Origin: Flavobacterium sp.
GTDB lineage: Bacteria > Bacteroidota > Bacteroidia > Flavobacteriales > Flavobacteriaceae
Assembly: GCA_029946065.1 (NCBI GenBank)
Contig: JAQSDU010000020.1
Location: 124,001-188,000 of the forward strand
Reading direction: 5' to 3'
Length of the DNA: 64,000 nt
The first letter of the stretch is position 1. Every line of letters starts with the position of its first letter. Below are positions 1 to 64,000 of this stretch, piece by piece. The notes beneath the pieces were generated by a model. That model made no database searches. It was not told the DNA's origin and saw only the letters and a list, made by a program, of their open reading frames with translations. Both the position numbers and the translations under genes were made by a program.

Positions 1-462
1 AATAAGGCCGACGGTATCTTATTTCTGTCATTAATCTCTGGCAGAAATCCCGATTTCCTAATTGAACATCATGTTAAAGCCGCAACAATACTAAAAAAGT
101 CAAATCTCGAAATCATTCCAACTGGCTACATTTTAATCGACGGTAATAACGAAACCGCAGTTGCTAAAATCAGCCAGACCAAACCAATGCTCATAGAAAA
201 TCCCGAAGCTATTCTAGCTACAGCACAAGCAGGAGCAATGTTAGGAAAAAAACTGATTTACCTTGAAGCGGGAAGCGGCGCAAAAAATCCTGTTCCAACA
301 AAAATCATCACATTAATTTCCCAAAACATTGAAATCCCATTGATTGTCGGTGGTGGCATCGTAACTTTGAAAGGCATCCAAAAAGCTTACGACGCCGGTG
401 CTGATATCGTTGTTATCGGTACCGCTTTCGAAAATGATACTAACTTTTTTAACCATGATTGA
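1..462 (+). CDS. Geranylgeranylglyceryl/heptaprenylglyceryl phosphate synthase family protein (5' truncated)
   Basis: The reading frame is open from base 1, so the start lies outside the window and the ORF-track start at 187 is an internal Met. The 153 visible residues show the C-terminal part of the PcrB/GGGPS TIM barrel: 'GILFLSLISGRNP', 'YLEAGSGA', 'IVGGGI' and 'GADIVVIGTAFE', the last two being phosphate-binding loops. The family joins a polyprenyl diphosphate to sn-glycerol-1-phosphate; bacterial members form prenylglyceryl phosphates whose role in Bacteroidota is unclear. The gene overlaps the next one by 8 bp, so the two are probably co-transcribed. The polyprenyl chain length used cannot be judged from this fragment. 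Confidence 0.88.
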   Translation, partial: NKADGILFLSLISGRNPDFLIEHHVKAATILKKSNLEIIPTGYILIDGNNETAVAKISQTKPMLIENPEAILATAQAGAMLGKKLIYLEAGSGAKNPVPTKIITLISQNIEIPLIVGGGIVTLKGIQKAYDAGADIVVIGTAFENDTNFFNHD

Positions 463-1078
463 TTTTTTCTTTGAACCCTACAAGACCGCATCAACATTCC
501 AGATTTTTATGGAATTTCTTGCTTTTGTATTCGGAATCGTAAGCGTCTGGTTTGCCAAAAAAGAAAATATTTGGGTCTATCCAACAGGCTTAATTGCCAC
601 CATTATCACCACATATCTTTTATGGATTGCGGGTTATTTGGGTGATATGCTTATCAATGGCTATTTTACGGTGATGAGTATTTATGGATGGATCAATTGG
701 GCGAAAAAAACCGATACAAACGACAATCTGCCGATTACAAGAACTACACATAATGAAAAATTAACAGGTATTTTGCTGTTTTTAATCACAATTTTTGTAG
801 TTTTCGCCATCTATAAAGGCGTTGGACAAGAAATAAAAAACGACAATTATATAGATATTATCTCCTCCGGCATATTTTTTACCGGAATGTGGTACATGGC
901 CAGAAAAAAAATAGAAAATTGGACCCTCTGGATCATCGGCGACATTATTGTGACGCCACTTTATGCCTACCGCGGATTAGGCATGTTGTCTCTTCAGTAT
1001 TTAATTTTTACAATTATGGCTGTTTCAGCTTATTTAGAATGGAAGAAAATCTTAAACAACAACCCACAACCACTATAA
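455..1078 (+). CDS. pnuC: PnuC-family vitamin (nicotinamide riboside or thiamine) transporter
   Basis: This 207-residue, very hydrophobic protein has about seven membrane segments and the family's tryptophan motif 'WINW' after 'NGYFTVMSIYG'. I place the start at the ATG at 455 (MIDFFFEPYK), because the track's longer frame only reads through the upstream gene. PnuC proteins are SWEET-like facilitators that depend on a cytoplasmic kinase to trap the vitamin. The next gene encodes a NadR-type kinase, which favours nicotinamide riboside. Against that, a TPP-riboswitch-controlled outer-membrane receptor lies 2.6 kb downstream, and a PnuC subfamily (PnuT) carries thiamine, so the substrate stays open. 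Confidence 0.9.
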   Translation: MIDFFFEPYKTASTFQIFMEFLAFVFGIVSVWFAKKENIWVYPTGLIATIITTYLLWIAGYLGDMLINGYFTVMSIYGWINWAKKTDTNDNLPITRTTHNEKLTGILLFLITIFVVFAIYKGVGQEIKNDNYIDIISSGIFFTGMWYMARKKIENWTLWIIGDIIVTPLYAYRGLGMLSLQYLIFTIMAVSAYLEWKKILNNNPQPL

Positions 1079-3153
1079 AAATAGCCTTGTTTGGTCCGGA
1101 ATCAACCGGAAAAACTACGTTAGCACAACAACTCGCCAATCATTTTGAAACGGTTTGGGCCCCCGAATTTGCACGCGAATATTTACAAGAAAAGTGGAAT
1201 CGTACTCAAAAAAATTGTGAACCCGAAGATTTGCTTCCCATCGCCATTGGGCAGACAAAATTGGAAAATGAAACGCTTTTAACCGCAAACAAATATATTT
1301 TCTGCGATACAAATTTGCTTGTAACAAAAGTATTTTCAGAAATGTATTATGACTTTTGTGATCCAGTCTTGGAAAAGGCCGCACGCAAACACAAATACGA
1401 TTTGTTTTTTCTTACAGACGTTGACGTGCCATGGGAAAAAGATGATTTGCGCGACAATCCCGACAATCGCAAAATGGCTTTCGAGACGTTTGAAAGCGCT
1501 CTAATTGAGAACCAAAAACCATTTATCAAGCTTTCCGGAAATGCCAACGAAAGATTTCAAAAGGCAATAACGATACTCAAAGCATTGGAAAAAGCTAAAG
1601 AAATGGGATTTTCGTCGCACGATTTTGTACAGATATACGAACACGGTATTCCAATAGAAAACATCCAAAAACAACTTGATATTTTTAGGAAAGGCATCGC
1701 AAAAACCATTCTGTACAAACCAGCGATCAAAGACGACGGTATTTTGCGATTAAGCGAACAGGATTTTTATGATTATTCTGAATATTTCGACAAGCGAAAA
1801 AGCAACTTAAAAATCAAGAAATTCGTTCCAGCATCGGGCGCTGCGAGCAGGATGTTTAAATTTCTGAACGAATTTCTGAACGAATTCAACATCGACGAAG
1901 AAACCATAAACGCATACATCAATCGGAAAAATGCGACTTCTCTTTCGGTTTTTTTAGTCGGATTGGAGAAATTTCCGTTTTATGAAGCGGTTGATTTAGA
2001 ACTCAAAAAAAAATATTCTAATTTCCGTTCTTGGAACAAAGATTTAAGGGATTTTTATTTTATAAAGATGTTGCTTTCGGCAAAACATTTTGATTTTGCT
2101 AATAAGCCGAAAGGCATTTTGCCATTCCATAAATACAGCACGCATATCGCCACACCATTGGAAGAACACCTAAATGAAGGCGGATTTTATGCCAGTTCCA
2201 ATAATATTTCGAATATACATTTTACAATTTCAAAAGAGCACCAAAACAATTTTGAGACCATTATTCACGAAGTACGCAATAAGGTAGAAATCCAATCCGA
2301 CACCAAAATCAACATCAATTTTTCGTACCAAGACAAAGTTACCGATACGATTGCCGTCGATATGGACAACAACCCTTTTCGCACCGACGAAGGACGATTG
2401 GTTTTCCGTCCTGGCGGTCACGGTGCCCTCATTCAGAACCTTAATGCCCTCACTTCAGATGTTATTTTTATAAAGAACATTGACAACATCATACAAAATC
2501 ACATCCAGTCGATTGCATTGTATAAAAAAGCACTGGCTGGAATTTTAATCAGTTTGCAAGAACAAATTTTCAGGTATCTCAGCGGTATCGAAAAGAATAC
2601 TATTGCCGAAGAAAACATTGCAGAGATTTTGCAATTTGCCACTGAAAAACTCAATATTGAAATTATAGAGGATTTCGAAAAATATACAATCGACAATAAA
2701 ATTGCCTATTTGTATGATAAACTTAATCGTCCCATCCGCATTTGCGGCATGGTAAAAAATGAAGGCGAACCTGGTGGTGGGCCGTTTTGGGTCAGTAATT
2801 CAAAAGGTAATATTTCCTTACAGATTGTTGAAAGTTCTCAAGTCGATTTGACCAATGAAAGCCAAGTCGCAATACTAAAAAGCGCTACCCATTTCAACCC
2901 AGTCGATTTGGTTTGTGGCATAAAAAACCACAAAGGAGAAAAGTTCGATTTGCTACAATTCATAGACCACAACAGCGGATTTATTGTAGAAAAAACCAAA
3001 AGCGGTCGCAATCTAAAAGGCTATGAATTACCGGGACTTTGGAATGGTGCAATGGCAAAATGGATTACGGTTTTTGTACAAGTACCGTTAATTACTTTCA
3101 ATCCAGTAAAAACGGTCAATGATTTACTAAAACCTGCACACCAAATACAATAA
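1039..3153 (+). CDS. NadR-like ribosylnicotinamide kinase domain fused to DUF4301
   Basis: The 704-residue product starts at the ATG at 1039 (MEENLKQQ); the track's start at 889 is upstream read-through. Residues about 13-185 form a P-loop kinase domain of the NadR C-terminal type, with Walker A 'GPESTGKTT' at 19-27 and no NMN adenylyltransferase or HTH domain. From about residue 189 ('MGFSSHDFVQIYEHGIP') to the end the protein is DUF4301, a Bacteroidota family of unknown function. The junction has an in-frame ATG at 1603 where a free-standing DUF4301 would begin, and no stop codon separates the parts. The gene starts inside the end of pnuC (40-bp overlap). The kinase probably traps nicotinamide riboside as NMN. 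The fusion could be real or a sequence error. Confidence 0.8.
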   Translation: MEENLKQQPTTTIKIALFGPESTGKTTLAQQLANHFETVWAPEFAREYLQEKWNRTQKNCEPEDLLPIAIGQTKLENETLLTANKYIFCDTNLLVTKVFSEMYYDFCDPVLEKAARKHKYDLFFLTDVDVPWEKDDLRDNPDNRKMAFETFESALIENQKPFIKLSGNANERFQKAITILKALEKAKEMGFSSHDFVQIYEHGIPIENIQKQLDIFRKGIAKTILYKPAIKDDGILRLSEQDFYDYSEYFDKRKSNLKIKKFVPASGAASRMFKFLNEFLNEFNIDEETINAYINRKNATSLSVFLVGLEKFPFYEAVDLELKKKYSNFRSWNKDLRDFYFIKMLLSAKHFDFANKPKGILPFHKYSTHIATPLEEHLNEGGFYASSNNISNIHFTISKEHQNNFETIIHEVRNKVEIQSDTKININFSYQDKVTDTIAVDMDNNPFRTDEGRLVFRPGGHGALIQNLNALTSDVIFIKNIDNIIQNHIQSIALYKKALAGILISLQEQIFRYLSGIEKNTIAEENIAEILQFATEKLNIEIIEDFEKYTIDNKIAYLYDKLNRPIRICGMVKNEGEPGGGPFWVSNSKGNISLQIVESSQVDLTNESQVAILKSATHFNPVDLVCGIKNHKGEKFDLLQFIDHNSGFIVEKTKSGRNLKGYELPGLWNGAMAKWITVFVQVPLITFNPVKTVNDLLKPAHQIQ

Positions 3154-3554
3154 TGGAAGCCGATAAACTGATCTCAGAATTGAATTTTAAAGCCGTTCGC
3201 AGTTCAGGCGCCGGCGGGCAAAATGTCAATAAAGTTTCCTCAAAAGTGGTTTTGTCTTTTGATGTCAATAATGCCCAAGCACTTTCAGATGAAGAAAAAT
3301 TATTGATTACGAATAAACTTTCACCCAGACTTACCACCGAAAACATCCTGATTTTAAATTGTGATGAAGACCGCAGCCAACTCAAAAACAAAGCCATTGT
3401 AACGAAAAGATTTCTCGATATTATTACAAAAGCGTTGGTGGTGCCAAAAATCAGAAAAGCCACAAAAGTCTCGAGATCAGTTATCGAAAAACGACTCAAA
3501 TCCAAACGCAATCTTTCAGAAATCAAGCAATCAAGGAGGAAACCGGATTTTTAA
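3153..3554 (+). CDS. arfB: Alternative ribosome-rescue peptidyl-tRNA hydrolase ArfB
   Basis: The 133-residue protein carries the release-factor motif GGQ (residues 21-23, in 'SSGAGGQNVNKVSSKV') and ends in a basic tail ('SKRNLSEIKQSRRKPDF'), which in ArfB/YaeJ enters the empty mRNA channel of stalled ribosomes. It lacks the codon-recognition domains of RF1 and RF2, and its length fits ArfB. It hydrolyses peptidyl-tRNA on non-stop ribosomes. The ATG overlaps the stop of the upstream gene by one base (TAATG), which suggests translational coupling within the pnuC operon. Identification is secure. Confidence 0.92.
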   Translation: MEADKLISELNFKAVRSSGAGGQNVNKVSSKVVLSFDVNNAQALSDEEKLLITNKLSPRLTTENILILNCDEDRSQLKNKAIVTKRFLDIITKALVVPKIRKATKVSRSVIEKRLKSKRNLSEIKQSRRKPDF

Positions 3555-3561
3555 TTGTTTT

Positions 3562-3615
3562 AAATTTTGAATTTTAAATGTTCGTGTATAATTTATAATT
3601 CAAAATTCAAAATTT
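3562..3615. repeat. AT-rich intergenic inverted repeat, 14-bp arms
   Basis: AAATTTTGAATTTT at 3562-3575 is perfectly inverted at 3602-3615. It follows arfB and precedes the promoter of the TonB receptor, so it may act as a 3' end signal. It shares its words with repeats at 50855 and, more loosely, 46615. Confidence 0.7.
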
Positions 3616-3630
3616 ATAATAAACTAATTA

Positions 3631-3638
3631 TATCTTTG
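3631..3638 (+). promoter_or_regulatory. Promoter -7 element (TATCTTTG)
   Basis: TATCTTTG matches the Bacteroidota -7 consensus TAnnTTTG. It lies a few bases before the first conserved riboswitch nucleotides, so the expected transcript begins with the TPP aptamer. No clear -33 TTG can be seen in the AT-rich repeat upstream. Confidence 0.7.
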
Positions 3639-3642
3639 CCCC

Positions 3643-3730
3643 GTCTCAAAGGGGTGCTCCAAATAACGAGCTGAGATTATACCCAAAGAACCTGGGCGGG
3701 TAATGCTGCCAAGGGAAAAAGTGACAAAGT
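3643..3730 (+). promoter_or_regulatory. TPP riboswitch (THI box)
   Basis: The conserved THI-box blocks occur in order: GGGGTGC (3651-3657), CTGAGA (3671-3676), ACCC (3681-3684), AACCTG (3689-3694), TAATGC (3701-3706) and AGGGAA (3712-3717). It lies about 100 bp upstream of the TonB-dependent receptor gene on the same strand, so the receptor should be repressed by thiamine pyrophosphate. I see no hairpin with a T-run downstream, so control is more likely on translation than by termination. AAAGGGGT (3648-3655) could pair with ACCCCTTT (3795-3802) near the start codon as a switching helix. The outer edges are approximate. Confidence 0.93.
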
Positions 3731-3821
3731 TGCGGAGTGCACGCCGTATTTTTGCCATAGGATCAATCAATTTTAATTTTAACAAAGAGTAATTACCCCT
3801 TTTATTCGTGATATTTTACGG

Positions 3822-5981
3822 ATGAAAAAGTTATTTAAACAAAGTTACAAAGTTACAAAGTTACAAAGGTTCAAAGCGGGAACGTCTTGCTTCTTGCTTC
3901 TTGCTTCTTTTCTCTCTTCAGCGCAACAAAAAGAACAAGACACGACAAAAGTAAATCAGCTTGATGATGTTTTGGTTACAGCAGTTCGTGCCACGATAAA
4001 AACACCGGTTAGTTTTAGCAATCTTTCCAAAGAAGAAATCGCATCGCGGAATCTCGGTCAGGATATTCCAATTCTGATGAATTTTCTGCCGTCGGTCGTC
4101 ACCACTTCTGATGCAGGAAATGGCGTTGGCTATACCGGAATTCGCGTCCGCGGAAGCGATGCCACACGTGTCAATGTCACCATCAATGGCATTCCCTATA
4201 ACGATTCGGAAAGCCACGGTACGTATTGGGTCAATATGCCCGATTTTGCTTCTTCGACCGAAAGTTTACAATTGCAACGCGGTGTTGGAACTTCAACAAA
4301 TGGAGCCGGTGCTTTCGGCGCGAGCCTTAACGTATTAACAGATTCGTATTCAAAAGATGCCAATGGCGAAATCTCGAATTCTTTCGGGAGTTTTAACACT
4401 CGGAAACACACGGTGAAATTTAGCACAGGCTTGCTCAACGACCATTTTGAAATCGCTGGGCGTTTGTCGAATATTGATTCTCACGGTTATATTGACCGAG
4501 GGTTTTCCGAATTGCATTCGTATTTTCTGCAAGGCACTTATGTAGGAAAAACAACCTTGATCAAAGCTTTGGTTTTTGGCGGAAAGGAACGAACGTACCA
4601 GTCTTGGAACGGCATCGATGCGGCGACATTGGAAAGCGATAGGACTTTTAATCCGTCGGGAATTTATACCGATGAATCCGGAAACACGCGCTATTATGAC
4701 AACGAAACCGACAATTATCAACAAGACCATTATCAATTGCATTGGAATGAAAAATGCAACGAAAATTGGAGTTTGAACCTCGCGTTGCATTATACCAAAG
4801 GCAAAGGTTATTATGAAAATTACAAAGAAGATGCTGATTTCGCTGATTATGGATTGCTTCCGGTCGGGGCAGAAACGACAACGGATTTAATCCGTCAAAA
4901 ATGGCTCGATAACGATTTTTACGGCTATACGTTTTCTGTAAATTATAAGAAAGAAAAACTCGATTTGCTTATCGGCGGCGGCTGGAATAAGTATGAAGGT
5001 GCGCATTTCGGAGAAGTGATCTGGGCAAGATTTGCCTCGCAAAGTGAATTGGGCGACCATTATTACGACGATTATGCCGACAAAACCGACGGCAATATTT
5101 TTGCAAAAGCAAATTACCAAATTACCAATAAAATTAGCCTTTTTGGAGATTTGCAATTCAGAAATGTAACGTATAAAGCCGATGGCGTTCAGACAGAACC
5201 GGTTGATGATAACTTTAGTTTCTTCAATCCAAAAGCCGGATTGAATTATGCCCTAAACGATAAAAACATATTTTATTTTTCTTACGCAATTGCAAACCGT
5301 GAACCCAATCGAACCGATTATGAAGGCGGCAGCGTAAAACCCGAAAAACTCAGTGATTTCGAATTGGGATGGCGATTGGCAGCTTCAAAGATCAAATTGA
5401 ATATTAATGGTTATTATATGCTTTACAAAGACCAGTTGGTTTTAACGGGTGCTTTGGATGATGTTGGCAGCCCAATACGCACCAATGTTGGAAAAAGTTA
5501 CAGAATGGGCGTAGAGGTTGATGCAGCAGTACGCCTTTTGAAAAAGTGGAGCTGGCGTCCGAATATAACTGTTAGCAGCAATAAAAACAAAGATTTTGTG
5601 ATTGACAACGGTAGCGGATTGGAAGATTTAGGCAATACAAATATCGCCTATTCGCCCAATGTTATTGTTGGGAATATGCTGATTTTTCAACCATCTGATA
5701 ATTGGAGTATGGCGTTGATGACCAAGTTTGTCAGTGAACAGTATATGTCGAATATTGACGACCAGAATTCGAAGTTAGAGGCTTACACACAAACAGATTT
5801 CAGTATTTCGTATGAATTAAAGCCTAAAAAAGTTTTCAAGTCAATTGTCTTTACGGGATTGCTGAATAACATTTTCGACGAAAAATATGTCTCAAATGGA
5901 GCAGATTATGGCGGCGGGTACATTTACTATTTCCCGCAAGCCGGAATTAATTTCTTGGTAGGGATGACGTTGAAGTTTTAA
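3822..5981 (+). CDS. TonB-dependent outer-membrane receptor, predicted thiamine uptake
   Basis: The 719-residue protein has a signal peptide ending near 'FLLLASFLSSAQ', a TonB-box-like 'DDVLVTAVRA', a plug domain ('GYTGIRVRGSDATRVNVTINGIP', about 70-170) and a long beta-barrel closing with the outer-membrane signal 'LVGMTLKF'. There is no N-terminal carboxypeptidase-like domain and no SusD partner, so it is not a SusCD glycan system. The TPP riboswitch upstream makes it the flavobacterial counterpart of the thiamine-regulated receptors called Omr1 in comparative studies. That specificity is inferred from regulation, not from the protein. The signal-peptide codons are built from two short tandem repeats (3841-3876 and 3886-3906) whose unit lengths are not multiples of three. 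Confidence 0.88.
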   Translation: MKKLFKQSYKVTKLQRFKAGTSCFLLLASFLSSAQQKEQDTTKVNQLDDVLVTAVRATIKTPVSFSNLSKEEIASRNLGQDIPILMNFLPSVVTTSDAGNGVGYTGIRVRGSDATRVNVTINGIPYNDSESHGTYWVNMPDFASSTESLQLQRGVGTSTNGAGAFGASLNVLTDSYSKDANGEISNSFGSFNTRKHTVKFSTGLLNDHFEIAGRLSNIDSHGYIDRGFSELHSYFLQGTYVGKTTLIKALVFGGKERTYQSWNGIDAATLESDRTFNPSGIYTDESGNTRYYDNETDNYQQDHYQLHWNEKCNENWSLNLALHYTKGKGYYENYKEDADFADYGLLPVGAETTTDLIRQKWLDNDFYGYTFSVNYKKEKLDLLIGGGWNKYEGAHFGEVIWARFASQSELGDHYYDDYADKTDGNIFAKANYQITNKISLFGDLQFRNVTYKADGVQTEPVDDNFSFFNPKAGLNYALNDKNIFYFSYAIANREPNRTDYEGGSVKPEKLSDFELGWRLAASKIKLNINGYYMLYKDQLVLTGALDDVGSPIRTNVGKSYRMGVEVDAAVRLLKKWSWRPNITVSSNKNKDFVIDNGSGLEDLGNTNIAYSPNVIVGNMLIFQPSDNWSMALMTKFVSEQYMSNIDDQNSKLEAYTQTDFSISYELKPKKVFKSIVFTGLLNNIFDEKYVSNGADYGGGYIYYFPQAGINFLVGMTLKF
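3841..3876 (+). repeat. 8-bp tandem repeat (AAAGTTAC) inside the receptor's 5' coding region
   Basis: There are three perfect copies of AAAGTTAC (3841-3864), then AAAGGTTC and a partial AAAG. They encode part of the N-region of the signal peptide. Gain or loss of one 8-bp unit would shift the frame. Confidence 0.9.
3886..3906 (+). repeat. 7-bp tandem repeat (CTTGCTT) in the receptor signal-peptide codons
   Basis: There are three perfect copies of CTTGCTT, followed by a degenerate CTTTTCT. They encode the hydrophobic core of the signal peptide. The unit length is not a multiple of three. Confidence 0.9.
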
Positions 5982-6000
5982 AAAAAAAGTCTAAAGTCAA

Positions 6001-6070
6001 AAGGCTGAAAGTCGAAAGAAGGGATGCGATTTTAATAACCGCAAACCTACCACTTTCGACTTTCAGCCTT
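6001..6070. repeat. Perfect 18-bp inverted repeat between convergent genes
   Basis: AAGGCTGAAAGTCGAAAG (6001-6018) is exactly inverted at 6053-6070 with a 34-nt spacer. It fills the gap between the receptor (+) and the lipoprotein gene (-). There is no long T-run, so a bidirectional 3'-end role is possible but unproven. Confidence 0.8.
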
Positions 6071-6073
6071 CGG

Positions 6074-6505
6074 CTAATTATAAACCCTAATACTCGTTGA
6101 ACTCAAAACCTCTACACGATAGGGTTTCATCGTATATTGCTCTTCACCATTGCCGACTCCGGTAAAAAGGCTGTAAGTATAATCTTCACAAGAACATTTT
6201 GCATTAACGCCATTAACGGCCATCGTGGAACACGAAGTTGGATATTGGTTCGGGCAACTGGCTTCCCAAGCGCGGTAATCGGTTTCGGAAACCCGCATTA
6301 CGATTATACCGCTTACGCCGGAAGTGCCATCATTAACGTAAACTGGATTGATCGGCGATTTTAGGCCGCTGTAGAGTGGCAGATTTTCGTCAATAATAAT
6401 CGAAAAATTGTAATTTGGTATGTACGGGTTTTTATAGCGCGTTCCACTGTTGTCACAGCTTAAAAAGACAAGGACAGTCGCCGTAAATAGGATTATTTTT
6501 TTCAT
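6074..6505 (-). CDS. Lipoprotein with degenerate Rieske-like cysteine pattern
   Basis: The 143-residue protein begins with a lipoprotein signal ending in lipobox 'FLSC' and so should be anchored through Cys. The C-terminal half reads 'ASCPNQYPTSC...AKCSCEDYTYSLFTG'. This recalls the two cysteine loops of Rieske ferredoxins, but the two His ligands expected after the cysteines are missing, so a normal [2Fe-2S] cluster is unlikely. Such proteins are common in Flavobacteriia without an assigned role. It is a single gene with its own promoter at 6537-6544. Confidence 0.7.
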   Translation of the reverse strand: MKKIILFTATVLVFLSCDNSGTRYKNPYIPNYNFSIIIDENLPLYSGLKSPINPVYVNDGTSGVSGIIVMRVSETDYRAWEASCPNQYPTSCSTMAVNGVNAKCSCEDYTYSLFTGVGNGEEQYTMKPYRVEVLSSTSIRVYN

Positions 6506-6536
6506 GGTATAAAATTTCTTGTGATAATGGAAGAAA

Positions 6537-6544
6537 CAAATTTA
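6537..6544 (-). promoter_or_regulatory. Promoter -7 element for the 6074-6505 lipoprotein
   Basis: Read on the minus strand this is TAAATTTG, matching TAnnTTTG. It lies 31 bp upstream of the ATG at 6505. Confidence 0.6.
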
Positions 6545-6605
6545 ATTTAATTAACTTTGAAATATATATGATTAACATATTATTATAGACTGAACCTAAA
6601 AATAC

Positions 6606-6613
6606 TATCTTTG
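6606..6613 (+). promoter_or_regulatory. Promoter -7 element of greA
   Basis: TATCTTTG matches TAnnTTTG. The start site should fall near 6618-6620, so the hairpin at 6622-6645 is at the very 5' end of the greA mRNA. Confidence 0.7.
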
Positions 6614-6621
6614 CAAAAAGG

Positions 6622-6645
6622 AATCCCGTCGCGATGGGATTTTTT
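6622..6645 (+). terminator. Leader terminator/attenuator-like hairpin before greA
   Basis: AATCCC (6622-6627) pairs with GGGATT (6636-6641), and inner bases can extend the stem by G-T, T-A and C-G. The arm runs into TTTTTT at 6640-6645. The hairpin sits between the greA promoter and start codon, so it is not the end of an upstream gene: the upstream gene is divergent. It could attenuate greA transcription. Confidence 0.6.
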
Positions 6646-6666
6646 CTATTTATATAACGAATGATT

Positions 6667-7140
6667 ATGAGCGTATCTTATTACACCGCAGAAGGATTAA
6701 AAAAATTAAAAGACGAGTTGGAACAACTCAAAAGTATAGAGCGCCCGAAAGCGTCACAAGCCATCGCTGAAGCAAGAGATAAAGGAGATTTGTCTGAAAA
6801 TGCGGAATACGATGCGGCAAAAGAAGCACAAGGCTTGTTGGAAATGCGCATTTCCAAGATGGAAGATGTATATGCCAACGCACGCCTAATTGACGAATCA
6901 CAACTTGATGTATCCAAAGTATTGGTGTTGTCTAACGTAAAAATAAAAAACCAAGCCAATGGTATGGAAATGAAATATACGCTTGTTGCAGAAAGTGAAG
7001 CAGATTTAAAAACCGGAAAAATATCGGTAACTTCTCCAATCGGAAAAGGCCTTTTAGGGAAATCTGTCGGTCAGGTTGCTGAAATCACAGTGCCGAATGG
7101 CGTATTGCGATTTGAAGTATTGGAAGTGTCACGCGATTAA
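6667..7140 (+). CDS. greA: Transcription elongation factor GreA
   Basis: The 157-residue protein matches GreA along its length: an N-terminal coiled-coil with 'ARDKGDLSENAEYDAAKEAQ' holding the acidic tip residues that enter the RNA polymerase secondary channel, then the FKBP-like C-terminal domain ('SPIGKGLLGKSVGQ'). It stimulates cleavage of backtracked transcripts. I prefer the ATG at 6667 (MSVSYYTAEG) to the track's 6661, because it gives the usual N-terminus. It is preceded by its own promoter and a terminator-like leader hairpin, which suggests attenuation. The HIT gene follows after 69 bp. Confidence 0.95.
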   Translation: MSVSYYTAEGLKKLKDELEQLKSIERPKASQAIAEARDKGDLSENAEYDAAKEAQGLLEMRISKMEDVYANARLIDESQLDVSKVLVLSNVKIKNQANGMEMKYTLVAESEADLKTGKISVTSPIGKGLLGKSVGQVAEITVPNGVLRFEVLEVSRD

Positions 7141-7209
7141 ATTAGTTTGAGGTTTAAAGTTCAAAACATAGCATCCAGCACCCAGAACCCAACACCTAAA
7201 ATCCAAAAA

Positions 7210-7599
7210 ATGGCAAGTATATTTACTAAAATAATTAGCGGCGAAATCCCTTCTTATAAAATTACGGAAGATGAGCATTTCATTGCTATTCTCGACGTAA
7301 ATCCGAATACAAAAGGTCATACGCTTTGCATTCCAAAACAGGAAATCAATAAGATTTTCGATTTGGATGATACGACCTATTTGGGGCTGATGCAATTCTC
7401 AAAAAGAGTCGCGAAAGCACTTGAGAAAACAATAGCGTGCAAAAGAATCGGAGTGGCTGTTGTCGGACTAGAAGTGCCTCATGTGCATGTTCATTTGATT
7501 CCGCTTCAAGACATGGACGATATGCGTTTTCAGCGCAAAGCTAGCTTTAGCAAAGAAGAATTTGAATCGCTGATGTATGCGATTCAGGCGAATTTGTAA
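7210..7599 (+). CDS. HIT family nucleotide hydrolase/transferase
   Basis: The 129-residue protein starts at the ATG at 7210 (MASIFTKIISGEIP); the upstream extension in the track is untypical intergenic sequence. The histidine triad 'HVHVHL' (His91, 93, 95) is near the C-terminus, with 'DVNPNTKGHTLCIPK' as the other family block. Members are HinT-like and hydrolyse nucleoside phosphoramidates or dinucleotides in the cytoplasm; the exact substrate cannot be told. It probably shares the greA transcript. Confidence 0.93.
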   Translation: MASIFTKIISGEIPSYKITEDEHFIAILDVNPNTKGHTLCIPKQEINKIFDLDDTTYLGLMQFSKRVAKALEKTIACKRIGVAVVGLEVPHVHVHLIPLQDMDDMRFQRKASFSKEEFESLMYAIQANL

Positions 7600-7698
7600 A
7601 AGAACTATAACAAGAATTTACTTCGTCAGTTCGCCCTTTTGGGGCTCGGGTCACGAATTAACACGAATTTAATTTGTGAAAATTTGTGTTTAACATTT

Positions 7699-8841
7699 CT
7701 ATTCCGGTTTTCGGAAACTGACTTGCATTGTAGTTCCTTTACCAATTTCTGAATGCAAAACCCTAATTTTCCCTTTGTGATATTCTTCTACAATTCTTTT
7801 AGTAAGCGATAATCCCAATCCCCAACCGCGCTTTTTGGTCGTAAATCCAGGTTCAAAAACGCTCTTAAACTGATTTTTCGGAATACCTTTTCCAGTGTCA
7901 GAAATATAAACCATCACAAATTTATCTGCGTCAATAATGGCGACATCAAGATTGCCGCGGCCGCGCATGGCATCAATGGCGTTTTTGACTAAATTTTCGA
8001 CCGTCCAACTGTGCAATGCGGCATTGATCATTACGTTGACAGGATAATGTGGTGCGGTAAACGTAAATTCGACCTGTTTTGAAAACCTTGATTTTAAATA
8101 CTCGAAAGATTTTTCGGTTTCAGAAATTAAGTCGAGGCTTTCCAACACGGGCTCCGAGCCAATTTTCGAAAAACGGTCGGCAATCGTTTGTAAACGCACA
8201 ATATCTTTTTCTATTTCTTCAACGGTAGTTGCGTCAACATTGTCGGCTTTCATGATTTCCAGCCAGCCTAAAAGTGATGATAAAGGCGTGCCAATTTGGT
8301 GTGCAGTTTCTTTTGCCATTCCGGCCCAGAGTTTGTTTTGTGTTGCCATTTTTGTACTTCTGTAGAAATTATAAACGACAGTTCCAAAAAGAACGATAAT
8401 TAGCATTAGTGCAATCGGATAGTATTTTAATTTATTGAGAAGGTTCGAATTTCCGTAATACAAGTGTTGGAATTTCCCTGGTAAATATTCCCTTCGAATA
8501 GGATCATTCTCTTTCTTTAGTTGATTTATCAATATACGCAGTTCAGCGTCTGTAGCATATGTTTTTTCATCGATGTTAATCTTGCTGATAATCTTGCCTT
8601 TTTCGTCTGTAAGGATAATTGGAATCGTCTTGTTCCGGGTAATAATGGATAGCGGTAACTCAAAATCATTGGTGGTACTTAAGCTTTTTTGTGCGTCGGC
8701 CCAAACTTCCATTTTATCCCGCTCTTCGGTTTTGAATGTTTGGAACAATTCATACGTGTTCCAAAGTATCAGCAATACGATCACAAAAGAAGCGATGATA
8801 ATAACCCAGCGTGTAGAAGTCCTGCGTTCAGAAAACTGCAT
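7699..8841 (-). CDS. Membrane sensor histidine kinase
   Basis: The 380-residue protein has two membrane segments (about 12-30 and 142-158) enclosing a roughly 110-residue periplasmic domain. A dimerisation helix follows with phospho-acceptor His181 in 'ETAHQIGTPLSSLLGW', then an HATPase domain with N box 'NLVKNAIDAM', G1 'DTGKGIP' and G2 'GWGLGLSLTKRIV'. There is no HAMP or receiver domain and no response-regulator gene next to it, so it is an orphan kinase here. The signal is unknown. Confidence 0.9.
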   Translation of the reverse strand: MQFSERRTSTRWVIIIASFVIVLLILWNTYELFQTFKTEERDKMEVWADAQKSLSTTNDFELPLSIITRNKTIPIILTDEKGKIISKINIDEKTYATDAELRILINQLKKENDPIRREYLPGKFQHLYYGNSNLLNKLKYYPIALMLIIVLFGTVVYNFYRSTKMATQNKLWAGMAKETAHQIGTPLSSLLGWLEIMKADNVDATTVEEIEKDIVRLQTIADRFSKIGSEPVLESLDLISETEKSFEYLKSRFSKQVEFTFTAPHYPVNVMINAALHSWTVENLVKNAIDAMRGRGNLDVAIIDADKFVMVYISDTGKGIPKNQFKSVFEPGFTTKKRGWGLGLSLTKRIVEEYHKGKIRVLHSEIGKGTTMQVSFRKPE

Positions 8842-9001
8842 AAGATAAATTTGAGGGATAAATATAAGGATTTTATTTTTTTGGCAGCTAATCCCGCTGT
8901 GCGCTCTATCTTTTCTCCGCTAAAGAAGCGGAAGAAAAGGATGCCGCTTCCATCAGGGCTAGGGCAGTCGTTTTCAATTGAAAAATCAGCAAGCAATTTC
9001 A

Positions 9002-9009
9002 TATATTTG
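9002..9009 (+). promoter_or_regulatory. Promoter -7 element (TATATTTG)
   Basis: This is an exact TAnnTTTG match 17 bp before the ATG at 9027. It predicts a very short leader for the lipoprotein gene. Confidence 0.65.
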
Positions 9010-9026
9010 AATCTAAATACAACAAG

Positions 9027-9554
9027 ATGATAGATAGATTTTTATGTTTAGCGATGGTTGTTTTTCTGTTTTCTTCTTGCAAAAAAAAGATGGAAGTCGC
9101 TCCAGATGAAAGCATCGATATATCGATTATAGCAAAGGATGGTATTGCGTCTTATAAAATTCAAGAAGACGGAAGCGCTCTTTTAGTAAAAGAACGTTTT
9201 GATGCATTAGACGAAATATACGATTTTGAATTTACCACTCCGGAAATGGACAGTATCAGAAAAGCGATAAGAAGACTAGAAGATTTATCAGTACCAAAAT
9301 CAGAGGCCAACGTCGACGCCAATAATTATGCCATTATCATAAAAACCGCAGATGCAGATATAAAACTTTACACGAATAAAAAAGACAGTAATGCGATAAA
9401 TAATTTCACCGACAATCTTGATAAATATTTTCTTTCTTCCAAATCGATCGAGGTTTTTAAAAGTCGTGAAGGATTGGTTTATCCTCCGCCACCGCCAATG
9501 TCGGATAGAATGATTGATGAAGTTAAATTTGTAAATCCTTCATCAGGAAACTAA
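9027..9554 (+). CDS. Hypothetical lipoprotein
   Basis: The 175-residue protein has a lipoprotein signal with lipobox 'FSSC' followed by lysines. The rest is a soluble alpha/beta-looking domain ending in a proline run 'YPPPPP'. I do not recognise the family. It is divergent from the histidine kinase gene and probably transcribed from the promoter at 9002-9009, possibly together with the following flavin-reductase gene (33-bp gap). Confidence 0.75.
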   Translation: MIDRFLCLAMVVFLFSSCKKKMEVAPDESIDISIIAKDGIASYKIQEDGSALLVKERFDALDEIYDFEFTTPEMDSIRKAIRRLEDLSVPKSEANVDANNYAIIIKTADADIKLYTNKKDSNAINNFTDNLDKYFLSSKSIEVFKSREGLVYPPPPPMSDRMIDEVKFVNPSSGN

Positions 9555-9587
9555 TCCATTTCCGTATTTTTACACAAACAAATTACC

Positions 9588-10466
9588 ATGATCAGCATAT
9601 CCCCAAAAGACCTTACACCTCAAAAACTACAAGGCTACTTGCAAAGTGCCGTAGGTCCGCGACCCATAGCGTTCGCCAGCACCATCGACACAAATGGAAC
9701 GCCTAATTTATCGCCTTTTAGTTTTTTCAACGTATTCAGTTCTAATCCGCCGATATTGATTTTTTCTCCGGCAAGGCGCGTGCGGGATAATACTGTAAAA
9801 CACACTTTAATTAACGCTGAAATCACACGACAGGTAGTTATTAATATCGTCGATTTTGAAATCGTACAACAAGCATCGCTTTCGAGTACGGAATATCCAA
9901 CCGGTGTCAATGAATTCGTCAAAGCCGGACTCACGGCCATTCCGTCGGATGTCGTAAAACCGTACCGTGTTGCAGAAAGTCCGGTGCAATTTGAATGTAA
10001 AGTCAACGATATCATCCAATTGGGAACTGAAGGTGGTGCAGGAAATTTAGTTATCTGTGAAGTCGTAAAAATCCATATCAGCGAAAAAATCCTCGATGAA
10101 AACGGGAATATTGACCAGAAGAAAATTGATTTAGTCTCAAGGTTGGGCGGCAACTGGTATTCCCGTGCGAATGCCGGACTTTTTGAAGTAGAAAAACCGC
10201 TGACAACACTAGGGATTGGCGTAGATCAGATTCCAAGTTTTATCCGCGAAAGTGTCATTTTCAACGGGAACGATTTTGGTAAATTAGGCAATGTAGAATC
10301 GTTGCCTACTACCGAAGAAATTAATATATTTGTAAAAGAAAACATTTCGGTAAAAGGAGCGCTAAGTGCTGATGATGAGGAAAAAGTGCATTTGAAAGCC
10401 AAAGAATACCTCGACAAAGATGATGTTTTAGCCGCATGGAAAGTGCTTTTGGCCGAAAGAATTTAA
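9588..10466 (+). CDS. Flavin reductase family protein (DIM6/NTAB-like)
   Basis: The 292-residue protein opens with 'VGPRPIAFASTIDTNGTPNLSPFSFFNVFS', the FMN-binding split-barrel signature of flavoprotein reductase-like proteins, and has 'PPILIFSPARR' and 'EFECKV'-type blocks over the first 200 residues. The last 90 residues form a helical extension. These proteins bind FMN and reduce flavins or act in oxygenase systems; no partner oxygenase is adjacent. A near-consensus box TATTTTTA (9565-9572) precedes the start. The following DUF3127 gene is 22 bp away. Confidence 0.85.
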   Translation: MISISPKDLTPQKLQGYLQSAVGPRPIAFASTIDTNGTPNLSPFSFFNVFSSNPPILIFSPARRVRDNTVKHTLINAEITRQVVINIVDFEIVQQASLSSTEYPTGVNEFVKAGLTAIPSDVVKPYRVAESPVQFECKVNDIIQLGTEGGAGNLVICEVVKIHISEKILDENGNIDQKKIDLVSRLGGNWYSRANAGLFEVEKPLTTLGIGVDQIPSFIRESVIFNGNDFGKLGNVESLPTTEEINIFVKENISVKGALSADDEEKVHLKAKEYLDKDDVLAAWKVLLAERI

Positions 10467-10488
10467 TAATCAACATAAAATACAGAAG

Positions 10489-10866
10489 ATGGAAGTTACA
10501 GGAAAGATTAAGATGATTGACCAAACTAAAGAAGTAGGTTCGGCAGGTTTCAAGAAAAGAGATGTTGTAGTAACAACAGATGAGCAATATCCACAGCATA
10601 TTTTAGTGCAGTTTGTACAAGACAAAACCGATTTGCTAAATAATTTTAACGTTGGCGATGCTGTAAAAATCGACATCAACCTAAGAGGTCGTGAATGGAC
10701 AAATCCACAAGGAGAAACAGTTTATTTTAATACTATTCAAGGTTGGAGAATCGGAAAATTAGCGACTGAAGCACCCGTGCAAAATGTACCAGCGATGCCT
10801 GCTGCAGCAGCTTTTGAACCGGCTAACGATTTTAAAGAAGAAGACCACGACGATTTGCCATTCTAA
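10489..10866 (+). CDS. DUF3127 domain protein (OB-fold-like)
   Basis: The 125-residue protein starts 'MEVTGKIKMIDQTKEVG' and has the DUF3127 pattern ('FKKRDVVVTTDE', 'DINLRGREW', 'YFNTIQGWRI'). This Bacteroidota family resembles single-strand DNA-binding OB folds. The acidic C-terminal tip 'EEDHDDLPF' is strikingly like the SSB tail (DDDIPF), which in SSB recruits repair and replication proteins. This supports a nucleic-acid role but does not prove it. A clear terminator follows at 10890. Confidence 0.85.
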   Translation: MEVTGKIKMIDQTKEVGSAGFKKRDVVVTTDEQYPQHILVQFVQDKTDLLNNFNVGDAVKIDINLRGREWTNPQGETVYFNTIQGWRIGKLATEAPVQNVPAMPAAAAFEPANDFKEEDHDDLPF

Positions 10867-10889
10867 ATCATCGCACAATCAATTAATGG

Positions 10890-10921
10890 AACCCGACACA
10901 TTTTGCTGTCGGGTTTTTTTT
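10890..10921 (+). terminator. Rho-independent terminator after the DUF3127 gene
   Basis: AACCCGACA (10890-10898), an 8-nt loop and TGTCGGGTT (10907-10915) are followed by T residues to 10920. Confidence 0.9.
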
Positions 10922-10979
10922 GAGTCAAAAGTCAAAAGTTTTTCACAACACGAGACTTTCCTGCTTTCCTGCTTCCGAC

Positions 10980-10987
10980 TATATTTG
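10980..10987 (+). promoter_or_regulatory. Promoter -7 element of aat
   Basis: This TATATTTG ends only 4 bp before the ATG at 10992. The expected start site is at or next to the A of the start codon, predicting a leaderless or nearly leaderless mRNA. Confidence 0.6.
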
Positions 10988-10991
10988 TAAT

Positions 10992-11633
10992 ATGTATTAC
11001 CTCCTCAAACAAGAATTGTTTTTCCCGCCCGTTTCAGAAGCAGACGAAGACGGTATTCTTGCCATTGGCGGAGATTTATCTATTGAACGTTTGCAATTGG
11101 CATATCGTTCCGGAATTTTTCCTTGGTTCGAAGATTTTGATCCAATTATTTGGTGGTCGCCAGATCCGCGGATGGTATTGGTTCCGAATGCGTTTAAAAT
11201 TCCCAAAAGCATGCGCAATATCATAAACCGCAATGTTTTCAAGGTGACTTTTAACCAAAATTTCCGGGAAGTGATTACCAATTGCAAAAACATCCCGCGT
11301 GACGGCCAAAACGGCACATGGATTACTAACGAAATGGTCGAAGCCTATTGTAAGCTTAACGAAATTGGCTTTGCCAAATCAATCGAAGTTTGGCAAAATG
11401 ACCAACTAGTCGGCGGCTTATACGGAATAGACTTAGGTACTGTTTTTTGTGGCGAAAGTATGTTTTCAAAAGCGGCAAACGCCTCAAAAATGGCTTTTAT
11501 CGCATTGGTCGATTACCTGAAAGCGCAGCGTTATGAATTGCTCGATTGTCAGGTTTACAACGAACATCTTGAAAGTCTGGGCTGCAGAGAAATTCCGCGC
11601 TCAGAATTTATGAAATTCCTAAAAATAAAATAA
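10992..11633 (+). CDS. aat: Leucyl/phenylalanyl-tRNA--protein transferase
   Basis: The 213-residue protein begins 'MYYLLKQELFFPPVSEADEDG' and carries the family blocks 'GGDLSIERLQLAYRSGIFPW', 'WWSPDPRMVL' and 'GESMFSKAANASKMAF'. It adds Leu or Phe from tRNA to N-terminal Arg or Lys of proteins, marking them for ClpS/ClpAP in the N-degron pathway. The track start at 10920 lies upstream of the promoter box and includes repeat-like sequence, so ATG 10992 is preferred. Confidence 0.95.
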   Translation: MYYLLKQELFFPPVSEADEDGILAIGGDLSIERLQLAYRSGIFPWFEDFDPIIWWSPDPRMVLVPNAFKIPKSMRNIINRNVFKVTFNQNFREVITNCKNIPRDGQNGTWITNEMVEAYCKLNEIGFAKSIEVWQNDQLVGGLYGIDLGTVFCGESMFSKAANASKMAFIALVDYLKAQRYELLDCQVYNEHLESLGCREIPRSEFMKFLKIK

Positions 11634-11671
11634 TCACACACTATACCCTTTAATAAATAGGGGTAAAACTG

Positions 11672-11679
11672 TATATTTG
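11672..11679 (+). promoter_or_regulatory. Promoter -7 element of ald
   Basis: TATATTTG is an exact TAnnTTTG match 22 bp before the ald start codon. Confidence 0.65.
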
Positions 11680-11701
11680 GTTAAATATTAAATTTTTTGC
11701 T

Positions 11702-12775
11702 ATGAAAATAGGGGTTCCTAAAGAAATAAAAAATAATGAAAGCCGTGTCGGGTTAACGCCAGCCGGAGTTTTTGAACTTGTAAAGAACAATCATACCGTA
11801 TATATTCAAAATACTGCGGGCGAGGGAAGCGGTTTTTTTGACGATGATTATATTGCGGCAGGTGCTCAAATGCTCGCTAAAGCCGAAGATGTATTTTTCA
11901 ATAGCGACATGATTGTAAAAGTCAAAGAACCTGTTGCAGAAGAATACCCATTGATTAAAGAAAACCAAATCGTTTTTACCTATTTTCACTTTGCTTCGAG
12001 CAAGGAATTGACTGATGCGATGATCCAAAGCAAATCGGTTTGCATCGCTTATGAAACCGTTGAAGATGAAGACGGCACTTTACCACTTTTGACGCCAATG
12101 TCTGAAGTTGCAGGAAGAATGGCGATCCAGCAAGGTGCTAAATACCTCGAAAAACCAATTAAAGGTCGTGGCATTTTGTTGGGTGGCGTTCCGGGCGTTC
12201 CTCCGGGAAGGGTTTTGATTTTGGGCGCAGGCGTTGTGGGTATTCAAGCGGCGAAAATGGCGGCAGGTTTAGGTGCACATGTGACGATTCTCGATATTAA
12301 TATGAAAAGATTGCGGTATGTAAATGATGTCATGCCAAGCCACGTGGTCACGGAGCTTTCGACAGAATACAACATCCGTCGTCACATCAAAACCCACGAT
12401 TTGATTGTTGGCGGCGTTTTGATTCCGGGTGCAAAAGCACCTAAATTAATTACAAAAGACATGCTTAAAGACATGAATCCTGGAACTGTTTTAGTTGATG
12501 TCGCTGTTGACCAAGGCGGCTGTTTTGAAACGACACGACCGACAACGCATGAAGATCCGACTTATATCATTGACGATGTGGTGCATTATTGCGTTACAAA
12601 TATGCCCGGGGCTGTGCCTTATACATCAACTTTAGCACTGACGAATGTAACTTTGCCGTATGTTTTAAAAATCGCAAATTTGGGTTGGGAAGAAGCTTGT
12701 GAGCGTAATAAAGACCTGAAAAAAGGGGTCAATATCGTTCTCGGGAATATTATTTATGAAGGTATTCGGAAATAA
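11702..12775 (+). CDS. ald: Alanine dehydrogenase
   Basis: The 357-residue protein aligns with Ald from the first residues (MKIGVPKEIKNNESRVGLTP). Catalytic Lys75 ('VKVKEP'), His96 ('YFHFAS') and Asp270 ('VAVDQGG') fall at the family numbering, and the NAD site 'ILGAGVVGIQAAKMA' lies at about 173-187. It interconverts L-alanine with pyruvate and ammonium using NAD(H). It is transcribed alone from the promoter at 11672 and converges with the gene at 12780 across a 4-bp gap with no terminator hairpin. Confidence 0.96.
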   Translation: MKIGVPKEIKNNESRVGLTPAGVFELVKNNHTVYIQNTAGEGSGFFDDDYIAAGAQMLAKAEDVFFNSDMIVKVKEPVAEEYPLIKENQIVFTYFHFASSKELTDAMIQSKSVCIAYETVEDEDGTLPLLTPMSEVAGRMAIQQGAKYLEKPIKGRGILLGGVPGVPPGRVLILGAGVVGIQAAKMAAGLGAHVTILDINMKRLRYVNDVMPSHVVTELSTEYNIRRHIKTHDLIVGGVLIPGAKAPKLITKDMLKDMNPGTVLVDVAVDQGGCFETTRPTTHEDPTYIIDDVVHYCVTNMPGAVPYTSTLALTNVTLPYVLKIANLGWEEACERNKDLKKGVNIVLGNIIYEGIRK

Positions 12776-12779
12776 AGTA

Positions 12780-13268
12780 TTACTTAACGGCTGCTAATAT
12801 CGCTTTGATTTTATTGTAATTGGCCTTGTTTTTAAAGCTGATAAAACCTCTTCCTGTCGGTTGGGTATTAATCAAAATCAGATCTTTTGTAACCTTAATT
12901 ATTGTAATTTTTTCTCCCCAGGAGAACGCCGATATGCGCGTCCCGATTTCAAGAACACCATCGGTTTGATTTACGAAGCTAAAGGTATTTTTTTCTAATA
13001 TTTTTGCGATTTCGCTCGTTGACCAATCTTTCGTCAACGTTAATTTTTTAAATGTTCTTTCTGTTTCAACGCCATAAATTATTAGAAAAATAAGGAACAA
13101 GCTAATAAAAATCAAACCTGCTATTGGACGTCCTCTATCATATTCAGTTGGTACAATACTTAATAATACAGCAGGTACAAACAGACTAAAATAATTCCAT
13201 AAATAGCCTGTAAAACCAATTGGCCATTTTAGGTTTTTTATTATATATTGTTTTTTCTTCTCAGTCAT
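12780..13268 (-). CDS. Small membrane protein of unknown function
   Basis: The 162-residue protein has two membrane segments (about 24-40 and 52-68), then a C-terminal soluble domain of beta character. The start at 13268 (MTEKKKQY) is chosen because its ATGA overlaps the stop of tag, typical of translational coupling; the track start lies inside tag. I do not recognise a family. It is the last gene of the minus-strand unit running from 18188. Confidence 0.7.
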   Translation of the reverse strand: MTEKKKQYIIKNLKWPIGFTGYLWNYFSLFVPAVLLSIVPTEYDRGRPIAGLIFISLFLIFLIIYGVETERTFKKLTLTKDWSTSEIAKILEKNTFSFVNQTDGVLEIGTRISAFSWGEKITIIKVTKDLILINTQPTGRGFISFKNKANYNKIKAILAAVK

Positions 13269-13828
13269 GGTTTCGTTATCCAGCAATCTGCAATATGATC
13301 GTTAACCATTCCCGTTGCCTGCATGTGTGCGTAAATAGTTGTTGAGCCAACAAATTTAAACCCGCGTTTTTTTAAATCTTTACTAATAGCATCAGATAGC
13401 GGTGTCGTTGCCGGAATTTCAGACATCGATTTTCTGTTGTTTTCGATCGGTTTTCCATCCGTGAATTTCCAGATGTAATTGGAAAAACTGCCGAATTCTT
13501 TTTGTATTTCCATAAAACATTGTGCATTGGAAATAGCAGAACGGATTTTCAATTGGTAACGTATAATACCGGCATCTTGCATTAATGCATCAACTTTTGC
13601 ATCGTCGTATTTTGCAATTTTTTTGTAATCAAATTGGTCAAAAGCCTTTCTGAAATTTTCCCGCTTGCGCAGAATCGTAATCCAACTCAAACCCGCTTGA
13701 AAAGTCTCAAGGACCAGGAATTCAAACAAAGTGGCATCATCATAAACAGGTTTTCCCCATTCTTCGTCGTGGTATTTTTCGTAAAGTGCATCGCCGACAC
13801 ACCATCTGCATCTTTTTTTTTCTTCCAT
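13265..13828 (-). CDS. tag: DNA-3-methyladenine glycosylase I
   Basis: The 187-residue protein matches Tag: 'RCRWC...LYEKYHDEEWG' supplies the zinc ligands Cys7 and His20 (Cys4 and His17 in E. coli), 'LVLETFQAGLSW' carries the base-binding Glu, and 'NDHIADCW' gives the C-terminal His/Cys ligands. It removes 3-methyladenine from alkylated DNA. It starts 1 bp after the transporter gene's stop and overlaps the next gene by 4 bp. Confidence 0.95.
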   Translation of the reverse strand: MEEKKRCRWCVGDALYEKYHDEEWGKPVYDDATLFEFLVLETFQAGLSWITILRKRENFRKAFDQFDYKKIAKYDDAKVDALMQDAGIIRYQLKIRSAISNAQCFMEIQKEFGSFSNYIWKFTDGKPIENNRKSMSEIPATTPLSDAISKDLKKRGFKFVGSTTIYAHMQATGMVNDHIADCWITKP

Positions 13829-13829
13829 T

Positions 13830-14501
13830 TTATAAAGCCTCTTCGGCCAAGTATTTTTTAATGATATGATGCGCCCAATAAATGACAGGTGTTAGTAAAA
13901 CCGCAACGCCTAATTTAAAAGTATAACCCGTTATTGCAGAGGTGAGGAATGTTTCTCCATCCATTTTTCCCGGAAGCCAAAACGCAATTCCCAAAACGAT
14001 AAACGAATCGAATAGTTGGGAAATTACCGTTGAACCTGTCGTTCTCAGCCAGATTTTGCCTTCGCCGGTTTTGTTTTTTAAAAACCAAAACAGCGAAACA
14101 TCTATTAATTGTGATACCATAAAAGCAATGATGCTTCCTACGATAATCCACATACTTTGACCGAAAACGGCTGTAAATTCTGTGTCGTTTACCGGACTTA
14201 TTCCTTTTGCTGCCGGAATTATTATAGCGATGAATAATATGATAAACGCATACGCAATAAGACCCGCAGTGATTAATGACAGTTTTCGGACACCTTTTTC
14301 ACCGAAATATTCATTGATTAAATCGGTGGTCAGGAAAACAATCGGCCACGGAATGATGCCGATACTCATTACAAACGGCTTGAAATTAAAGAACGGCCCG
14401 ATCTGTATTAGTTTGCCGCCAATCAATTCTGCGACAACTGCATTGGTAATAAAAATTCCCGCAAGGATAATAAAAACTAGTTCTTTTCTGGTTTTAAACA
14501 T
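13830..14501 (-). CDS. Queuosine precursor transporter (YhhQ/VUT family)
   Basis: The 223-residue protein has about six membrane segments and the YhhQ/DUF165 signature 'FLTTDLINEYFGEKGVRK', with later 'SQLIDVSLFWFLKNKTGEG' and 'STVISQLFDSFIV'. YhhQ proteins import the queuosine precursors preQ0/preQ1 or queuine. No queuosine-synthesis gene is adjacent, so the organism may salvage or make Q elsewhere. It lies 15 bp after the TraB/GumN gene and 1 bp before tag on the same strand. Confidence 0.9.
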   Translation of the reverse strand: MFKTRKELVFIILAGIFITNAVVAELIGGKLIQIGPFFNFKPFVMSIGIIPWPIVFLTTDLINEYFGEKGVRKLSLITAGLIAYAFIILFIAIIIPAAKGISPVNDTEFTAVFGQSMWIIVGSIIAFMVSQLIDVSLFWFLKNKTGEGKIWLRTTGSTVISQLFDSFIVLGIAFWLPGKMDGETFLTSAITGYTFKLGVAVLLTPVIYWAHHIIKKYLAEEAL

Positions 14502-14516
14502 AACCCAAATTACATA

Positions 14517-17500
14517 TTAATAATCGTCATATCTGAAATTCTCATTGTCCGAAGGTTTGTCATAATTCGCCCTCGTATGCTGCCCGTTAAGGGTTTTATT
14601 GATGATGGTTTGGTATTCGTCTTCCAGATCTTCATCACCATTCAAGATCTTTTGCCCCGCCATTTTATAGGCAAGCGGATTGATCTTGTGGTTGTCATTG
14701 ATAAAAGCCAAAGCATACAATGTGTCCTTAGGCATTGATTCTTCAGTATCTTCTTTTGGTGTTTTGGTGATTTTAAAGAAATAGAAAGTAATTTCCTTAT
14801 TGCTGTTTTCAACGACTTTCTTTTGCAACAAACTTACGCTGTCTTTTTCGGTGATAGTTTGAAAATTATGAACAGCAGAAAGAGCAATTTCATCATCAGT
14901 AATATTCTTCAGCACATCAGTTTTGCCTTTGTTGAGTAGCAAGTTCATTATCGCAAATTTTATTTTAGGATTGTCCAAAGCTTCGCGGATTTGTGTGTCG
15001 TTGTACTTTCCATAAACAATTCCGAGTCGTGCCAACTCAATATCCAACTCTGGAATATCTAGATTATGTGCTTTTTCAAGCAATTCAGAAATTTCTTTGT
15101 CATCTGGAAAATGCTGTAATAAATTGATGTAATTGATCAAATCTTCTGCCGGAGCACTGCTGTTATCGCTATAGTTCACTTCGTCATCACTTTCCTGACT
15201 ATTTTTTTCCTTCCAACTCACAAGTCGTTTACACTCTAATTTGGCGTTGGTATTGAGGATTTTCTTAAACGAATTGAGCTTTTTGTATGATACAAGGTGT
15301 TCTTCCAGCAATTTGTTACAGAGGTTTATAATTGGTGTATTATATTCCGGAATGCTATAAAATTGAAAGATTTTTGGAAACAATTCTTTGCTGTTCTGTA
15401 AATCATTTTGGAAATAATAAAACAAGGTGTTGATTTGGTACCTTTCATCAGGAAGCGGCAAATCGTATTCGAGTAGCGACAGTAGTTTTTTATAACCAGT
15501 TTTGGAACCCTGATTCGCGAGCGCTTGTAAAATGCTCATTTGGATGGCCGTTTTGGTGTTTTCTCGCTTGTAGAGTGCTTCTAGAAACGGAATTACTCTT
15601 TCGTCCTCTTTTATCTTACCAAGCATTTCGACTAGTGATTTTACGGCGTTGGTTTCGCTGTCTTTGAATTTAAAAGTATTGAGAAAATTACGAACTTTTT
15701 CAAAATCAGCCTTGTTAATTTTGAGTTCTTCAACAGATTCCATGGCAGAATAGCGGATAGTGTCTTTCTCGCTTTTCGCATCTTCAATAAAAATGTCGAT
15801 TTTATCGCCGAAAACAGAAGCGGTATTTTTATCGGTTGGTTCAAATGAATTAAATGTTTTTTCGATAAACGAATCATCGTTTTTGTAATTGCGGTCAACT
15901 AAAGTATTCAAAGTATAACAGGCATTTCCGGTAAAAAATATTTTGGATTTTACTGCTTGAGTAGCGTTTGGTTTGGAAACCGTCGTGTCGAAAATATAAA
16001 CATTTTTATCTTTGTCATAAGTAGTAACGTCGCTTACAATCTCATATTTGTCGTTGCTCGCCATCAATTCGCCCCATTTTGAAACAGAAAATCCGTTCTT
16101 GATAGCGAGACTATAATTCAGTATCGAAACAGCACTCGAAGCGTCATAATTATCCTCGTAATCGTCTTCAACCACATAATCATCATGTTTTAGCAATTCT
16201 TTTTTAAAGATTGCTTTTATGGAATCAAGGCTGATGGCGGTTTCATATTTGCTGTATTTGTAATAGCGCAACTCGACGGTTTTGCCGGATTCTGAACTAA
16301 AATTATAGAATTGGTATTTTGATTCGAAAGCGTTCTTCTCCGGTTTTCTTGCAAATGATCTGTTAAGGCCGAGCAGAATGTTTTCGTTTTGCTTTTCCGG
16401 GATTTCAACCTTGAATTTAGTAATAGTATCGTTATAAATTTTTATCGCAGATTTGTAGTTGAAAGGCGCCGTGGTGAAGGAATCGAAAAATCTTCTGATG
16501 TTTTTTTCGGAAACATTCACTGTGCCCAAAAGGTAATATTTGTTGCCCTTGATGAACGATTTTAGCTTTATTTTCTTATCGCCTTTTGAAGCCGACGCAA
16601 AGCTTAGGGTTACTTTGTCAAAATGGGTGTCGGTAGAATCCGTTTTCTGCAGTTTATAGAATTCGTAGTGAATTTGTTGTTGTTCATATTGAGAATCTTC
16701 GAGGCTGTTGATGTCGTTGAGCGTTTTTTCGGTCAAGAAATAATAGCCTTTCTCCATATCGTCATACGCCTGAATCGTAACGCTATTTTGTTTTTTTGCG
16801 ACGTTATTTCCATAAACAGTATTGAATGATGGTACTTCAATTGAAAAGCCACCTTTTTCCGGGGTGAATTTTTCCCATGTATTTTTGAATGATTTGATCT
16901 GGATTTTGTCAAAAGCTTCGTTTTCATATTGGCGCACATAATTGCCCGTGCCGGTCATGGAAACCGCAATTAATTCTAGAGGCGTGATGTAAAATTTATT
17001 CCGTTGGGCATTTCCGGTCTTGGTTTTATTCTTAATATCATAACCGGTAAAATTGTCCTGCTCGAAGTATTTTTTCTCGATAATGTCACCGGCAATTTTC
17101 TCGAAAAACAAACTGTCAAGTGCTTTTGCATTGAAAAGTTGTTCTTTATTTAGAAATGAATTGAGCGGAATCCGTCGGATATTAATCACGGCTCCATTGG
17201 TCAAATCGGGCGAACTGATGTCTTCTTCTTGGCTGATGACGTTTTTGTTCAACGGCATTTTCACCATGCCATCGCGTGTTCCGGAAATTGCAAATGTAGG
17301 TGCCGGAAAATATTCTTCGATGGTCTTTTTTTGCTTTGCGCCATTCTCAGTAAAAACATCAATGATTGGTGTAACAGTATAGCCTTTATTGCGCAACAAC
17401 TGAATAATACCGCCTTTTCCCGCAAGATGAGCAGCACCAACAGCAGCAAATAGACTTCCGGTATGTGCGAGCGAGTCGATGCTTTTTGTCATGATGATAT

Positions 17501-18188
17501 TGCGGTCGATGATCAAAGCTTTGTGTGTATTTTTCGGGAACATCAGTTTGTATATAGAATCGAGCATCACGATGTCTTTTTCGCGGTAGAGATCGTTCAT
17601 GGCTTCGGTATAATTTCTATTTTTAAGAATTTTCAATAATACTTGTTGGTTTTCTTCTTTTGGGGCTGTATAATCTGTTCTCGATTTGTATAAAGAGACC
17701 ATCGACGCTTTGGCATTTTCAAGACCAACTATTTTCTTTTTGTATTTTCTTCCGGTTTGGTATATGAACATGTCGAGAACGGTATTTTCTGCGAAATCTG
17801 CCGCCTGATCATTCGTCACCGAAACCATATTATTGAGGTAATAATTGTTATAGAAGATCATAGCGATTTCTTTCTTTTTTGCCGGTGTCTGGAAGAAATC
17901 GGCATAAAAATGCGAAGTATTGTCGTTGTTATATTCTTCGGTCATGCTTGGAATATCTTCCCAAGTTTCTGGATCGCTTTCGTTGCTGACGATATCGGCG
18001 GCGAGTAAATTCGTAAAAAAAGCATCCGAAAGGTGGTAAGAAATCTTTTCATTCACGTGCATCGTTCCGTAAACATAAGATTTTTTGGCAAGGCCGTTTC
18101 CGGAGATTTCCCAGAACAGCGTATTGGCAGTTTGGGCATTTGTATATACAGTAAAAATAATTGCCGAAAGGAAGAGAAATCGTTTCAA
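14517..18188 (-). CDS. Large TraB/GumN family secreted protein (TTG start)
   Basis: The 1223-residue protein begins with a signal peptide (KRFLFLSAIIFTVYTNAQ) and a TraB/GumN domain over about 20-290 ('YVYGTMHVNEKISYHLSDAF', 'AVGAAHLAGKGGIIQLLRNKGYTV'), a metalloprotease-like family. The remaining 900 residues are mixed beta segments followed by a helical, HEAT-like region ('ILQALANQGSKTGYKKLLSLL'). The track start at 18302 lies upstream of a promoter box at 18211-18218 read toward the gene. The first plausible start below that box is TTG at 18188, which yields a clean signal peptide. It probably acts in the periplasm or outer membrane; the substrate is unknown. Confidence 0.82.
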   Translation of the reverse strand: MKRFLFLSAIIFTVYTNAQTANTLFWEISGNGLAKKSYVYGTMHVNEKISYHLSDAFFTNLLAADIVSNESDPETWEDIPSMTEEYNNDNTSHFYADFFQTPAKKKEIAMIFYNNYYLNNMVSVTNDQAADFAENTVLDMFIYQTGRKYKKKIVGLENAKASMVSLYKSRTDYTAPKEENQQVLLKILKNRNYTEAMNDLYREKDIVMLDSIYKLMFPKNTHKALIIDRNIIMTKSIDSLAHTGSLFAAVGAAHLAGKGGIIQLLRNKGYTVTPIIDVFTENGAKQKKTIEEYFPAPTFAISGTRDGMVKMPLNKNVISQEEDISSPDLTNGAVINIRRIPLNSFLNKEQLFNAKALDSLFFEKIAGDIIEKKYFEQDNFTGYDIKNKTKTGNAQRNKFYITPLELIAVSMTGTGNYVRQYENEAFDKIQIKSFKNTWEKFTPEKGGFSIEVPSFNTVYGNNVAKKQNSVTIQAYDDMEKGYYFLTEKTLNDINSLEDSQYEQQQIHYEFYKLQKTDSTDTHFDKVTLSFASASKGDKKIKLKSFIKGNKYYLLGTVNVSEKNIRRFFDSFTTAPFNYKSAIKIYNDTITKFKVEIPEKQNENILLGLNRSFARKPEKNAFESKYQFYNFSSESGKTVELRYYKYSKYETAISLDSIKAIFKKELLKHDDYVVEDDYEDNYDASSAVSILNYSLAIKNGFSVSKWGELMASNDKYEIVSDVTTYDKDKNVYIFDTTVSKPNATQAVKSKIFFTGNACYTLNTLVDRNYKNDDSFIEKTFNSFEPTDKNTASVFGDKIDIFIEDAKSEKDTIRYSAMESVEELKINKADFEKVRNFLNTFKFKDSETNAVKSLVEMLGKIKEDERVIPFLEALYKRENTKTAIQMSILQALANQGSKTGYKKLLSLLEYDLPLPDERYQINTLFYYFQNDLQNSKELFPKIFQFYSIPEYNTPIINLCNKLLEEHLVSYKKLNSFKKILNTNAKLECKRLVSWKEKNSQESDDEVNYSDNSSAPAEDLINYINLLQHFPDDKEISELLEKAHNLDIPELDIELARLGIVYGKYNDTQIREALDNPKIKFAIMNLLLNKGKTDVLKNITDDEIALSAVHNFQTITEKDSVSLLQKKVVENSNKEITFYFFKITKTPKEDTEESMPKDTLYALAFINDNHKINPLAYKMAGQKILNGDEDLEDEYQTIINKTLNGQHTRANYDKPSDNENFRYDDY

Positions 18189-18210
18189 TTGAAGTGATTT
18201 AGATGTGAAA

Positions 18211-18218
18211 CAAATATA
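18211..18218 (-). promoter_or_regulatory. Promoter -7 element of the TraB/GumN operon
   Basis: The minus-strand reading is TATATTTG. It predicts a start near 18206 and a leader of about 18 nt before the TTG at 18188. It decides the start codon. Confidence 0.7.
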
Positions 18219-18345
18219 TAAGTTTTCGGAAATCTGCAATGCGGTTTTTAAAGAATTTGCATTGCAATTTCTGAATATTATTGGTAACGGAAACTTGTGC
18301 AAATAATTTTAAGAGTTGTTTAATTGCTATTCGTTATGGTACAAA

Positions 18346-18381
18346 AAAAAGAGGTGTCTGAATAAACAGACACCTCTTTTG
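18346..18381 (-). terminator. Terminator of the ribosomal/EF-Ts operon
   Basis: A 14-bp stem AAAAGAGGTGTCTG / CAGACACCTCTTTT with a 6-nt loop ends in a run of eight T on the minus strand, just downstream of tsf. It is A/T symmetric but mainly serves tsf. Confidence 0.92.
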
Positions 18382-18398
18382 AATAGAATGAATTAATA

Positions 18399-19220
18399 TT
18401 ATCCTAAAGCAACTCTTTTAAATCCTGTAACTGTAAGACCACCATCAACAGATTTGATATAAGCAGCAACGCTCATCGATCCATCTTTAATATAGTCTTG
18501 GTTTACAAGTGTATTGTCTTTAAAGAAACGGCCTAATTTACCTTTAGCGATGTTTTCGATCATGGCTTCCGGTTTGCCTTCTTGACGCAAAATATCTTTT
18601 GCAATTTCGATTTCTTTTGCAACAGTTTCTGAATCAACACCGGCTTCGTCTAAAGCGATTGGTGCCATTGCAGCAGCTTGCATTGCAACGTTTTTAGCAG
18701 CTTCTTCAGCACCGTCAACATTTGCAGAAAGTGCTACTAAAGTTGCGATTTTTCCTGAGTGGATATAAGAACCAACGAAAGCACCTTTCAATTTCTCGAA
18801 AGAGTTTACTTCGATTTTTTCTCCGATAACGCCAGTTTGCTCGATTAGTTTATCAGCAACAGTGATACCGTTAAAATCGGCAGCAAGGAAAGCTTCTCTG
18901 TTGTCAAATTGCATAGCAAGATTAGCCAATTCTGTAGCCAATTTTACGAAGCCTTCGTTTTTACCAACAAAGTCAGTTTCACAGTTCAAAGTGATTGCAA
19001 CACCTTCAGTTTTGTCAGCATTTACAACGGCAACAGCAGCACCTTCAGTGTTTTCACGGTCTGAACGGTTAGCGGCTACTTTTTGTCCTTTTTTGCGTAG
19101 GTTTTCGATAGCAAGATCAAAATCACCGTCGGCTTCAACAAGTGCTTTCTTGCAGTCCATCATTCCTGCACCTGTGATTGTTCTTAATTTATTTACGTCT
19201 GCAGCAGTTATAGTTGCCAT
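18399..19220 (-). CDS. tsf: Translation elongation factor Ts
   Basis: The 273-residue protein starts at the ATG at 19220 (MATITAADVNKLRTITGAGMMDCKKALVEA); the track's extension is intergenic repeat. It shows the N-terminal UBA-like domain and the EF-Tu-contact block 'GVAITLNCETDFVGKN'. It recycles EF-Tu-GDP. It is the last gene of the rplM-rpsI-rpsB-tsf group and ends at a strong terminator. Confidence 0.97.
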   Translation of the reverse strand: MATITAADVNKLRTITGAGMMDCKKALVEADGDFDLAIENLRKKGQKVAANRSDRENTEGAAVAVVNADKTEGVAITLNCETDFVGKNEGFVKLATELANLAMQFDNREAFLAADFNGITVADKLIEQTGVIGEKIEVNSFEKLKGAFVGSYIHSGKIATLVALSANVDGAEEAAKNVAMQAAAMAPIALDEAGVDSETVAKEIEIAKDILRQEGKPEAMIENIAKGKLGRFFKDNTLVNQDYIKDGSMSVAAYIKSVDGGLTVTGFKRVALG

Positions 19221-19261
19221 TTTGTTTATATTTTTAAGATTATAATTTAGTGTAAAAAAAG

Positions 19262-19357
19262 AAATTCCAAACTTCAAATTCCAAATTCCAGTTTTATCAA
19301 ATCAATAAATTTTCGTTACTGACTTTTTTGGATTTTGGAATTTAAATTTTGGAATTT
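19262..19357. repeat. AAATTCCAAA inverted-repeat cluster between rpsB and tsf
   Basis: AAATTCCAAA occurs at 19262-19271 and 19276-19285, and its complement TTTGGAATTT at 19334-19343 and 19348-19357. The mRNA can fold into a long hairpin between the two cistrons. The same 10-mer pair recurs at 48476-48540. Confidence 0.75.
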
Positions 19358-19368
19358 AATATGATAAT

Positions 19369-20220
19369 TTATTCTTCAGTTGTAGCGTCGGCTTCAGGAG
19401 CAGCTTCTACTTCTGCCTCAACAGCAGGAGCTTCTTCTACAGCAGGAGCAGCAACTTCAGCTACAGGAGCCGGAGCAGCAATAACTTCGTCAGCTTCTTC
19501 CATTCCTTCAACATCACCTTCTTTATCAGAAGTTCTGTTAGAAAGACCGTCGATAACTGCGGCAGTTACTAAAGATAAAATTTTATCGATTGATTTCGAA
19601 GCATCATCATTTGCAGGGATTACATAGTCAACTTCACGTGGATCGGAGTTGGTATCAACCATTGCGAAAACCGGAATGTTTAATTTTTGAGCTTCTTTAA
19701 CAGCGATGTGTTCAGCTTTGATATCTACAACGAAAAGCGCAGCAGGTAGTCTTGACATATCAGCGATAGAACCTAAGTTCTTCTCTAATTTTGCACGCAA
19801 ACGGTCAACTTGCAAACGCTCTTTTTTGGAAAGTGTCATGAAAGTTCCGTCTTTCTTCATCCTGTCGATAGTGGCCATTTTTTTAACGGCTTTACGGATA
19901 GTAACGAAGTTGGTCAACATTCCGCCAGGCCATCTTTCAGTGATGTAAGGCATGTTGGCGGCTGCTGCTTTTTCAGCGACAATGTCTTTAGCTTGTTTTT
20001 TTGTAGCTACGAATAAAATCTTTCTGCCTGAAGCAGCGATTTTTTTAAGGGCGTCATTAGCCTCTTCGATTTTAGCTGCAGTTTTGTACAGGTTGATAAT
20101 GTGAATGCCATTACGCTCCATGTAGATGTAAGGGGCCATGTTTGGATCCCATTTTCTGGTCATGTGTCCGAAGTGAACACCGGCTTCCAGTAAGTCTTTA
20201 ACTTCTATTTTGTTTGCCAT
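19369..20220 (-). CDS. rpsB: 30S ribosomal protein S2
   Basis: The 283-residue protein has the full S2 core ('LLEAGVHFGHMTRKWDPNMAPYIY', 'ITERWPGGMLTNF', 'FAMVDTNSDPREVDYVIPANDDA'). A tail of about 45 residues, rich in Ala, Glu, Val and Pro, follows the core and makes it longer than E. coli S2. It lies 148 bp upstream of tsf, the common pair. The 186-bp gap to rpsI holds two hairpins and no clear promoter, so transcription probably continues from rplM. Confidence 0.97.
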   Translation of the reverse strand: MANKIEVKDLLEAGVHFGHMTRKWDPNMAPYIYMERNGIHIINLYKTAAKIEEANDALKKIAASGRKILFVATKKQAKDIVAEKAAAANMPYITERWPGGMLTNFVTIRKAVKKMATIDRMKKDGTFMTLSKKERLQVDRLRAKLEKNLGSIADMSRLPAALFVVDIKAEHIAVKEAQKLNIPVFAMVDTNSDPREVDYVIPANDDASKSIDKILSLVTAAVIDGLSNRTSDKEGDVEGMEEADEVIAAPAPVAEVAAPAVEEAPAVEAEVEAAPEADATTEE

Positions 20221-20315
20221 TTTGTAATAGTTTACGTTCTGTTAATTAGCAATGTTTCTGTCGGCTTCAGGCAATAAGCTTTAAGCTTTAGACTTCATTT
20301 AGATGCTAAACTAAT

Positions 20316-20401
20316 TTCCTGCCTCGGCGGGAATAGTAACAATAACTCTGTTTTTAATAATTGAATGAACATTGTGTCCTGTACCAATTGTACAAGACAG
20401 G
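20316..20401 (-). other. Hairpins in the rpsI-rpsB intergenic leader
   Basis: Two stems lie in the gap: TTCCTGC/GCGGGAA (20316-20333, one G-T pair) and a structure at 20378-20401 where CCTGT/ACAGG encloses the competing TGTAC/GTACA pair. Neither has a T-run in the minus direction, so they are not standard terminators. They may be processing or S2-autoregulation sites. Confidence 0.4.
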
Positions 20402-20406
20402 TAATA

Positions 20407-20793
20407 TTAACGTTTCGAGAATTGGAATCTCTTACGGGCTTTTTTCTGACCGAATTTTTTACGTTCAACCATTCTTGGATCCCTTGTCAATAAACCTTCT
20501 GGTTTCAGGATGGCTCTGTTTCCTTCGCCAACTTCACACATTGCTCTTGCCAAAGCCATTCTCACAGCTTCTGCTTGTCCTGTTGAACCACCTCCGTAAA
20601 CGTTTACTTTTACGTCAAAGTTGTTTACATTTTCTGTCATAGACATTGGTTGTAAAACTTTGTACTGTAAAGTTGCAGTTGGAAAGTAAGTTGCAAATTC
20701 TTTTTTGTTAACGGTGATTTTACCTGTTCCTTCAGAAACATACACACGTGCAACAGCGGTTTTTCTTCTACCGATTTTGTGGATGATTGCCAT
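20407..20793 (-). CDS. rpsI: 30S ribosomal protein S9
   Basis: The 128-residue protein has the S9 signatures 'IGRRKTAVARVYV', 'VNVYGGGSTGQAEAVRMALARAM' and the basic C-terminus 'KKARKRFQFSKR' that reaches the ribosomal P site. Its ATG shares one base with the rplM stop (ATGxTAA arrangement on the minus strand), as usual for the coupled L13-S9 pair. Confidence 0.97.
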   Translation of the reverse strand: MAIIHKIGRRKTAVARVYVSEGTGKITVNKKEFATYFPTATLQYKVLQPMSMTENVNNFDVKVNVYGGGSTGQAEAVRMALARAMCEVGEGNRAILKPEGLLTRDPRMVERKKFGQKKARKRFQFSKR

Positions 20794-21248
20794 TACTTAA
20801 GATCGTTTAGGTTAACAGTTCTAGGTTTTTGAGCGCCTTGTTTGTGCTCTGCTCCTACAACAACATTTAAATTTCTGAAAAGTTCTGCTCCTAATTTGTT
20901 TTTAGGTAACATTCCTTTTACAGCTTTCTCTACTAGTGATGCAGGGTTTTTCGCCTGTAAAACTTTAGCGGTTAAAGTTCTTTGTCCTCCTGGGTAGCCT
21001 GTGTGACGCATGTAGATCTTGTCGTCCATTTTAGTACCTGTAAGGTTGATTTTCTCTGAGTTGATAACGATCACGTTATCTCCGCAGTCGACGTGTGGTG
21101 TATAACTCGGCTTGTACTTACCTCTCAAAATCATTGCGACTTTTGAAGCAAGACGTCCTAAGTTATGACCTTCGGCATCAACAATGATCCACTCTTTTTG
21201 TACGGTGGCTTTGCTTGCTGATTGTGTCTTGTAGCTTAATGCGTCCAT
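20793..21248 (-). CDS. rplM: 50S ribosomal protein L13
   Basis: The 151-residue protein starts at the ATG at 21248 (MDALSYKTQSA); the track start lies inside the leader. L13 blocks 'WIIVDAEGHNLGRLASKVA', 'MRHTGYPGGQR' and 'GMLPKNKLG' are all present. It is transcribed from the promoter at 21292-21299 with a leader of about 40 nt that folds CCCC-TTTATT-GGGG at its 5' end. It heads the rplM-rpsI-rpsB-tsf group. Confidence 0.97.
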   Translation of the reverse strand: MDALSYKTQSASKATVQKEWIIVDAEGHNLGRLASKVAMILRGKYKPSYTPHVDCGDNVIVINSEKINLTGTKMDDKIYMRHTGYPGGQRTLTAKVLQAKNPASLVEKAVKGMLPKNKLGAELFRNLNVVVGAEHKQGAQKPRTVNLNDLK

Positions 21249-21291
21249 AATATAATTTAAATTAAACATTCCGTCCCCAATAAAGGGGTTG

Positions 21292-21299
21292 CAAAAGTA
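21292..21299 (-). promoter_or_regulatory. Promoter -7 element of rplM
   Basis: The minus-strand reading is TACTTTTG, matching TAnnTTTG. A TTG on the minus strand at 21321-21319 sits 19 bp away, in the range for a -33 element. Confidence 0.7.
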
Positions 21300-21453
21300 C
21301 AAATAAATATTTTAAATCCAAACCCGAATAAAAAATTCTTTTACATTGATTGTCAGATAGAAAAAGATCGCTTCGCACAAGACCATTTTGCTGAAAGTGT
21401 AATACTATATATTGTATTTTAAACATCAACCCCAGAACCCAATCTAATACCAT

Positions 21454-21488
21454 AAAAAAAGCCACCTTAATTAAAAGATGGCTTTTTT
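21454..21488 (-). terminator. Terminator after the ferritin-like operon
   Basis: The stem GCCACCTT / AAGATGGC (one mismatch) is flanked by seven A and six T, 18 bp downstream of the gene ending at 21506. It is symmetric and could act in both directions. Confidence 0.85.
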
Positions 21489-21505
21489 ATAGCAATTTTT
21501 ATTTT

Positions 21506-22333
21506 TTATACAATAAATATATTTGCGATATCAACAGCTTTCTGAGTGGTGATTGGCTCATCATAGGCTTCGCTTCCCGCTATGGCCGGAATTGTCGGGC
21601 CCGCTGAACCATTGCTTACAGAAGCGGTGTTGAAGCCTGCCTGCGTAGTCACTTCCTCTCCGTCATAAACTGGTTGGGTTTCGGGTGGCATTCCTGCGCC
21701 TCTTATATTTCCGGAGATCCAACCTTTCAATCCACGCAATCTTCTTACCTCAGATGCGTGACGGGCCTCAACAGAGTGAATCTGTAAAGCGGCAGTCAAT
21801 AAATCCGGACTTCCAATTAAATTACCAGCTTGTCCTTTATAAGCCCTTACTCCTGTATCTTCGAAAGCTTGCGCCAACGCAAGGAATTCCTGATAATTTC
21901 CGAAAGGATCGAATGCACCACCAACAGTAAAGTCGAAAGTTGGTTTTGGAACAAAATTAGCGCTTCCTAAACCAGCAATGAGAAAATCAACGTGATCGTT
22001 TTCATGCTGTGCGATTTGTTGGAATACTTTTAAATCACGGCCGCCATTTTCTGAAGCCGGAATTACGCCTGAATCCAGTGCCATATTATAAAATTCTTTT
22101 TCAAGATATTCTAATGTCAATGCCAATTGCAGTGCGCCGATTGCTGTTGATGGCGGTGGTGTAATATCATTGGCAAAAGCTTTATTGCTTAATGCAGACA
22201 ATCCGAACGGAACAGTTGCCAAAGCCAAACCTTTACCGATGGTGCCGAACTGGCCCAAACTTTTTCTTCTGTCGCCTGTACTGTTAAGGAATTTCTCGTC
22301 AGTAAACGACTCTATAAATTTTAATAGATTCAT
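21506..22333 (-). CDS. Exported ferritin-like domain protein
   Basis: The 275-residue protein has an N-terminal export signal with twin arginines ('DRRKSLGQFG', then 'LALATVPFGLSAL'), which suggests Tat export. A four-helix ferritin-like domain follows with metal-ligand type residues in 'LTLEYLEKEFYNMAL', 'IAQHENDHVDFL' and 'HSVEARHASEVRRLRG'. The family (Ferritin_2) is often found as paralogous exported pairs with no fixed role, sometimes linked to desiccation or oxidative stress. It lies 13 bp downstream of a paralogue. Confidence 0.85.
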   Translation of the reverse strand: MNLLKFIESFTDEKFLNSTGDRRKSLGQFGTIGKGLALATVPFGLSALSNKAFANDITPPPSTAIGALQLALTLEYLEKEFYNMALDSGVIPASENGGRDLKVFQQIAQHENDHVDFLIAGLGSANFVPKPTFDFTVGGAFDPFGNYQEFLALAQAFEDTGVRAYKGQAGNLIGSPDLLTAALQIHSVEARHASEVRRLRGLKGWISGNIRGAGMPPETQPVYDGEEVTTQAGFNTASVSNGSAGPTIPAIAGSEAYDEPITTQKAVDIANIFIV

Positions 22334-22346
22334 GATTTCAGGGGAT

Positions 22347-23105
22347 TTAAGTTAAATATATGGCTGTGAATTCGGTTGTGATGAAAGGATCTGCGATCTG
22401 GATGATTTGAGCCGGAGTTTTAGCCTGATCAAGTCCGTTAGACGCACTTACAACATCATCACCTGCGAAATCTTTCGAATTCGGGTTGATCAAGCTCCTG
22501 ATTGCTGATGCGTGTCTTGCTTCTACAGAAACAATTTTCCCTGCAAGGACAAGATAATCCGGGCTGGTGATTAATTTCCCTGCCCCATTATAAGCAGCTA
22601 CTCCTGTATCTTCCAGCGCTTTTGCCGTATTGAGCACAGAAAGGCGGTCGGAAAAATTTACTGTCGTATAGCTGAAAGCCAGATTCGGCAAAAGGTGCGC
22701 GCTTACATCCTGATTAGCGGCTGTCAATGCCCCACTGATTGCTGCTTTGAAAAATTCACGGTGGATGACCTCGTGGTTATACAAATCTGTTAAAACCGCT
22801 TTCTCTTCGGTGCTAAAAAGTGTACCAAAATTATTCAGGTTGACCACCTTTGTATAAAAATCGGCTTCAAGCTGTTCCAATGCATACGCATAGGTGAGCA
22901 CGCCAAGATCGCCACCTCCTAAATCGAACTTTCCGTTCCTGATACCCGGAAGTGAATTAGCGGGATTGGTACTCGTGCTGTCATCGTCATTACAACCGGC
23001 TAATAACAATCCTGTGCCTGCCAATGTGAGCCCGCTGATTTTCAAGAAATTCCTTCGGCTGGCGTGTGAAGATTTTACCTCCTGAACTTTAACTGTGTTT
23101 TTCAT
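22347..23105 (-). CDS. Exported ferritin-like domain lipoprotein
   Basis: The 252-residue protein has a clear Tat signal 'SRRNFLKISGLTLAGTG' running into the lipobox 'LLAGC', so it should be a Tat-exported lipoprotein. The ferritin-like domain shows 'YALEQLEADFYTKVV', 'YNHEVIHREFFKAAI' and 'SVEARHASAIRSL', with ligand residues conserved with the next gene. It is first in a two-gene operon. Iron binding is inferred from the fold only. Confidence 0.86.
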   Translation of the reverse strand: MKNTVKVQEVKSSHASRRNFLKISGLTLAGTGLLLAGCNDDDSTSTNPANSLPGIRNGKFDLGGGDLGVLTYAYALEQLEADFYTKVVNLNNFGTLFSTEEKAVLTDLYNHEVIHREFFKAAISGALTAANQDVSAHLLPNLAFSYTTVNFSDRLSVLNTAKALEDTGVAAYNGAGKLITSPDYLVLAGKIVSVEARHASAIRSLINPNSKDFAGDDVVSASNGLDQAKTPAQIIQIADPFITTEFTAIYLT

Positions 23106-23221
23106 AATCTAACATTTAAAAAGGTTAATAATCTGCTGCCGTTTCTAATGATATAATGTTATATTTGTGTTTGAGAATCATATCATCAAACCGGCAAAGA
23201 AATAGATAATCATACGAGTCT

Positions 23222-23263
23222 ATTGGTTCTATTTATTTTGGTTTTGTAAAATTGGTTCTATTT
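23222..23263. repeat. 13-bp direct repeat ATTGGTTCTATTT
   Basis: Perfect copies lie at 23222-23234 and 23251-23263, 29 bp apart (centre to centre), in the divergent region between the ferritin-like operon and the lacI-type gene. It is a candidate regulator binding site. Confidence 0.75.
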
Positions 23264-23297
23264 CCCGCAGATTGTATTACAACATTTCCGCAATGTG

Positions 23298-23314
23298 TTG
23301 TACAATTTGTACAA
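23298..23314. promoter_or_regulatory. Double palindrome TTGTACAA upstream of the LacI-type gene
   Basis: Two 8-bp palindromes TTGTACAA (23298-23305 and 23307-23314) are one base apart, 28 bp before the regulator's start codon. They may be an autoregulatory operator; they lack the central CG usual for LacI operators. Confidence 0.4.
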
Positions 23315-23342
23315 AATGTAAAATTTCATAACTACTCATCCG

Positions 23343-24362
23343 ATGAAAGAAAAAGCCACGTTAAAGCAAATAGCCAAGGAGTTAAATGTATCAGTATCAA
23401 CTGTTTCTAAAGCCCTTAACGACAGTCCTGAAATCAGCGAACCAACAAAAATCAAAATTCAGGAATTTGCCAAACTCAAAAATTACAAGCCAAATATCAT
23501 CGGGCTCAACCTAAAAAATCGCAAAACCAAAACCATCGGTGTTATTATACCTAATATATTGAATCCATTTTTCGCTAAAGTTTTCAGCGGTATCGAAAAG
23601 GTCGCCGAAGAAAAAGGATATAATGTTTTGACGTGCATTTCGAACGAATCGCTCGAAAAAGAAATTCACACTTTAGACATGCTAAGTAATGGAACGATTG
23701 ACGGTTTCATTCTTTCTGTTTCCGAAGAAGCGCAAAAACTAGGTGAATTCCAGCATTTCACAGATATTATCAACGACGGAACGCCAATCGTGATGTTCGA
23801 TCGTATTTCGGAACAGGTCGATTGCGATAAAGTAATTGTTGACGATTTCGATTCTGCGGTTTATGCAACAGAACATCTGATCAAAATTGGCTGTAAAAAT
23901 ATAGCACTGTTTTCTTCGATTGATAATTTGAGCGTGGGAAAACTCCGCGCCAAAGGTTACTTCAAAGCGTTAGAAAAAGCGGGTTATAAAGTAGATGAAA
24001 ACCTAATCGTACTTGCCGAGTCCGAAGAAGATTTCGATAAAAAAGCCCAAGCAGTTTTTAATGACAATAAATTCGATGGCGTTTTTGCATTCGATGAACA
24101 TACCTCGACGATGGCGATGAAATTTGCGATCAAAAAAGGTATTAAAATTCCAGAAGAACTTTCCGTGATTGGTTTTGCCGACGGCGTTTGGTCGCGCAGA
24201 ATGACGCCAAGTCTCTCTACCATCAGCCAACACGGCCCTGAAATAGGCGAAGCTGCCGCAAAATTATTGATCGACAATTTAGAAAGTAAAGAAGAATACG
24301 CATTCAAAACTACTGTAATTAAAACAGAATTAAGACAACGCGATTCGACCAGAAAACTATAA
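23343..24362 (+). CDS. LacI-family transcriptional regulator
   Basis: The 339-residue protein has an N-terminal LacI HTH ('TLKQIAKELNVSVSTVSKALND', about 6-27) and a periplasmic-binding-protein-like effector domain starting 'TIGVIIPNILNPFFAKVFSG' and ending 'LSVIGFADGVWSRRMTPSLST'. It should bind a sugar or similar ligand. No sugar-utilisation genes are adjacent, so the target is unknown. Its last 6 bp overlap the convergent methyltransferase gene. Confidence 0.93.
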   Translation: MKEKATLKQIAKELNVSVSTVSKALNDSPEISEPTKIKIQEFAKLKNYKPNIIGLNLKNRKTKTIGVIIPNILNPFFAKVFSGIEKVAEEKGYNVLTCISNESLEKEIHTLDMLSNGTIDGFILSVSEEAQKLGEFQHFTDIINDGTPIVMFDRISEQVDCDKVIVDDFDSAVYATEHLIKIGCKNIALFSSIDNLSVGKLRAKGYFKALEKAGYKVDENLIVLAESEEDFDKKAQAVFNDNKFDGVFAFDEHTSTMAMKFAIKKGIKIPEELSVIGFADGVWSRRMTPSLSTISQHGPEIGEAAAKLLIDNLESKEEYAFKTTVIKTELRQRDSTRKL

Positions 24363-25019
24363 ACGTTTAATACTGAAGATAAAATTCCTTTCAGCGAAGA
24401 CTTTTTTCTCCAGCAACAATTCAAAAGCCATCCCGTTTTTTAGCGCGATGGCTTTAATATTTTCGATAGCACAGTCTTCCGACAAAATCATTGCAACCAC
24501 AGTATTTTCGTTTGTAAATTTAGGAAGCTGAGAAAATAAACCTTCAAAATAGTCGAAATTTTCTCCGCAAAACCAAGCGTTTTCCGCAATAGAAGCTGGA
24601 TTTTTAGGATAATAAGGCGGATTGATGATAATGTAATCAAAAATTTTTCCGTTTAGATTTTGAAATAAATCGGATGAAATAATGTCTAAGACAACGCCAT
24701 TTTTAACAGCATTTTTTTCTAAAGCGTCTAATGCAATTTGGTTGATATCAGTCGCCGTTACTACAGCGCCTTTTTTAGCAGCCAATATTGAAATAACGCC
24801 ACAACCACAACCTAATTCTAGAAATCGCTTATTTTTTATGGGAAGATCCTCAATAAATTCCAACAATATTTTTGTGCTGAAAGTAAGAAATGGCGTAAAA
24901 ACGGTTGGTACGACCCATACTGAAATCGTTTTATAAGAATACAACCTTGGTTTTTTAAGGTAGATTTTATTCCCAGTTTTCAAAAAGGGATCAATAATTT
25001 TTTTTATAAGTTGCCTCAT
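24357..25019 (-). CDS. Class I SAM-dependent methyltransferase (HemK-like)
   Basis: The 220-residue protein has the SAM motif 'FLELGCGCGVISILAAKKGA' (about 61-80) and the catalytic 'IIINPPYYPKNP', the NPPY signature of enzymes that methylate amide or amino nitrogen (HemK, TrmN6, RsmC types). The N-terminal 'FLKTGNKIYLKKPRLYSYK' is a short basic, aromatic stretch. It starts directly after the radical SAM gene on the same strand and so probably belongs to that operon. Its substrate could be a protein, RNA or the cluster's product. Confidence 0.82.
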   Translation of the reverse strand: MRQLIKKIIDPFLKTGNKIYLKKPRLYSYKTISVWVVPTVFTPFLTFSTKILLEFIEDLPIKNKRFLELGCGCGVISILAAKKGAVVTATDINQIALDALEKNAVKNGVVLDIISSDLFQNLNGKIFDYIIINPPYYPKNPASIAENAWFCGENFDYFEGLFSQLPKFTNENTVVAMILSEDCAIENIKAIALKNGMAFELLLEKKVFAERNFIFSIKRL

Positions 25020-26543
25020 TTATTCGGAATAAAAGCCTTCGATTTCTGGCTGCCGGTACTTCCAAATCTTATGCAAAGCCTTGATTTCATATGGATAATG
25101 GTATATGTTATTTTTATACCGAAGTCCAGAAACCATTTTCAAAAGCTGTCGCTTGTAACCACGGATCCTGAAATCGGAAACCGTTGGATAATAACCGTTG
25201 AGCACCGTTTCAAAATTGCGGATTGTATCAATCATATAAGGTTTAAGCCAAGGTGTAAGTGGATTTTTTCGCAAATCGAAATTTTCCCAACTCGGCGAAA
25301 TCCATTCTTCTAAAATTGAAGGAAATGAAAATCCAGCATCGAGAATCTGTTTGTAAAGATCAGAACCTTCCGTTGGCACCGGACTAAAAAGATAAATGAT
25401 AATTTCCGAATTGGGATTGATTTCCTTGATTTCCTTGATGAAATTGATGTCCCAAAGGATTTGGTCGTAAACTTCTTTTTCAGTCTTGGCGGGCATTCCG
25501 AGCACAAAAGACAATTCGGGAATGATATCGGCATTTTTCATCCGAAGCACAAAATCCTTGATCATTTGACCCGTTTGTGTACCACCTTTATTCATTTGTT
25601 TCAGAACGGCATCGTTACCGGTTTCGGCACCCAAAAAAATCATTTTACAACCCGCTTTTCGCATCAGTTTTAAGTCGGCATCAGAATACATGTTGATGGT
25701 ATCAATACGCCCTTCTCCCCAATAACTGATGTTGTCGTTCATGATCAATTCTGAAAATTCGAGCACCCGTTTTTTGGAAGTAAAAAAATTATTATCGTGA
25801 AATTCAACCGCATCGATGCCATACTTTTCCTTGAAATATTTCACATCTTCATAGATTCTTTCTGCAGACATGCCTTTCCATTTCGCATTAAAAATGGGAA
25901 CAACGGCACAAAAGGAACACGAAAACGGACAACCCATACTCGAATGGTACGAAAGGGTTTTGTTGCCCATAAATGTTTTTGCAAGATAATTTTCGACAGG
26001 ATAAAATGAATTGAGATAATCGTATGGAAATCTCGGCAGTGCATCTTGGTCTAATAGGGCTTCAACAGCCGTTTTTATGATTTCGCCTTTATCGTTTTTG
26101 AAAATCAGGTTTTTGATTAAGATAAGGCCATCGGTTGATTTTTCTTCGATAGCTTTTACGAGTTGCGGAAAAGTATTGTCGCCAGGACCGTTTATCACAT
26201 AATCAACAACATCCGAATTTAATGCAGTTTTGTATTGATTGGAAGCAAAATAGCCACCCCAAACCACAATCGTTTCAGGATATAACGCTTTTATTTTTTT
26301 AGTGTAAGGAATCGCCTGACGCAATTGCGGGCCCGGCATTACTGTCGAACCGAAGTATTTAAATGTACCGGTTTTCAGATAGTTTTCAATGGTTTGCCAT
26401 GGATCTTTTTCGAGATTGCCATCTACAAAAACATAGTCGTATTTTCCATGGATTGATGCGCCGACTTGTAAAATCGAATTTGGGATTCGGTGTTTGCCGT
26501 TGGCACTTCGAGGATTGAATAATATGATTTTGTTTTTGCCCAT
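25020..26543 (-). CDS. B12-binding-type radical SAM enzyme
   Basis: The 507-residue protein has a cobalamin-binding-like Rossmann domain (about 5-135, 'VVWGGYFAS', 'VINGPGDNTFPQLV') without the DxHxxG motif. A radical SAM barrel follows with the cluster motif CPFSCSFC (Cys205, 209, 212) and 'EFHDNNFFTSKKR', 'MIFLGAETG' and 'SFVLGMPAKTE'. The last 110 residues are a family-specific extension. Class B radical SAM enzymes methylate or rearrange unreactive carbons. It lies 2 bp after the SPASM gene and 0 bp before the methyltransferase, so the three form one operon. Confidence 0.88.
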   Translation of the reverse strand: MGKNKIILFNPRSANGKHRIPNSILQVGASIHGKYDYVFVDGNLEKDPWQTIENYLKTGTFKYFGSTVMPGPQLRQAIPYTKKIKALYPETIVVWGGYFASNQYKTALNSDVVDYVINGPGDNTFPQLVKAIEEKSTDGLILIKNLIFKNDKGEIIKTAVEALLDQDALPRFPYDYLNSFYPVENYLAKTFMGNKTLSYHSSMGCPFSCSFCAVVPIFNAKWKGMSAERIYEDVKYFKEKYGIDAVEFHDNNFFTSKKRVLEFSELIMNDNISYWGEGRIDTINMYSDADLKLMRKAGCKMIFLGAETGNDAVLKQMNKGGTQTGQMIKDFVLRMKNADIIPELSFVLGMPAKTEKEVYDQILWDINFIKEIKEINPNSEIIIYLFSPVPTEGSDLYKQILDAGFSFPSILEEWISPSWENFDLRKNPLTPWLKPYMIDTIRNFETVLNGYYPTVSDFRIRGYKRQLLKMVSGLRYKNNIYHYPYEIKALHKIWKYRQPEIEGFYSE

Positions 26544-26545
26544 GA

Positions 26546-27625
26546 TTAAAACGCACTACAACAGCGACTGCAAGCGGGTAAAAATCCACCGGCGTTCCTA
26601 AGATCTTTTCTAAATTTACCAAAAGCGGAAGACGTCCAGACCTCTTTTAAAGATTCTGTATAAATATTACCGACTTTCAGATTATAACAACGGCCATGCG
26701 CAGGAATCGCCGAGCCATCAGACTTGATCATTATACTCGAAAAAACGGCTTCACATCTTTTGCCGATAATTACATCCGATTTGTGATAATAGGTTTCCAT
26801 ACTTTCGAGATTGGTCAGTTCTGGCGAAAAATATACTCGAAATGGATACTCCGACGCTTTAATGGCTTCGACTTGTTGCAACAATTTTGGTAAATCCATG
26901 TTGTTAAGGTTCACTTCATCCAGGTTTGATTCTGTTGCGGGATAAATATCGCCCCAAATCTTATTATGCGTGATGGCAATTGCCGGTTCTCCGAATTGGG
27001 TGTGCATAAAACCAATATCGGTTAAAGGTATATCTTTGAAATAATCAGCAAATTCTTTGAGACTGTCGGCATTCCATTCTGTAATAGCACTTACAATCGA
27101 AACTTTCGGATGATTTTCAAAAGTGAATAACTTCCGGATGCCTTCAAGCGCTTTTTGGAAAGATTTTGCGTTGCCACGAATCATATTATGGGTTTCTGTC
27201 AAGCCATCTAATGATACGAAAATCTCGCTCAACCCTGCTTTTACAAGCGCTTCAGCTTTATTAGGTAATAAAAGTGCATTGGTTGTAATAGCGGTATATA
27301 AATTTCTGTCACTTGCATATTGCACCGCTTTTACAATATGCGGATAAGCCAAAGGTTCCGTGAATGCAAAACCCAATTTGGCTTTTGGATAATATTTTTG
27401 GGTTTGATCGGCGATTTTTTCGAACAGTTCCATCGGCATGTTCAAGGGTGTCGTGCCAACAAGGTTTTTGGCGAAATTGGTCTCGAAATTTAAAGTTCCT
27501 ACATCGCACATCTTACAATGCAGATTGCAGGTATTATTGATGCCTAGAACAATCCACTCTGGTGAAAACAAGTAGTTTTCGGGAATAATTTTCTTGTTGG
27601 CATATTTTAGGACTCGTTCTACCAT
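26546..27625 (-). CDS. SPASM-type radical SAM enzyme
   Basis: The 359-residue protein carries CNLHCKMC (Cys33, 37, 40) and a C-terminal SPASM-like cysteine set ('KRCEAVF', 'HGRCYNLKVGNIY', 'LPACSRCC') that would bind an auxiliary [4Fe-4S] cluster. Such enzymes modify peptides, proteins or small carbohydrate-like substrates. No obvious precursor peptide gene lies beside it. It heads the 27625-24357 operon from the promoter at 27661-27668. Confidence 0.88.
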   Translation of the reverse strand: MVERVLKYANKKIIPENYLFSPEWIVLGINNTCNLHCKMCDVGTLNFETNFAKNLVGTTPLNMPMELFEKIADQTQKYYPKAKLGFAFTEPLAYPHIVKAVQYASDRNLYTAITTNALLLPNKAEALVKAGLSEIFVSLDGLTETHNMIRGNAKSFQKALEGIRKLFTFENHPKVSIVSAITEWNADSLKEFADYFKDIPLTDIGFMHTQFGEPAIAITHNKIWGDIYPATESNLDEVNLNNMDLPKLLQQVEAIKASEYPFRVYFSPELTNLESMETYYHKSDVIIGKRCEAVFSSIMIKSDGSAIPAHGRCYNLKVGNIYTESLKEVWTSSAFGKFRKDLRNAGGFLPACSRCCSAF

Positions 27626-27660
27626 TACTGCTTTTTCAGATTAAAATGCTATGTGATAAA

Positions 27661-27668
27661 CAAAAGTA
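27661..27668 (-). promoter_or_regulatory. Promoter -7 element of the SPASM radical SAM operon
   Basis: The minus-strand reading is TACTTTTG, 35 bp upstream of the ATG at 27625. It is divergent to a weaker plus-strand box TAATTTTG at 27689-27696. Confidence 0.6.
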
Positions 27669-27688
27669 GGCATTTTAAATATTTTTTC

Positions 27689-27696
27689 TAATTTTG
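27689..27696 (+). promoter_or_regulatory. Possible promoter -7 element of the glycosyltransferase gene
   Basis: TAATTTTG ends one base before the first ATG (27698). If used, transcription starts near the second ATG (27701), giving a leaderless mRNA. There is no clear -33 partner. Confidence 0.35.
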
Positions 27697-27697
27697 A

Positions 27698-28810
27698 ATG
27701 ATGATTGCTACAAATAAACGCCGCCTTCTTGATATTTCCGTTTACAACAGAGGTATAAAATCCATCAAAGAAGAAAAGGAATTGACCATACATTCATTGG
27801 GTTATCTTGATTTTTTGGATGAAGAAACCAATGCTTCTGTCATTCGTTTTGGTAAAAATTCCGAACAAAAAGACAACTATTATCTTTATAGATACAATTT
27901 TAAGGATGTGTTGCGTGTATTGCAGCATATTAATGCTCAAAAACCTGCAATTGCTATCTTTCATGGTTTTTCTTTCCCGATAAGGTTCTGGCTGCTGCAT
28001 ACTTTTTTCGGAAAAAAAATAAAATGGATTGTGCAACACCACGCCGGAGATCCATCGCCAAATTCTTTAAAAAGAATGGTACAAAAATGGTGCTATTCAA
28101 AAGCAGATCGTTATATGTTTGTTACCAAAACACAAGCGCAGCCGTTTGTAAAAGCGGGTATTGTAAAATCGAATGCGCAAGTGGCAGAAATTATGGAATG
28201 TTCGACAGCTTTTACGATGCAGGATAAAAATGAATGCAGGAAACAGCTCGGCCTGCCGTTAGAAAAGCGCATTTTTTTGTGGGTTGGCAATCTTGATGCC
28301 AATAAAAATCCAATGTGTTTGTTGGAAGCCATACATAATCTCAATCAAAGCGGACAGGATTTTTTGCTTTACATGTTTTTTGCCAAGACTGATTTGTTGT
28401 ATGAAGTGCAGCAATTTGTCGAACAAAATCAATTGCAGGAAAAAGTATTCTTGAAAGGAAAAATTCCAAACAACGCTCTTGAAACGTGGTACAACGCCGC
28501 CGATTTTTTTATTTCGTGTTCTTTTTCAGAAGGCAGTGGCGTTGCGCTTGCAGAAGCAATGGCTTGTGGATGCGTCCCAATCGCAACTGATATTCCGTCG
28601 TTCAGGCATATGACCGCGAATAGTGTGGCAGGCGCTATTTTTAAAACCGGAAGCAGCAGTGATTTATTTGAAAAACTGATCGCTATCCAGCAGGAAAATT
28701 TAGAAATCGAGCGCACAAAAGCCAATCGTGTTTTCAAGGAAATGCTTTCTTTTGAAGCCATAGGCAGGCAAACCTCGGCGTTGGCCAAGGAAATAATGCA
28801 TCAGGAATAA
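27698..28810 (+). CDS. GT4-type glycosyltransferase
   Basis: The 370-residue protein has the GT-B fold: an N-terminal acceptor half with 'IAIFHGFSFPIRFW' and 'IKWIVQHHAGDPSP', and a C-terminal donor half with 'IFLWVGNLDANKNPMCLLEAI', 'KVFLKGKIPNNALETWYNAADFF' and the nucleotide-sugar motif 'SEGSGVALAEAMACGCVPIATD'. It should transfer a sugar from an activated donor in the cytoplasm. The ATG at 27698 or 27701 is equally likely. Its 3' end overlaps the convergent glycosyltransferase gene by 10 bp. Confidence 0.9.
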   Translation: MMIATNKRRLLDISVYNRGIKSIKEEKELTIHSLGYLDFLDEETNASVIRFGKNSEQKDNYYLYRYNFKDVLRVLQHINAQKPAIAIFHGFSFPIRFWLLHTFFGKKIKWIVQHHAGDPSPNSLKRMVQKWCYSKADRYMFVTKTQAQPFVKAGIVKSNAQVAEIMECSTAFTMQDKNECRKQLGLPLEKRIFLWVGNLDANKNPMCLLEAIHNLNQSGQDFLLYMFFAKTDLLYEVQQFVEQNQLQEKVFLKGKIPNNALETWYNAADFFISCSFSEGSGVALAEAMACGCVPIATDIPSFRHMTANSVAGAIFKTGSSSDLFEKLIAIQQENLEIERTKANRVFKEMLSFEAIGRQTSALAKEIMHQE

Positions 28811-29832
28811 AACAAGTCGTAAATTTCCTGACAAACAAAATCCATTGAATAATAACGGATGCGTTTTGCCGGAATCGGATTTTCAAGCAACCAGATTATT
28901 TTTTCGACAATTGCTTTTTTTGATTCGTGCAGATGAAAATTCTCCAAGGTTTTGTCCATCATCGGCAAAGTCCCGATCAACTGACAGCCAGAGAAAAGCG
29001 CTTCAAAATAAACGGTAGAGCCGCCTTCATAAATGCTGGGATGTAAAAATATTTTCGAGTTGTTCATCTTTTCGAGTGTTTCGCGATGAGAAATCAATCC
29101 GGTAAAGACAACGTTATCCTGAAGGTTATTTTCAGTTGCGAAAAGTTTTAGTGCCGTTTCTTGATCCCCAGTTCCAGCAATTTCTGCCTTTATTGCCGGA
29201 ATCGTTTTCTTAACTTCAAGAATGACTTCCAGAAAAAGTTTGTAATTTTTTAAAGTGGAGAGCCAACCAGCGCCAAAAATCGCAATTGCCCTTTCGCCCT
29301 CATTAAGTTCAGGAAATATTGCTTCATCAATTGCCATGGGAATAATCTTATGCGCCCTGATGCCGGCTGTCTTGTATAAAATCTCGTTGTTAAAATGCGA
29401 TAAAGCCCTTATTTTATCAGGTTTTGGAGTAAATATTTTCAGTGTAAGGTTGTTGTTTTTTACATCTTGTCCCATCAACCACGTAAAAGTGTTTTTGTTG
29501 ATGAAAGGAGTAAAAACGCTAAACTCATGAAACCATAAATTGAAAATTCCATCATAGCGATTTAAACGTTGCAGCTTCCAGATTTTAAAAAATGATTTTG
29601 TCAAGAACCACAATTTCAATGGGTATTTCAGATCATTTCCGTTTAACGGAATTACGCCCATACCTTTAAAAAAATAAGGTTCACCAACGGGTTTGTGAAT
29701 GGCTATAATGGTGAGTTCCACCTCTGAATGATTTTTCTGAAAAACACCTAAAACGTGCTGCAAAAAAGGAATTATATGGCTCTCGCTAGCATCTTTCGGA
29801 AAACTAGGTGTTATTACTAGCAGCTTTTTCAT
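28801..29832 (-). CDS. Glycosyltransferase (GT4-like)
   Basis: The 343-residue protein starts 'MKKLLVITPSFPKDASESHIIPFLQHVLG' and has the GT-B C-terminal half 'IFGAGWLSTLKNYKLFLEVILE', 'VVFTGLISHRETLEKMNNSKIFLHPSIYEGGSTVYFEALFSG', with the donor-binding Glu in 'YEGGSTVYFEA'. The donor is unknown. Its ATGA overlaps the ABC exporter stop, so it is the last gene of the 34389-28801 operon. An exporter directly upstream fits transfer of a sugar to an exported product. Confidence 0.88.
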   Translation of the reverse strand: MKKLLVITPSFPKDASESHIIPFLQHVLGVFQKNHSEVELTIIAIHKPVGEPYFFKGMGVIPLNGNDLKYPLKLWFLTKSFFKIWKLQRLNRYDGIFNLWFHEFSVFTPFINKNTFTWLMGQDVKNNNLTLKIFTPKPDKIRALSHFNNEILYKTAGIRAHKIIPMAIDEAIFPELNEGERAIAIFGAGWLSTLKNYKLFLEVILEVKKTIPAIKAEIAGTGDQETALKLFATENNLQDNVVFTGLISHRETLEKMNNSKIFLHPSIYEGGSTVYFEALFSGCQLIGTLPMMDKTLENFHLHESKKAIVEKIIWLLENPIPAKRIRYYSMDFVCQEIYDLFYS

Positions 29833-31529
29833 GGCGATGCTTTTAGGTTATTTTGCTCCAATGAAAATGTGTTGTCGCAAAAAATGCCAACACGCGAATT
29901 GTGAGAAACGGCCAGTACGGTCATGTTTTCCGTTACAACAATAGATTTGATGAATTCATAAATTTTGACTTCAAGCGCCTCATTCTGTTGGTTGGTAGCT
30001 TCGTCCAAAATAAGCAGTTGCGGCTTGTGATATAAAGCGCGGAGCAATGCCAGTCGTTGCTTTTGACCGCCTGATAATTTTGAAGAATTGTGCGTGACAA
30101 TCGTTTGCAACCCATCAGGAAGTTGTTCAAAGAGCGACTTTAATTCTAGTTTTTCAATCAAGAAATCGATATGGGCGTAATCTATATCGCCTATTTGCTG
30201 TCGCATCGTAATGTTATCTAGCAAAGTACCGCCAAACAAAAAAGGTTGTTGTGGGACATAACTAACAAATGCAAAAAAGTGATTGTTTTCAATGATGTTT
30301 CCGTCAAGTAGAATATTGCCTTTTTTGGGAGGAAGTAAACCTGCAACCAAATGTAAAAAAGTTGTTTTGCCAGATCCCGTGATACCTTTTATTGTGGTCA
30401 TTTTTCCTTTTTCTACGGTAAAATCGAGTCCTTTAAAAATCGGGATATCTTCCTGATACTGGAAACTGATATTTTCAAAAATGATTGCCTTTTCAAATGC
30501 TTTATATACGTTAGATTTGTTTTTTGTTTGATGAAAATTCTTTAAAATCCCGATGCTGTACAGATGCGAATTCACCATCGTTAAGGCATTTAGAATTTTT
30601 CCAATCGAAGGCACAATTCTTATACTCAAAGCGGCTAAAATCGAAACCAGCACTAGATTATCCGCATTTCCGGAAATAAAGTAATTATAGAAAATAAGTC
30701 CCGAAATACCCATAATCAGAAACAATTCGAGGTATTTCTGGTAATTTGCCGATGATGTCGTAAGCAACCCCGAAACATGGTGTAACGCCTGGTTGCTGGT
30801 TTTAAATTTATCGAGAAAAGCGTCATGATTTCCGGAATTTTTGATATCGAGATAACCGTCAAGGATGTTGATCAATTCGGCATTCGATTGCGCAGCAGCT
30901 TCTTTGTAAGTGGAGTTGATGAGCGTCATTTCTTTTCTTTTTACTTTATAAATCAGCAGTGCAAATACTGTAATTCCTATTACTGAAATGGCCGTAAGCG
31001 CAAAATAAAAGACCAATAAACCGGCTAAAACAACAATCAATATAAAACTTTCTACAAACAATAAAATTCCGGAAGGCAGTAGTATTGTAGCAAAATCGCG
31101 CGTCGCGGTTGTTACATCTTGTATGAGCTTGCCTTTGTTTTGTTGCTGAAATGCGAGATAATCACCTTTGAGGTAACTGTCAAGCATTTCCATGGACAAT
31201 TCGTGCGATAAACTGTAGAAAAAATGGTACAATTTCCGGCTGAAGCGCGCCTGCAATAAGTTTTTTACAACATACAAAACAACCAAAAGGACAATTGCTG
31301 CAACTAAGGTTTTTGGCTGCAGCAAATCGACTTTTATATTGTATTCCTTAAAATAAGTTGCGATTTTATTCCTGTCCAATAACAGCAAAACGGCCGGGAT
31401 AAGGTAACCAATAGAAATAAGGTCGAGTAGGCTAAAAAAGGTACTGGCGTACAACAGCTTCCGGAAGGTTTTGCGCTGTTGCTCCGGGATTATTGCATAG
31501 CTGTCCGTTATGGTTTTTTTCAAATTCAT
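29829..31529 (-). CDS. MsbA-like ABC exporter (fused permease and ATPase)
   Basis: The 566-residue protein has an N-terminal transmembrane domain with six helices (about 25-320) and an ATPase domain with Walker A 'GITGSGKTTFLHL', signature 'LSGGQKQRLALLRAL', Walker B 'LLILDEATN' and the H-loop 'VLAVSHN'. It has no C39 peptidase domain, which argues against double-glycine peptide export. Family members flip lipids, lipid-linked sugars or drugs outward. The next gene overlaps by 4 bp and encodes a glycosyltransferase. Confidence 0.93.
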   Translation of the reverse strand: MNLKKTITDSYAIIPEQQRKTFRKLLYASTFFSLLDLISIGYLIPAVLLLLDRNKIATYFKEYNIKVDLLQPKTLVAAIVLLVVLYVVKNLLQARFSRKLYHFFYSLSHELSMEMLDSYLKGDYLAFQQQNKGKLIQDVTTATRDFATILLPSGILLFVESFILIVVLAGLLVFYFALTAISVIGITVFALLIYKVKRKEMTLINSTYKEAAAQSNAELINILDGYLDIKNSGNHDAFLDKFKTSNQALHHVSGLLTTSSANYQKYLELFLIMGISGLIFYNYFISGNADNLVLVSILAALSIRIVPSIGKILNALTMVNSHLYSIGILKNFHQTKNKSNVYKAFEKAIIFENISFQYQEDIPIFKGLDFTVEKGKMTTIKGITGSGKTTFLHLVAGLLPPKKGNILLDGNIIENNHFFAFVSYVPQQPFLFGGTLLDNITMRQQIGDIDYAHIDFLIEKLELKSLFEQLPDGLQTIVTHNSSKLSGGQKQRLALLRALYHKPQLLILDEATNQQNEALEVKIYEFIKSIVVTENMTVLAVSHNSRVGIFCDNTFSLEQNNLKASP

Positions 31530-31570
31530 TTAGAAGCATTGGTCTTTCAAAGATATTGTTTTTGGGTATT

Positions 31571-32467
31571 TTACCCGTAATAAAGTTTTGTCCTTTCAGA
31601 AGAAAGTAACCAGAATTTGTGTATATGTGCAAAAAAAAGTGTGCTTTTCAAAATCGCTTCAGAAGCAATTATTTTTCCCACATATACATTCTGGTTGTCA
31701 TATCTTATGATTTCTGTAATCGATACAAAATGATTTTCGACAACAATTTCAGGTACTGCGATGTTATATTTTTCGTTACGGGTGAATTGGATCAAATTTT
31801 GTTCTGGAATGTATTTACCGAGTTGATAAATGAGATCCCGTTTTGAAAAATCGGAAAGCCCAATCGCAATGACATCGCCTGGATTTATAGTGCTAATAAT
31901 TGCATTGGATCGTCTTACGCCAAATATAAAATGGTTACCGATTTGCTTACAGGTATCTACAGGAAATGCATTTTTACCAAGGTTCGCCTGGGTACTGACA
32001 ATGAAAACGGGTTTTGGATAATAAAAAAAAGCAATTAGTTTTTGATAAACTTTTGCGTCAAAAGTCTTGATGATAAAATTATTTTTGGCAATCGCACGGT
32101 TATAAAAACGATTAACATACCATTTTTTTAACATACCATTTTTTAATTTTGCTTCTTGCACTGAAAAAACTGCAATTTTGACTTCATCTGCGAGAATTGT
32201 CCTTTCAAAAATTACGTCGAAATGTATTTGCTGTATTTTTTTTTCATTTGAGATTGTCATTTTCGTAACATCTTCAAAACCATAATTATTCCATTTGTTT
32301 GGAATTACTACACCTATGAGCTGTGGCTCATAAAGCATATTGAAAAAGGTAAATTCATGTTGTTTTCCTTCAATTTTCAAGGAAATAATATGCTCCGGAA
32401 TTTCGGTCAGCGCCAAAGGAACAAATTCAGGATATTTTTTTCGAAAAAAGGAAATTAGGTTGTTCAT
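31571..32467 (-). CDS. Protein of unknown function in the surface cluster
   Basis: The 298-residue soluble-looking protein has no signal peptide or membrane segment. The second half ('FPVDTCKQIGNHFIFGVRRSN', 'INPGDVIAIGLSDFSKRDL') faintly recalls the flavin-reductase split barrel, but I cannot confirm an FMN site. The first half shows nothing I recognise. It lies 6 bp after the GNAT gene and 41 bp before the exporter on the same strand, so it probably belongs to the same pathway. Confidence 0.7.
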   Translation of the reverse strand: MNNLISFFRKKYPEFVPLALTEIPEHIISLKIEGKQHEFTFFNMLYEPQLIGVVIPNKWNNYGFEDVTKMTISNEKKIQQIHFDVIFERTILADEVKIAVFSVQEAKLKNGMLKKWYVNRFYNRAIAKNNFIIKTFDAKVYQKLIAFFYYPKPVFIVSTQANLGKNAFPVDTCKQIGNHFIFGVRRSNAIISTINPGDVIAIGLSDFSKRDLIYQLGKYIPEQNLIQFTRNEKYNIAVPEIVVENHFVSITEIIRYDNQNVYVGKIIASEAILKSTLFFAHIHKFWLLSSERTKLYYG

Positions 32468-32473
32468 ATCGTT

Positions 32474-33397
32474 TCAGAAAACATCGGCATCACCAAGCGA
32501 GAATTGCAATTTTTCGAGTGGAAAATTCGAATTAAAATTTTTATAACCGGCAATCCATGACTCGAATTGAAATGTTTTTTCGCTTTTCATCAAATCAGAA
32601 AGTATCGTTCCCGGTGAGGTTTGTATCATGATCTCGGAAATTCTAGCTTTTTGGCACAACTTTTTAAATTTTTGAAAGCTTTGGCGAAATTCAGCTTCAT
32701 CGGTCGCCGAAGCACTACCGATCCAACAGCCGTTTTTAAGATTTATAAAAAAGCAACAACCTTCAATTTGTATGGCAAAGTTACCCGAAAAAGATTTATA
32801 GTCGTAATATTCTTTGGTATGGAAAACGGTAACGGCTTCAGTAGCTATAGGTCTTGAGGCATTTTCTGTTTTATAAGGCAAAAATAGTTTCTCAGCATTA
32901 TCAATGTATTCAGTTTTCAACGATGGTATTTTGTTAAGCACTCTTCGGATATAATTTCGTTGAATTTTTATGACATAACCCTCTAGCCGATGCTGGTATT
33001 CCCAGTCTAATTTATTTAAGAATGTAGGCTCTGAATGCTGATTGGGAAATCCCCAGACAAACCTGATTCCAGCTTCAGCCATTTTTTCATAAGTCATTTT
33101 AGCCAGTTTTATAAACAATCCTTTTCCGCGATAATCCGGATGCGTCATTGTATTGACCGATTGTGCTGCTATTTCGGTTTTGTTCTTGTAACACATTTGA
33201 ACCGGAATTGCACCATAAAAAGCGATTGGTTTCGAGCCGTCGTAAGCAAAAAAACCAAAAAATCCATCGATCAGGTATTTAGTGTCAAACTTTCGGGTCA
33301 CATGTTCCAAAGCAATTTCTTTTCCATAAACTGCGCGGTAAAGTACCGGAAAATGAGCAATATTTTGTTCTGAAAAAGGGACGATTGTATATTTCAT
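32474..33397 (-). CDS. GNAT-family acyltransferase
   Basis: The 307-residue protein has a GNAT fold in its first half: 'FFAYDGSKPIAFYGAIPVQM', then the acetyl-CoA pyrophosphate loop 'TMTHPDYRGKGLFIKLAKM' and 'WGFPNQHSEPTFLNKLDW'. The C-terminal half is a second, more divergent domain, so it may be a double-GNAT protein of the kind that acylates sugar amines in polysaccharide clusters. It starts 2 bp after the deacetylase gene, and a deacetylase and an N-acyltransferase together could exchange acyl groups. Confidence 0.85.
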   Translation of the reverse strand: MKYTIVPFSEQNIAHFPVLYRAVYGKEIALEHVTRKFDTKYLIDGFFGFFAYDGSKPIAFYGAIPVQMCYKNKTEIAAQSVNTMTHPDYRGKGLFIKLAKMTYEKMAEAGIRFVWGFPNQHSEPTFLNKLDWEYQHRLEGYVIKIQRNYIRRVLNKIPSLKTEYIDNAEKLFLPYKTENASRPIATEAVTVFHTKEYYDYKSFSGNFAIQIEGCCFFINLKNGCWIGSASATDEAEFRQSFQKFKKLCQKARISEIMIQTSPGTILSDLMKSEKTFQFESWIAGYKNFNSNFPLEKLQFSLGDADVF

Positions 33398-33399
33398 GG

Positions 33400-34389
33400 C
33401 TATCGGTAAGAACCTTTTAACAGGCTGGATAAAAAGAGTTCTTTTGATATATATGGATTTACGACAAAACGGTTGCGTAAGACAGTTTCTTTTTTATCGG
33501 AGGAATTGTTGTAATCGAGCAGCAATAATTTCGAAAACCCTTCTTTTTTTGCCGCCTGAACTAGTTCCGAAGTATAAGTCCCAAATGGAAATGCAAAATC
33601 CGTTATTGGTTTTTGTACGATCGCTTCAAGATTAATTTTGCTTTGACGCAATTCCAAAAGCGCATTTTCGATGGAAATTTCAACGAGATTGGCATGTGTT
33701 TTTCCATGTGCTCCGATAGTAAATAATGGATTTTTTGCGATTTTTCTGATTTGTCCGGCCGACATTAATTTCCAGTAAATGTCTAAATCGGCTGCTATAA
33801 TGGCTTCCCATTCTGTGGCAAAAATTTCAAACAAAGGCGTGATTTGTTCGTATTCTAAATATTTACAGCGGTTTTTTAAAGTTGTTCCATTGTATGAAAA
33901 TTCGTTTTTCGAATTTTTTCGGTAGTGATTTCCTTCAAAAACAATTTCTTTTTTAGCGGTATGTAAAGTAACTAAATCAAGAAAATCGGCCCATAAAAAG
34001 CCTTTTTTTTCGAGTGTCGTTGTAATAAAAAAAGTAGCAGGGATATTATGTTTTTCCAGAACCGGAATTGCGAGCTCATAATTGTTTAGCAATCCGTCGT
34101 CAAAAGTAATGGCGATATTAAGCTTTCCTGGAACGAAATCGCCCGCATAATAAGCATCAAGACTGATGACATTGTAATGTGCTTTAAAAAACTTTAGCAG
34201 TTCTTCAAAATAATCCTGCGCTATATAACGGCTGTTGAGTTTTGTTTCGCCTTTGACATCGATACTGTGAAAGACCAAAATACGCTCGCCATATCTATTT
34301 TTCAGCAAATGGGTGCCCAAGCCACAACGGAACAAAAAGGTTTTAGACAACAGTGCTAGGCGGTGTCGTATTTTTCTGAGAAGCATCAT
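33400..34389 (-). CDS. Polysaccharide deacetylase (NodB homology) protein
   Basis: The 329-residue protein has the NodB motif 1 'ITFDDGLLNNYELA' with the Asp97-Asp98 pair, followed by 'IPATFFITTTL' and motif 2-like 'FTIGAHGKTHANL', where the usual HTxxHP becomes HGKTHAN. 'DFAFPFGTY' corresponds to a later motif. No signal peptide is evident, so it is probably cytoplasmic and acts on lipid-linked or soluble sugar intermediates. It is the first gene of the 34389-28801 operon. An ATG at 34386 is an alternative. Confidence 0.88.
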   Translation of the reverse strand: MMLLRKIRHRLALLSKTFLFRCGLGTHLLKNRYGERILVFHSIDVKGETKLNSRYIAQDYFEELLKFFKAHYNVISLDAYYAGDFVPGKLNIAITFDDGLLNNYELAIPVLEKHNIPATFFITTTLEKKGFLWADFLDLVTLHTAKKEIVFEGNHYRKNSKNEFSYNGTTLKNRCKYLEYEQITPLFEIFATEWEAIIAADLDIYWKLMSAGQIRKIAKNPLFTIGAHGKTHANLVEISIENALLELRQSKINLEAIVQKPITDFAFPFGTYTSELVQAAKKEGFSKLLLLDYNNSSDKKETVLRNRFVVNPYISKELFLSSLLKGSYR

Positions 34390-34464
34390 TTTACGTGAAT
34401 CAATAGCAAATGTTTCCGATGATAAAAAATACGCTGATGCCTGAAAAGATCATTAATCATTTTG

Positions 34465-34472
34465 TATTTTTG
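34465..34472 (+). promoter_or_regulatory. Promoter -7 element of the 34493 radical SAM gene
   Basis: TATTTTTG matches TAnnTTTG. It predicts a start near 34478, about 15 nt before the TTG start codon, and so supports that start. Confidence 0.55.
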
Positions 34473-34492
34473 AAAATTAAAGATAGTATTTT

Positions 34493-35905
34493 TTGAGAGA
34501 CATCGTCCTATTATATAATCCCATAGCTGTTTTTTTTGATATGCCGCTGGCCTTGCTCGCAATTGGGTCTGTTTTGGATGTGGAAAAATATGAAGTGATT
34601 ATTGTTGATGCCCGTGTTGAAGACCAACCGTTTGAAATCATCGAAAAATATCTCGATAAAGCCATCTGTTTTGGTGTTACGGCGCTTACAGGAAGTCCGG
34701 TTAAAGACGCACTCGATATGACCCAAAAAGTCAAGCATGCACGACCTGATATTCCGGTTATCTGGGGCGGATGGCATACTTCGCTGTTTCCGGAGCAAAC
34801 ATTAAAAGATGAACTTTGTATCGATATTACGGTTCAGGGACAAGGGGAGCAGACTTTTTTAGAACTTGTCGAAGCCATTAAAACCCATGTTTCCTTATCA
34901 GCGATACGTGGCATTTGTTATCGCGAGAATGGGAAAATTATAAAAAACCCACCGCGCATATTGGTTCCTATGGACCAGTTTGGGGATGTCAATTACGATT
35001 TGATTGATGTTGAAAAATATTTTAAGAAAAAAGGCAAACGACAACTCGATTATATCTCTTCGACAGGCTGTTATTTCCGCTGTACTTTCTGCGCAGATCC
35101 GTTTGTGTACGAAAGGAAATGGTCTGCCGTTTCTCCGGAAACGATGGTCGATAAACTCGAGAAATTATATCAAAAATACCGTTTTACCGACCTCAATCTG
35201 CAGGATGAAACCTATTTTACATATGCCGACAGGGTAATTGCAATCGCCGAACAAATCATCGAAAGAAAATTAAAATTCACTTGGGCAGCTACCATGCGCG
35301 CCGACCAGGGTTCAAGGATGAGCGACCATGATTTTGAAATTTGTGCGAATTCAGGTTTACGGAGATTGCTGATTGGTGTTGAATCCGGCTCTCAGGAAAT
35401 GATGGACTGGCTTAAAAAAGACATCAAGCTCGAACAGGTTTTCCTATGTGCAGAACGTTGCAGGAAACTCGGCATTGCTGTGATTTTTCCTTTTATTGTC
35501 GGTTTTCCAGACGAAACAGAAAAAAGCGTGCAGGCAACGATTGATGTCGCCAAAAAACTCAACAGCATGCATCCCAATTTCTCAACACCGATATTTTATT
35601 TCAAGCCCTATCCGGGTTCCAAGATTACCGAAGACGTCATTAAAAAAGGTTACATACTTCCGCAAACCATACAGGAATGGTCCGATTTTGATTACATCGG
35701 GTCTTCAGGGCCATGGGTAAGTGATGAGAAGTATGAGTTTTTCGAAAAGTTTAAATTTTACCTCAAGCTTTCTTATTCCAAGCAACACCCATTATTCAAG
35801 CCGCTTCAGGCGATTGCAAGGGCCAGGATGAAACATAATAACTTCGCAATGCCGATAGAAAAGAAAATCGTTGACACTTTTTTCACCAGACAAAAACTTT
35901 CGTGA
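34493..35905 (+). CDS. B12-binding-type radical SAM enzyme (TTG start)
   Basis: The 470-residue protein has the cobalamin-binding-like domain (about 3-135; 'MPLALLAIGSVLD', 'VIWGGWHTSLFPEQ', 'TVQGQGEQTFLELV') and radical SAM barrel CYFRCTFC (Cys193, 197, 200), with 'LLIGVESGSQEMMDWLKKD' and 'FIVGFPDETEKS'. The track start is a TTG; the next ATG at residue 17 would cut the first beta strand ('RDIVLLYNP'), so the TTG is preferred. It is divergent from the deacetylase operon and convergent with the next radical SAM gene (1-bp gap). Confidence 0.87.
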   Translation: MRDIVLLYNPIAVFFDMPLALLAIGSVLDVEKYEVIIVDARVEDQPFEIIEKYLDKAICFGVTALTGSPVKDALDMTQKVKHARPDIPVIWGGWHTSLFPEQTLKDELCIDITVQGQGEQTFLELVEAIKTHVSLSAIRGICYRENGKIIKNPPRILVPMDQFGDVNYDLIDVEKYFKKKGKRQLDYISSTGCYFRCTFCADPFVYERKWSAVSPETMVDKLEKLYQKYRFTDLNLQDETYFTYADRVIAIAEQIIERKLKFTWAATMRADQGSRMSDHDFEICANSGLRRLLIGVESGSQEMMDWLKKDIKLEQVFLCAERCRKLGIAVIFPFIVGFPDETEKSVQATIDVAKKLNSMHPNFSTPIFYFKPYPGSKITEDVIKKGYILPQTIQEWSDFDYIGSSGPWVSDEKYEFFEKFKFYLKLSYSKQHPLFKPLQAIARARMKHNNFAMPIEKKIVDTFFTRQKLS

Positions 35906-35906
35906 T

Positions 35907-37286
35907 TTATTTCGAAATCGACATTAATGCACCCGCCAAAACAGACTTCGTTTTTAGTTTCAATATCTTCAATGGATTCTTGTTTTGCTTGTTCGATTCG
36001 CGGTGAAATTCCACTTCATTCACGACTTTCTTCACCGCATAATCATAATATTTCCTTGAATAATTCCGCTTGAAATCAATTTCACGGTCCGTCGAAGTTT
36101 CCCAATCGGGTTTTATGGTAATATCGTTTTCAATCTCGTCATACAGCGAAGTGCCTTTTATCGGATAAGCAATCGTAATGGTATAATGCGTCGGATTGGC
36201 ATCTTTCAAATATTGGATCGTTTCCGAAATATCTTCCTGTGTTTCACCTGGATATCCAACCATAATGAACGTACCGGTTTCGATGCCCATCGCATTCGTA
36301 TCTTGGATCATTTTCTTCACATGGTTCACATCCACGCGGCGGTCCATAGCATCGATGATTTTCTGCGAGCCGCTTTCTGCTCCTATCCAAATGCGAAAAC
36401 AACCAGCTTCGTGGAGTAATTTCAGGATTTCTTCATTAAGGCGCTCTGCTCTTGTGATGCATTCAAATCGAATTTGTGCATTCTGTTTCACCACTTCTTC
36501 ATGGAAAGCCGTCAGCCATTTGTGACTTATCGTAAACACATCATCAACAAACCAAATCGCATCGGGATTGTATTTGTCTTTGAGCATTTTCATTTCCTGA
36601 GCGACCAGATGCGCAGGTCTTCTGCGATAACTTTGCCCGTAAACCGCCGTGCTGCACCATTTACAGGTGTAGGGACAACCACGCTGAGTAGAAATTGTCA
36701 TCGAGCTTTCGCCGTGGTTCTTCTTCCAGGTGTCGAGGTATTTTTCATTCGGAATGGCATCGCGGTTCGGCAATGGCAAATCGTCGAGTTCACGGAATTT
36801 TGTTCTTGCAGGCGTTTTTATGGCAATACCGTTTTCCAGGTAAGCAATACCATTTACGGATGAAAAATCCAATTCATTTATAATCGCCTGATAAAGCTCG
36901 AAAGTTGTTTCTTCGCCTTCGCCAATTACTAAAAAATCGGCGCCTGTTTTAAGATAATTGTCGAGATTGAAAGTGATATCAGGTCCGCCCAAAATAATTT
37001 TAGGAAAATTGAATTCGGCAGTTTTTAAGATTTTGATGAGTTTAACGACTTCAATCTTCGTCATCAGATTTGTATAAATGCAAACGACTTCCGGTTTTTT
37101 TTTGCGTATGAAAGCAAGTTGTTCTTGCTGCGAATAAAATGTGCTGTCAAAAACGTGGTTCGGAATATTTTTGCTCAAAAGATAAGCAGAAACGTACAAC
37201 AAACCCAACGGAGGATAGGGTTTCATGATTTTCTGTTCCTTTGGATCGGAAGACAGATAATAGGCATGTGTGAAAAGAATACTCAT
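35907..37286 (-). CDS. B12-binding-type radical SAM enzyme
   Basis: The 459-residue protein starts at the ATG at 37286 (MSILFTHAYYL), where ATGA overlaps the methyltransferase stop. Its cobalamin-binding-like domain ('PYPPLGLLYVSAYLL', 'IILGGPDITFNL', 'IGEGEETTFELYQAI') precedes the cluster motif CPYTCKWC (Cys204, 208, 211), 'RIWIGAESGSQKIIDAMDR' and 'IMVGYPGETQEDI'. It closely resembles the protein of 38049-39509 from the first residues onward, so the two are paralogues flanking the methyltransferase. It is last in the 40425-35907 operon. Confidence 0.88.
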   Translation of the reverse strand: MSILFTHAYYLSSDPKEQKIMKPYPPLGLLYVSAYLLSKNIPNHVFDSTFYSQQEQLAFIRKKKPEVVCIYTNLMTKIEVVKLIKILKTAEFNFPKIILGGPDITFNLDNYLKTGADFLVIGEGEETTFELYQAIINELDFSSVNGIAYLENGIAIKTPARTKFRELDDLPLPNRDAIPNEKYLDTWKKNHGESSMTISTQRGCPYTCKWCSTAVYGQSYRRRPAHLVAQEMKMLKDKYNPDAIWFVDDVFTISHKWLTAFHEEVVKQNAQIRFECITRAERLNEEILKLLHEAGCFRIWIGAESGSQKIIDAMDRRVDVNHVKKMIQDTNAMGIETGTFIMVGYPGETQEDISETIQYLKDANPTHYTITIAYPIKGTSLYDEIENDITIKPDWETSTDREIDFKRNYSRKYYDYAVKKVVNEVEFHRESNKQNKNPLKILKLKTKSVLAGALMSISK

Positions 37287-38059
37287 CGTTTTTGAAAAAC
37301 TATACAATAATGATCGGCGTATTTTGACAGGAATCCAAAATTTGTAACGGTATTTTCAAACCAATCCAGGAAATTCGAAAGCCATTTTCTGTTTTTCAAA
37401 AAAGGCTCGAGATAGGAGGGTGGAATAAAAAATCCAATCGGATATTTTGTCAAAATTTCAAAGTGTTGTGCCGCTAAAGTTACGGTTTCTTTTGGATTGT
37501 GGTAATAGGTTGGTACGTTTTCACCGTCAACATTGGCGATATTTAAAGTTTTTTTTCTTCGGAATATCTTTTTGAAATTGCCTTTCATCAAAAAATAAAA
37601 CTGTTCCCACAGCGTATTTTTTGGCATGATGACTAAAACGAGTTTCCCTTTTTCGTTTAAAACGGTAGAAATATTTTTAAAAAACTGACCAAATTCAGGT
37701 TTCGAAAGGCAATTCAGTCCGCCGAAATTGGAGAAAACCAAATCGAATTTTTCATTCCCGAAATCAGTAATTTTATTAATATCAGTCACTTCAAAATGAA
37801 TATTTTGCGCGAAATTTTTGTGCTTCGCAGCAGCAATCATCTTTTCAGAGATATCGGTCGCGGTTACGAAATGCCCATTTTTTGCCAACCAAATCGCATC
37901 TTCTCCGGTGCCGCAATTGATTTCGAGAATATTTAATTGCTTTCCGTCAAGAACCTTTAAAAAATGCCGATACACATATTTGCGTTGTAATTTCCCGATT
38001 ATGGAATGGGTAAAAGTACTGTCATAAGCCGCCGCCGCAGTATCGAAACTAGCGCTCAT
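37283..38059 (-). CDS. Class I SAM-dependent methyltransferase
   Basis: The 258-residue protein starts 'MSASFDTAAAAYDSTFTHS', typical of small-molecule methyltransferases of the UbiE/BioC type. It has SAM motif I 'ILEINCGTGEDAIWLAKNGH' and 'VTATDISEKMI' at about 44-75. Here the usual LDLGCGTG reads LEINCGTG. The C-terminal part 'KYPIGFFIPPSYLEPFLKNR' probably binds the substrate. It overlaps both neighbouring radical SAM genes (11 bp and 4 bp), so it very probably acts in the same pathway. Confidence 0.88.
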   Translation of the reverse strand: MSASFDTAAAAYDSTFTHSIIGKLQRKYVYRHFLKVLDGKQLNILEINCGTGEDAIWLAKNGHFVTATDISEKMIAAAKHKNFAQNIHFEVTDINKITDFGNEKFDLVFSNFGGLNCLSKPEFGQFFKNISTVLNEKGKLVLVIMPKNTLWEQFYFLMKGNFKKIFRRKKTLNIANVDGENVPTYYHNPKETVTLAAQHFEILTKYPIGFFIPPSYLEPFLKNRKWLSNFLDWFENTVTNFGFLSKYADHYCIVFQKR

Positions 38060-39509
38060 CGCGGAGTTTTTTCAAATCCACAGCATCCATATAAGCGCCC
38101 GGAATGTAGTAACCCAGTTTCAAGATTGATTTGGCTTTTCGCATCGACATTTGTCCTGGATGTTGCAATACTTGCTTGAGGTTAAAAACGCCCTGACTTT
38201 TTCGGTATTCCTTGTGCACGAACCGCTGTAATTTTTTGTAAAAAGGCGACTGAAAACTACCATTGAACATCATTTCCAAATCGTCCGAATCTTTCCAGTT
38301 GACCTTTAGTTTCAGGTCATTTTTTACGTTTTCGTAGAATTTGGTTCCCGGTAACGGATAGGAAACAGAAACCCCAATATTGTCTGGCTGTAAATCTTTC
38401 ACCATTGCAATTGTTTTGGCAATATCTTCCGGATTTTCGCCCGGATAACCAAATTGCAAGAACAGTGCCACGCGAATATTTTTTTCTTTCAGCAGTCGCG
38501 TTGCTTCATAAATCTGAGCGACTTTTGTGCCTTTGTCCATTGCATCGAGGATTTTCTGTGAAGCACTTTCGGCACCAACCCAAACTTCCTCAAGTCCGGA
38601 TTTTGCGAGTGCATCGATGGTATCTTCCTTCAACAATAAATCTACACGACTTTGAATATAATAGCGAATTTTGAGGTCTCTTTCTTCGAGTGCGGAATTG
38701 AATTCCTTCACCCAATTGGGTTTTAATCCAAAAATGTCATCGCACATCCAAAAACGGTTCACACCATATTTTTGTGATAAAAAAGCAAGGTGTTTTGCGA
38801 TATATTCTGGAGAATGTGAGTTGTATCGATTGCCGTAAATTGGTTTTGCACACCAGTTGCATTTGTAGGGACAGCCGCGCGTAGTAGCCATATTGAGTGT
38901 GAATTCCTGACCGCTTTGTTGCCAGATTTTGCGGTATCTTTTGATATCGGCTAAATCCCAAGCCGGCATCGGCAGTTCGTCGAGGTTTTGTAGTACAGCC
39001 CTTTTCGGATGGACTTTTGCGACAGCATTTTCATACGAAACAATTCCTGGAATATGTTCGGTGTCGCCATTGGCATCAAGCGCATTGATGAGTTCGAGTA
39101 AGGTCAGTTCGCCTTCGCCTTGTATGATATAATCGGCACCTTTTTTTAGGTATTTTTCGTAATGATCGGTTGCGTCAGAGCTGCATACAATTACCATACA
39201 GCCGTTTTTTTTGCCAAGACCAATCATCGAAAAACAGGCATCGCGCATGTTCGTCAGGCACATTTTGGTCAGATAATTGAATCCGTCATCATAAATAACG
39301 AGGTATTTCGGCTTTAGTGTAGAAAGTATGGGTGCAATGGCAAAGGGGCTGTCGAGCAAATTCGTGTCAAACAAATCCACATTATAACCATTTTTTCGCA
39401 TTAGCGCAGCGGCATAAAGCGTTCCCAAAGGTGGAAAAGGTGTTTTATTTTTCCATTGCTTCGGGTCGAGCTTGTAGTAATACGAGTGCGAAAAGAGAAT
39501 ATCAGACAT
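38049..39509 (-). CDS. B12-binding-type radical SAM enzyme
   Basis: The 486-residue protein has the cobalamin-binding-like domain ('PFPPLGTLYAAALMRKNG', 'IIQGEGELTLLELINAL') and radical SAM motif CPYKCNWC (Cys213, 217, 220), with 'RFWMCDDIFGLKPNWV', 'EVWVGAESASQKILDAMDKG' and 'LFLQFGYPGENPEDI'. No DxHxxG motif is seen. It is the paralogue of 35907-37286. Its start overlaps the nucleotidyltransferase gene by 8 bp. Confidence 0.88.
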   Translation of the reverse strand: MSDILFSHSYYYKLDPKQWKNKTPFPPLGTLYAAALMRKNGYNVDLFDTNLLDSPFAIAPILSTLKPKYLVIYDDGFNYLTKMCLTNMRDACFSMIGLGKKNGCMVIVCSSDATDHYEKYLKKGADYIIQGEGELTLLELINALDANGDTEHIPGIVSYENAVAKVHPKRAVLQNLDELPMPAWDLADIKRYRKIWQQSGQEFTLNMATTRGCPYKCNWCAKPIYGNRYNSHSPEYIAKHLAFLSQKYGVNRFWMCDDIFGLKPNWVKEFNSALEERDLKIRYYIQSRVDLLLKEDTIDALAKSGLEEVWVGAESASQKILDAMDKGTKVAQIYEATRLLKEKNIRVALFLQFGYPGENPEDIAKTIAMVKDLQPDNIGVSVSYPLPGTKFYENVKNDLKLKVNWKDSDDLEMMFNGSFQSPFYKKLQRFVHKEYRKSQGVFNLKQVLQHPGQMSMRKAKSILKLGYYIPGAYMDAVDLKKLRDER

Positions 39510-40425
39510 ATTCTTTCGTTAATTCGATGTTATGTTTTAGCCTGACCTCTTCATATTTGTGGTTCAGTGAAGTGATGACTTTCTTTTGGAAATTCAGCGG
39601 GTGGTGTTTTGAGATGTTTTTGGTCGATTTCAATGCAATTTTAAATTCTTCATTGTTCATTTTTCGGAATTTGATTTTCCAAAAATAAACTGTCGTACTT
39701 TTAAACATGTTATCTAAGATATTCCCTACACCATTATTCAGGATAATTTCCGAAAATCTTGTGAAACGCGGCTTTTGAATGTTTTCTATTTTTTCAAACT
39801 GCGGATTGAATTCGCCTAAAACTTCTGCGACCCATTTGTTTTTAAGGTAAAATTCCTTGAAAACGTCTTTGCCCTGAAATGGAATAAGCGTTTTGATTTC
39901 GGTGGCGGTAAAGCGGTTTTTTTCTTCAATTTCGAGGCTTCCCGAAGAAAGAAAATAATTGATACAGAAAAATTTCCTCGAATTCAACAGAAAAATCTTT
40001 TTATAAAGCATCAATAGGCTGCGGCAAATCCAGATTTTTTCAGGTTTTGTAATAACAAAAAAATCGATGTCGCTTTCGTTGTCATAATAGCCTTTTGAGA
40101 GCGATCCTGAAACGCCAACAGCTTCTACGAAAGGAAATTTTGCAATGAATGCGGCTTTTTGTTTGGCTTTTATGAGTGCATCGATTGCCATTTTGTTACC
40201 ATTTTTTCTTTTTTGGATGCTTCCAGGGTCATTTTCCGAAAGATAAAATTCGTCTATGCGGAAGATGATTTTCTGTTCGACCAAAGTTTCCAATTCTATG
40301 GCTATTTGTGGACAGTCTTTTGAAACCGAAAAATGGCATACTTCTTCCATTGTCAGCGGATACCTGAAAAGGGAAAAATAGAGTATGGTTTTTAATGATT
40401 CCAATAGATTAGGTTTTATGGGCAA
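39502..40425 (-). CDS. Nucleotidyltransferase-domain protein
   Basis: The 307-residue protein has an N-terminal winged-helix-like stretch (about 10-65). A pol-beta-type nucleotidyltransferase motif follows, 'GVSGSLSKGYYDNESDIDFFV', with GS at 107-108 and metal-binding Asp119 and Asp121. The rest is helical with no further motif. Such proteins transfer NMP groups to proteins, antibiotics or small molecules; the substrate is unknown. It is the first gene of the operon containing two radical SAM enzymes and a methyltransferase, 145 bp downstream of polA. Confidence 0.85.
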   Translation of the reverse strand: MPIKPNLLESLKTILYFSLFRYPLTMEEVCHFSVSKDCPQIAIELETLVEQKIIFRIDEFYLSENDPGSIQKRKNGNKMAIDALIKAKQKAAFIAKFPFVEAVGVSGSLSKGYYDNESDIDFFVITKPEKIWICRSLLMLYKKIFLLNSRKFFCINYFLSSGSLEIEEKNRFTATEIKTLIPFQGKDVFKEFYLKNKWVAEVLGEFNPQFEKIENIQKPRFTRFSEIILNNGVGNILDNMFKSTTVYFWKIKFRKMNNEEFKIALKSTKNISKHHPLNFQKKVITSLNHKYEEVRLKHNIELTKEYV

Positions 40426-40570
40426 AAAACAAAAAAATGCTTTTCTTTTTGATGCATTAGTTGTTAAAAGGTTGCGTTGTTATAGTTGTTTGTGCGTTTT
40501 TTTAGAAAAATAACACAAGATAAATATAGAAATAAAATCCCCACGAATTAAATTTAAATGACGAACTGGA

Positions 40571-43405
40571 TTAATGCGCCTCCAACCAATCTTTCCCCAC
40601 GCCCATGTCTACTTCCAAAGGCACCGCCATTATAAACGCATTTTCCATTTCATACTTGATCATAGGCTGTATTTTCTCGAGTTCATCATTGTGAACATCA
40701 AACACAAGCTCATCATGCACTTGCAATAACATCTTGCTTTTCCAGTTTTCTTCGGTTAGTTTTTTATGGATATTAATCATGGCAATTTTGATTATATCTG
40801 CTGCGCTTCCCTGAATTGGCGCGTTAACGGCATTTCTTTCTGCACCGCCTCGCACCATAACGTTTTGGGAGTTGATGTCTTTCAGGTAACGTCTTCTTCC
40901 AGAAATGGTCTGTACAAAACCATTCTCGCGCGCAATTTCAATTTGTTCCTGGATATAGGCTTTCAATCTTGGATAGGATTTGTAATATGCGTCGATCAAT
41001 GCAGCACTTTCACTGCGTGTTAACGAGGTTTGGTTGCTCAATCCGAATGCTGAAACGCCATAAATAATTCCGAAATTCACGGTTTTGGCATGGCTTCTCT
41101 GTTCACGCGTCACCTCCTCCAAAGACACATTGAATACTTTTGCGGCGGTCGATTTATGGATGTCTTCGCCATTTTTGAAAGAATTGATCATGTTTTCTTC
41201 TCCGCTCAAGGCAGCAATGATGCGCAATTCTATTTGCGAATAATCTGCAGAAAGCAATGTATGGTTTTCATCACGGGCGATAAAAGCTTTCCTGATTTGT
41301 CTTCCGCGTTCGGTACGAATTGGAATATTCTGCAAATTTGGGTTATTAGAACTCAATCGGCCTGTCGCCGCAACTGCCTGCATATAATCGGTATGCACGC
41401 GTCCGGTTTTGGAATTGACTTGCAACGGAAGCGCCGTTACATAAGTATTCTGCAATTTTACTAATTGCCTCCAATCAAGAATTTCCTGAACAAACGGACT
41501 GGTTAACGCGAGATATGAAAGTACTTCTTCGCCCGTGGCATATTGCCCTGTTTTGGTCTTCTTTTGTTTGGTACCTCCGATTTTCAATTTGTCGAATAGG
41601 ATTTCTCCGAGTTGTTTTGGCGAAGCAAGATTGAATTTTTCGCCTGCAGCTTCGTATATTTTTGTTTCTAAAACTTTAATATCGTTGTCTAATTCTCCGG
41701 CAAGCGAATGCAGAAAATCTACATCAAGGCGCACACCTTCCGTTTCCATAGCGGCCAAGACTGAAATTAGCGGCACTTCGATATCATCGAATAATTTTCT
41801 GGTTTCTGTTTTTTCGAGTATTGGGGCGAAATGTTGCTTGAGTTGAAAGGTTACGTCGGCATCTTCGGCGGCATATTCCTTCACGTCTTCCAAGGCAACT
41901 TCGCGCATGGTTTTTTGTCCTTTTCCTTTTTTTCCGATTAAATCTTCGATTGGTTTTGGGGAATATTTAAGATAGGTTTCAGACAAAACGTCCATATTAT
42001 GTCGCATGTCGGGATTGATGAGGTAATGTGCAATCATCGTATCGAACAGCTTTCCTTTCACGGTTAGACCGTAATTCGCTATGATTTTTAAATCATATTT
42101 TAAATTTTGTCCGACTTTTTCGATGTTTTCTGCATCAAAAAACGGTCGGAATTTGTCAACAATTGCTTGTGCTGCTTCACGGTTTTCGGGAACTGGAACA
42201 TAAAACCCTTTTCCGGTTTCCCACGAAAAGGAAATACCGACCAACTCGGCCCAAATTGGATCAATGCCAGTGGTTTCGGTGTCAAAACTTACAGATTCTT
42301 GTTTGAGTAAATTTTGCAACAAGAATTTTATTGCCATATCTCCTTCAACAATTTGGTAGAAATGTTCCGTGTCGGCTAAGGTTTTATAAAATCCGGTTTT
42401 GATTTCGTGATCGGCGGAATTTTCATCTGAAGGCAAAGCAAAAAGATCGAATTGTTGTTCATTTTTGCTGTTTGTTTTTGTTGCTGCAGTGGTTGGCGTT
42501 TCATTTCCAGAAGCATCTTGGGCTTTAAAGAAGAGGCTGTTGAATTGTTCCGACATCCGGCGAAATTCGAGTTCCTGGAACAAGGCTTCGGTTTTATCAG
42601 CGTCGGGTTTTGTGAGTTCGTAATCGTCTTCGTTGAAAGTCACATCGCAGTCGCAAATAATCGTCGCTAGCTTTTTTGACAAAAGGCCAAGTTCCTTATT
42701 GGCTTCGATATTTTCTTTCATTTTGCCTTTCAGCAAGTGCGTGTTTTCTAGCAAATTTTCCATCGACCCAAATTCTTTCAGCAGTTTTTTTGCTGTGACT
42801 TCGCCTACGCCCGGCAATCCCGGAATGTTATCTACTGCATCGCCCATCATCCCGAGGAAATCGATGACCTGCTCCGGTCTTTCTATTTCAAAACGCTCCA
42901 GAACTTCGGGAACACCCCATATTTCGATGCCGTTGCCCATTCTTGCAGGCTTGTACATGAAAATATTCTCAGAAACCAACTGCGCAAAATCCTTGTCCGG
43001 CGTCACCATAAAAACCTTATAATTTTGTTTTTCGGCTTGTTTGGCGATTGTTCCGATTAAATCATCGGCCTCGCAACCTTCAAATTCTATGATTGGAATG
43101 TGCATTGCGCGCAACAAATCATGAATGTATGGAACGGCAATTTTAATAGCTTCGGGAGTGGCGCTTCGGTTGGCTTTGTATTCTGTAAACATTTCGCTGC
43201 GCACGTGACTACCGCCTTTGTCAAATGCCACGGCAAGATGATCCGGTTTTTCGCGCTTGATTACATCCATCAATGAATTCATAAAACCCATAATGGCCGA
43301 AGTGTCCATGCCTTTTGAGTTGATGCGTGGGTTTTTGATGAAAGCATAATATCCGCGAAAAATCAGGGCATAAGCATCGAGTAGAAAAAGGCGTTTTTGT
43401 GACAT
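40571..43405 (-). CDS. polA: DNA polymerase I
   Basis: The 944-residue protein has all three domains. The 5'-3' exonuclease comes first ('LFLLDAYALIFRGYYAF', 'PDKDFAQLV', 'GDAVDNIPGLPGVGEVTAKKLL'). The 3'-5' proofreading domain has its acidic residues intact ('SFDTETTGID', 'VGQNLKYDLKI', 'YAAEDADVTF'). The polymerase domain shows 'LLSADYSQIELRI', 'RSHAKTVNFGIIYGVSAFGL' and 'LLQVHDELVFDV'. It fills gaps after primer removal and repair. It is transcribed alone on the minus strand. Confidence 0.97.
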   Translation of the reverse strand: MSQKRLFLLDAYALIFRGYYAFIKNPRINSKGMDTSAIMGFMNSLMDVIKREKPDHLAVAFDKGGSHVRSEMFTEYKANRSATPEAIKIAVPYIHDLLRAMHIPIIEFEGCEADDLIGTIAKQAEKQNYKVFMVTPDKDFAQLVSENIFMYKPARMGNGIEIWGVPEVLERFEIERPEQVIDFLGMMGDAVDNIPGLPGVGEVTAKKLLKEFGSMENLLENTHLLKGKMKENIEANKELGLLSKKLATIICDCDVTFNEDDYELTKPDADKTEALFQELEFRRMSEQFNSLFFKAQDASGNETPTTAATKTNSKNEQQFDLFALPSDENSADHEIKTGFYKTLADTEHFYQIVEGDMAIKFLLQNLLKQESVSFDTETTGIDPIWAELVGISFSWETGKGFYVPVPENREAAQAIVDKFRPFFDAENIEKVGQNLKYDLKIIANYGLTVKGKLFDTMIAHYLINPDMRHNMDVLSETYLKYSPKPIEDLIGKKGKGQKTMREVALEDVKEYAAEDADVTFQLKQHFAPILEKTETRKLFDDIEVPLISVLAAMETEGVRLDVDFLHSLAGELDNDIKVLETKIYEAAGEKFNLASPKQLGEILFDKLKIGGTKQKKTKTGQYATGEEVLSYLALTSPFVQEILDWRQLVKLQNTYVTALPLQVNSKTGRVHTDYMQAVAATGRLSSNNPNLQNIPIRTERGRQIRKAFIARDENHTLLSADYSQIELRIIAALSGEENMINSFKNGEDIHKSTAAKVFNVSLEEVTREQRSHAKTVNFGIIYGVSAFGLSNQTSLTRSESAALIDAYYKSYPRLKAYIQEQIEIARENGFVQTISGRRRYLKDINSQNVMVRGGAERNAVNAPIQGSAADIIKIAMINIHKKLTEENWKSKMLLQVHDELVFDVHNDELEKIQPMIKYEMENAFIMAVPLEVDMGVGKDWLEAH

Positions 43406-43480
43406 ATCGGATTAAAATTGGAACGGTAAAAATAAGCAATCGAAGTGGAAAGTTTTGTTTAGAGTTATAAATTTATTTTA

Positions 43481-43732
43481 ATGCTAACACACAATGAACA
43501 AGGCAATACTATTATTGTAACGATTTCAGAAAATATAGTGTTTTTCCAAAATTCTAGCGTTGAAAACGCGCTTGCGCTCGATACCCTTATTAATTGATTT
43601 TTAAAATTAGATCCTTCTTCAAAAGGGAACGGACTTGGCATGGCCATTATTAAGAAAATCGGGAATGGGGACCATTGGAAAATTACTTATTTTTTCGAAA
43701 ATAATCTTCACAGCTTTGTGGTGAAATGCTAA
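43481..43732 (+). pseudogene. Decayed fragment resembling a histidine-kinase ATPase domain
   Basis: Two short frames lie in the only gene-free stretch above 300 bp (43406-43789). The first (43481-43597) reads 'EQGNTIIVTISENIVF', like the strand before the G1 box. The second (43619-43732) reads 'KGNGLGMAIIKKIG' then 'YFFENNLHSFVVKC', like the G2 box and C-terminal strand of an HATPase domain. A stop and a frame change separate them, and no kinase N-terminus is present. The order and spacing fit the remains of one gene, but the match is short. Confidence 0.4.
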
Positions 43733-43789
43733 ATTAATTCAAAATTATGACGTAATTTGCACAACAAACTTCAATTATCCCGATTTCGT

Positions 43790-45748
43790 ATGTTCAAAAG
43801 ATGGCTTAATTCCGGCAGGTTTTCACTGCTTTCCTATTTTATATTATGGTATTTATTGATGTCGCAATTGTTACGACTGGTTTTTTTTGTATGGCAATTC
43901 GATGAAGTTTCTTGGAACATTATCGATTTTCTCCGAACGATTCTAACTGGTTTGTTTTTTGACATCGGGACGATTACTTTTATAAGTTTCGGTGCGGTTT
44001 TGTATTATGTTTTGTTGCCAAATCGCTTGATAGGGACTTTATTAGACCGAGTTTTGGTCTGGTTTTTCACAGTACTTACTATTTTTATTTTTGTATTTGC
44101 TTTTTTTGCAGAACTTACTTTTTGGGAGGAATTCCGTACCAGATTTAATTTTATTGCGGTCGATTATCTTATTTACACACACGAAGTTGTTGCCAATATT
44201 AATGAATCTTATCCGTTGCCGTTGCTTATTGGAGGTGTGTTGCTGGTTACGGCAATTGTTCTTTTTGTTTTTTATAAACGAGGCGCGTTTGCCGTTACTT
44301 TTGCTAGTAAAATAAATTTAAAAAGCAGGCTGAAAGTTCTTGGAAGCACCTTGGCAATAGTTCTTTTTTATTCCTTTTTGATTAGCAATTATCAGGCAGA
44401 ATGGTCGCTGAACCGTTATAATTCAGAAATTTCAAAAGCCGGTGTTTACTCGTTTTTTGCTGCTTTTAGAAACAACCAGATGCAATATGAAGCATTCTAT
44501 ACTTCGGTGAAAAATGAAAAAGCATTCGCGTTGATCAAGGAAAAACTCGCTGCTTCCAATTCAAAATATAGCGATAATGGGAATTCTATTCATCGTACGA
44601 TTACTGACAGCCTTCCGTCTGACGAAAAGAAAAATGTAGTTTTTATTTTGGTAGAAAGCCTGAGCGGCAGTTTTCTTGGAGAATTTGGGAATACAGAACA
44701 CATTACACCTTTTATGGACAGCCTTGCGCAGAAAAGCGTGTTCTTTGAAAATCTTTATGCCACTGGAACCAGAACCGTACGCGGAATGGAAGCCGTAACA
44801 TTGTGTATTCCGCCAACACCAGGGCAAAGCATTGTAAAGCGTCCGGAAAATCAAAATCTTTTCACCGTTAGCAACGTCTTCAAGGCCAAAAACTACGACT
44901 GCAATTTTTTCTACGGCGGCGACGGCTACTTTGACAATATGAATGCTTATTTCGGCGGCAATGGCTTTGCAATTTATGATCGTGGGCGTGGCAGCGTGCT
45001 TAGCGACAATATTAAGACCACACGCCACAATATTACCGACAATGAAGTAACTTTTGAAAACGCCTGGGGCATTTGCGATGAAGATATTTTTAACAAAATG
45101 CTCAATGTAGCCGACGAGCAATATAAAAACAATCAGCCATTTTTTAATTTTATAATGACAACTTCCAATCACAGACCTTATACTTATCCGTCAGGGAAAA
45201 TCGATATTCCATCTGGGAAAAGTAGGGAAGGTGCTGTAAAATATACAGATTTTGCCTTGCGTGAATTATTTAGGAAAGCAAGTAAAAAACCGTGGTATAA
45301 AAACACTGTTTTTGTAATCATTGCCGACCATTGTGCCAGTAGCGCGGGGAAAGATGAAATCGATGTAAAAAATTATCACATTCCTGCATTTATTGTGAAT
45401 TTACCCGAAGCCGAAAATAAAAAAATCGCAACGCAGTGTTCACAAATAGATTTGTTTCCAACATTGTTTTCTATATTTCATTGGAATTATGAATCGGATT
45501 TTTTTGGTAAAAACGTGCTTGATCCAAAATTTGAGGAGCGTTCTTTAATGGGCACCTACAGAAAATTGGTTTTGATGAAAAAAGAAAAAGTTATGATTTT
45601 ATCCGACCAGAAAAAACAAGCTTTTTATACTTGGGATAAAACAAACAACAGCCTGAAGCCACTGCCGATGGAACGCACATTCCTCGACGAAACCATTTCG
45701 TGGTACCAAACTGCCGATTATCTTTTTACCAATAAATTATTGAAGTAG
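43790..45748 (+). CDS. LtaS-like sulfatase/phosphoglycerol-transferase family membrane protein
   Basis: The 652-residue protein has five N-terminal membrane segments (to about 200) and a periplasmic alkaline-phosphatase-superfamily domain: 'FILVESLSGSFLGEFGN' (metal site), nucleophile Thr in 'TGTRTVRGMEA', 'DNEVTFENAWGICDEDIF' and 'VIIADHCAS'. Gram-positive homologues make lipoteichoic acid. In a Bacteroidota it more likely transfers phosphoglycerol or phosphoethanolamine to a surface glycan or lipid. I prefer the ATG at 43790 to the track's TTG at 43757. Confidence 0.88.
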   Translation: MFKRWLNSGRFSLLSYFILWYLLMSQLLRLVFFVWQFDEVSWNIIDFLRTILTGLFFDIGTITFISFGAVLYYVLLPNRLIGTLLDRVLVWFFTVLTIFIFVFAFFAELTFWEEFRTRFNFIAVDYLIYTHEVVANINESYPLPLLIGGVLLVTAIVLFVFYKRGAFAVTFASKINLKSRLKVLGSTLAIVLFYSFLISNYQAEWSLNRYNSEISKAGVYSFFAAFRNNQMQYEAFYTSVKNEKAFALIKEKLAASNSKYSDNGNSIHRTITDSLPSDEKKNVVFILVESLSGSFLGEFGNTEHITPFMDSLAQKSVFFENLYATGTRTVRGMEAVTLCIPPTPGQSIVKRPENQNLFTVSNVFKAKNYDCNFFYGGDGYFDNMNAYFGGNGFAIYDRGRGSVLSDNIKTTRHNITDNEVTFENAWGICDEDIFNKMLNVADEQYKNNQPFFNFIMTTSNHRPYTYPSGKIDIPSGKSREGAVKYTDFALRELFRKASKKPWYKNTVFVIIADHCASSAGKDEIDVKNYHIPAFIVNLPEAENKKIATQCSQIDLFPTLFSIFHWNYESDFFGKNVLDPKFEERSLMGTYRKLVLMKKEKVMILSDQKKQAFYTWDKTNNSLKPLPMERTFLDETISWYQTADYLFTNKLLK

Positions 45749-45773
45749 TACAATTTAGAGATTAAAATTTTTT

Positions 45774-45840
45774 AAACCATTTAGGCGTTAAACACCATTA
45801 AGAAAAGAAACTTAATGTGTTTTTTATACCTAAATGGTTT
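45774..45840. repeat. Nested inverted repeat between the sulfatase and response-regulator genes
   Basis: The outer arms AAACCATTTAGG / CCTAAATGGTTT (45774-45785 and 45829-45840) enclose inner arms ACAC(C)ATTAAG / CTTAATGTGT (45792-45802 and 45811-45820). It could fold into one long hairpin and may end the sulfatase transcript. Confidence 0.7.
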
Positions 45841-45939
45841 TAATTTTGTGGGTTCAACATGAAATTTCACGGTTAAAATTTCATTAATAAAACCGGCAAT
45901 GTCATCATATTTCATTCCTTTGCGTTATATTTTATTTTG

Positions 45940-46614
45940 ATGAATATTTTAATCGTTGAAGATTACCGTGAACTTGCCGAAGAACTCATCAGTTATCTCG
46001 GTAACAACGGCTATATCTGTCGGCATGTTACCAGTTGCGAGGCGGCGCTTGAAGAACTTGAAGTTAACACTTTTGACATCATGCTACTCGATTTAGGTTT
46101 GCCCGACGGAAATGGCTTTGAAGTGCTAAAAACCGTCAGGAAAGCACGTTCCAAAATGGCGATTATCGTTATTACGGCGCGTGGCGAACTCGATGACCGC
46201 ATCAATGGCTTGCAGCTTGGCGCCGATGACTATCTTACCAAACCTTTTGCGTTAACGGAACTTGGTGCGCGGCTTTATGCCATCGTCAGGCGAATGCATG
46301 GTTATGCCGTCAATACAATTGAAGTGCATGGCTTCAAAATGCAGCTTGAGGATTTTAAGGTGACTTTTGAAGAAAATCCAATCAGTCTTACCAAAAAGGA
46401 ATTCCAGATTTTTCAATATCTTGTACTCAACAAAAACCGTGTAATTACGAGGCTTCAGTTAACAGAACATATTTGGGGTGATGTTTTGGAAATCAATTCA
46501 GATTCTAATTTCATCGATGTGCATGTGCGCAATCTTCGCAAAAAACTCGACAAATTTACAAAACTCGATTGGTTTGAAACGGTTCGGAATGTGGGCTATC
46601 GCATTAATATGTGA
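45940..46614 (+). CDS. OmpR/PhoB-family response regulator
   Basis: The 224-residue protein has a receiver domain with acidic pocket 'VED', phospho-acceptor Asp51 ('IMLLDLGLPDGNGF') and Lys in 'DYLTKPF', then a winged-helix DNA-binding domain ('SLTKKEFQIFQYLVLNKNRVITRLQL', 'SNFIDVHVRNLRKKL'). The ATG at 45940 is used; the track's 45937 is a TTG one codon earlier. The sensor kinase follows 78 bp downstream. A candidate target site is the tandem 11-bp repeat at 48055-48076. Confidence 0.94.
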   Translation: MNILIVEDYRELAEELISYLGNNGYICRHVTSCEAALEELEVNTFDIMLLDLGLPDGNGFEVLKTVRKARSKMAIIVITARGELDDRINGLQLGADDYLTKPFALTELGARLYAIVRRMHGYAVNTIEVHGFKMQLEDFKVTFEENPISLTKKEFQIFQYLVLNKNRVITRLQLTEHIWGDVLEINSDSNFIDVHVRNLRKKLDKFTKLDWFETVRNVGYRINM

Positions 46615-46675
46615 AATTGTAAATGATAAGTTTTGAAGTATAAATGAAAACATAACACATTCGAAATTTACAATT
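46615..46675. repeat. AATTGTAAAT inverted repeat between regulator and kinase genes
   Basis: AATTGTAAAT (46615-46624) is inverted as ATTTACAATT (46666-46675). A second pair, TTTTGAA/TTCAAAA, partly interlocks with it. Confidence 0.6.
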
Positions 46676-46692
46676 CATCATTCAAAATAATT

Positions 46693-48012
46693 ATGAAAAT
46701 AAAGCACCAACTTGCCATCTTCAACGTCATCACCAGATTGTTACTCATTGTGGTGCTGGTGTTCTTGTTGCCGGTTGTGGTGGAGCAAGTTGTTTATAAA
46801 CATATTAATAAAACCTTATTAGAGAAAAAGCAAAAATTCATTGAACATCTAAACGATGCCGAAATCAACGAATTCATCAACAAAGGCGGCAAAGACGATA
46901 CGTATGCGAGCTTTTCGATTTTGCACGATGAGTTTATTTTGCTTTCCAAATTGGGCAACGGAAAATCGGCACAGCAATCGGTTTTTGTGAATGAGCCGCG
47001 CATCATCGAAGGTCAGGAAGACGATTACAGGATACTACAATATACTTTCGGCTACAAAGGTCAGATTTATCAGTTGGAAGTCGGCAGCAGCCTTGCTGAG
47101 ATCAAAGACTTGACTTTTATGATTCGGATTTTTACTTTGGTGACTTTACTCATTATCGTATTGCTGACTTTTTTGATGGATTCTGTTTACATAGAATACC
47201 TTTTTGCGCCGTTTTATAAAATTATCGATACTAAAATCAGACGCGTTAACGATCTGAGCTCATTTAATTTTACGACAATCAACTCGCATTCGGCAGAATT
47301 TCGAGAGTTAGACGAAGTGTTAAACGGAATGATGTCGCGCATTGATACGTTATTCCGCAAGGAAAAAGAATTCATTGCTAATGTTTCGCATGAATTGCTG
47401 TCGCCGATTTCACTGTTGAAAAACAAGTTCGAAAACATGCTGCAACAAGAAAACATTGACAATGAAACCATCGATAAAATTGCGGGGTCGCTTAAAACCT
47501 TGGATTTACTTCGAAGAATCATCCACAATTTGCTGCTGATTTCTAAAATCGATAACAACCAGTTTTCTGAAACAGAAAATATAGCGATAAAGGAACTGCT
47601 TCTGGAAATCGCCGAAGAAGCCGAAGACAGGCTTGAAGTGAAGGCAATTTTGTTTACGATGGCATTGCAATATGATTTTGTTTTTTCGGGCAACCGTACG
47701 CTGATTCGGATTTTGCTTTTCAATCTTTTGTCGAATGCCATTAAATACAACCATCAAAAAGGAACCATTCATATTTCAGACGAAAAAAATGCGACACATT
47801 ATTGCATTCTCATTGCAGATTCCGGAAAAGGAATGACTGCCGATGAAGTCGCGCAGATTTTCAATAGGTTTACGAGAATTGCATCGGATACCGACGGACA
47901 AGGACTCGGATTGGCGATTGTTGACAGCATTGCGCATTTTCATCATATTGCTATTGAAATCGTATCGGAGCGCGAAAAAGGCAGTGTTTTTCGGGTTTGT
48001 TTTCCTTTATAA
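46693..48012 (+). CDS. Two-component sensor histidine kinase
   Basis: The 439-residue protein has two membrane segments (about 10-30 and 137-158) around a periplasmic sensor of about 105 residues. Then come a linker, the phospho-acceptor box 'FIANVSHELLSPISLLKNK' and the HATPase with 'NLLSNAIKYN', 'DSGKGM', 'FNRF' and 'GQGLGLAIVDSIA'. The H box has LLSP where HELRTP is usual. It pairs with the response regulator upstream. The signal is unknown; the periplasmic domain resembles none I recognise. Confidence 0.93.
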   Translation: MKIKHQLAIFNVITRLLLIVVLVFLLPVVVEQVVYKHINKTLLEKKQKFIEHLNDAEINEFINKGGKDDTYASFSILHDEFILLSKLGNGKSAQQSVFVNEPRIIEGQEDDYRILQYTFGYKGQIYQLEVGSSLAEIKDLTFMIRIFTLVTLLIIVLLTFLMDSVYIEYLFAPFYKIIDTKIRRVNDLSSFNFTTINSHSAEFRELDEVLNGMMSRIDTLFRKEKEFIANVSHELLSPISLLKNKFENMLQQENIDNETIDKIAGSLKTLDLLRRIIHNLLLISKIDNNQFSETENIAIKELLLEIAEEAEDRLEVKAILFTMALQYDFVFSGNRTLIRILLFNLLSNAIKYNHQKGTIHISDEKNATHYCILIADSGKGMTADEVAQIFNRFTRIASDTDGQGLGLAIVDSIAHFHHIAIEIVSEREKGSVFRVCFPL

Positions 48013-48054
48013 AACGCCCAAACTATAAATAAATGTTAATGTTTCTGACGGCTT

Positions 48055-48076
48055 TGCAATCTTCATGCAATCTTCA
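48055..48076 (+). promoter_or_regulatory. Tandem 11-bp direct repeat, candidate response-regulator site
   Basis: TGCAATCTTCA occurs twice without a gap (48055-48065 and 48066-48076), ending 11 bp before the -7 box at 48088. An 11-bp period is one helical turn and typical of OmpR/PhoB-family sites. It covers the place of the -33 element, fitting an activator. Confidence 0.6.
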
Positions 48077-48087
48077 TTTTCGCATTG

Positions 48088-48095
48088 TAGTTTTG
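48088..48095 (+). promoter_or_regulatory. Promoter -7 element of the small Lys/Ala-rich protein gene
   Basis: TAGTTTTG matches TAnnTTTG, 39 bp before the ATG at 48135. Confidence 0.6.
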
Positions 48096-48134
48096 ACCTA
48101 TAAAATAATTAATAACAAATAATTTATAAAGGTC

Positions 48135-48359
48135 ATGAAAAAAATTTTAATGTTAATCGCAGTAGTTTTAGGAACAACAGTAATGGTAAATGCTCAGGCA
48201 ACACCAGCAAAAGTGCAAGCTAAAGAAGTGAAATCTGAAAAACACAAAGCAGAGAAAAAAGCAAAAGCCGCAAAAGCAGAAGCTAAAACTATGGTAAAAG
48301 CAACTCCTGTAAAAGCAGAAACTACTGCTAAAACTGTAAAAGCTGCAGTAAAAAAATAA
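48135..48359 (+). CDS. Small exported Lys/Ala-rich protein
   Basis: The 74-residue protein has a signal peptide ('MLIAVVLGTTVMVNAQA') and a mature part of about 52 residues made almost only of Lys, Ala, Val, Thr and Glu ('EKHKAEKKAKAAKAEAKT', then 'VKATPVKAE'). The composition resembles histone H1-like tails, but the signal peptide sends it out of the cytoplasm. It lies directly after a two-component system and has its own promoter with a direct repeat, so it is a likely target of that system. It ends at a strong terminator. The function is unknown. Confidence 0.8.
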   Translation: MKKILMLIAVVLGTTVMVNAQATPAKVQAKEVKSEKHKAEKKAKAAKAEAKTMVKATPVKAETTAKTVKAAVKK

Positions 48360-48431
48360 TCCCCGTTATTTCTGATTTCGTTTCATAGATTAGGTTTTAA
48401 AATAGTGATTGAAATAAGAGGTTTATTGTTG

Positions 48432-48461
48432 AAAAGCCGTCAGTTCTCTGGCGGCTTTTTG
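48432..48461 (+). terminator. Rho-independent terminator after the small exported protein
   Basis: A 12-bp stem AAAAGCCGTCAG / CTGGCGGCTTTT (one G-T pair) with loop TTCT is followed by TTTTTG. Confidence 0.9.
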
Positions 48462-48475
48462 TTTTATTAAAGTCC

Positions 48476-48540
48476 AAATTCCAAACCCCAATTGTCGTTG
48501 TTTTTAAAAATTGGAATTTGGGATTTGAGATTTGGAATTT
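48476..48540. repeat. AAATTCCAAA inverted repeat
   Basis: AAATTCCAAA (48476-48485) and TTTGGAATTT (48531-48540) bracket further partly matching words. It is the same word pair as between rpsB and tsf. Confidence 0.7.
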
Positions 48541-48621
48541 CCTACATTATTATTGTTAAATATTTGGTAACGAATAATTTTTGCGTCCTCATAATTTGTT
48601 ACTTTGTTCAAAATTTTTCCT

Positions 48622-49854
48622 ATGCTACGTTGGATAATTGCTATTGTTATTTTATTAGCGATAGAGTTTTATGCCTTTCAGGCGTTCAGATCCGTCACAA
48701 AAATCAAATGGATTTTAATCGGATACCTTGTTTTAAGTACACTCATTCTTGCCTTTATTATCTATTCTTTTACGCAATTTGACCGTTCGGTGGGGCAAAA
48801 CAGCAAAACGTTGTTTACGCTCGGACTGCTGCTCGTGGTGTATATTCCGAAAATCGTGCTCACTTTTGTGATGTTCGGTGAAGATATTTTTAGGTTGATG
48901 GCCGGAATGGTGAATTATTTTGTCAACAATGATCCAAATGTCAGCAATATTCCGTCAAGGCGAAAGTTTGTCGGGCAGATTGCGTTGGGGCTGGCGGCAA
49001 TACCGTTCTCATCAATTTTGTATGGAATTTTTGAGGGAAAATACAACTTCAAAGTACACAAACAAACCATATATTTTCCTGATTTGCCCGATGCTTTCGA
49101 CGGATTTAAGATCACGCAGATTTCCGACGTACACAGTGGAAGCTTCGATAATAAGGAAAAAATAGAATATGCCATCGACTTGATTAATGCTCAAGAAGCC
49201 GATATGATTTTGTTTACCGGCGATATCGTCAATACGTTTGCAACAGAAATGCATCCGTGGATTGAAACTTTCAACCGTATTAAAAAGTATGAATATGGTA
49301 AGTATTCCGTACTCGGCAACCACGATTATGGTGAATATGTTACTTGGTCATCGGCAGCAGCCAAAGACGCCAACTTTGAAGCTATTAAAAAATTATATGG
49401 ACAAATTGGCTTTGATTTAATTTTAAACAACCATACTTTCCTTCAAAAAGGAAATGATAAAATTGCACTTGTTGGGGTTGAGAATTGGGGCAAAGGCTTT
49501 AAACAAGCCGGCGATTTGACAAAAGCTTCCGAAGGATTGACGAAAGCTGATTTTAAGATACTAATGTCGCACGACCCATCACACTGGGAAATGGAAATCA
49601 AAAACCACCCAAAACATTTCCAATTAACGCTTGCTGGACATACGCACGGCTTACAGTTTGGCATTGAAATTCCCGGTTGGATCAAATGGAGTCCGGTGCA
49701 ATATGTTTATAAGCAATGGGCCGGTTTATACGAAAACGTTGGAAGATACGTTTATGTAAACCGCGGATTGGGTTTTCATGCCTATCCTGGACGCGTTGGA
49801 ATATGGCCTGAAATTACTGTGCTAGAACTAAAAAAAGGTAATAAAGTAGCATAA
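48622..49854 (+). CDS. Membrane-anchored metallophosphoesterase (YkuE-like)
   Basis: The 410-residue protein has four N-terminal membrane segments (to about 120). A calcineurin-type phosphoesterase domain follows with metal motifs 'ITQISDVHSGSF', 'ILFTGDIVN', 'SVLGNHDYGEY', 'ILMSHDP' and 'LTLAGHTHGLQFG'. The YkuE-type family acts on lipid or sugar phosphates at the membrane; the substrate is not visible. The start is the ATG at 48622; the track start is a TTG six codons upstream. Confidence 0.92.
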   Translation: MLRWIIAIVILLAIEFYAFQAFRSVTKIKWILIGYLVLSTLILAFIIYSFTQFDRSVGQNSKTLFTLGLLLVVYIPKIVLTFVMFGEDIFRLMAGMVNYFVNNDPNVSNIPSRRKFVGQIALGLAAIPFSSILYGIFEGKYNFKVHKQTIYFPDLPDAFDGFKITQISDVHSGSFDNKEKIEYAIDLINAQEADMILFTGDIVNTFATEMHPWIETFNRIKKYEYGKYSVLGNHDYGEYVTWSSAAAKDANFEAIKKLYGQIGFDLILNNHTFLQKGNDKIALVGVENWGKGFKQAGDLTKASEGLTKADFKILMSHDPSHWEMEIKNHPKHFQLTLAGHTHGLQFGIEIPGWIKWSPVQYVYKQWAGLYENVGRYVYVNRGLGFHAYPGRVGIWPEITVLELKKGNKVA

Positions 49855-49868
49855 TTCGTTAAAAACAT

Positions 49869-49876
49869 TACATTTG
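49869..49876 (+). promoter_or_regulatory. Promoter -7 element of the thioredoxin-like gene
   Basis: TACATTTG matches TAnnTTTG, 29 bp before the ATG at 49906. Confidence 0.6.
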
Positions 49877-49905
49877 TATATTAGTTTACTATTAAATTTT
49901 CTTTT

Positions 49906-50202
49906 ATGTCAAAATTTGGAGAACTTATAAACGCCCAGGTTCCAGTATTAATTGATTTTTATACAGAATGGAACGAGCAATCAGTATCAATGCATCCGGT
50001 AATTCGCGATGTTGCTGCGGCTTTGGGAGATAAGGCCAAAGTAATCAAAATCGATGTTGATAAAAACCAAGAGCTTGCGGATGCTTTGCGTATCAAAGGC
50101 CTGCCAACACTTATGATTTATAAAAGCGGACAGATGATCTGGAGACAATCCGGAGAGTTGGACGCCAATACAATCATAGGCTTGGTACAAGAGCAGATCT
50201 AA
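49906..50202 (+). CDS. Thioredoxin-fold protein lacking the CxxC active site
   Basis: The 98-residue protein follows thioredoxin throughout ('VLIDFYTEWNEQSVSMHPVIRDVA', 'KVIKIDVDKNQELADALRIKGLPTLMIYKSG'), including the cis-Pro loop. The WCGPC site is WNEQS, so both cysteines (positions 23 and 26) are lost. It cannot do dithiol exchange, and the protein has no Cys at all. A chaperone or scaffold role is possible. Its 3' end overlaps the convergent deacetylase gene by 4 bp. Confidence 0.9.
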   Translation: MSKFGELINAQVPVLIDFYTEWNEQSVSMHPVIRDVAAALGDKAKVIKIDVDKNQELADALRIKGLPTLMIYKSGQMIWRQSGELDANTIIGLVQEQI

Positions 50203-50837
50203 CGGATCACGTCAAAACTAAATCCCTTTTCTTTTAAGATTCTTATTGTTTCCGGCAGGGCAAATTCCACATTGGAAAAAGCTTTTATGCTGTCGTGAAA
50301 AATAATGATGCTTCCCGAAGTTGTTTTTTTGGTGGCATTTTCAAGGCATTTTTGCGGACTGACATTTTTGTCGTAATCTGCCGTAAGCACATCCCACATA
50401 ATTATTTTGTAACCTGATTCCAATATTTGTAACGATTGGGATCTTTTGATTTTGCCATAAGGCGGACGAAAGAGTTTGCGGTTTTCAGGAAGCTGTTGGT
50501 AGATTTCAGTTTCACACAACCGAAAATTTTTAATATATTCTGAAGTTTCCGTTTTCCAGCCTTTAAGGTGATTGAAAGTATGGTTGCCAATCGTATGACC
50601 TTCGGCAATCACTTGTTTGAAAATTTCAGGATATTTCCGGATGTTATCGCCGATACAGAAGAATGTTGCTTTAATTTGATGCTTTCTCAAGACATCTAAA
50701 ACCCACGGAGTAATGGTGGGTGTCGGACCGTCGTCAAAAGTAAGAAAGACGGTTTTATTCGCATTCGGAATGTCCCAAATTAGCTTTGGGAACAGTTTTT
50801 TGATGATGCGATTGGTCTTGACCCAGTAAAAGTTCAT
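50199..50837 (-). CDS. Polysaccharide deacetylase (NodB domain)
   Basis: The 212-residue protein has the complete NodB motif set: 'FLTFDDGPTPTITPWVLD' (Asp35-Asp36), 'GHTIGNHTFNHL' (zinc His pair), 'LFRPPYGKIKRSQ', 'IIMWDVLTADYD' and 'GSIIIFHDS'. It should deacetylate N-acetylated glycans such as peptidoglycan. No classical signal peptide is visible; the start 'MNFYWVKTNRIIKKLFPKLIW' is basic and partly hydrophobic. Unlike the 33400 protein, its catalytic motifs are canonical. Confidence 0.93.
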   Translation of the reverse strand: MNFYWVKTNRIIKKLFPKLIWDIPNANKTVFLTFDDGPTPTITPWVLDVLRKHQIKATFFCIGDNIRKYPEIFKQVIAEGHTIGNHTFNHLKGWKTETSEYIKNFRLCETEIYQQLPENRKLFRPPYGKIKRSQSLQILESGYKIIMWDVLTADYDKNVSPQKCLENATKKTTSGSIIIFHDSIKAFSNVEFALPETIRILKEKGFSFDVIR

Positions 50838-50854
50838 CGGGAACGTTATTTTAA

Positions 50855-50913
50855 ATTTTGAATTATAAATTTTAAGTGCGGTTGTGCTACATTTAAAATT
50901 TATAATTCAAAAT
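50855..50913. repeat. Perfect 21-bp inverted repeat
   Basis: The arms at 50855-50875 and 50893-50913 (core ATTTTGAATTATAAATTTT) are perfectly inverted with a 17-nt loop. It lies between the DUF2723 gene and the deacetylase gene and shares words with the repeat at 3562. Confidence 0.85.
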
Positions 50914-50926
50914 GGATAGTAATCAG

Positions 50927-53900
50927 CTACTCGTTGTCACGTTTATATTTGTCAAACAATTTATTAAAACTGTTAAAAGTACTTCTGTTTTTTTGATAGA
51001 ATTCAAGATCTCCACTGTCTTTGGCGACCAATAATAGCGCTCTATAACGTTCAATATCGGTAATGATATCCAAATACATTTCATTCTGCCACGAAGTGGT
51101 CTGTCCGTGATAAAACGTTATATTTTCTTGGTATTTTTTAATCAATTTTGATAAAATGTTACGCGCTTTTTGTTTTTCATTGACGGAATAATAGCCGGTT
51201 GCAAAAGGCTCGAGCATCGTATAATATCCAAAATATTCTAGCGGCATTTTCTTCATTCCCAAGTCAAGAATGTTTTTGGCTTTGTCTAATTTGCCTTCTT
51301 TGATAAGTTGTTCTGTGAGTCTCGAAAGATTGGTGCGATAAGAAATACTGTTTTTTCTGGTTTCCGGATCGTGGTAAATTTTCGGGCTTTCGCTGTTGCC
51401 CCAATCCCATTTCATAACAATGTCATACATTTTGTCTGAATCGATTTGACCCATATCGAATGAGCTTTTGTCTTTTGGAATCGTGGTTTTGACAGGCACG
51501 AGTTTGTAAACCATTCCGTCTAGTTGCAGGTAATCCTTCATCCAAATATAATCGTCATCGCCAAAACTTCCACCGGTAAAATAAATTGGTCGTTTCCAGT
51601 TGTTATTGGCTAAAATATCGAGCATCATTAGTCGGTTTTTGTATAACGCCTGACCTTTTATGTCAACATCTATGTAAGGAACGATGGAATCATTATATTT
51701 CGCATTGACAACTTTATTAGCTATAATGGCGTTCTTGTCAACTGGAATTCTGATTTTATTGGTTGGATAGAAATGGATTTTTTGACCGTTTTTCATTTCA
51801 ATAGTAGCTCTCGGATCGTCAATCAATTTGATGAAGTCACTAATGTTCCAACGGTTTTCTGTTTTTGCAGTATGAACCGAATAATCGAGTTTATCACCAA
51901 CATATTGGTCGTGTGTGAACGATATTGGCATGCCTTCGGATTCGTGTGCTTTGGCCTTCATCTGGTCGATATACCAATCGGTCATTAGCAGGCTTGTATT
52001 GACGATTCTTACATCTGTACGATAATTTTCAATTTCTTGTGCATACCAAAGCGGGAATGTGTCGTTGTCGCCAATGGTAAATAATATCGCATTAGGTTCG
52101 CACGAACTCAGATAGGCTTTTGCCATCGCGATTGCCGTATATTTTCCGGAACGGTCATGGTCGTCCCAGTTTTGAGAAGCCATTAATACGGGTGCTGCTA
52201 AAAGTGTAAAAGCAATTACGATTGGCCCGGCAATTTTTGGTGTCAACCATTGTTTGACGGTATCATAAATCGCATATACACCAAATCCGATCCAAATCGC
52301 AAACACATAAAACGAGCCGACGAGTGCATAGTCGCGTTCTCGTGGTTCGAAGGGTCTTTCGTTGAGGTATATTTTTAGCGCCAATCCGGTAAACAAAAAC
52401 AGCACTAAAAGGATATAAAAACTTTTAAGGTCTTTGTTAGCGTGGTAAATAAGTCCGATAATGCCCAAAATAAATGGAAGAAAGAAGTAAACATTATGTG
52501 CTTTGTTTTCTTTCATATCCGTCGGAAGATTGTCTTGCGAACCAACGTGGGCTTTGTCGGCAATACTGATGCCGCTGATCCAATTGCCGTCGAGGTCGTC
52601 ATATTTTCCTTGATTGTCGTTTTGTCTTCCTACGAAATTCCACATCAAATACCTCCAATACATATATCCGAATTGGTATTCTACCATAAAACTGAGGTTG
52701 TCAGCCGTGGTTGGTTTTTCTACAATTAAATAATCACTATAATTTTTAAGGAATTTATCATAATCGCCAGTGTCATATTCGCCTCTTGCAAAACCAGATT
52801 TGAATTCGATGACCGTTTTTTCGATTTCACCCTGAAGCTTTGCAATATAACCGTTGGCCTCTTCTTCTGTCATGTTGTCCGGATCGAGACCATATTGTCT
52901 CAAATCATCGCTATAATCGTGATTTGGGTCTAGGCGGAATTCCAGCGGATGCGTAAAAGTCATATAATTCGCCGAATGTTCTGTGCTCCACATTCTTGGC
53001 AAAATCGCTTTCTGCTTGTCGTCGCTGTTCTGCTCGGCATTTTTGAAATTATTGGTAATGATATATTTCCCGGTTTTGTAATCCCTTTCGTAATTTGGGG
53101 CTTTGTCGGTATAAGGGTTGTCTTTATCTAATCCGGAATAAGAATCAGAATATTGCGGACCATAGAACAACGGATTTACGCCATATTGTTCTCTATTATA
53201 ATACGCCAAAACCTCACGTGCGTCTGACGGTTTGTTTTCATTGATTACAGTGTTCGCATTCGCACGAATCGGTAGCATCATCCACGTTGAAAATCCGATA
53301 AGGATAAAAAGGATGCATAAAATCATGGTATTGATTTGAGCAAACCCTTTTTTTCTGGTGTATTTCAATCCGAAATAAAAGAAAGCAATGAATAGTAAGG
53401 TCACGAAAATCGTTCCGGAATCAAATGGCAATCCAATTGAGTTGACCATAAAAACTTCCGTCTGACCAAAAAGCGCCATTGTAAGCGGCAACAATAATTT
53501 GAAGATAAAAAGCAAAATGCCTACTACAATTATGTTCGCAACAATAAAATTTTTAAGTGTAATTTTTTCGTAATTTTTGAAGTAATATAAGAAACCAATT
53601 GAGGGAATCGTCAACAACGCCATAAAGTGAACTCCGAACGACAAACCAATCAGCAGCGAAATAATAAGTAGCCAGCGGTTGCCTCGCGGATTGTGCATGT
53701 CTTGTTCCCAACGCAAACCAAGCCAGAACAAAAGCGCAATAAATAATGACGCCATCGCATATACTTCTGCTTCAACGGCATTGAACCAAAAACTATCTGA
53801 AAACGTATAAGCCAGCGCGCCAACTGCCGAAGCGCCTATAATAGCGATTGAATTGCTACTGTCGATCTCTGAAAATCGTGCCACCAGTTTCTTCAAAATC

Positions 53901-54202
53901 ATCGTTGATGACCAGAACATAAACAAAATCGTGAACGCACTCGAAAACACCGACATCATATTCACCATCACAGCGACATGTGCTTTATCGATGGCAAACA
54001 TGGCGAAAAAGGCACCAATCATTTGGAATAAAGGTGCGCCCGGTGGGTGTCCTACTTCGAGTTTGGCTGCCGTTGCGATATATTCGCCGCAATCCCAGAA
54101 ACTCATCGTTGGCTCAACGGTTAGTGTATATGTAGCCAAAGCTACTGCAAACACGATCCAGCCTGTAATTGTATTCCACTTTTTGAAGTTAAATGTCACC
54201 AT
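50927..54202 (-). CDS. DUF2723 / GT117 membrane protein, probable protein O-glycosyltransferase
   Basis: The 1091-residue protein starts with a short cytoplasmic segment and a membrane helix, then the DUF2723 signature 'TVEPTMSFWDCGEYIATAAKLEVGHPPGAPLFQ' with Asp and Glu in the first loop, as in GT-C glycosyltransferases. About twelve membrane helices extend to residue 700, and the last 380 residues are periplasmic with a TPR-like helical end. The family is conserved in Bacteroidota and classified as GT117. A role in O-glycosylation of exported proteins is inferred from the GT-C fold. Confidence 0.9.
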   Translation of the reverse strand: MVTFNFKKWNTITGWIVFAVALATYTLTVEPTMSFWDCGEYIATAAKLEVGHPPGAPLFQMIGAFFAMFAIDKAHVAVMVNMMSVFSSAFTILFMFWSSTMILKKLVARFSEIDSSNSIAIIGASAVGALAYTFSDSFWFNAVEAEVYAMASLFIALLFWLGLRWEQDMHNPRGNRWLLIISLLIGLSFGVHFMALLTIPSIGFLYYFKNYEKITLKNFIVANIIVVGILLFIFKLLLPLTMALFGQTEVFMVNSIGLPFDSGTIFVTLLFIAFFYFGLKYTRKKGFAQINTMILCILFILIGFSTWMMLPIRANANTVINENKPSDAREVLAYYNREQYGVNPLFYGPQYSDSYSGLDKDNPYTDKAPNYERDYKTGKYIITNNFKNAEQNSDDKQKAILPRMWSTEHSANYMTFTHPLEFRLDPNHDYSDDLRQYGLDPDNMTEEEANGYIAKLQGEIEKTVIEFKSGFARGEYDTGDYDKFLKNYSDYLIVEKPTTADNLSFMVEYQFGYMYWRYLMWNFVGRQNDNQGKYDDLDGNWISGISIADKAHVGSQDNLPTDMKENKAHNVYFFLPFILGIIGLIYHANKDLKSFYILLVLFLFTGLALKIYLNERPFEPRERDYALVGSFYVFAIWIGFGVYAIYDTVKQWLTPKIAGPIVIAFTLLAAPVLMASQNWDDHDRSGKYTAIAMAKAYLSSCEPNAILFTIGDNDTFPLWYAQEIENYRTDVRIVNTSLLMTDWYIDQMKAKAHESEGMPISFTHDQYVGDKLDYSVHTAKTENRWNISDFIKLIDDPRATIEMKNGQKIHFYPTNKIRIPVDKNAIIANKVVNAKYNDSIVPYIDVDIKGQALYKNRLMMLDILANNNWKRPIYFTGGSFGDDDYIWMKDYLQLDGMVYKLVPVKTTIPKDKSSFDMGQIDSDKMYDIVMKWDWGNSESPKIYHDPETRKNSISYRTNLSRLTEQLIKEGKLDKAKNILDLGMKKMPLEYFGYYTMLEPFATGYYSVNEKQKARNILSKLIKKYQENITFYHGQTTSWQNEMYLDIITDIERYRALLLVAKDSGDLEFYQKNRSTFNSFNKLFDKYKRDNE

Positions 54203-54415
54203 AATACGTAATGATTGTTGTTTTAAATTTCAGCTACAAAGAAAATGTTTTTTTGCGGATTGGAACGGGCATTAACAAATTTTTCGGCAAATGCCTGTGT
54301 TATTATCCGATTCATTCTCAGTGGGCAAATTAACGGTAAATAAAACGGTCACATTTCATAAAAAAACAAATTTCATTTTTTTTGTATAAAAATTTGTGAG
54401 AGATAAAATTTGTAC

Positions 54416-54423
54416 TAAATTTG
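54416..54423 (+). promoter_or_regulatory. Promoter -7 element of tRNA-Gln
   Basis: TAAATTTG matches TAnnTTTG, 21 bp before the first tRNA base. Confidence 0.65.
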
Positions 54424-54444
54424 CACTCGCTAATAAAGCAACGC

Positions 54445-54515
54445 TGGTCTATGGTGTAATGGTAACACAGCTGTTTTTGGTGCAGCCTTTCTAGGTTCGA
54501 GTCCTAGTAGACCAA
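54445..54515 (+). tRNA. tRNA-Gln (anticodon TTG)
   Basis: The cloverleaf is complete: acceptor TGGTCTA/TAGACCA, D arm GTGT...CAC, anticodon stem GCTGT/GCAGC with loop TTTTGGT (anticodon TTG), T arm CTAGG-TTCGAGT-CCTAG and discriminator A. The CCA end is not encoded. It reads CAA (and CAG by wobble). A single-tRNA transcription unit with its own promoter and terminator. Confidence 0.97.
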
Positions 54516-54517
54516 CG

Positions 54518-54546
54518 AAAAAAGCCTCCTTTTTAGGAGGCTTTTT
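54518..54546 (+). terminator. Rho-independent terminator after tRNA-Gln
   Basis: AAAAAAGCCTCC / GGAGGCTTTTT with a 6-nt loop starts 2 bp after the tRNA. Confidence 0.92.
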
Positions 54547-54561
54547 AAATTTCAATACTTT

Positions 54562-54603
54562 AAATCCCAAATCCCAAGCGTTATAAGTTGGGATTTGGGA
54601 TTT
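54562..54603. repeat. Perfect 16-bp inverted repeat (AAATCCCAAATCCCAA)
   Basis: The arms at 54562-54577 and 54588-54603 are perfectly inverted with a 10-nt loop. It lies between tRNA-Gln and the convergent universal stress gene and may end the latter's transcript. Confidence 0.85.
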
Positions 54604-54624
54604 CATTTTTTTTAGTTTTAAAAT

Positions 54625-55449
54625 TTATATTTTAAACGTAACCACCGGTCTTACCGTATGATTCACCAAATCCTCACTGATACTTCCGTTAAAAAAGTGT
54701 GACAATCCGGTTCTGCCGTGTGTGCACATTCCAATCAAATCTGCATCGACTTTGTTGGCATAATTCAGAATGCCTTTTTCAACATTGGTGTCGTTATAAA
54801 TATGTAACGAATATTTATCAATTGAAAAATCCTTAATAAAATCGGTCATTATTTTTTCTGCAACGCTGTTAGATTTGAAACTATTTGGCGTATTGATCAT
54901 AACCAGATTCAGATTAGCGCCGAAAACATTGGCAAAATTCACCAATTTTTCAAATGGTTTTCTAATTTCTTTGGAAAAATCCGAAGCGAATACAAAATTA
55001 TCAGCTTTGAAGTTGGCGATTTCGTTTTTAATCACCAATACTGGAATTTCCGAGGTACGAACCGTTTTTTCAGTGGTTGTGCCCATATATAATTCCTGAT
55101 AACCAGAAGAACCGTGTGATCCCATAACAATCAAGTCAACATTGTGTTCTTTGCTGTAAGTTGCGATGCCTTCAAAAGCCTTTTCAATCCTCGCTTCTGT
55201 AACAACATGGATACCGTTCAGTTCGCCGTTAGATCTTAAAGCTTCCAGTTTGTCTTGTGTTTTACTAAGGAACAACATTACTTCAGGAATATTTACGCCG
55301 CTACTAACAGCATCGTTCATGTGCGTAGGAAGATCAAGTAGGTTGAGTATGAATAATTCACAATTGTACTGCTTAGCGATCTGTGCGGCAGTATTTAAGG
55401 CATAATTGGCGTGGTCGGAAAAATCGGTTGGCACTAAGATTCTCTTCAT
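54625..55449 (-). CDS. Universal stress protein (two UspA domains)
   Basis: The 274-residue protein has two tandem Usp domains. The first starts 'MKRILVPTDFSDHANYALNTAAQIA' with the nucleotide motif 'LIVMGSHGSSGYQELYMGTTTEKTV'. The second starts 'NFVFASDFSKEIRKPFEKLV' and ends 'LIGMCTHGRTGLSHFFNGSISEDLV'. The Gly-rich GSHGSSG and CTHGRTG patterns resemble ATP-binding Usp types. It is a cytoplasmic stress protein, transcribed alone. Confidence 0.94.
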   Translation of the reverse strand: MKRILVPTDFSDHANYALNTAAQIAKQYNCELFILNLLDLPTHMNDAVSSGVNIPEVMLFLSKTQDKLEALRSNGELNGIHVVTEARIEKAFEGIATYSKEHNVDLIVMGSHGSSGYQELYMGTTTEKTVRTSEIPVLVIKNEIANFKADNFVFASDFSKEIRKPFEKLVNFANVFGANLNLVMINTPNSFKSNSVAEKIMTDFIKDFSIDKYSLHIYNDTNVEKGILNYANKVDADLIGMCTHGRTGLSHFFNGSISEDLVNHTVRPVVTFKI

Positions 55450-55698
55450 AATGGGTAAGTGTAAGGAGTTGGTATTTGTATGCGTTAGTTTTTACATATT
55501 AAAGGTAAGGAATTTTTTTACAATTGACAATTAATTAACTTGAAGTTGGTTTTTTGTAAATAAAATGTGACAAACAAAAATTTGAAATTTAACTCAGTTG
55601 GGATTTCAAAAAATGCGCTTCAAAGCTTTTTGCCCGCAAAACAAAGGACAGCAGATTTTTAGATTGCAGAATGATTTTTGATTTATTAAAAAAAACAC

Positions 55699-55706
55699 TA
55701 TATTTG
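55699..55706 (+). promoter_or_regulatory. Promoter -7 element of the rimP-nusA-infB operon
   Basis: TATATTTG matches TAnnTTTG, and TTTTTG at 55675-55680 lies 18 bp upstream in the -33 position. Both elements are well formed. Confidence 0.75.
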
Positions 55707-55735
55707 CACCGTTATTTATTAAAAAACTGAATAAT

Positions 55736-55761
55736 GAGGGAAGCAATGCTTCCCTCTTTTT
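55736..55761 (+). terminator. Leader terminator (attenuator) in the rimP-nusA-infB operon
   Basis: GAGGGAAGC (55736-55744), loop AAT and GCTTCCCTC (55748-55756) form a perfect 9-bp stem, followed by TTTTT. It lies between the promoter (55699) and the rimP start (55770), so it cannot end an upstream gene. It is expected to terminate a fraction of transcripts before the operon. The track's rimP start (55734) lies inside this hairpin and is rejected. Confidence 0.85.
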
Positions 55762-55769
55762 ATAAAAAT

Positions 55770-56234
55770 ATGACATTTAAAGAGAAAGTAGTAAATTTAC
55801 TCGAAGAAGGCCTTGCAGACAAGCCGTCGATTTTCTTAATTGATCTCACAATTACGGATGCTTTCAAGATAATCGTGACTTTAGATGGTGATAACGGAGT
55901 GCAATTGCAGGATTGCATTGATGTAAGCCGCGCTATCGAACACAATATCGACCGCGAGGAGCAGGATTTTTCGTTAGAAGTTGCCTCTGTCGGAGTGGGT
56001 TCACCATTGAAGCTAATCCGCCAGTATAAAAAAAATATCGGTAGAATGCTAATCGTAAAATTAGCCACCGATACCATAGAAGCTGAACTTGCCGATGCCA
56101 ATGATGATTGCATTACGCTCGCTTGGGAAGCTAGAGAACCAAAAAAAGTGGGTAAAGGAAAAGAAACTGTTCAAAAAAGACAGGAAATTCCATATTCAGA
56201 AATAAAAGAAGCAATTGTTACAGTAACATTTTAA
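55770..56234 (+). CDS. rimP: Ribosome maturation factor RimP
   Basis: The 154-residue protein starts at the ATG at 55770 ([15 protein letters not shown]). It has the RimP N-domain blocks '[24 protein letters not shown]' and '[30 protein letters not shown]'. It assists assembly of the 30S subunit. It is the first gene of the conserved rimP-nusA-infB operon; nusA starts 14 bp downstream. Confidence 0.95.
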
Positions 56235-56248
56235 TTTAAAGAGTTGGC

Positions 56249-57493
56249 ATGGAAAATTTAGCATTAATCGATTCATTTTCAGAGTTTAAAGACGACAAAC
56301 TTATTGATCGTGTAACGCTTATGGCGATTTTGGAAGATGTGTTCAGAAATGCATTGAAGAAGAAATTCGGTTCAGATGATAATTTTGATATCATTATCAA
56401 TCCTGATAAAGGAGATATGGAAATCTGGAGAAGACGCGTTATCGTTGCTGATGATGATCTTGATTTAGAGAATGAAGAAATTACGCTGACAGAAGCAAGA
56501 AAAATCGAGCCAGATTTTGAAATCGGCGAAGAAGTTTCTGAAGAAGTAAAACTAATCGATTTGGGGAGAAGAGCCATTTTGGCACTTCGTCAGAACCTTA
56601 TTTCAAAAATACACGAACACGATAATACCAATCTTTACAAACAATTTAAAGATTTAATTGGCGAAATTTATACTGCCGAAGTACACCACGTTCGTCCAAG
56701 AGTTGTAATTTTGGTTGATGACGAAGGCAACGAAATCGTGCTTCCTAAAGAAAAACAGATTCCGTCTGACTTTTTCCGTAAAGGAGATAACGTTCGCGGT
56801 ATCATTGAAAGTGTTGAATTGAAAGGCAATAAGCCACAAATCATCATGTCTCGTACATCGGAGAAATTCCTTGAGAAATTGTTCGAACAGGAAATTCCTG
56901 AAGTTTTTGACGGTTTAATTATGGTGAAAAACGTAGTAAGAATTCCAGGCGAAAAAGCAAAAGTAGCTGTAGATTCTTATGACGATAGAATTGATCCTGT
57001 TGGTGCTTGTGTCGGCATGAAGGGTTCACGTATTCATGGCATCGTTCGTGAATTGGGCAACGAAAATATCGATGTAATCAATTATACCACTAACACGCAA
57101 TTGTATATCACAAGAGCACTAAGTCCTGCAAAAGTTTCTTCTATCAAAATCAACGAAGAAACCAAAAGAGCGGAAGTGTTTTTGAAATTAGAAGAAGTAT
57201 CAAAAGCTATCGGAAGAGGTGGGCATAATATTAAATTAGCGGGTCAATTAACCGGCTATGAGCTAGATGTTATTCGCGAAGGTAATGTTGCTGAAGAAGA
57301 AGATGATGTTGAATTGACAGAGTTTTCAGACGAAATCGATGCTTGGGTTATCGAAGAATTCGCAAAAATCGGTTTGGATACAGCAAGAAGCATTCTTAAA
57401 CAAGATGTGAATGATTTGGTCAGAAGAACAGACCTTGAAGAGGAAACCATCCAGGAAGTGATGCGCATCCTTAATGAGGAATTCAACAGCTAA
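56249..57493 (+). CDS. nusA: Transcription termination/antitermination factor NusA
   Basis: The 414-residue protein has the NusA N-domain (about 1-125, RNA polymerase binding), an S1 domain ('GEIYTAEVHHVRPRVVIL') and two KH domains ('GACVGMKGSRIHGIVRELGNENIDVI', 'SKAIGRGGHNIKLAGQLTG'). It ends soon after KH2 with a short acidic region and lacks the C-terminal repeats of E. coli NusA. It modulates pausing and termination. The operon leader carries a terminator, so NusA may tune its own expression. Confidence 0.96.
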   Translation: MENLALIDSFSEFKDDKLIDRVTLMAILEDVFRNALKKKFGSDDNFDIIINPDKGDMEIWRRRVIVADDDLDLENEEITLTEARKIEPDFEIGEEVSEEVKLIDLGRRAILALRQNLISKIHEHDNTNLYKQFKDLIGEIYTAEVHHVRPRVVILVDDEGNEIVLPKEKQIPSDFFRKGDNVRGIIESVELKGNKPQIIMSRTSEKFLEKLFEQEIPEVFDGLIMVKNVVRIPGEKAKVAVDSYDDRIDPVGACVGMKGSRIHGIVRELGNENIDVINYTTNTQLYITRALSPAKVSSIKINEETKRAEVFLKLEEVSKAIGRGGHNIKLAGQLTGYELDVIREGNVAEEEDDVELTEFSDEIDAWVIEEFAKIGLDTARSILKQDVNDLVRRTDLEEETIQEVMRILNEEFNS

Positions 57494-57540
57494 ACCGTTC
57501 TACAACAACACAATAAAAAAGGTAATAATAAAAAGGTTTT

Positions 57541-60351
57541 ATGTCTGAAGAGAGAATAATAAGAATAAACAAGGTTTTAAGGGAATTAAATATTTCTTTG
57601 GAAAGGGCTGTGGATTATCTGAAAGATAAGGGCATCGCTATTGATGCCAATCCGAATGCCAAGATTTCTGAGAAGGAATTTAGTATCCTGCAAAACCAAT
57701 TTGCAGGCGACAGGGGCAATAAAGAAGCTTCGAAAGAAGTAGGCGAAGAGAAACGTAAAGAAAAAGAAGCTTTGCGTATCGAGAGGGAAAAAGAGATCGA
57801 AGACAAACGCAAACAAGACGAAGAGCGTTTAAGACAACAGCAGGAAGTGATCAAAGCGAAAGCCATTGTGAGCGCACCAAAAACTGTTGGAACGATTGAC
57901 CTAAATCCAAAAAAGCCAACTGTGTCTGCTCCAGCACCAACTCCAGTAGTTGAAAAAGCACCGGAAGTTGTTGCGAAGCCAGTTGAAAATAGGCCAGAAA
58001 AACCTATTGAGGAAAGACCAGTCGCAGTTGCTATTGAACCCGTTCAGCCAAAAGCGGAAACAAAAAATGTGCCTTCAGGAGATAATGCCGATACTGAAAA
58101 TGAGTCCGTTACCACTCAATATGTTCAGTTGTCAGGAACAACTTTTACTGGACAAACCATCGACTTGTCGCAATTCAACAAGCCTAAAAAGAAAAAAGAA
58201 GAACCGAAAATTACGCCTAATAAACCAGGTGCAACTCCGGGAGCAGGTGCAGGCGCTAACGCAAATGCCAATAAGAATAAAAGAAAAAGAATCATCCCGA
58301 AACCAGGCGCTCCGCGACCAGCAGGAACCGGAACTCCAGGTGCCAATAAAATTGTTCCGAATGCAGGTGGTGCTAATGCCAACAGAAGCGCGAGACCAGG
58401 ATTCGTAAAAGGAAACCGTCCGGCAATTGTGGCAAAAGTGGAGCCTACGGAAGAGGAAGTTAAAAACCAAATCCGTGAAACCCTTGAGAAATTACAAGGA
58501 AAAGGAGGAAAATCAAAAGCAGCCAAATACAGAAGAGACAAAAGAGAAACGCACCGCCAGAAATCTGACGACGAGCAACGTGCTTTTGAAGAAGGCAGTA
58601 AAACCATCAAAGTAACCGAGTTTGTAACCGTTGGCGAAATCGCCATTATGATGGATGTGCCAATTACAAAAGTGATTGGAACTTGTATGTCGCTTGGGAT
58701 CATGGTAACCATGAACCAACGTTTGGATGCAGAAACATTAACTATTGTTGCTGATGAATTTGGTTACGAAGTAGAATTCATCACCACTGAACTAGAAGAT
58801 TCTATTCAGGCCGTTGAAGATAAAGAAGAAGATTTGTTAGATCGTGCGCCAATTGTTACCGTAATGGGACACGTCGATCACGGAAAAACATCGCTTTTGG
58901 ATTATATCCGTAAGGAAAATGTTATCGCTGGAGAATCAGGGGGGATCACACAGCACATTGGTGCCTATGGGGTGACTTTGGATAACGGGCAAAAAATAGC
59001 ATTCCTTGATACACCGGGTCACGAAGCGTTTACCGCGATGCGTGCGCGTGGTGCTCAGGTAACCGATATTGCAATCATTGTCGTGGCGGCGGATGATGAT
59101 ATCATGCCACAAACGAAAGAAGCTATTTCTCATGCTCAGGCGGCGAATGTGCCTATTATCTTCGCTATCAACAAAGTGGACAAGCCGAATGCAAATCCCG
59201 AAAAAATTAAAGAAAGACTCGCCGGAATGAACCTTTTGGTAGAAGACTGGGGTGGAAAAATACAATCCCACGATATTTCTGCAAAAGTAGGAACAGGCGT
59301 AAAAGAATTACTCGAAAAAGTATTGTTGGAAGCGGAAATTCTCGAATTGAGATCCAATCCAAACAAAGCGGCATCAGGAACTGTGGTAGAAGCTTTCCTT
59401 GACAAAGGAAAAGGTTATGTTTCAACAATCCTCGTGCAAAACGGAACTTTACGTGTGGGCGATTATATGCTTGCTGGTAAACACCACGGAAAAATCAAAG
59501 CAATGCATGATGAGCGTGGACATGTTGTTAAAGAAGCTGGGCCGTCAACACCAGTATCGGTTTTAGGCCTTGATGGTGCTGCAACAGCCGGTGATAAATT
59601 CAACGTTTTTGAAGACGAAAGAGAAGCAAAAGCTATTGCGGCAAAACGCACACAATTGATGCGCGAACAATCTGTTCGTACACAACGTCATATTACGCTT
59701 GCGGAAATCGGAAGAAGGATTGCACTTGGACAATTTAAAGAACTCAACATAATCCTTAAAGGTGACGTGGATGGTTCGGTTGAAGCGCTTTCTGATTCGT
59801 TCTCGAAATTATCGACAGACGAAATCCAAATCAATATTATTCATAAAGGTGTTGGTGCGATTACAGAAACTGATGTCATGTTGGCTTCTGCGTCTGACGC
59901 AATTATCATCGGATTTAACGTTCGTCCGGCAGGAAACGCAAGACAATTAGCGGACAAAGAAGAAATCGATATCAGAAATTATTCCATCATCTACGATGCA
60001 ATTGACGATTTGAAAGATGCGATGGAAGGCATGCTTTCTCCGGAAATGAAAGAAGAAATTACCGGAACTGCCGAAATTCGCGAGATATTCAAAATCTCAA
60101 AAGTCGGATCTATTGCAGGTTGTATGGTTATGGACGGAAAAATCTTCAGAAATTCAAGAATACGAATCATCCGCGAAGGGGTTGTGGTTTTCACAGGCGA
60201 ACTAACGGCATTGAAGCGTTTCAAAGACGACGTAAAAGAAGTTGCAAAAGGATATGATTGTGGTATTCAAATCAAGAACTACAACGACATTGAAGAGCGC
60301 GATATCATCGAAGCTTTCCAGGAAGTTGCGGTGAAGAAAAAGTTGAAATAA
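57541..60351 (+). CDS. infB: Translation initiation factor IF-2
   Basis: The 936-residue protein has an IF2 N-domain, then a long Lys/Glu-rich and Pro/Ala/Gly-rich linker (about 70-330). The G-domain follows with '[14 protein letters not shown]' (about 443), '[15 protein letters not shown]' and 'AINKVDKP', then the C-terminal domains ending '[20 protein letters not shown]'. It brings initiator tRNA to the 30S subunit. The large antisense frames of the track in the linker are shadows. A terminator follows at 60366. Confidence 0.97.
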
Positions 60352-60365
60352 GATTTATTGTATAT

Positions 60366-60399
60366 AAAAAAAACGCTCCGTATTCTGGAGCGTTTTTTT
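60366..60399 (+). terminator. Terminator of the rimP-nusA-infB operon
   Basis: ACGCTCC / GGAGCGT with a 7-nt loop is flanked by runs of A and T. It may work in both directions, also ending the convergent SPOR gene. Confidence 0.9.
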
Positions 60400-60420
60400 A
60401 TGGATGAAAGTTTAGGATTT

Positions 60421-60810
60421 TTACTTATTCGGCTTAATCAAAAGTGCATTCGGATAATTCTTTTTGATATCGGTAAGATTTCTTTCAGCTTCAATCCGCG
60501 TTTTAAAATTCCCAACCCATACTTTATAAAAAGGTGTGTTGAAAATGATGGTGCCATCGAAGTTTTTATATTGTTTTTTGAAGTCGTTCAGTGTTTTTTT
60601 TGACGTTTCGCTATCGCCATTGAAGATCTGAATTTTATAACGATCATTTACCGTTATAGAAGAATTGATTCTTCGCTTTTCTTTTAAGAGATTTTCAAAC
60701 TTTGGGTCTTCCGAAACCGTTATTTTGGCATCTTGTGCATGCAAATTAGCAGAAGATAAAAGCATTATTAAAAGCGCGACAAATAACAGTTTTTGGTTGA
60801 TTTTTTTCAT
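60421..60810 (-). CDS. Exported SPOR-domain protein
   Basis: The 129-residue protein has a signal peptide ('KLLFVALLIMLLSSANLHAQ') and a C-terminal SPOR domain ('YKIQIFNGDSETSKKTLNDFKK', 'YKVWVGNFKTRIEAERNLTDIKK'), which binds denuded peptidoglycan glycans at division sites. The start at 60810 is chosen because the track start (60831) falls within the promoter box at 60829-60836. Confidence 0.88.
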   Translation of the reverse strand: MKKINQKLLFVALLIMLLSSANLHAQDAKITVSEDPKFENLLKEKRRINSSITVNDRYKIQIFNGDSETSKKTLNDFKKQYKNFDGTIIFNTPFYKVWVGNFKTRIEAERNLTDIKKNYPNALLIKPNK

Positions 60811-60828
60811 AATATGGTGTTTTTTAAA

Positions 60829-60836
60829 CAAATGTA
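60829..60836 (-). promoter_or_regulatory. Promoter -7 element of the SPOR gene
   Basis: The minus-strand reading is TACATTTG, 18 bp before the ATG at 60810. Confidence 0.6.
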
Positions 60837-60933
60837 ATATTTATGGAAATAATTGTGTCAATAAAATTATTTAGAATTGGTATAAATTGACAATTAAGAT
60901 ATATTTAAGGTTTTGAGAATAGTTCATAAGTCG

Positions 60934-60941
60934 TATTTTTG
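60934..60941 (+). promoter_or_regulatory. Promoter -7 element of the alternative complex III operon
   Basis: TATTTTTG matches TAnnTTTG. It predicts a leader of about 80 nt before actA that contains a 9-bp hairpin TTTTTCAGT/ACTGAAAAA (60967-60992). Confidence 0.6.
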
Positions 60942-61026
60942 TGCAAGTTTAAAAATAATGTGCAGCTTTTTCAGTCACAATACACTGAAAAAACCGTACC
61001 AAAATTAGTCGATAATCATTTATAAT

Positions 61027-62400
61027 ATGAAAAAGGTGGGTAACCATAATTCGATTTCAAGGATTTTCATTTGTAGTCTAGCGTTCATGCTGACTTTCTC
61101 CTTAACTTCATTAGCTCAAAGTGCTCCCGCAGTTCCGACTGCTGCTCCAACGGCAGCTAATCCGGCTACAACGGCAGCAACGCAACCTGCGGTAACTCCT
61201 GCTCCTGCGAATGCTGGCGCCGGAGATCCTGTTGTTGGAAAATCATTGTTCAGTGCCAATTGTGGTGCTTGTCACAAACTTGATGCTAAAATGACCGGTC
61301 CGGCATTGCGCAACATCAGTGATAAGCACGATAAGGAATGGCTTTACAAGTGGATCCACAACAGTACTGAATTGATCAAGTCTGGTGATGCGGCGGCGGT
61401 TAAGCTTTGGGATGAAAATAAACCGAGCGTTATGACGGCATTTCCTCAGTTGTCAACTCAGGATATTGATAATATCATTGCTTATACTTCTTTTGTTGAA
61501 CCAAAATCAGAAGCAAAATCACCACTTCTTGGTGGTCCAGCTCCTGAAAGTGGTGTTACAAATACAGTGATTCTTAGTGCGCTAGCTGTAGTTTTGTTGA
61601 TTCTTGTAGTAATGTTGTTCTTGGTTAACAATGTGCTTAGTAAAGTAGCAAAAGCCAACGGTATTGAAGTGGCAGACAAAGAACCAACAATGCCAATCTG
61701 GAGAGCGTATGCTAAAAACCAGTTTCTTGTATTGATTACTGCTATATTCCTATTGCTTTCCAGTGGATATTATGTATATGGTTATTTGATGCAAATAGGT
61801 GTCGATCAAAATTACCAACCTATTCAGCCAATTCACTACTCTCATAAAATTCACGCTGGCGACAACGGAATCGATTGTAAATATTGTCACTCATCAGCAC
61901 GTGTAAGTAAAAACGCAGGAATTCCATCGCTAAATGTTTGTATGAATTGTCATAAAAATATTGCAGAATTTCAAGGCGACAAAGATTCTACTTACGTTGA
62001 ATACACTAAAGAATACTATACTGCAGAGATCCAGAAATTATATGCTGCAGTAGGTTGGGATAAAACTACACAGAAATATACAGGAAAAACAAAACCTGTA
62101 AAATGGGTGCGCATTCACAATCTTCCTGATTTTGCATATTTCAACCACTCGCAACACGTTACTGTTGCTGGAATCGAATGTCAGAAATGTCACGGACCCG
62201 TGCAGACTTATGAAATCCAGAAACAATTTGCTCCTTTAACAATGGGTTGGTGTATCAATTGTCACCGCGAAACAGATGTTAAGATGGAAGGAAATGCTTA
62301 CTATACGAAAATTCACGAAGAGCTTTCCAAAAAGTATGGTGTTGACAAGTTGACTGCTGCTCAAATGGGTGGATTAGAATGCGGTAAATGCCACTATTAG
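61027..62400 (+). CDS. actA: Alternative complex III multiheme cytochrome subunit ActA with N-terminal monoheme domain
   Basis: The 457-residue protein has a signal peptide, an Ala/Pro/Thr linker and a class I monoheme cytochrome domain (CGACH at 79-83). Two membrane segments follow (about 183-205 and 234-256), then a pentaheme domain with CKYCH, CMNCH, CQKCH, CINCH and CGKCH. Six heme sites are thus visible in one chain. It belongs to the quinol-oxidising complex that replaces bc1 in many Bacteroidota; actB follows 106 bp downstream, as in the act operon. Confidence 0.93.
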   Translation: MKKVGNHNSISRIFICSLAFMLTFSLTSLAQSAPAVPTAAPTAANPATTAATQPAVTPAPANAGAGDPVVGKSLFSANCGACHKLDAKMTGPALRNISDKHDKEWLYKWIHNSTELIKSGDAAAVKLWDENKPSVMTAFPQLSTQDIDNIIAYTSFVEPKSEAKSPLLGGPAPESGVTNTVILSALAVVLLILVVMLFLVNNVLSKVAKANGIEVADKEPTMPIWRAYAKNQFLVLITAIFLLLSSGYYVYGYLMQIGVDQNYQPIQPIHYSHKIHAGDNGIDCKYCHSSARVSKNAGIPSLNVCMNCHKNIAEFQGDKDSTYVEYTKEYYTAEIQKLYAAVGWDKTTQKYTGKTKPVKWVRIHNLPDFAYFNHSQHVTVAGIECQKCHGPVQTYEIQKQFAPLTMGWCINCHRETDVKMEGNAYYTKIHEELSKKYGVDKLTAAQMGGLECGKCHY

Positions 62401-62430
62401 ATTTGCTAATTTCGTGATTTGGTTATTATA

Positions 62431-62454
62431 CCGAATTGCCGAATTGCCGAATTG
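62431..62454 (+). repeat. 8-bp tandem repeat CCGAATTG between actA and actB
   Basis: Three perfect copies of CCGAATTG are followed by a degenerate CTGAATCA. It is non-coding here. Confidence 0.9.
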
Positions 62455-62506
62455 CTGAATCAACGAATAAACAATAAAATAATTAAGAAGCTAATATTTA
62501 TATAAG

Positions 62507-64000
62507 ATGTCATCAAACAAAAAATACTGGAAAAGTGTTGAAGAACTAAACGAAAATAGTTCTATTGTTGAGACGTTAAGAAATAACGAATTTGTGGAAG
62601 CAATTCCAACAGCCGAGTTTCTTGGTGACGACGCGACTTTGTCGGCGGCATCAACAAGTCGTCGTGATTTCTTAAAGTACGTTGGATTCACCACAGCCGC
62701 CGCTTCATTAGCTGCCTGTGAAGGTCCTGTAGTAAAATCTATTCCTTATGTAGTTCAGCCTGAATCAATCATTCCGGGTGTTGCCGATTATTATGCAACT
62801 TCCGTTTTTGATGGTTTTGACTTTGCTAATATCTTAGTAAAAACAAGAGAAGGTCGTCCAATTAAGATAGAAAACAACACTTTACCCGGAGCAAAATTTG
62901 CTGCTAATGCAAGGATTCACGCATCGATTTTGTCATTATATGACAGCATGCGTTTGAAATATCCAAAAATTGCTGGTAAAGAAGCGTCTTGGAGCGATGT
63001 TGACACAAAAGTAAAAGCAAGTTTGGCTGACGCGAAAGTAAAAGGAAAACAAGTAGTTTTACTTACAGGTACTACCGCAAGCCCTTCTACAGATAAATTG
63101 ATAGGCGAATTCATTACAGCCAATCCAAACGCAAAACATGTTGTGTATGATGCTGTTTCTTCCTCTGCTGCTTTGGATGCTTTCGAAGCGGTTTATGGTG
63201 AAAGAGCTTTAGTGGATTATGATTTTGAAAAAGCTTCAGTAATTGTTTCTGTTGGTGCCGATTTCCTTGGAGACTGGCAAGGTGGAAGCTACGATTCAGG
63301 ATATGCAAAAGGACGTGTTCCGAAAAACGGAAAAATGTCGAAACATTTCCAATTCGAGTCTAATATGACTTTGTCTGGCGCTGCAGCTGATAAGCGTGTG
63401 CCGATGACAAGTTTTGATCAAAAGCAAGCATTAGTAAAAATATACAATATTATTGTTGGCGGATCTACTTCAGTAAGTTTAGACAGTAAATTTGATGCAG
63501 AAGTTACCAAAGCAGCAAAGCAATTAAGCGACGCGGGTTCCAAAGGTGTTTTAGTATCCGGAATCGATGACAAAAATGCGCAGTTACTTGTTATAGCAAT
63601 CAACAATAAATTGGCGAGTGCGGCTTTCTCAACTGCCGCTACAAGACAAATAAGAAAAGGATCTGACGCAAAAATGACGCAGTTATTAAGTGATATGAAA
63701 GCAGGAAGCGTTCATACCTTAATTATGAGTGGCGTTAATCCAGTTTATACGTTCCCGGGGAACCAGTTTGCTGATGCTTTGAAAAAAGTATCACTTTCAG
63801 TAGCTTTCTCTTTGAGAGAAGATGAAACTGCTTTGAGTGCAAATGTTGCTGTCGGAACGAAACATTATTTAGAATCTTGGGGTGATGTTAGCATCGTGAA
63901 AGGTAGTTATGCTTTAACGCAGCCAACGATTCGTCCATTATTTGCTCAAACAAAACAATTTCAAGAAGCTTTATTGGCTTGGACAGGCAATACGGGAGAA
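62507..64000 (+). CDS. actB: Alternative complex III molybdopterin/iron-sulfur subunit ActB (3' truncated)
   Basis: The frame is open from the ATG at 62507 to the window end (498 codons), so it is absent from the ORF track. It starts 'MSSNKKYWKSVEELNE', has a degenerate Tat-like segment 'TSRRDFLKYVGFTTAAASLAAC' (about 51-71) with Cys71 in a lipobox context, and then a domain of molybdopterin-oxidoreductase type ('KTREGRPIKIENN', 'IVSVGADFLGDWQ', 'IMSGVNPVYTFPG'). In ActB this domain lacks a functional cofactor; the iron-sulfur part would lie beyond the window. Confidence 0.93.
   Translation, partial: MSSNKKYWKSVEELNENSSIVETLRNNEFVEAIPTAEFLGDDATLSAASTSRRDFLKYVGFTTAAASLAACEGPVVKSIPYVVQPESIIPGVADYYATSVFDGFDFANILVKTREGRPIKIENNTLPGAKFAANARIHASILSLYDSMRLKYPKIAGKEASWSDVDTKVKASLADAKVKGKQVVLLTGTTASPSTDKLIGEFITANPNAKHVVYDAVSSSAALDAFEAVYGERALVDYDFEKASVIVSVGADFLGDWQGGSYDSGYAKGRVPKNGKMSKHFQFESNMTLSGAAADKRVPMTSFDQKQALVKIYNIIVGGSTSVSLDSKFDAEVTKAAKQLSDAGSKGVLVSGIDDKNAQLLVIAINNKLASAAFSTAATRQIRKGSDAKMTQLLSDMKAGSVHTLIMSGVNPVYTFPGNQFADALKKVSLSVAFSLREDETALSANVAVGTKHYLESWGDVSIVKGSYALTQPTIRPLFAQTKQFQEALLAWTGNTGE

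Follow-up and report, generated by a model that had tools for sequence, protein, structure and literature searches.

A conserved tandem-hexamer box as the likely operator of an OmpR-family two-component system whose probable output is a small lysine-rich exported protein in Flavobacterium

In a stretch of 64 kb of Flavobacterium DNA (64,000 nucleotides, here called the window), a tandem repeat at 48055-48076 very likely holds the operator through which the response regulator encoded at 45940-46614 activates the gene of a small exported protein at 48135-48359. The site can be described as CTTCAT-N5-CTTCAT in a fixed position before a Bacteroidota sigma-A promoter element, and among Flavobacterium genomes it occurs together with this regulator. 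All features of the window described in the following lie on the forward (+) strand.

The two-component system and its small neighbour

The regulator at 45940-46614 (224 aa) matches the Pfam domains Response_reg (PF00072, 93 bits) and Trans_reg_C (PF00486, 80 bits), both above the cut-offs, and with a receiver and a winged-helix domain it belongs to the OmpR/PhoB family, to which the original prediction had also assigned it. Its phospho-acceptor motif is LLDLGLPD, the T and K are present, and the recognition helix reads SNFIDVHVRNLRKKL. The best NCBIfam model is that of PmrA (equivalog NF007928), but at 180.5 bits the protein stays below the cut-off of 330 and is therefore not to be filed as PmrA. 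The sensor histidine kinase at 46693-48012 (439 aa) has the HisKA and HATPase_c domains with H-, N- and G-boxes and a periplasmic domain of about 100 aa between two predicted transmembrane helices, for the fold of which a Foldseek search against the PDB (AlphaFold, 3 sequences, pLDDT 68) returned nothing at E<=0.001. Almost over its full length the kinase aligns with the model of PorY from the PorXY system of Porphyromonas gingivalis (NF052314), but the 257 bits are below the cut-off of 350 and another gene of the same genome scores higher (435.6 bits, G000:C14:713917-715167), which rules out that it is PorY itself. It is rather a PorY-related paralogue that is paired with a DNA-binding regulator of the OmpR family, and in this it differs from PorXY, as PorX is not known to have a DNA-binding domain of that kind.

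Behind the kinase, the gene at 48135-48359 encodes a protein of 74 aa with a signal peptide, and it is indeed the small Lys/Ala-rich exported protein that it had been taken for. The mature part of about 50-54 aa has a pI of about 10 and a charge of about +10, is probably disordered, and matches no Pfam or NCBIfam family at cut-off. The Asr model NF033636 did not match the window protein at E<=1, and a relative (L001) reached 13.5 bits against a cut-off of 50. Further downstream follow a metallophosphoesterase gene and a thioredoxin-like gene, an order that is shared with Flavobacterium tagetis, of which strain GN10 (L001), from soil, carries the regulator and kinase pair as well. A terminator-like hairpin with a T-rich tail at 48430-48461 (14 pairs, 6 of them G-C) would end a single-gene transcript, which is supportive only, as shuffled sequences give about as many such hairpins. 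A literature search for small lysine-rich proteins controlled by two-component systems in Flavobacterium found none, and going by titles and abstracts, none of the papers listed for PmrA together with Flavobacterium dealt with this system.

Anatomy of the repeat and its promoter

The letters at 48055-48076, TGCAATCTTCATGCAATCTTCA, are two exact and gapless copies of TGCAATCTTCA, and 11 bp lie between their end at 48076 and the promoter element TAGTTTTG at 48088-48095; both the repeat and its distance to a TAnnTTTG box are thus as originally described. The window holds no other exact tandem of at least 11 bp with an 11-bp lag, but as 11 of 300 dinucleotide-preserving shuffles of the window also contain one (mean 0.037), the repeat by itself is only mildly surprising. 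The decisive evidence for a site is its conservation. What is conserved among the compared sites is TCTTCAT-N4-TCTTCAT, followed by a T-rich stretch and TAnnTTTG, or, expressed as hexamers, CTTCAT-N5-CTTCAT followed by 10 bp and TAnnTTTG. The two CTTCAT half-sites, at 48061-48066 and 48072-48077 in the window, are kept in all collected sites. The TGCAA portion of the 11-mer varies, which rules out the full 11-mer as the recognition unit; the identity of the two 11-mers is real, but as a unit only the TCTTCAT part holds, and the perfection of the repeat is in part incidental.

When the spacing was left free (lags 8-14) in regulator-centred loci, the lag was 11 in 66 of 77 TCTTCAT-CTTCA pairs, and in 72 of 73 non-redundant sites of such loci the distance from the second CTTCA to the best TAnnTTTG (0-1 mismatch) was exactly 11 bp. 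Direct repeats one helical turn apart, placed upstream of the -10/-7 element and in constant phase to it, are what characterizes an OmpR/PhoB-family operator, and the site shows this layout. The intergenic columns that flank the box vary across species, and the box stays constant. Common descent of a compact locus could still account for part of the conservation, the variable flanks notwithstanding.

TAnnTTTG is the consensus of the Bacteroidota sigma-A promoter, placed at -12 to -5 and mapped in F. psychrophilum (PMC9723704), and TAGTTTTG conforms to it. With this placement, transcription is predicted to start at A48100, where 53 of 56 aligned sites have a purine, and the half-sites would then occupy -39 to -34 and -28 to -23. 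Jointly they would stand in for the -33 element, in the predicted position of a class II activator, and it can be agreed that the repeat occupies the -33 place. A hairpin formed by TGACCTATAAAA and TTATAAAGGTCA in the 5'UTR was also considered and dismissed, its folding being no better than that of shuffles (z +1.27).

Distribution of the box, the regulator and the target genes

Among 150 Flavobacterium genomes, the regulator (called at E<=1e-60) is found in 40, once per genome. The exact composite CTTCA-N6-CTTCA-N12-A-NN-TTTG occurs in 41, namely in all 40 regulator-positive genomes and in one of the 110 regulator-negative ones, where the match (G124) sits within a coding frame; the reversed pattern, searched as a control, matched 4 times across the 150 genomes. 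Fisher's test yields 9e-36 for this distribution, a value that overstates independence because the species are related. Order-wide, in 298 genomes, the regulator is confined to 13 genomes of Flavobacterium, all of which have the site, as compared to 8 of the 285 others, and those 8 lack the extended consensus. The idea that the box is the site of the adjacent regulator has support from both samples, and the other indirect tests agreed with it. Independently of this, it was observed that most of the sampled Flavobacterium genomes of at least 5 Mb contain the module and that it is rarer in small ones, which may reflect lineage or habitat.

The small proteins follow the same distribution. Nearly all sites are neighbours of the regulator genes. 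Most of them precede genes of exported proteins of 59-83 aa that past residue 20 consist overall of 30% Lys and 21% Ala and have a core motif KEVK ahead of a stretch rich in Lys and His, and at nearly every locus read the box stands before such a gene, behind the kinase. A profile made from 24 of these proteins found strong matches in 40 of 40 regulator-positive Flavobacterium genomes (best E<=1e-14 in each), and the sole convincing relative in the regulator-negative genomes (G138, E 3.5e-12) has no box upstream. Several species have 2-3 copies of the small Lys-rich gene (L160 and others), upstream of the regulator and downstream of the kinase. In the window's own genome of 3.8 Mb, a scan for such sites at promoters, as the original prediction had proposed, found the exact composite only once. 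With up to two mismatches the pattern occurs in 14 places, the others mostly within coding frames; the only frame-free one (L092, neither within nor directly ahead of a frame) has no clear second half-site, and a larger regulon in this genome was thus dismissed. The gene at 48135-48359 looks like the only target there, judged from such pattern matches, so that the system seems to be a nearly dedicated switch for one small cationic envelope protein, much as PhoB/RstA and asr in E. coli.

Relatives have some extra targets, which comprise a second copy of the small-protein gene, the regulator operon, PepSY-like proteins and, in a single case, MprF. G133 and G082 have the box ahead of the regulator gene itself, and no such box is found upstream of the regulator gene in the window. 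It also precedes the gene of a PepSY-like protein in G111 (just below the Pfam cut-off), that of a similar protein in G065, and two further exported proteins in G266. In G094 an exact box lies 67 bp ahead of a full-length mprF frame of 874 aa (L242, G094:C57). MprF is a lysylphosphatidylglycerol synthase that confers tolerance to cationic peptides. As a general target it was rejected, since the other 8 of the 9 mprF genes in regulator-positive genomes have no box.

Outside of Flavobacterium, regulator, kinase, box and small protein are arranged in the same way in Pedobacter sp. MC2016-24 (L002). In two Sphingobacteriaceae genomes (G514 and G564) the regulators are 56-57% identical and the box is absent near them, but a genome-wide search for CTTCAT-N5-CTTCAT detected it at an unlinked locus, 70-126 bp before the gene of a related, Lys/Thr-rich exported protein of 111 aa with the motif KKEVK. 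The same hexamers also precede the gene of an RND-efflux periplasmic adaptor in G514, G564 and Pedobacter (L248, L249, L253), which suggests that efflux may be another target in Sphingobacteriaceae. The sites in Sphingobacteriaceae have a weaker -7 box and stand among some hits that look like chance matches in coding regions. As targets in Sphingobacteriaceae are unlinked and recurrent, the tie between box and regulator is likely functional and not a matter of proximity alone. Adjacent promoters of regulator relatives with 41-50% identity (Sphingobacteriales and neighbours) have no convincing CTTCAT box, and a more distant relative (L234, G780) has a Ser/Thr/Lys-rich small exported protein behind the kinase (7438-7716) without a CTTCAT box.

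Mechanism, competing explanations and parallels

Architecture, conservation and co-occurrence can be read directly from the DNA, and they point to a mechanism of a known kind. The kinase would phosphorylate the regulator, which would then dimerize and bind with its two DNA-binding domains head-to-tail to CTTCAT-N5-CTTCAT at about -39 to -23. From there, as a class II activator like PhoB or PmrA, it may switch on transcription by the sigma-A RNA polymerase at TAGTTTTG, and the transcript would cover a single gene, that of the small and basic exported protein, which is probably disordered.

Competing explanations concern the identity of the binding factor, the direction of regulation and the reality of the site. 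Another transcription factor, such as one more OmpR-family regulator, might own the box and control both the two-component genes and the small-protein genes, the neighbouring regulator being merely co-regulated. This would agree with G133 and G082, where the box also stands ahead of the regulator gene, and there are many OmpR-family regulators per Flavobacterium genome, of which others with similar helices could use the same site. It is nevertheless improbable: over 150 genomes the box occurs if and only if the regulator is present, bar the one coding-frame match, the window's regulator gene lacks a box of its own, in G514 and G564 the box is ahead of unlinked genes, and the 11-bp tandem format itself fits an OmpR-family factor. 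Equally improbable is a repressor function, with the small protein being made while the system is off. The box overlaps the -33 place, and position alone cannot tell repression from class II activation, but a separate -33 TTG is not evident, a repressor would not demand such a constant phase, and the fixed 10-bp gap from half-site 2 to the -7 element resembles the spacing of PhoB-type activators, as at asr (PMC9026648). That the repeat arose by chance in AT-rich intergenic DNA and has no function, for which the occurrence of such tandems in the shuffles could be quoted, has next to no probability, since sequence, phase and position are kept in 40 of 40 regulator-bearing species and the reversed control remained so rare. 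Activation by the neighbouring regulator is thus the preferred explanation.

The layout of the repeats is like that of PhoB-type class II promoters, in which the operator, a pair of 11-bp repeats, stops about 10 bp short of the -10 element; the half-site sequence and the sigma-A element TAnnTTTG differ. The Asr protein of E. coli, likewise short, exported and basic, resembles the window protein in composition, with no sequence homology beyond that. Its gene is activated by the OmpR-family regulators PhoB and RstA at tandem sites (PMC4117788, PMC9026648). The PhoB box of asr extends from -39 to -22, replaces the -35 element and leaves a 9-bp spacer to the -10 element (PMC9026648), and is thus placed practically as the half-sites predicted here (-39 to -23), whereas the RstA box, TACA-N6-TACA, lies further upstream. 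By this comparison asr would be the closest functional parallel, and a homology to Asr is not supported.

As regards the operator, the closest format is that of PmrA (BasR), also a member of the OmpR/PhoB family with the head-to-tail binding that is predicted here. The PmrA box, CTTAAT-N5-CCTAAG (PMC3973317, PMC4660055), shares the tandem hexamers 5 bp apart, but the hexamers here are not of the CTTAAT type, having at base 4 a C in both half-sites, facing G, in place of A. The promoter is of the Bacteroidota TAnnTTTG type, unlike that of PmrA, and PmrA addresses lipid A modification genes instead of a small secreted protein. Aligned with BasR, N188, V192, H193, N196 and R198 of PmrA are kept as N190, V194, H195, N198 and R200, and the position of H195 is R197 in the window's regulator. 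Each of the 65 helices taken from Flavobacterium loci, with some genomes entering twice, reads SNFIDVHVRNLRKKL and thus has Arg at this position; the three Sphingobacteriaceae have Lys. In a docking model of PmrA, His195 contacts THY43 and His193 ADE44, and GUA35 and GUA34 are assigned to half-site 2 (PMC3973317), while in the crystal structure the emphasis is on Asn188 and Asn196 (PMC4660055). The two C of half-site 2 would be bases 16 and 17, paired numbers then sum to 51, and THY43 faces A8, which by our own derivation of the numbering in PMC3973317 should be the fourth base of CTTAAT. An Arg-guanine contact at base 4 would thus be natural, going by the docking model and not by the crystal structure.

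From all this a wider picture can be drawn, which is tentative and somewhat less likely than not: this may be a single-output two-component system, in which the family of short, Lys-rich, disordered periplasmic proteins would be for Bacteroidota what Asr is for E. coli, acting in a response to envelope stress (acid, cationic peptides or metal), and in which a PmrA-type specificity was rewired by a His-to-Arg exchange, with a corresponding change of A to C in the two half-sites. The novelty lies in the sequence of the operator, in a predicted regulon of little more than one gene, and in a so far unnamed family of small cationic exported proteins that goes with a single two-component system. Few regulator-operator pairs are to our knowledge known in Flavobacterium, and here a sharply defined operator, CTTCAT-N5-CTTCAT-N10-TAnnTTTG, can be set beside its probable regulator, the small predicted regulon and a family of proteins that no model covers. 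The change of His195 to Arg, set against the change of A to C in the half-sites, offers a handle on how PmrA-type regulators shift their specificity, and once the signal is known, the promoter could serve as a compact inducible element in Flavobacterium.
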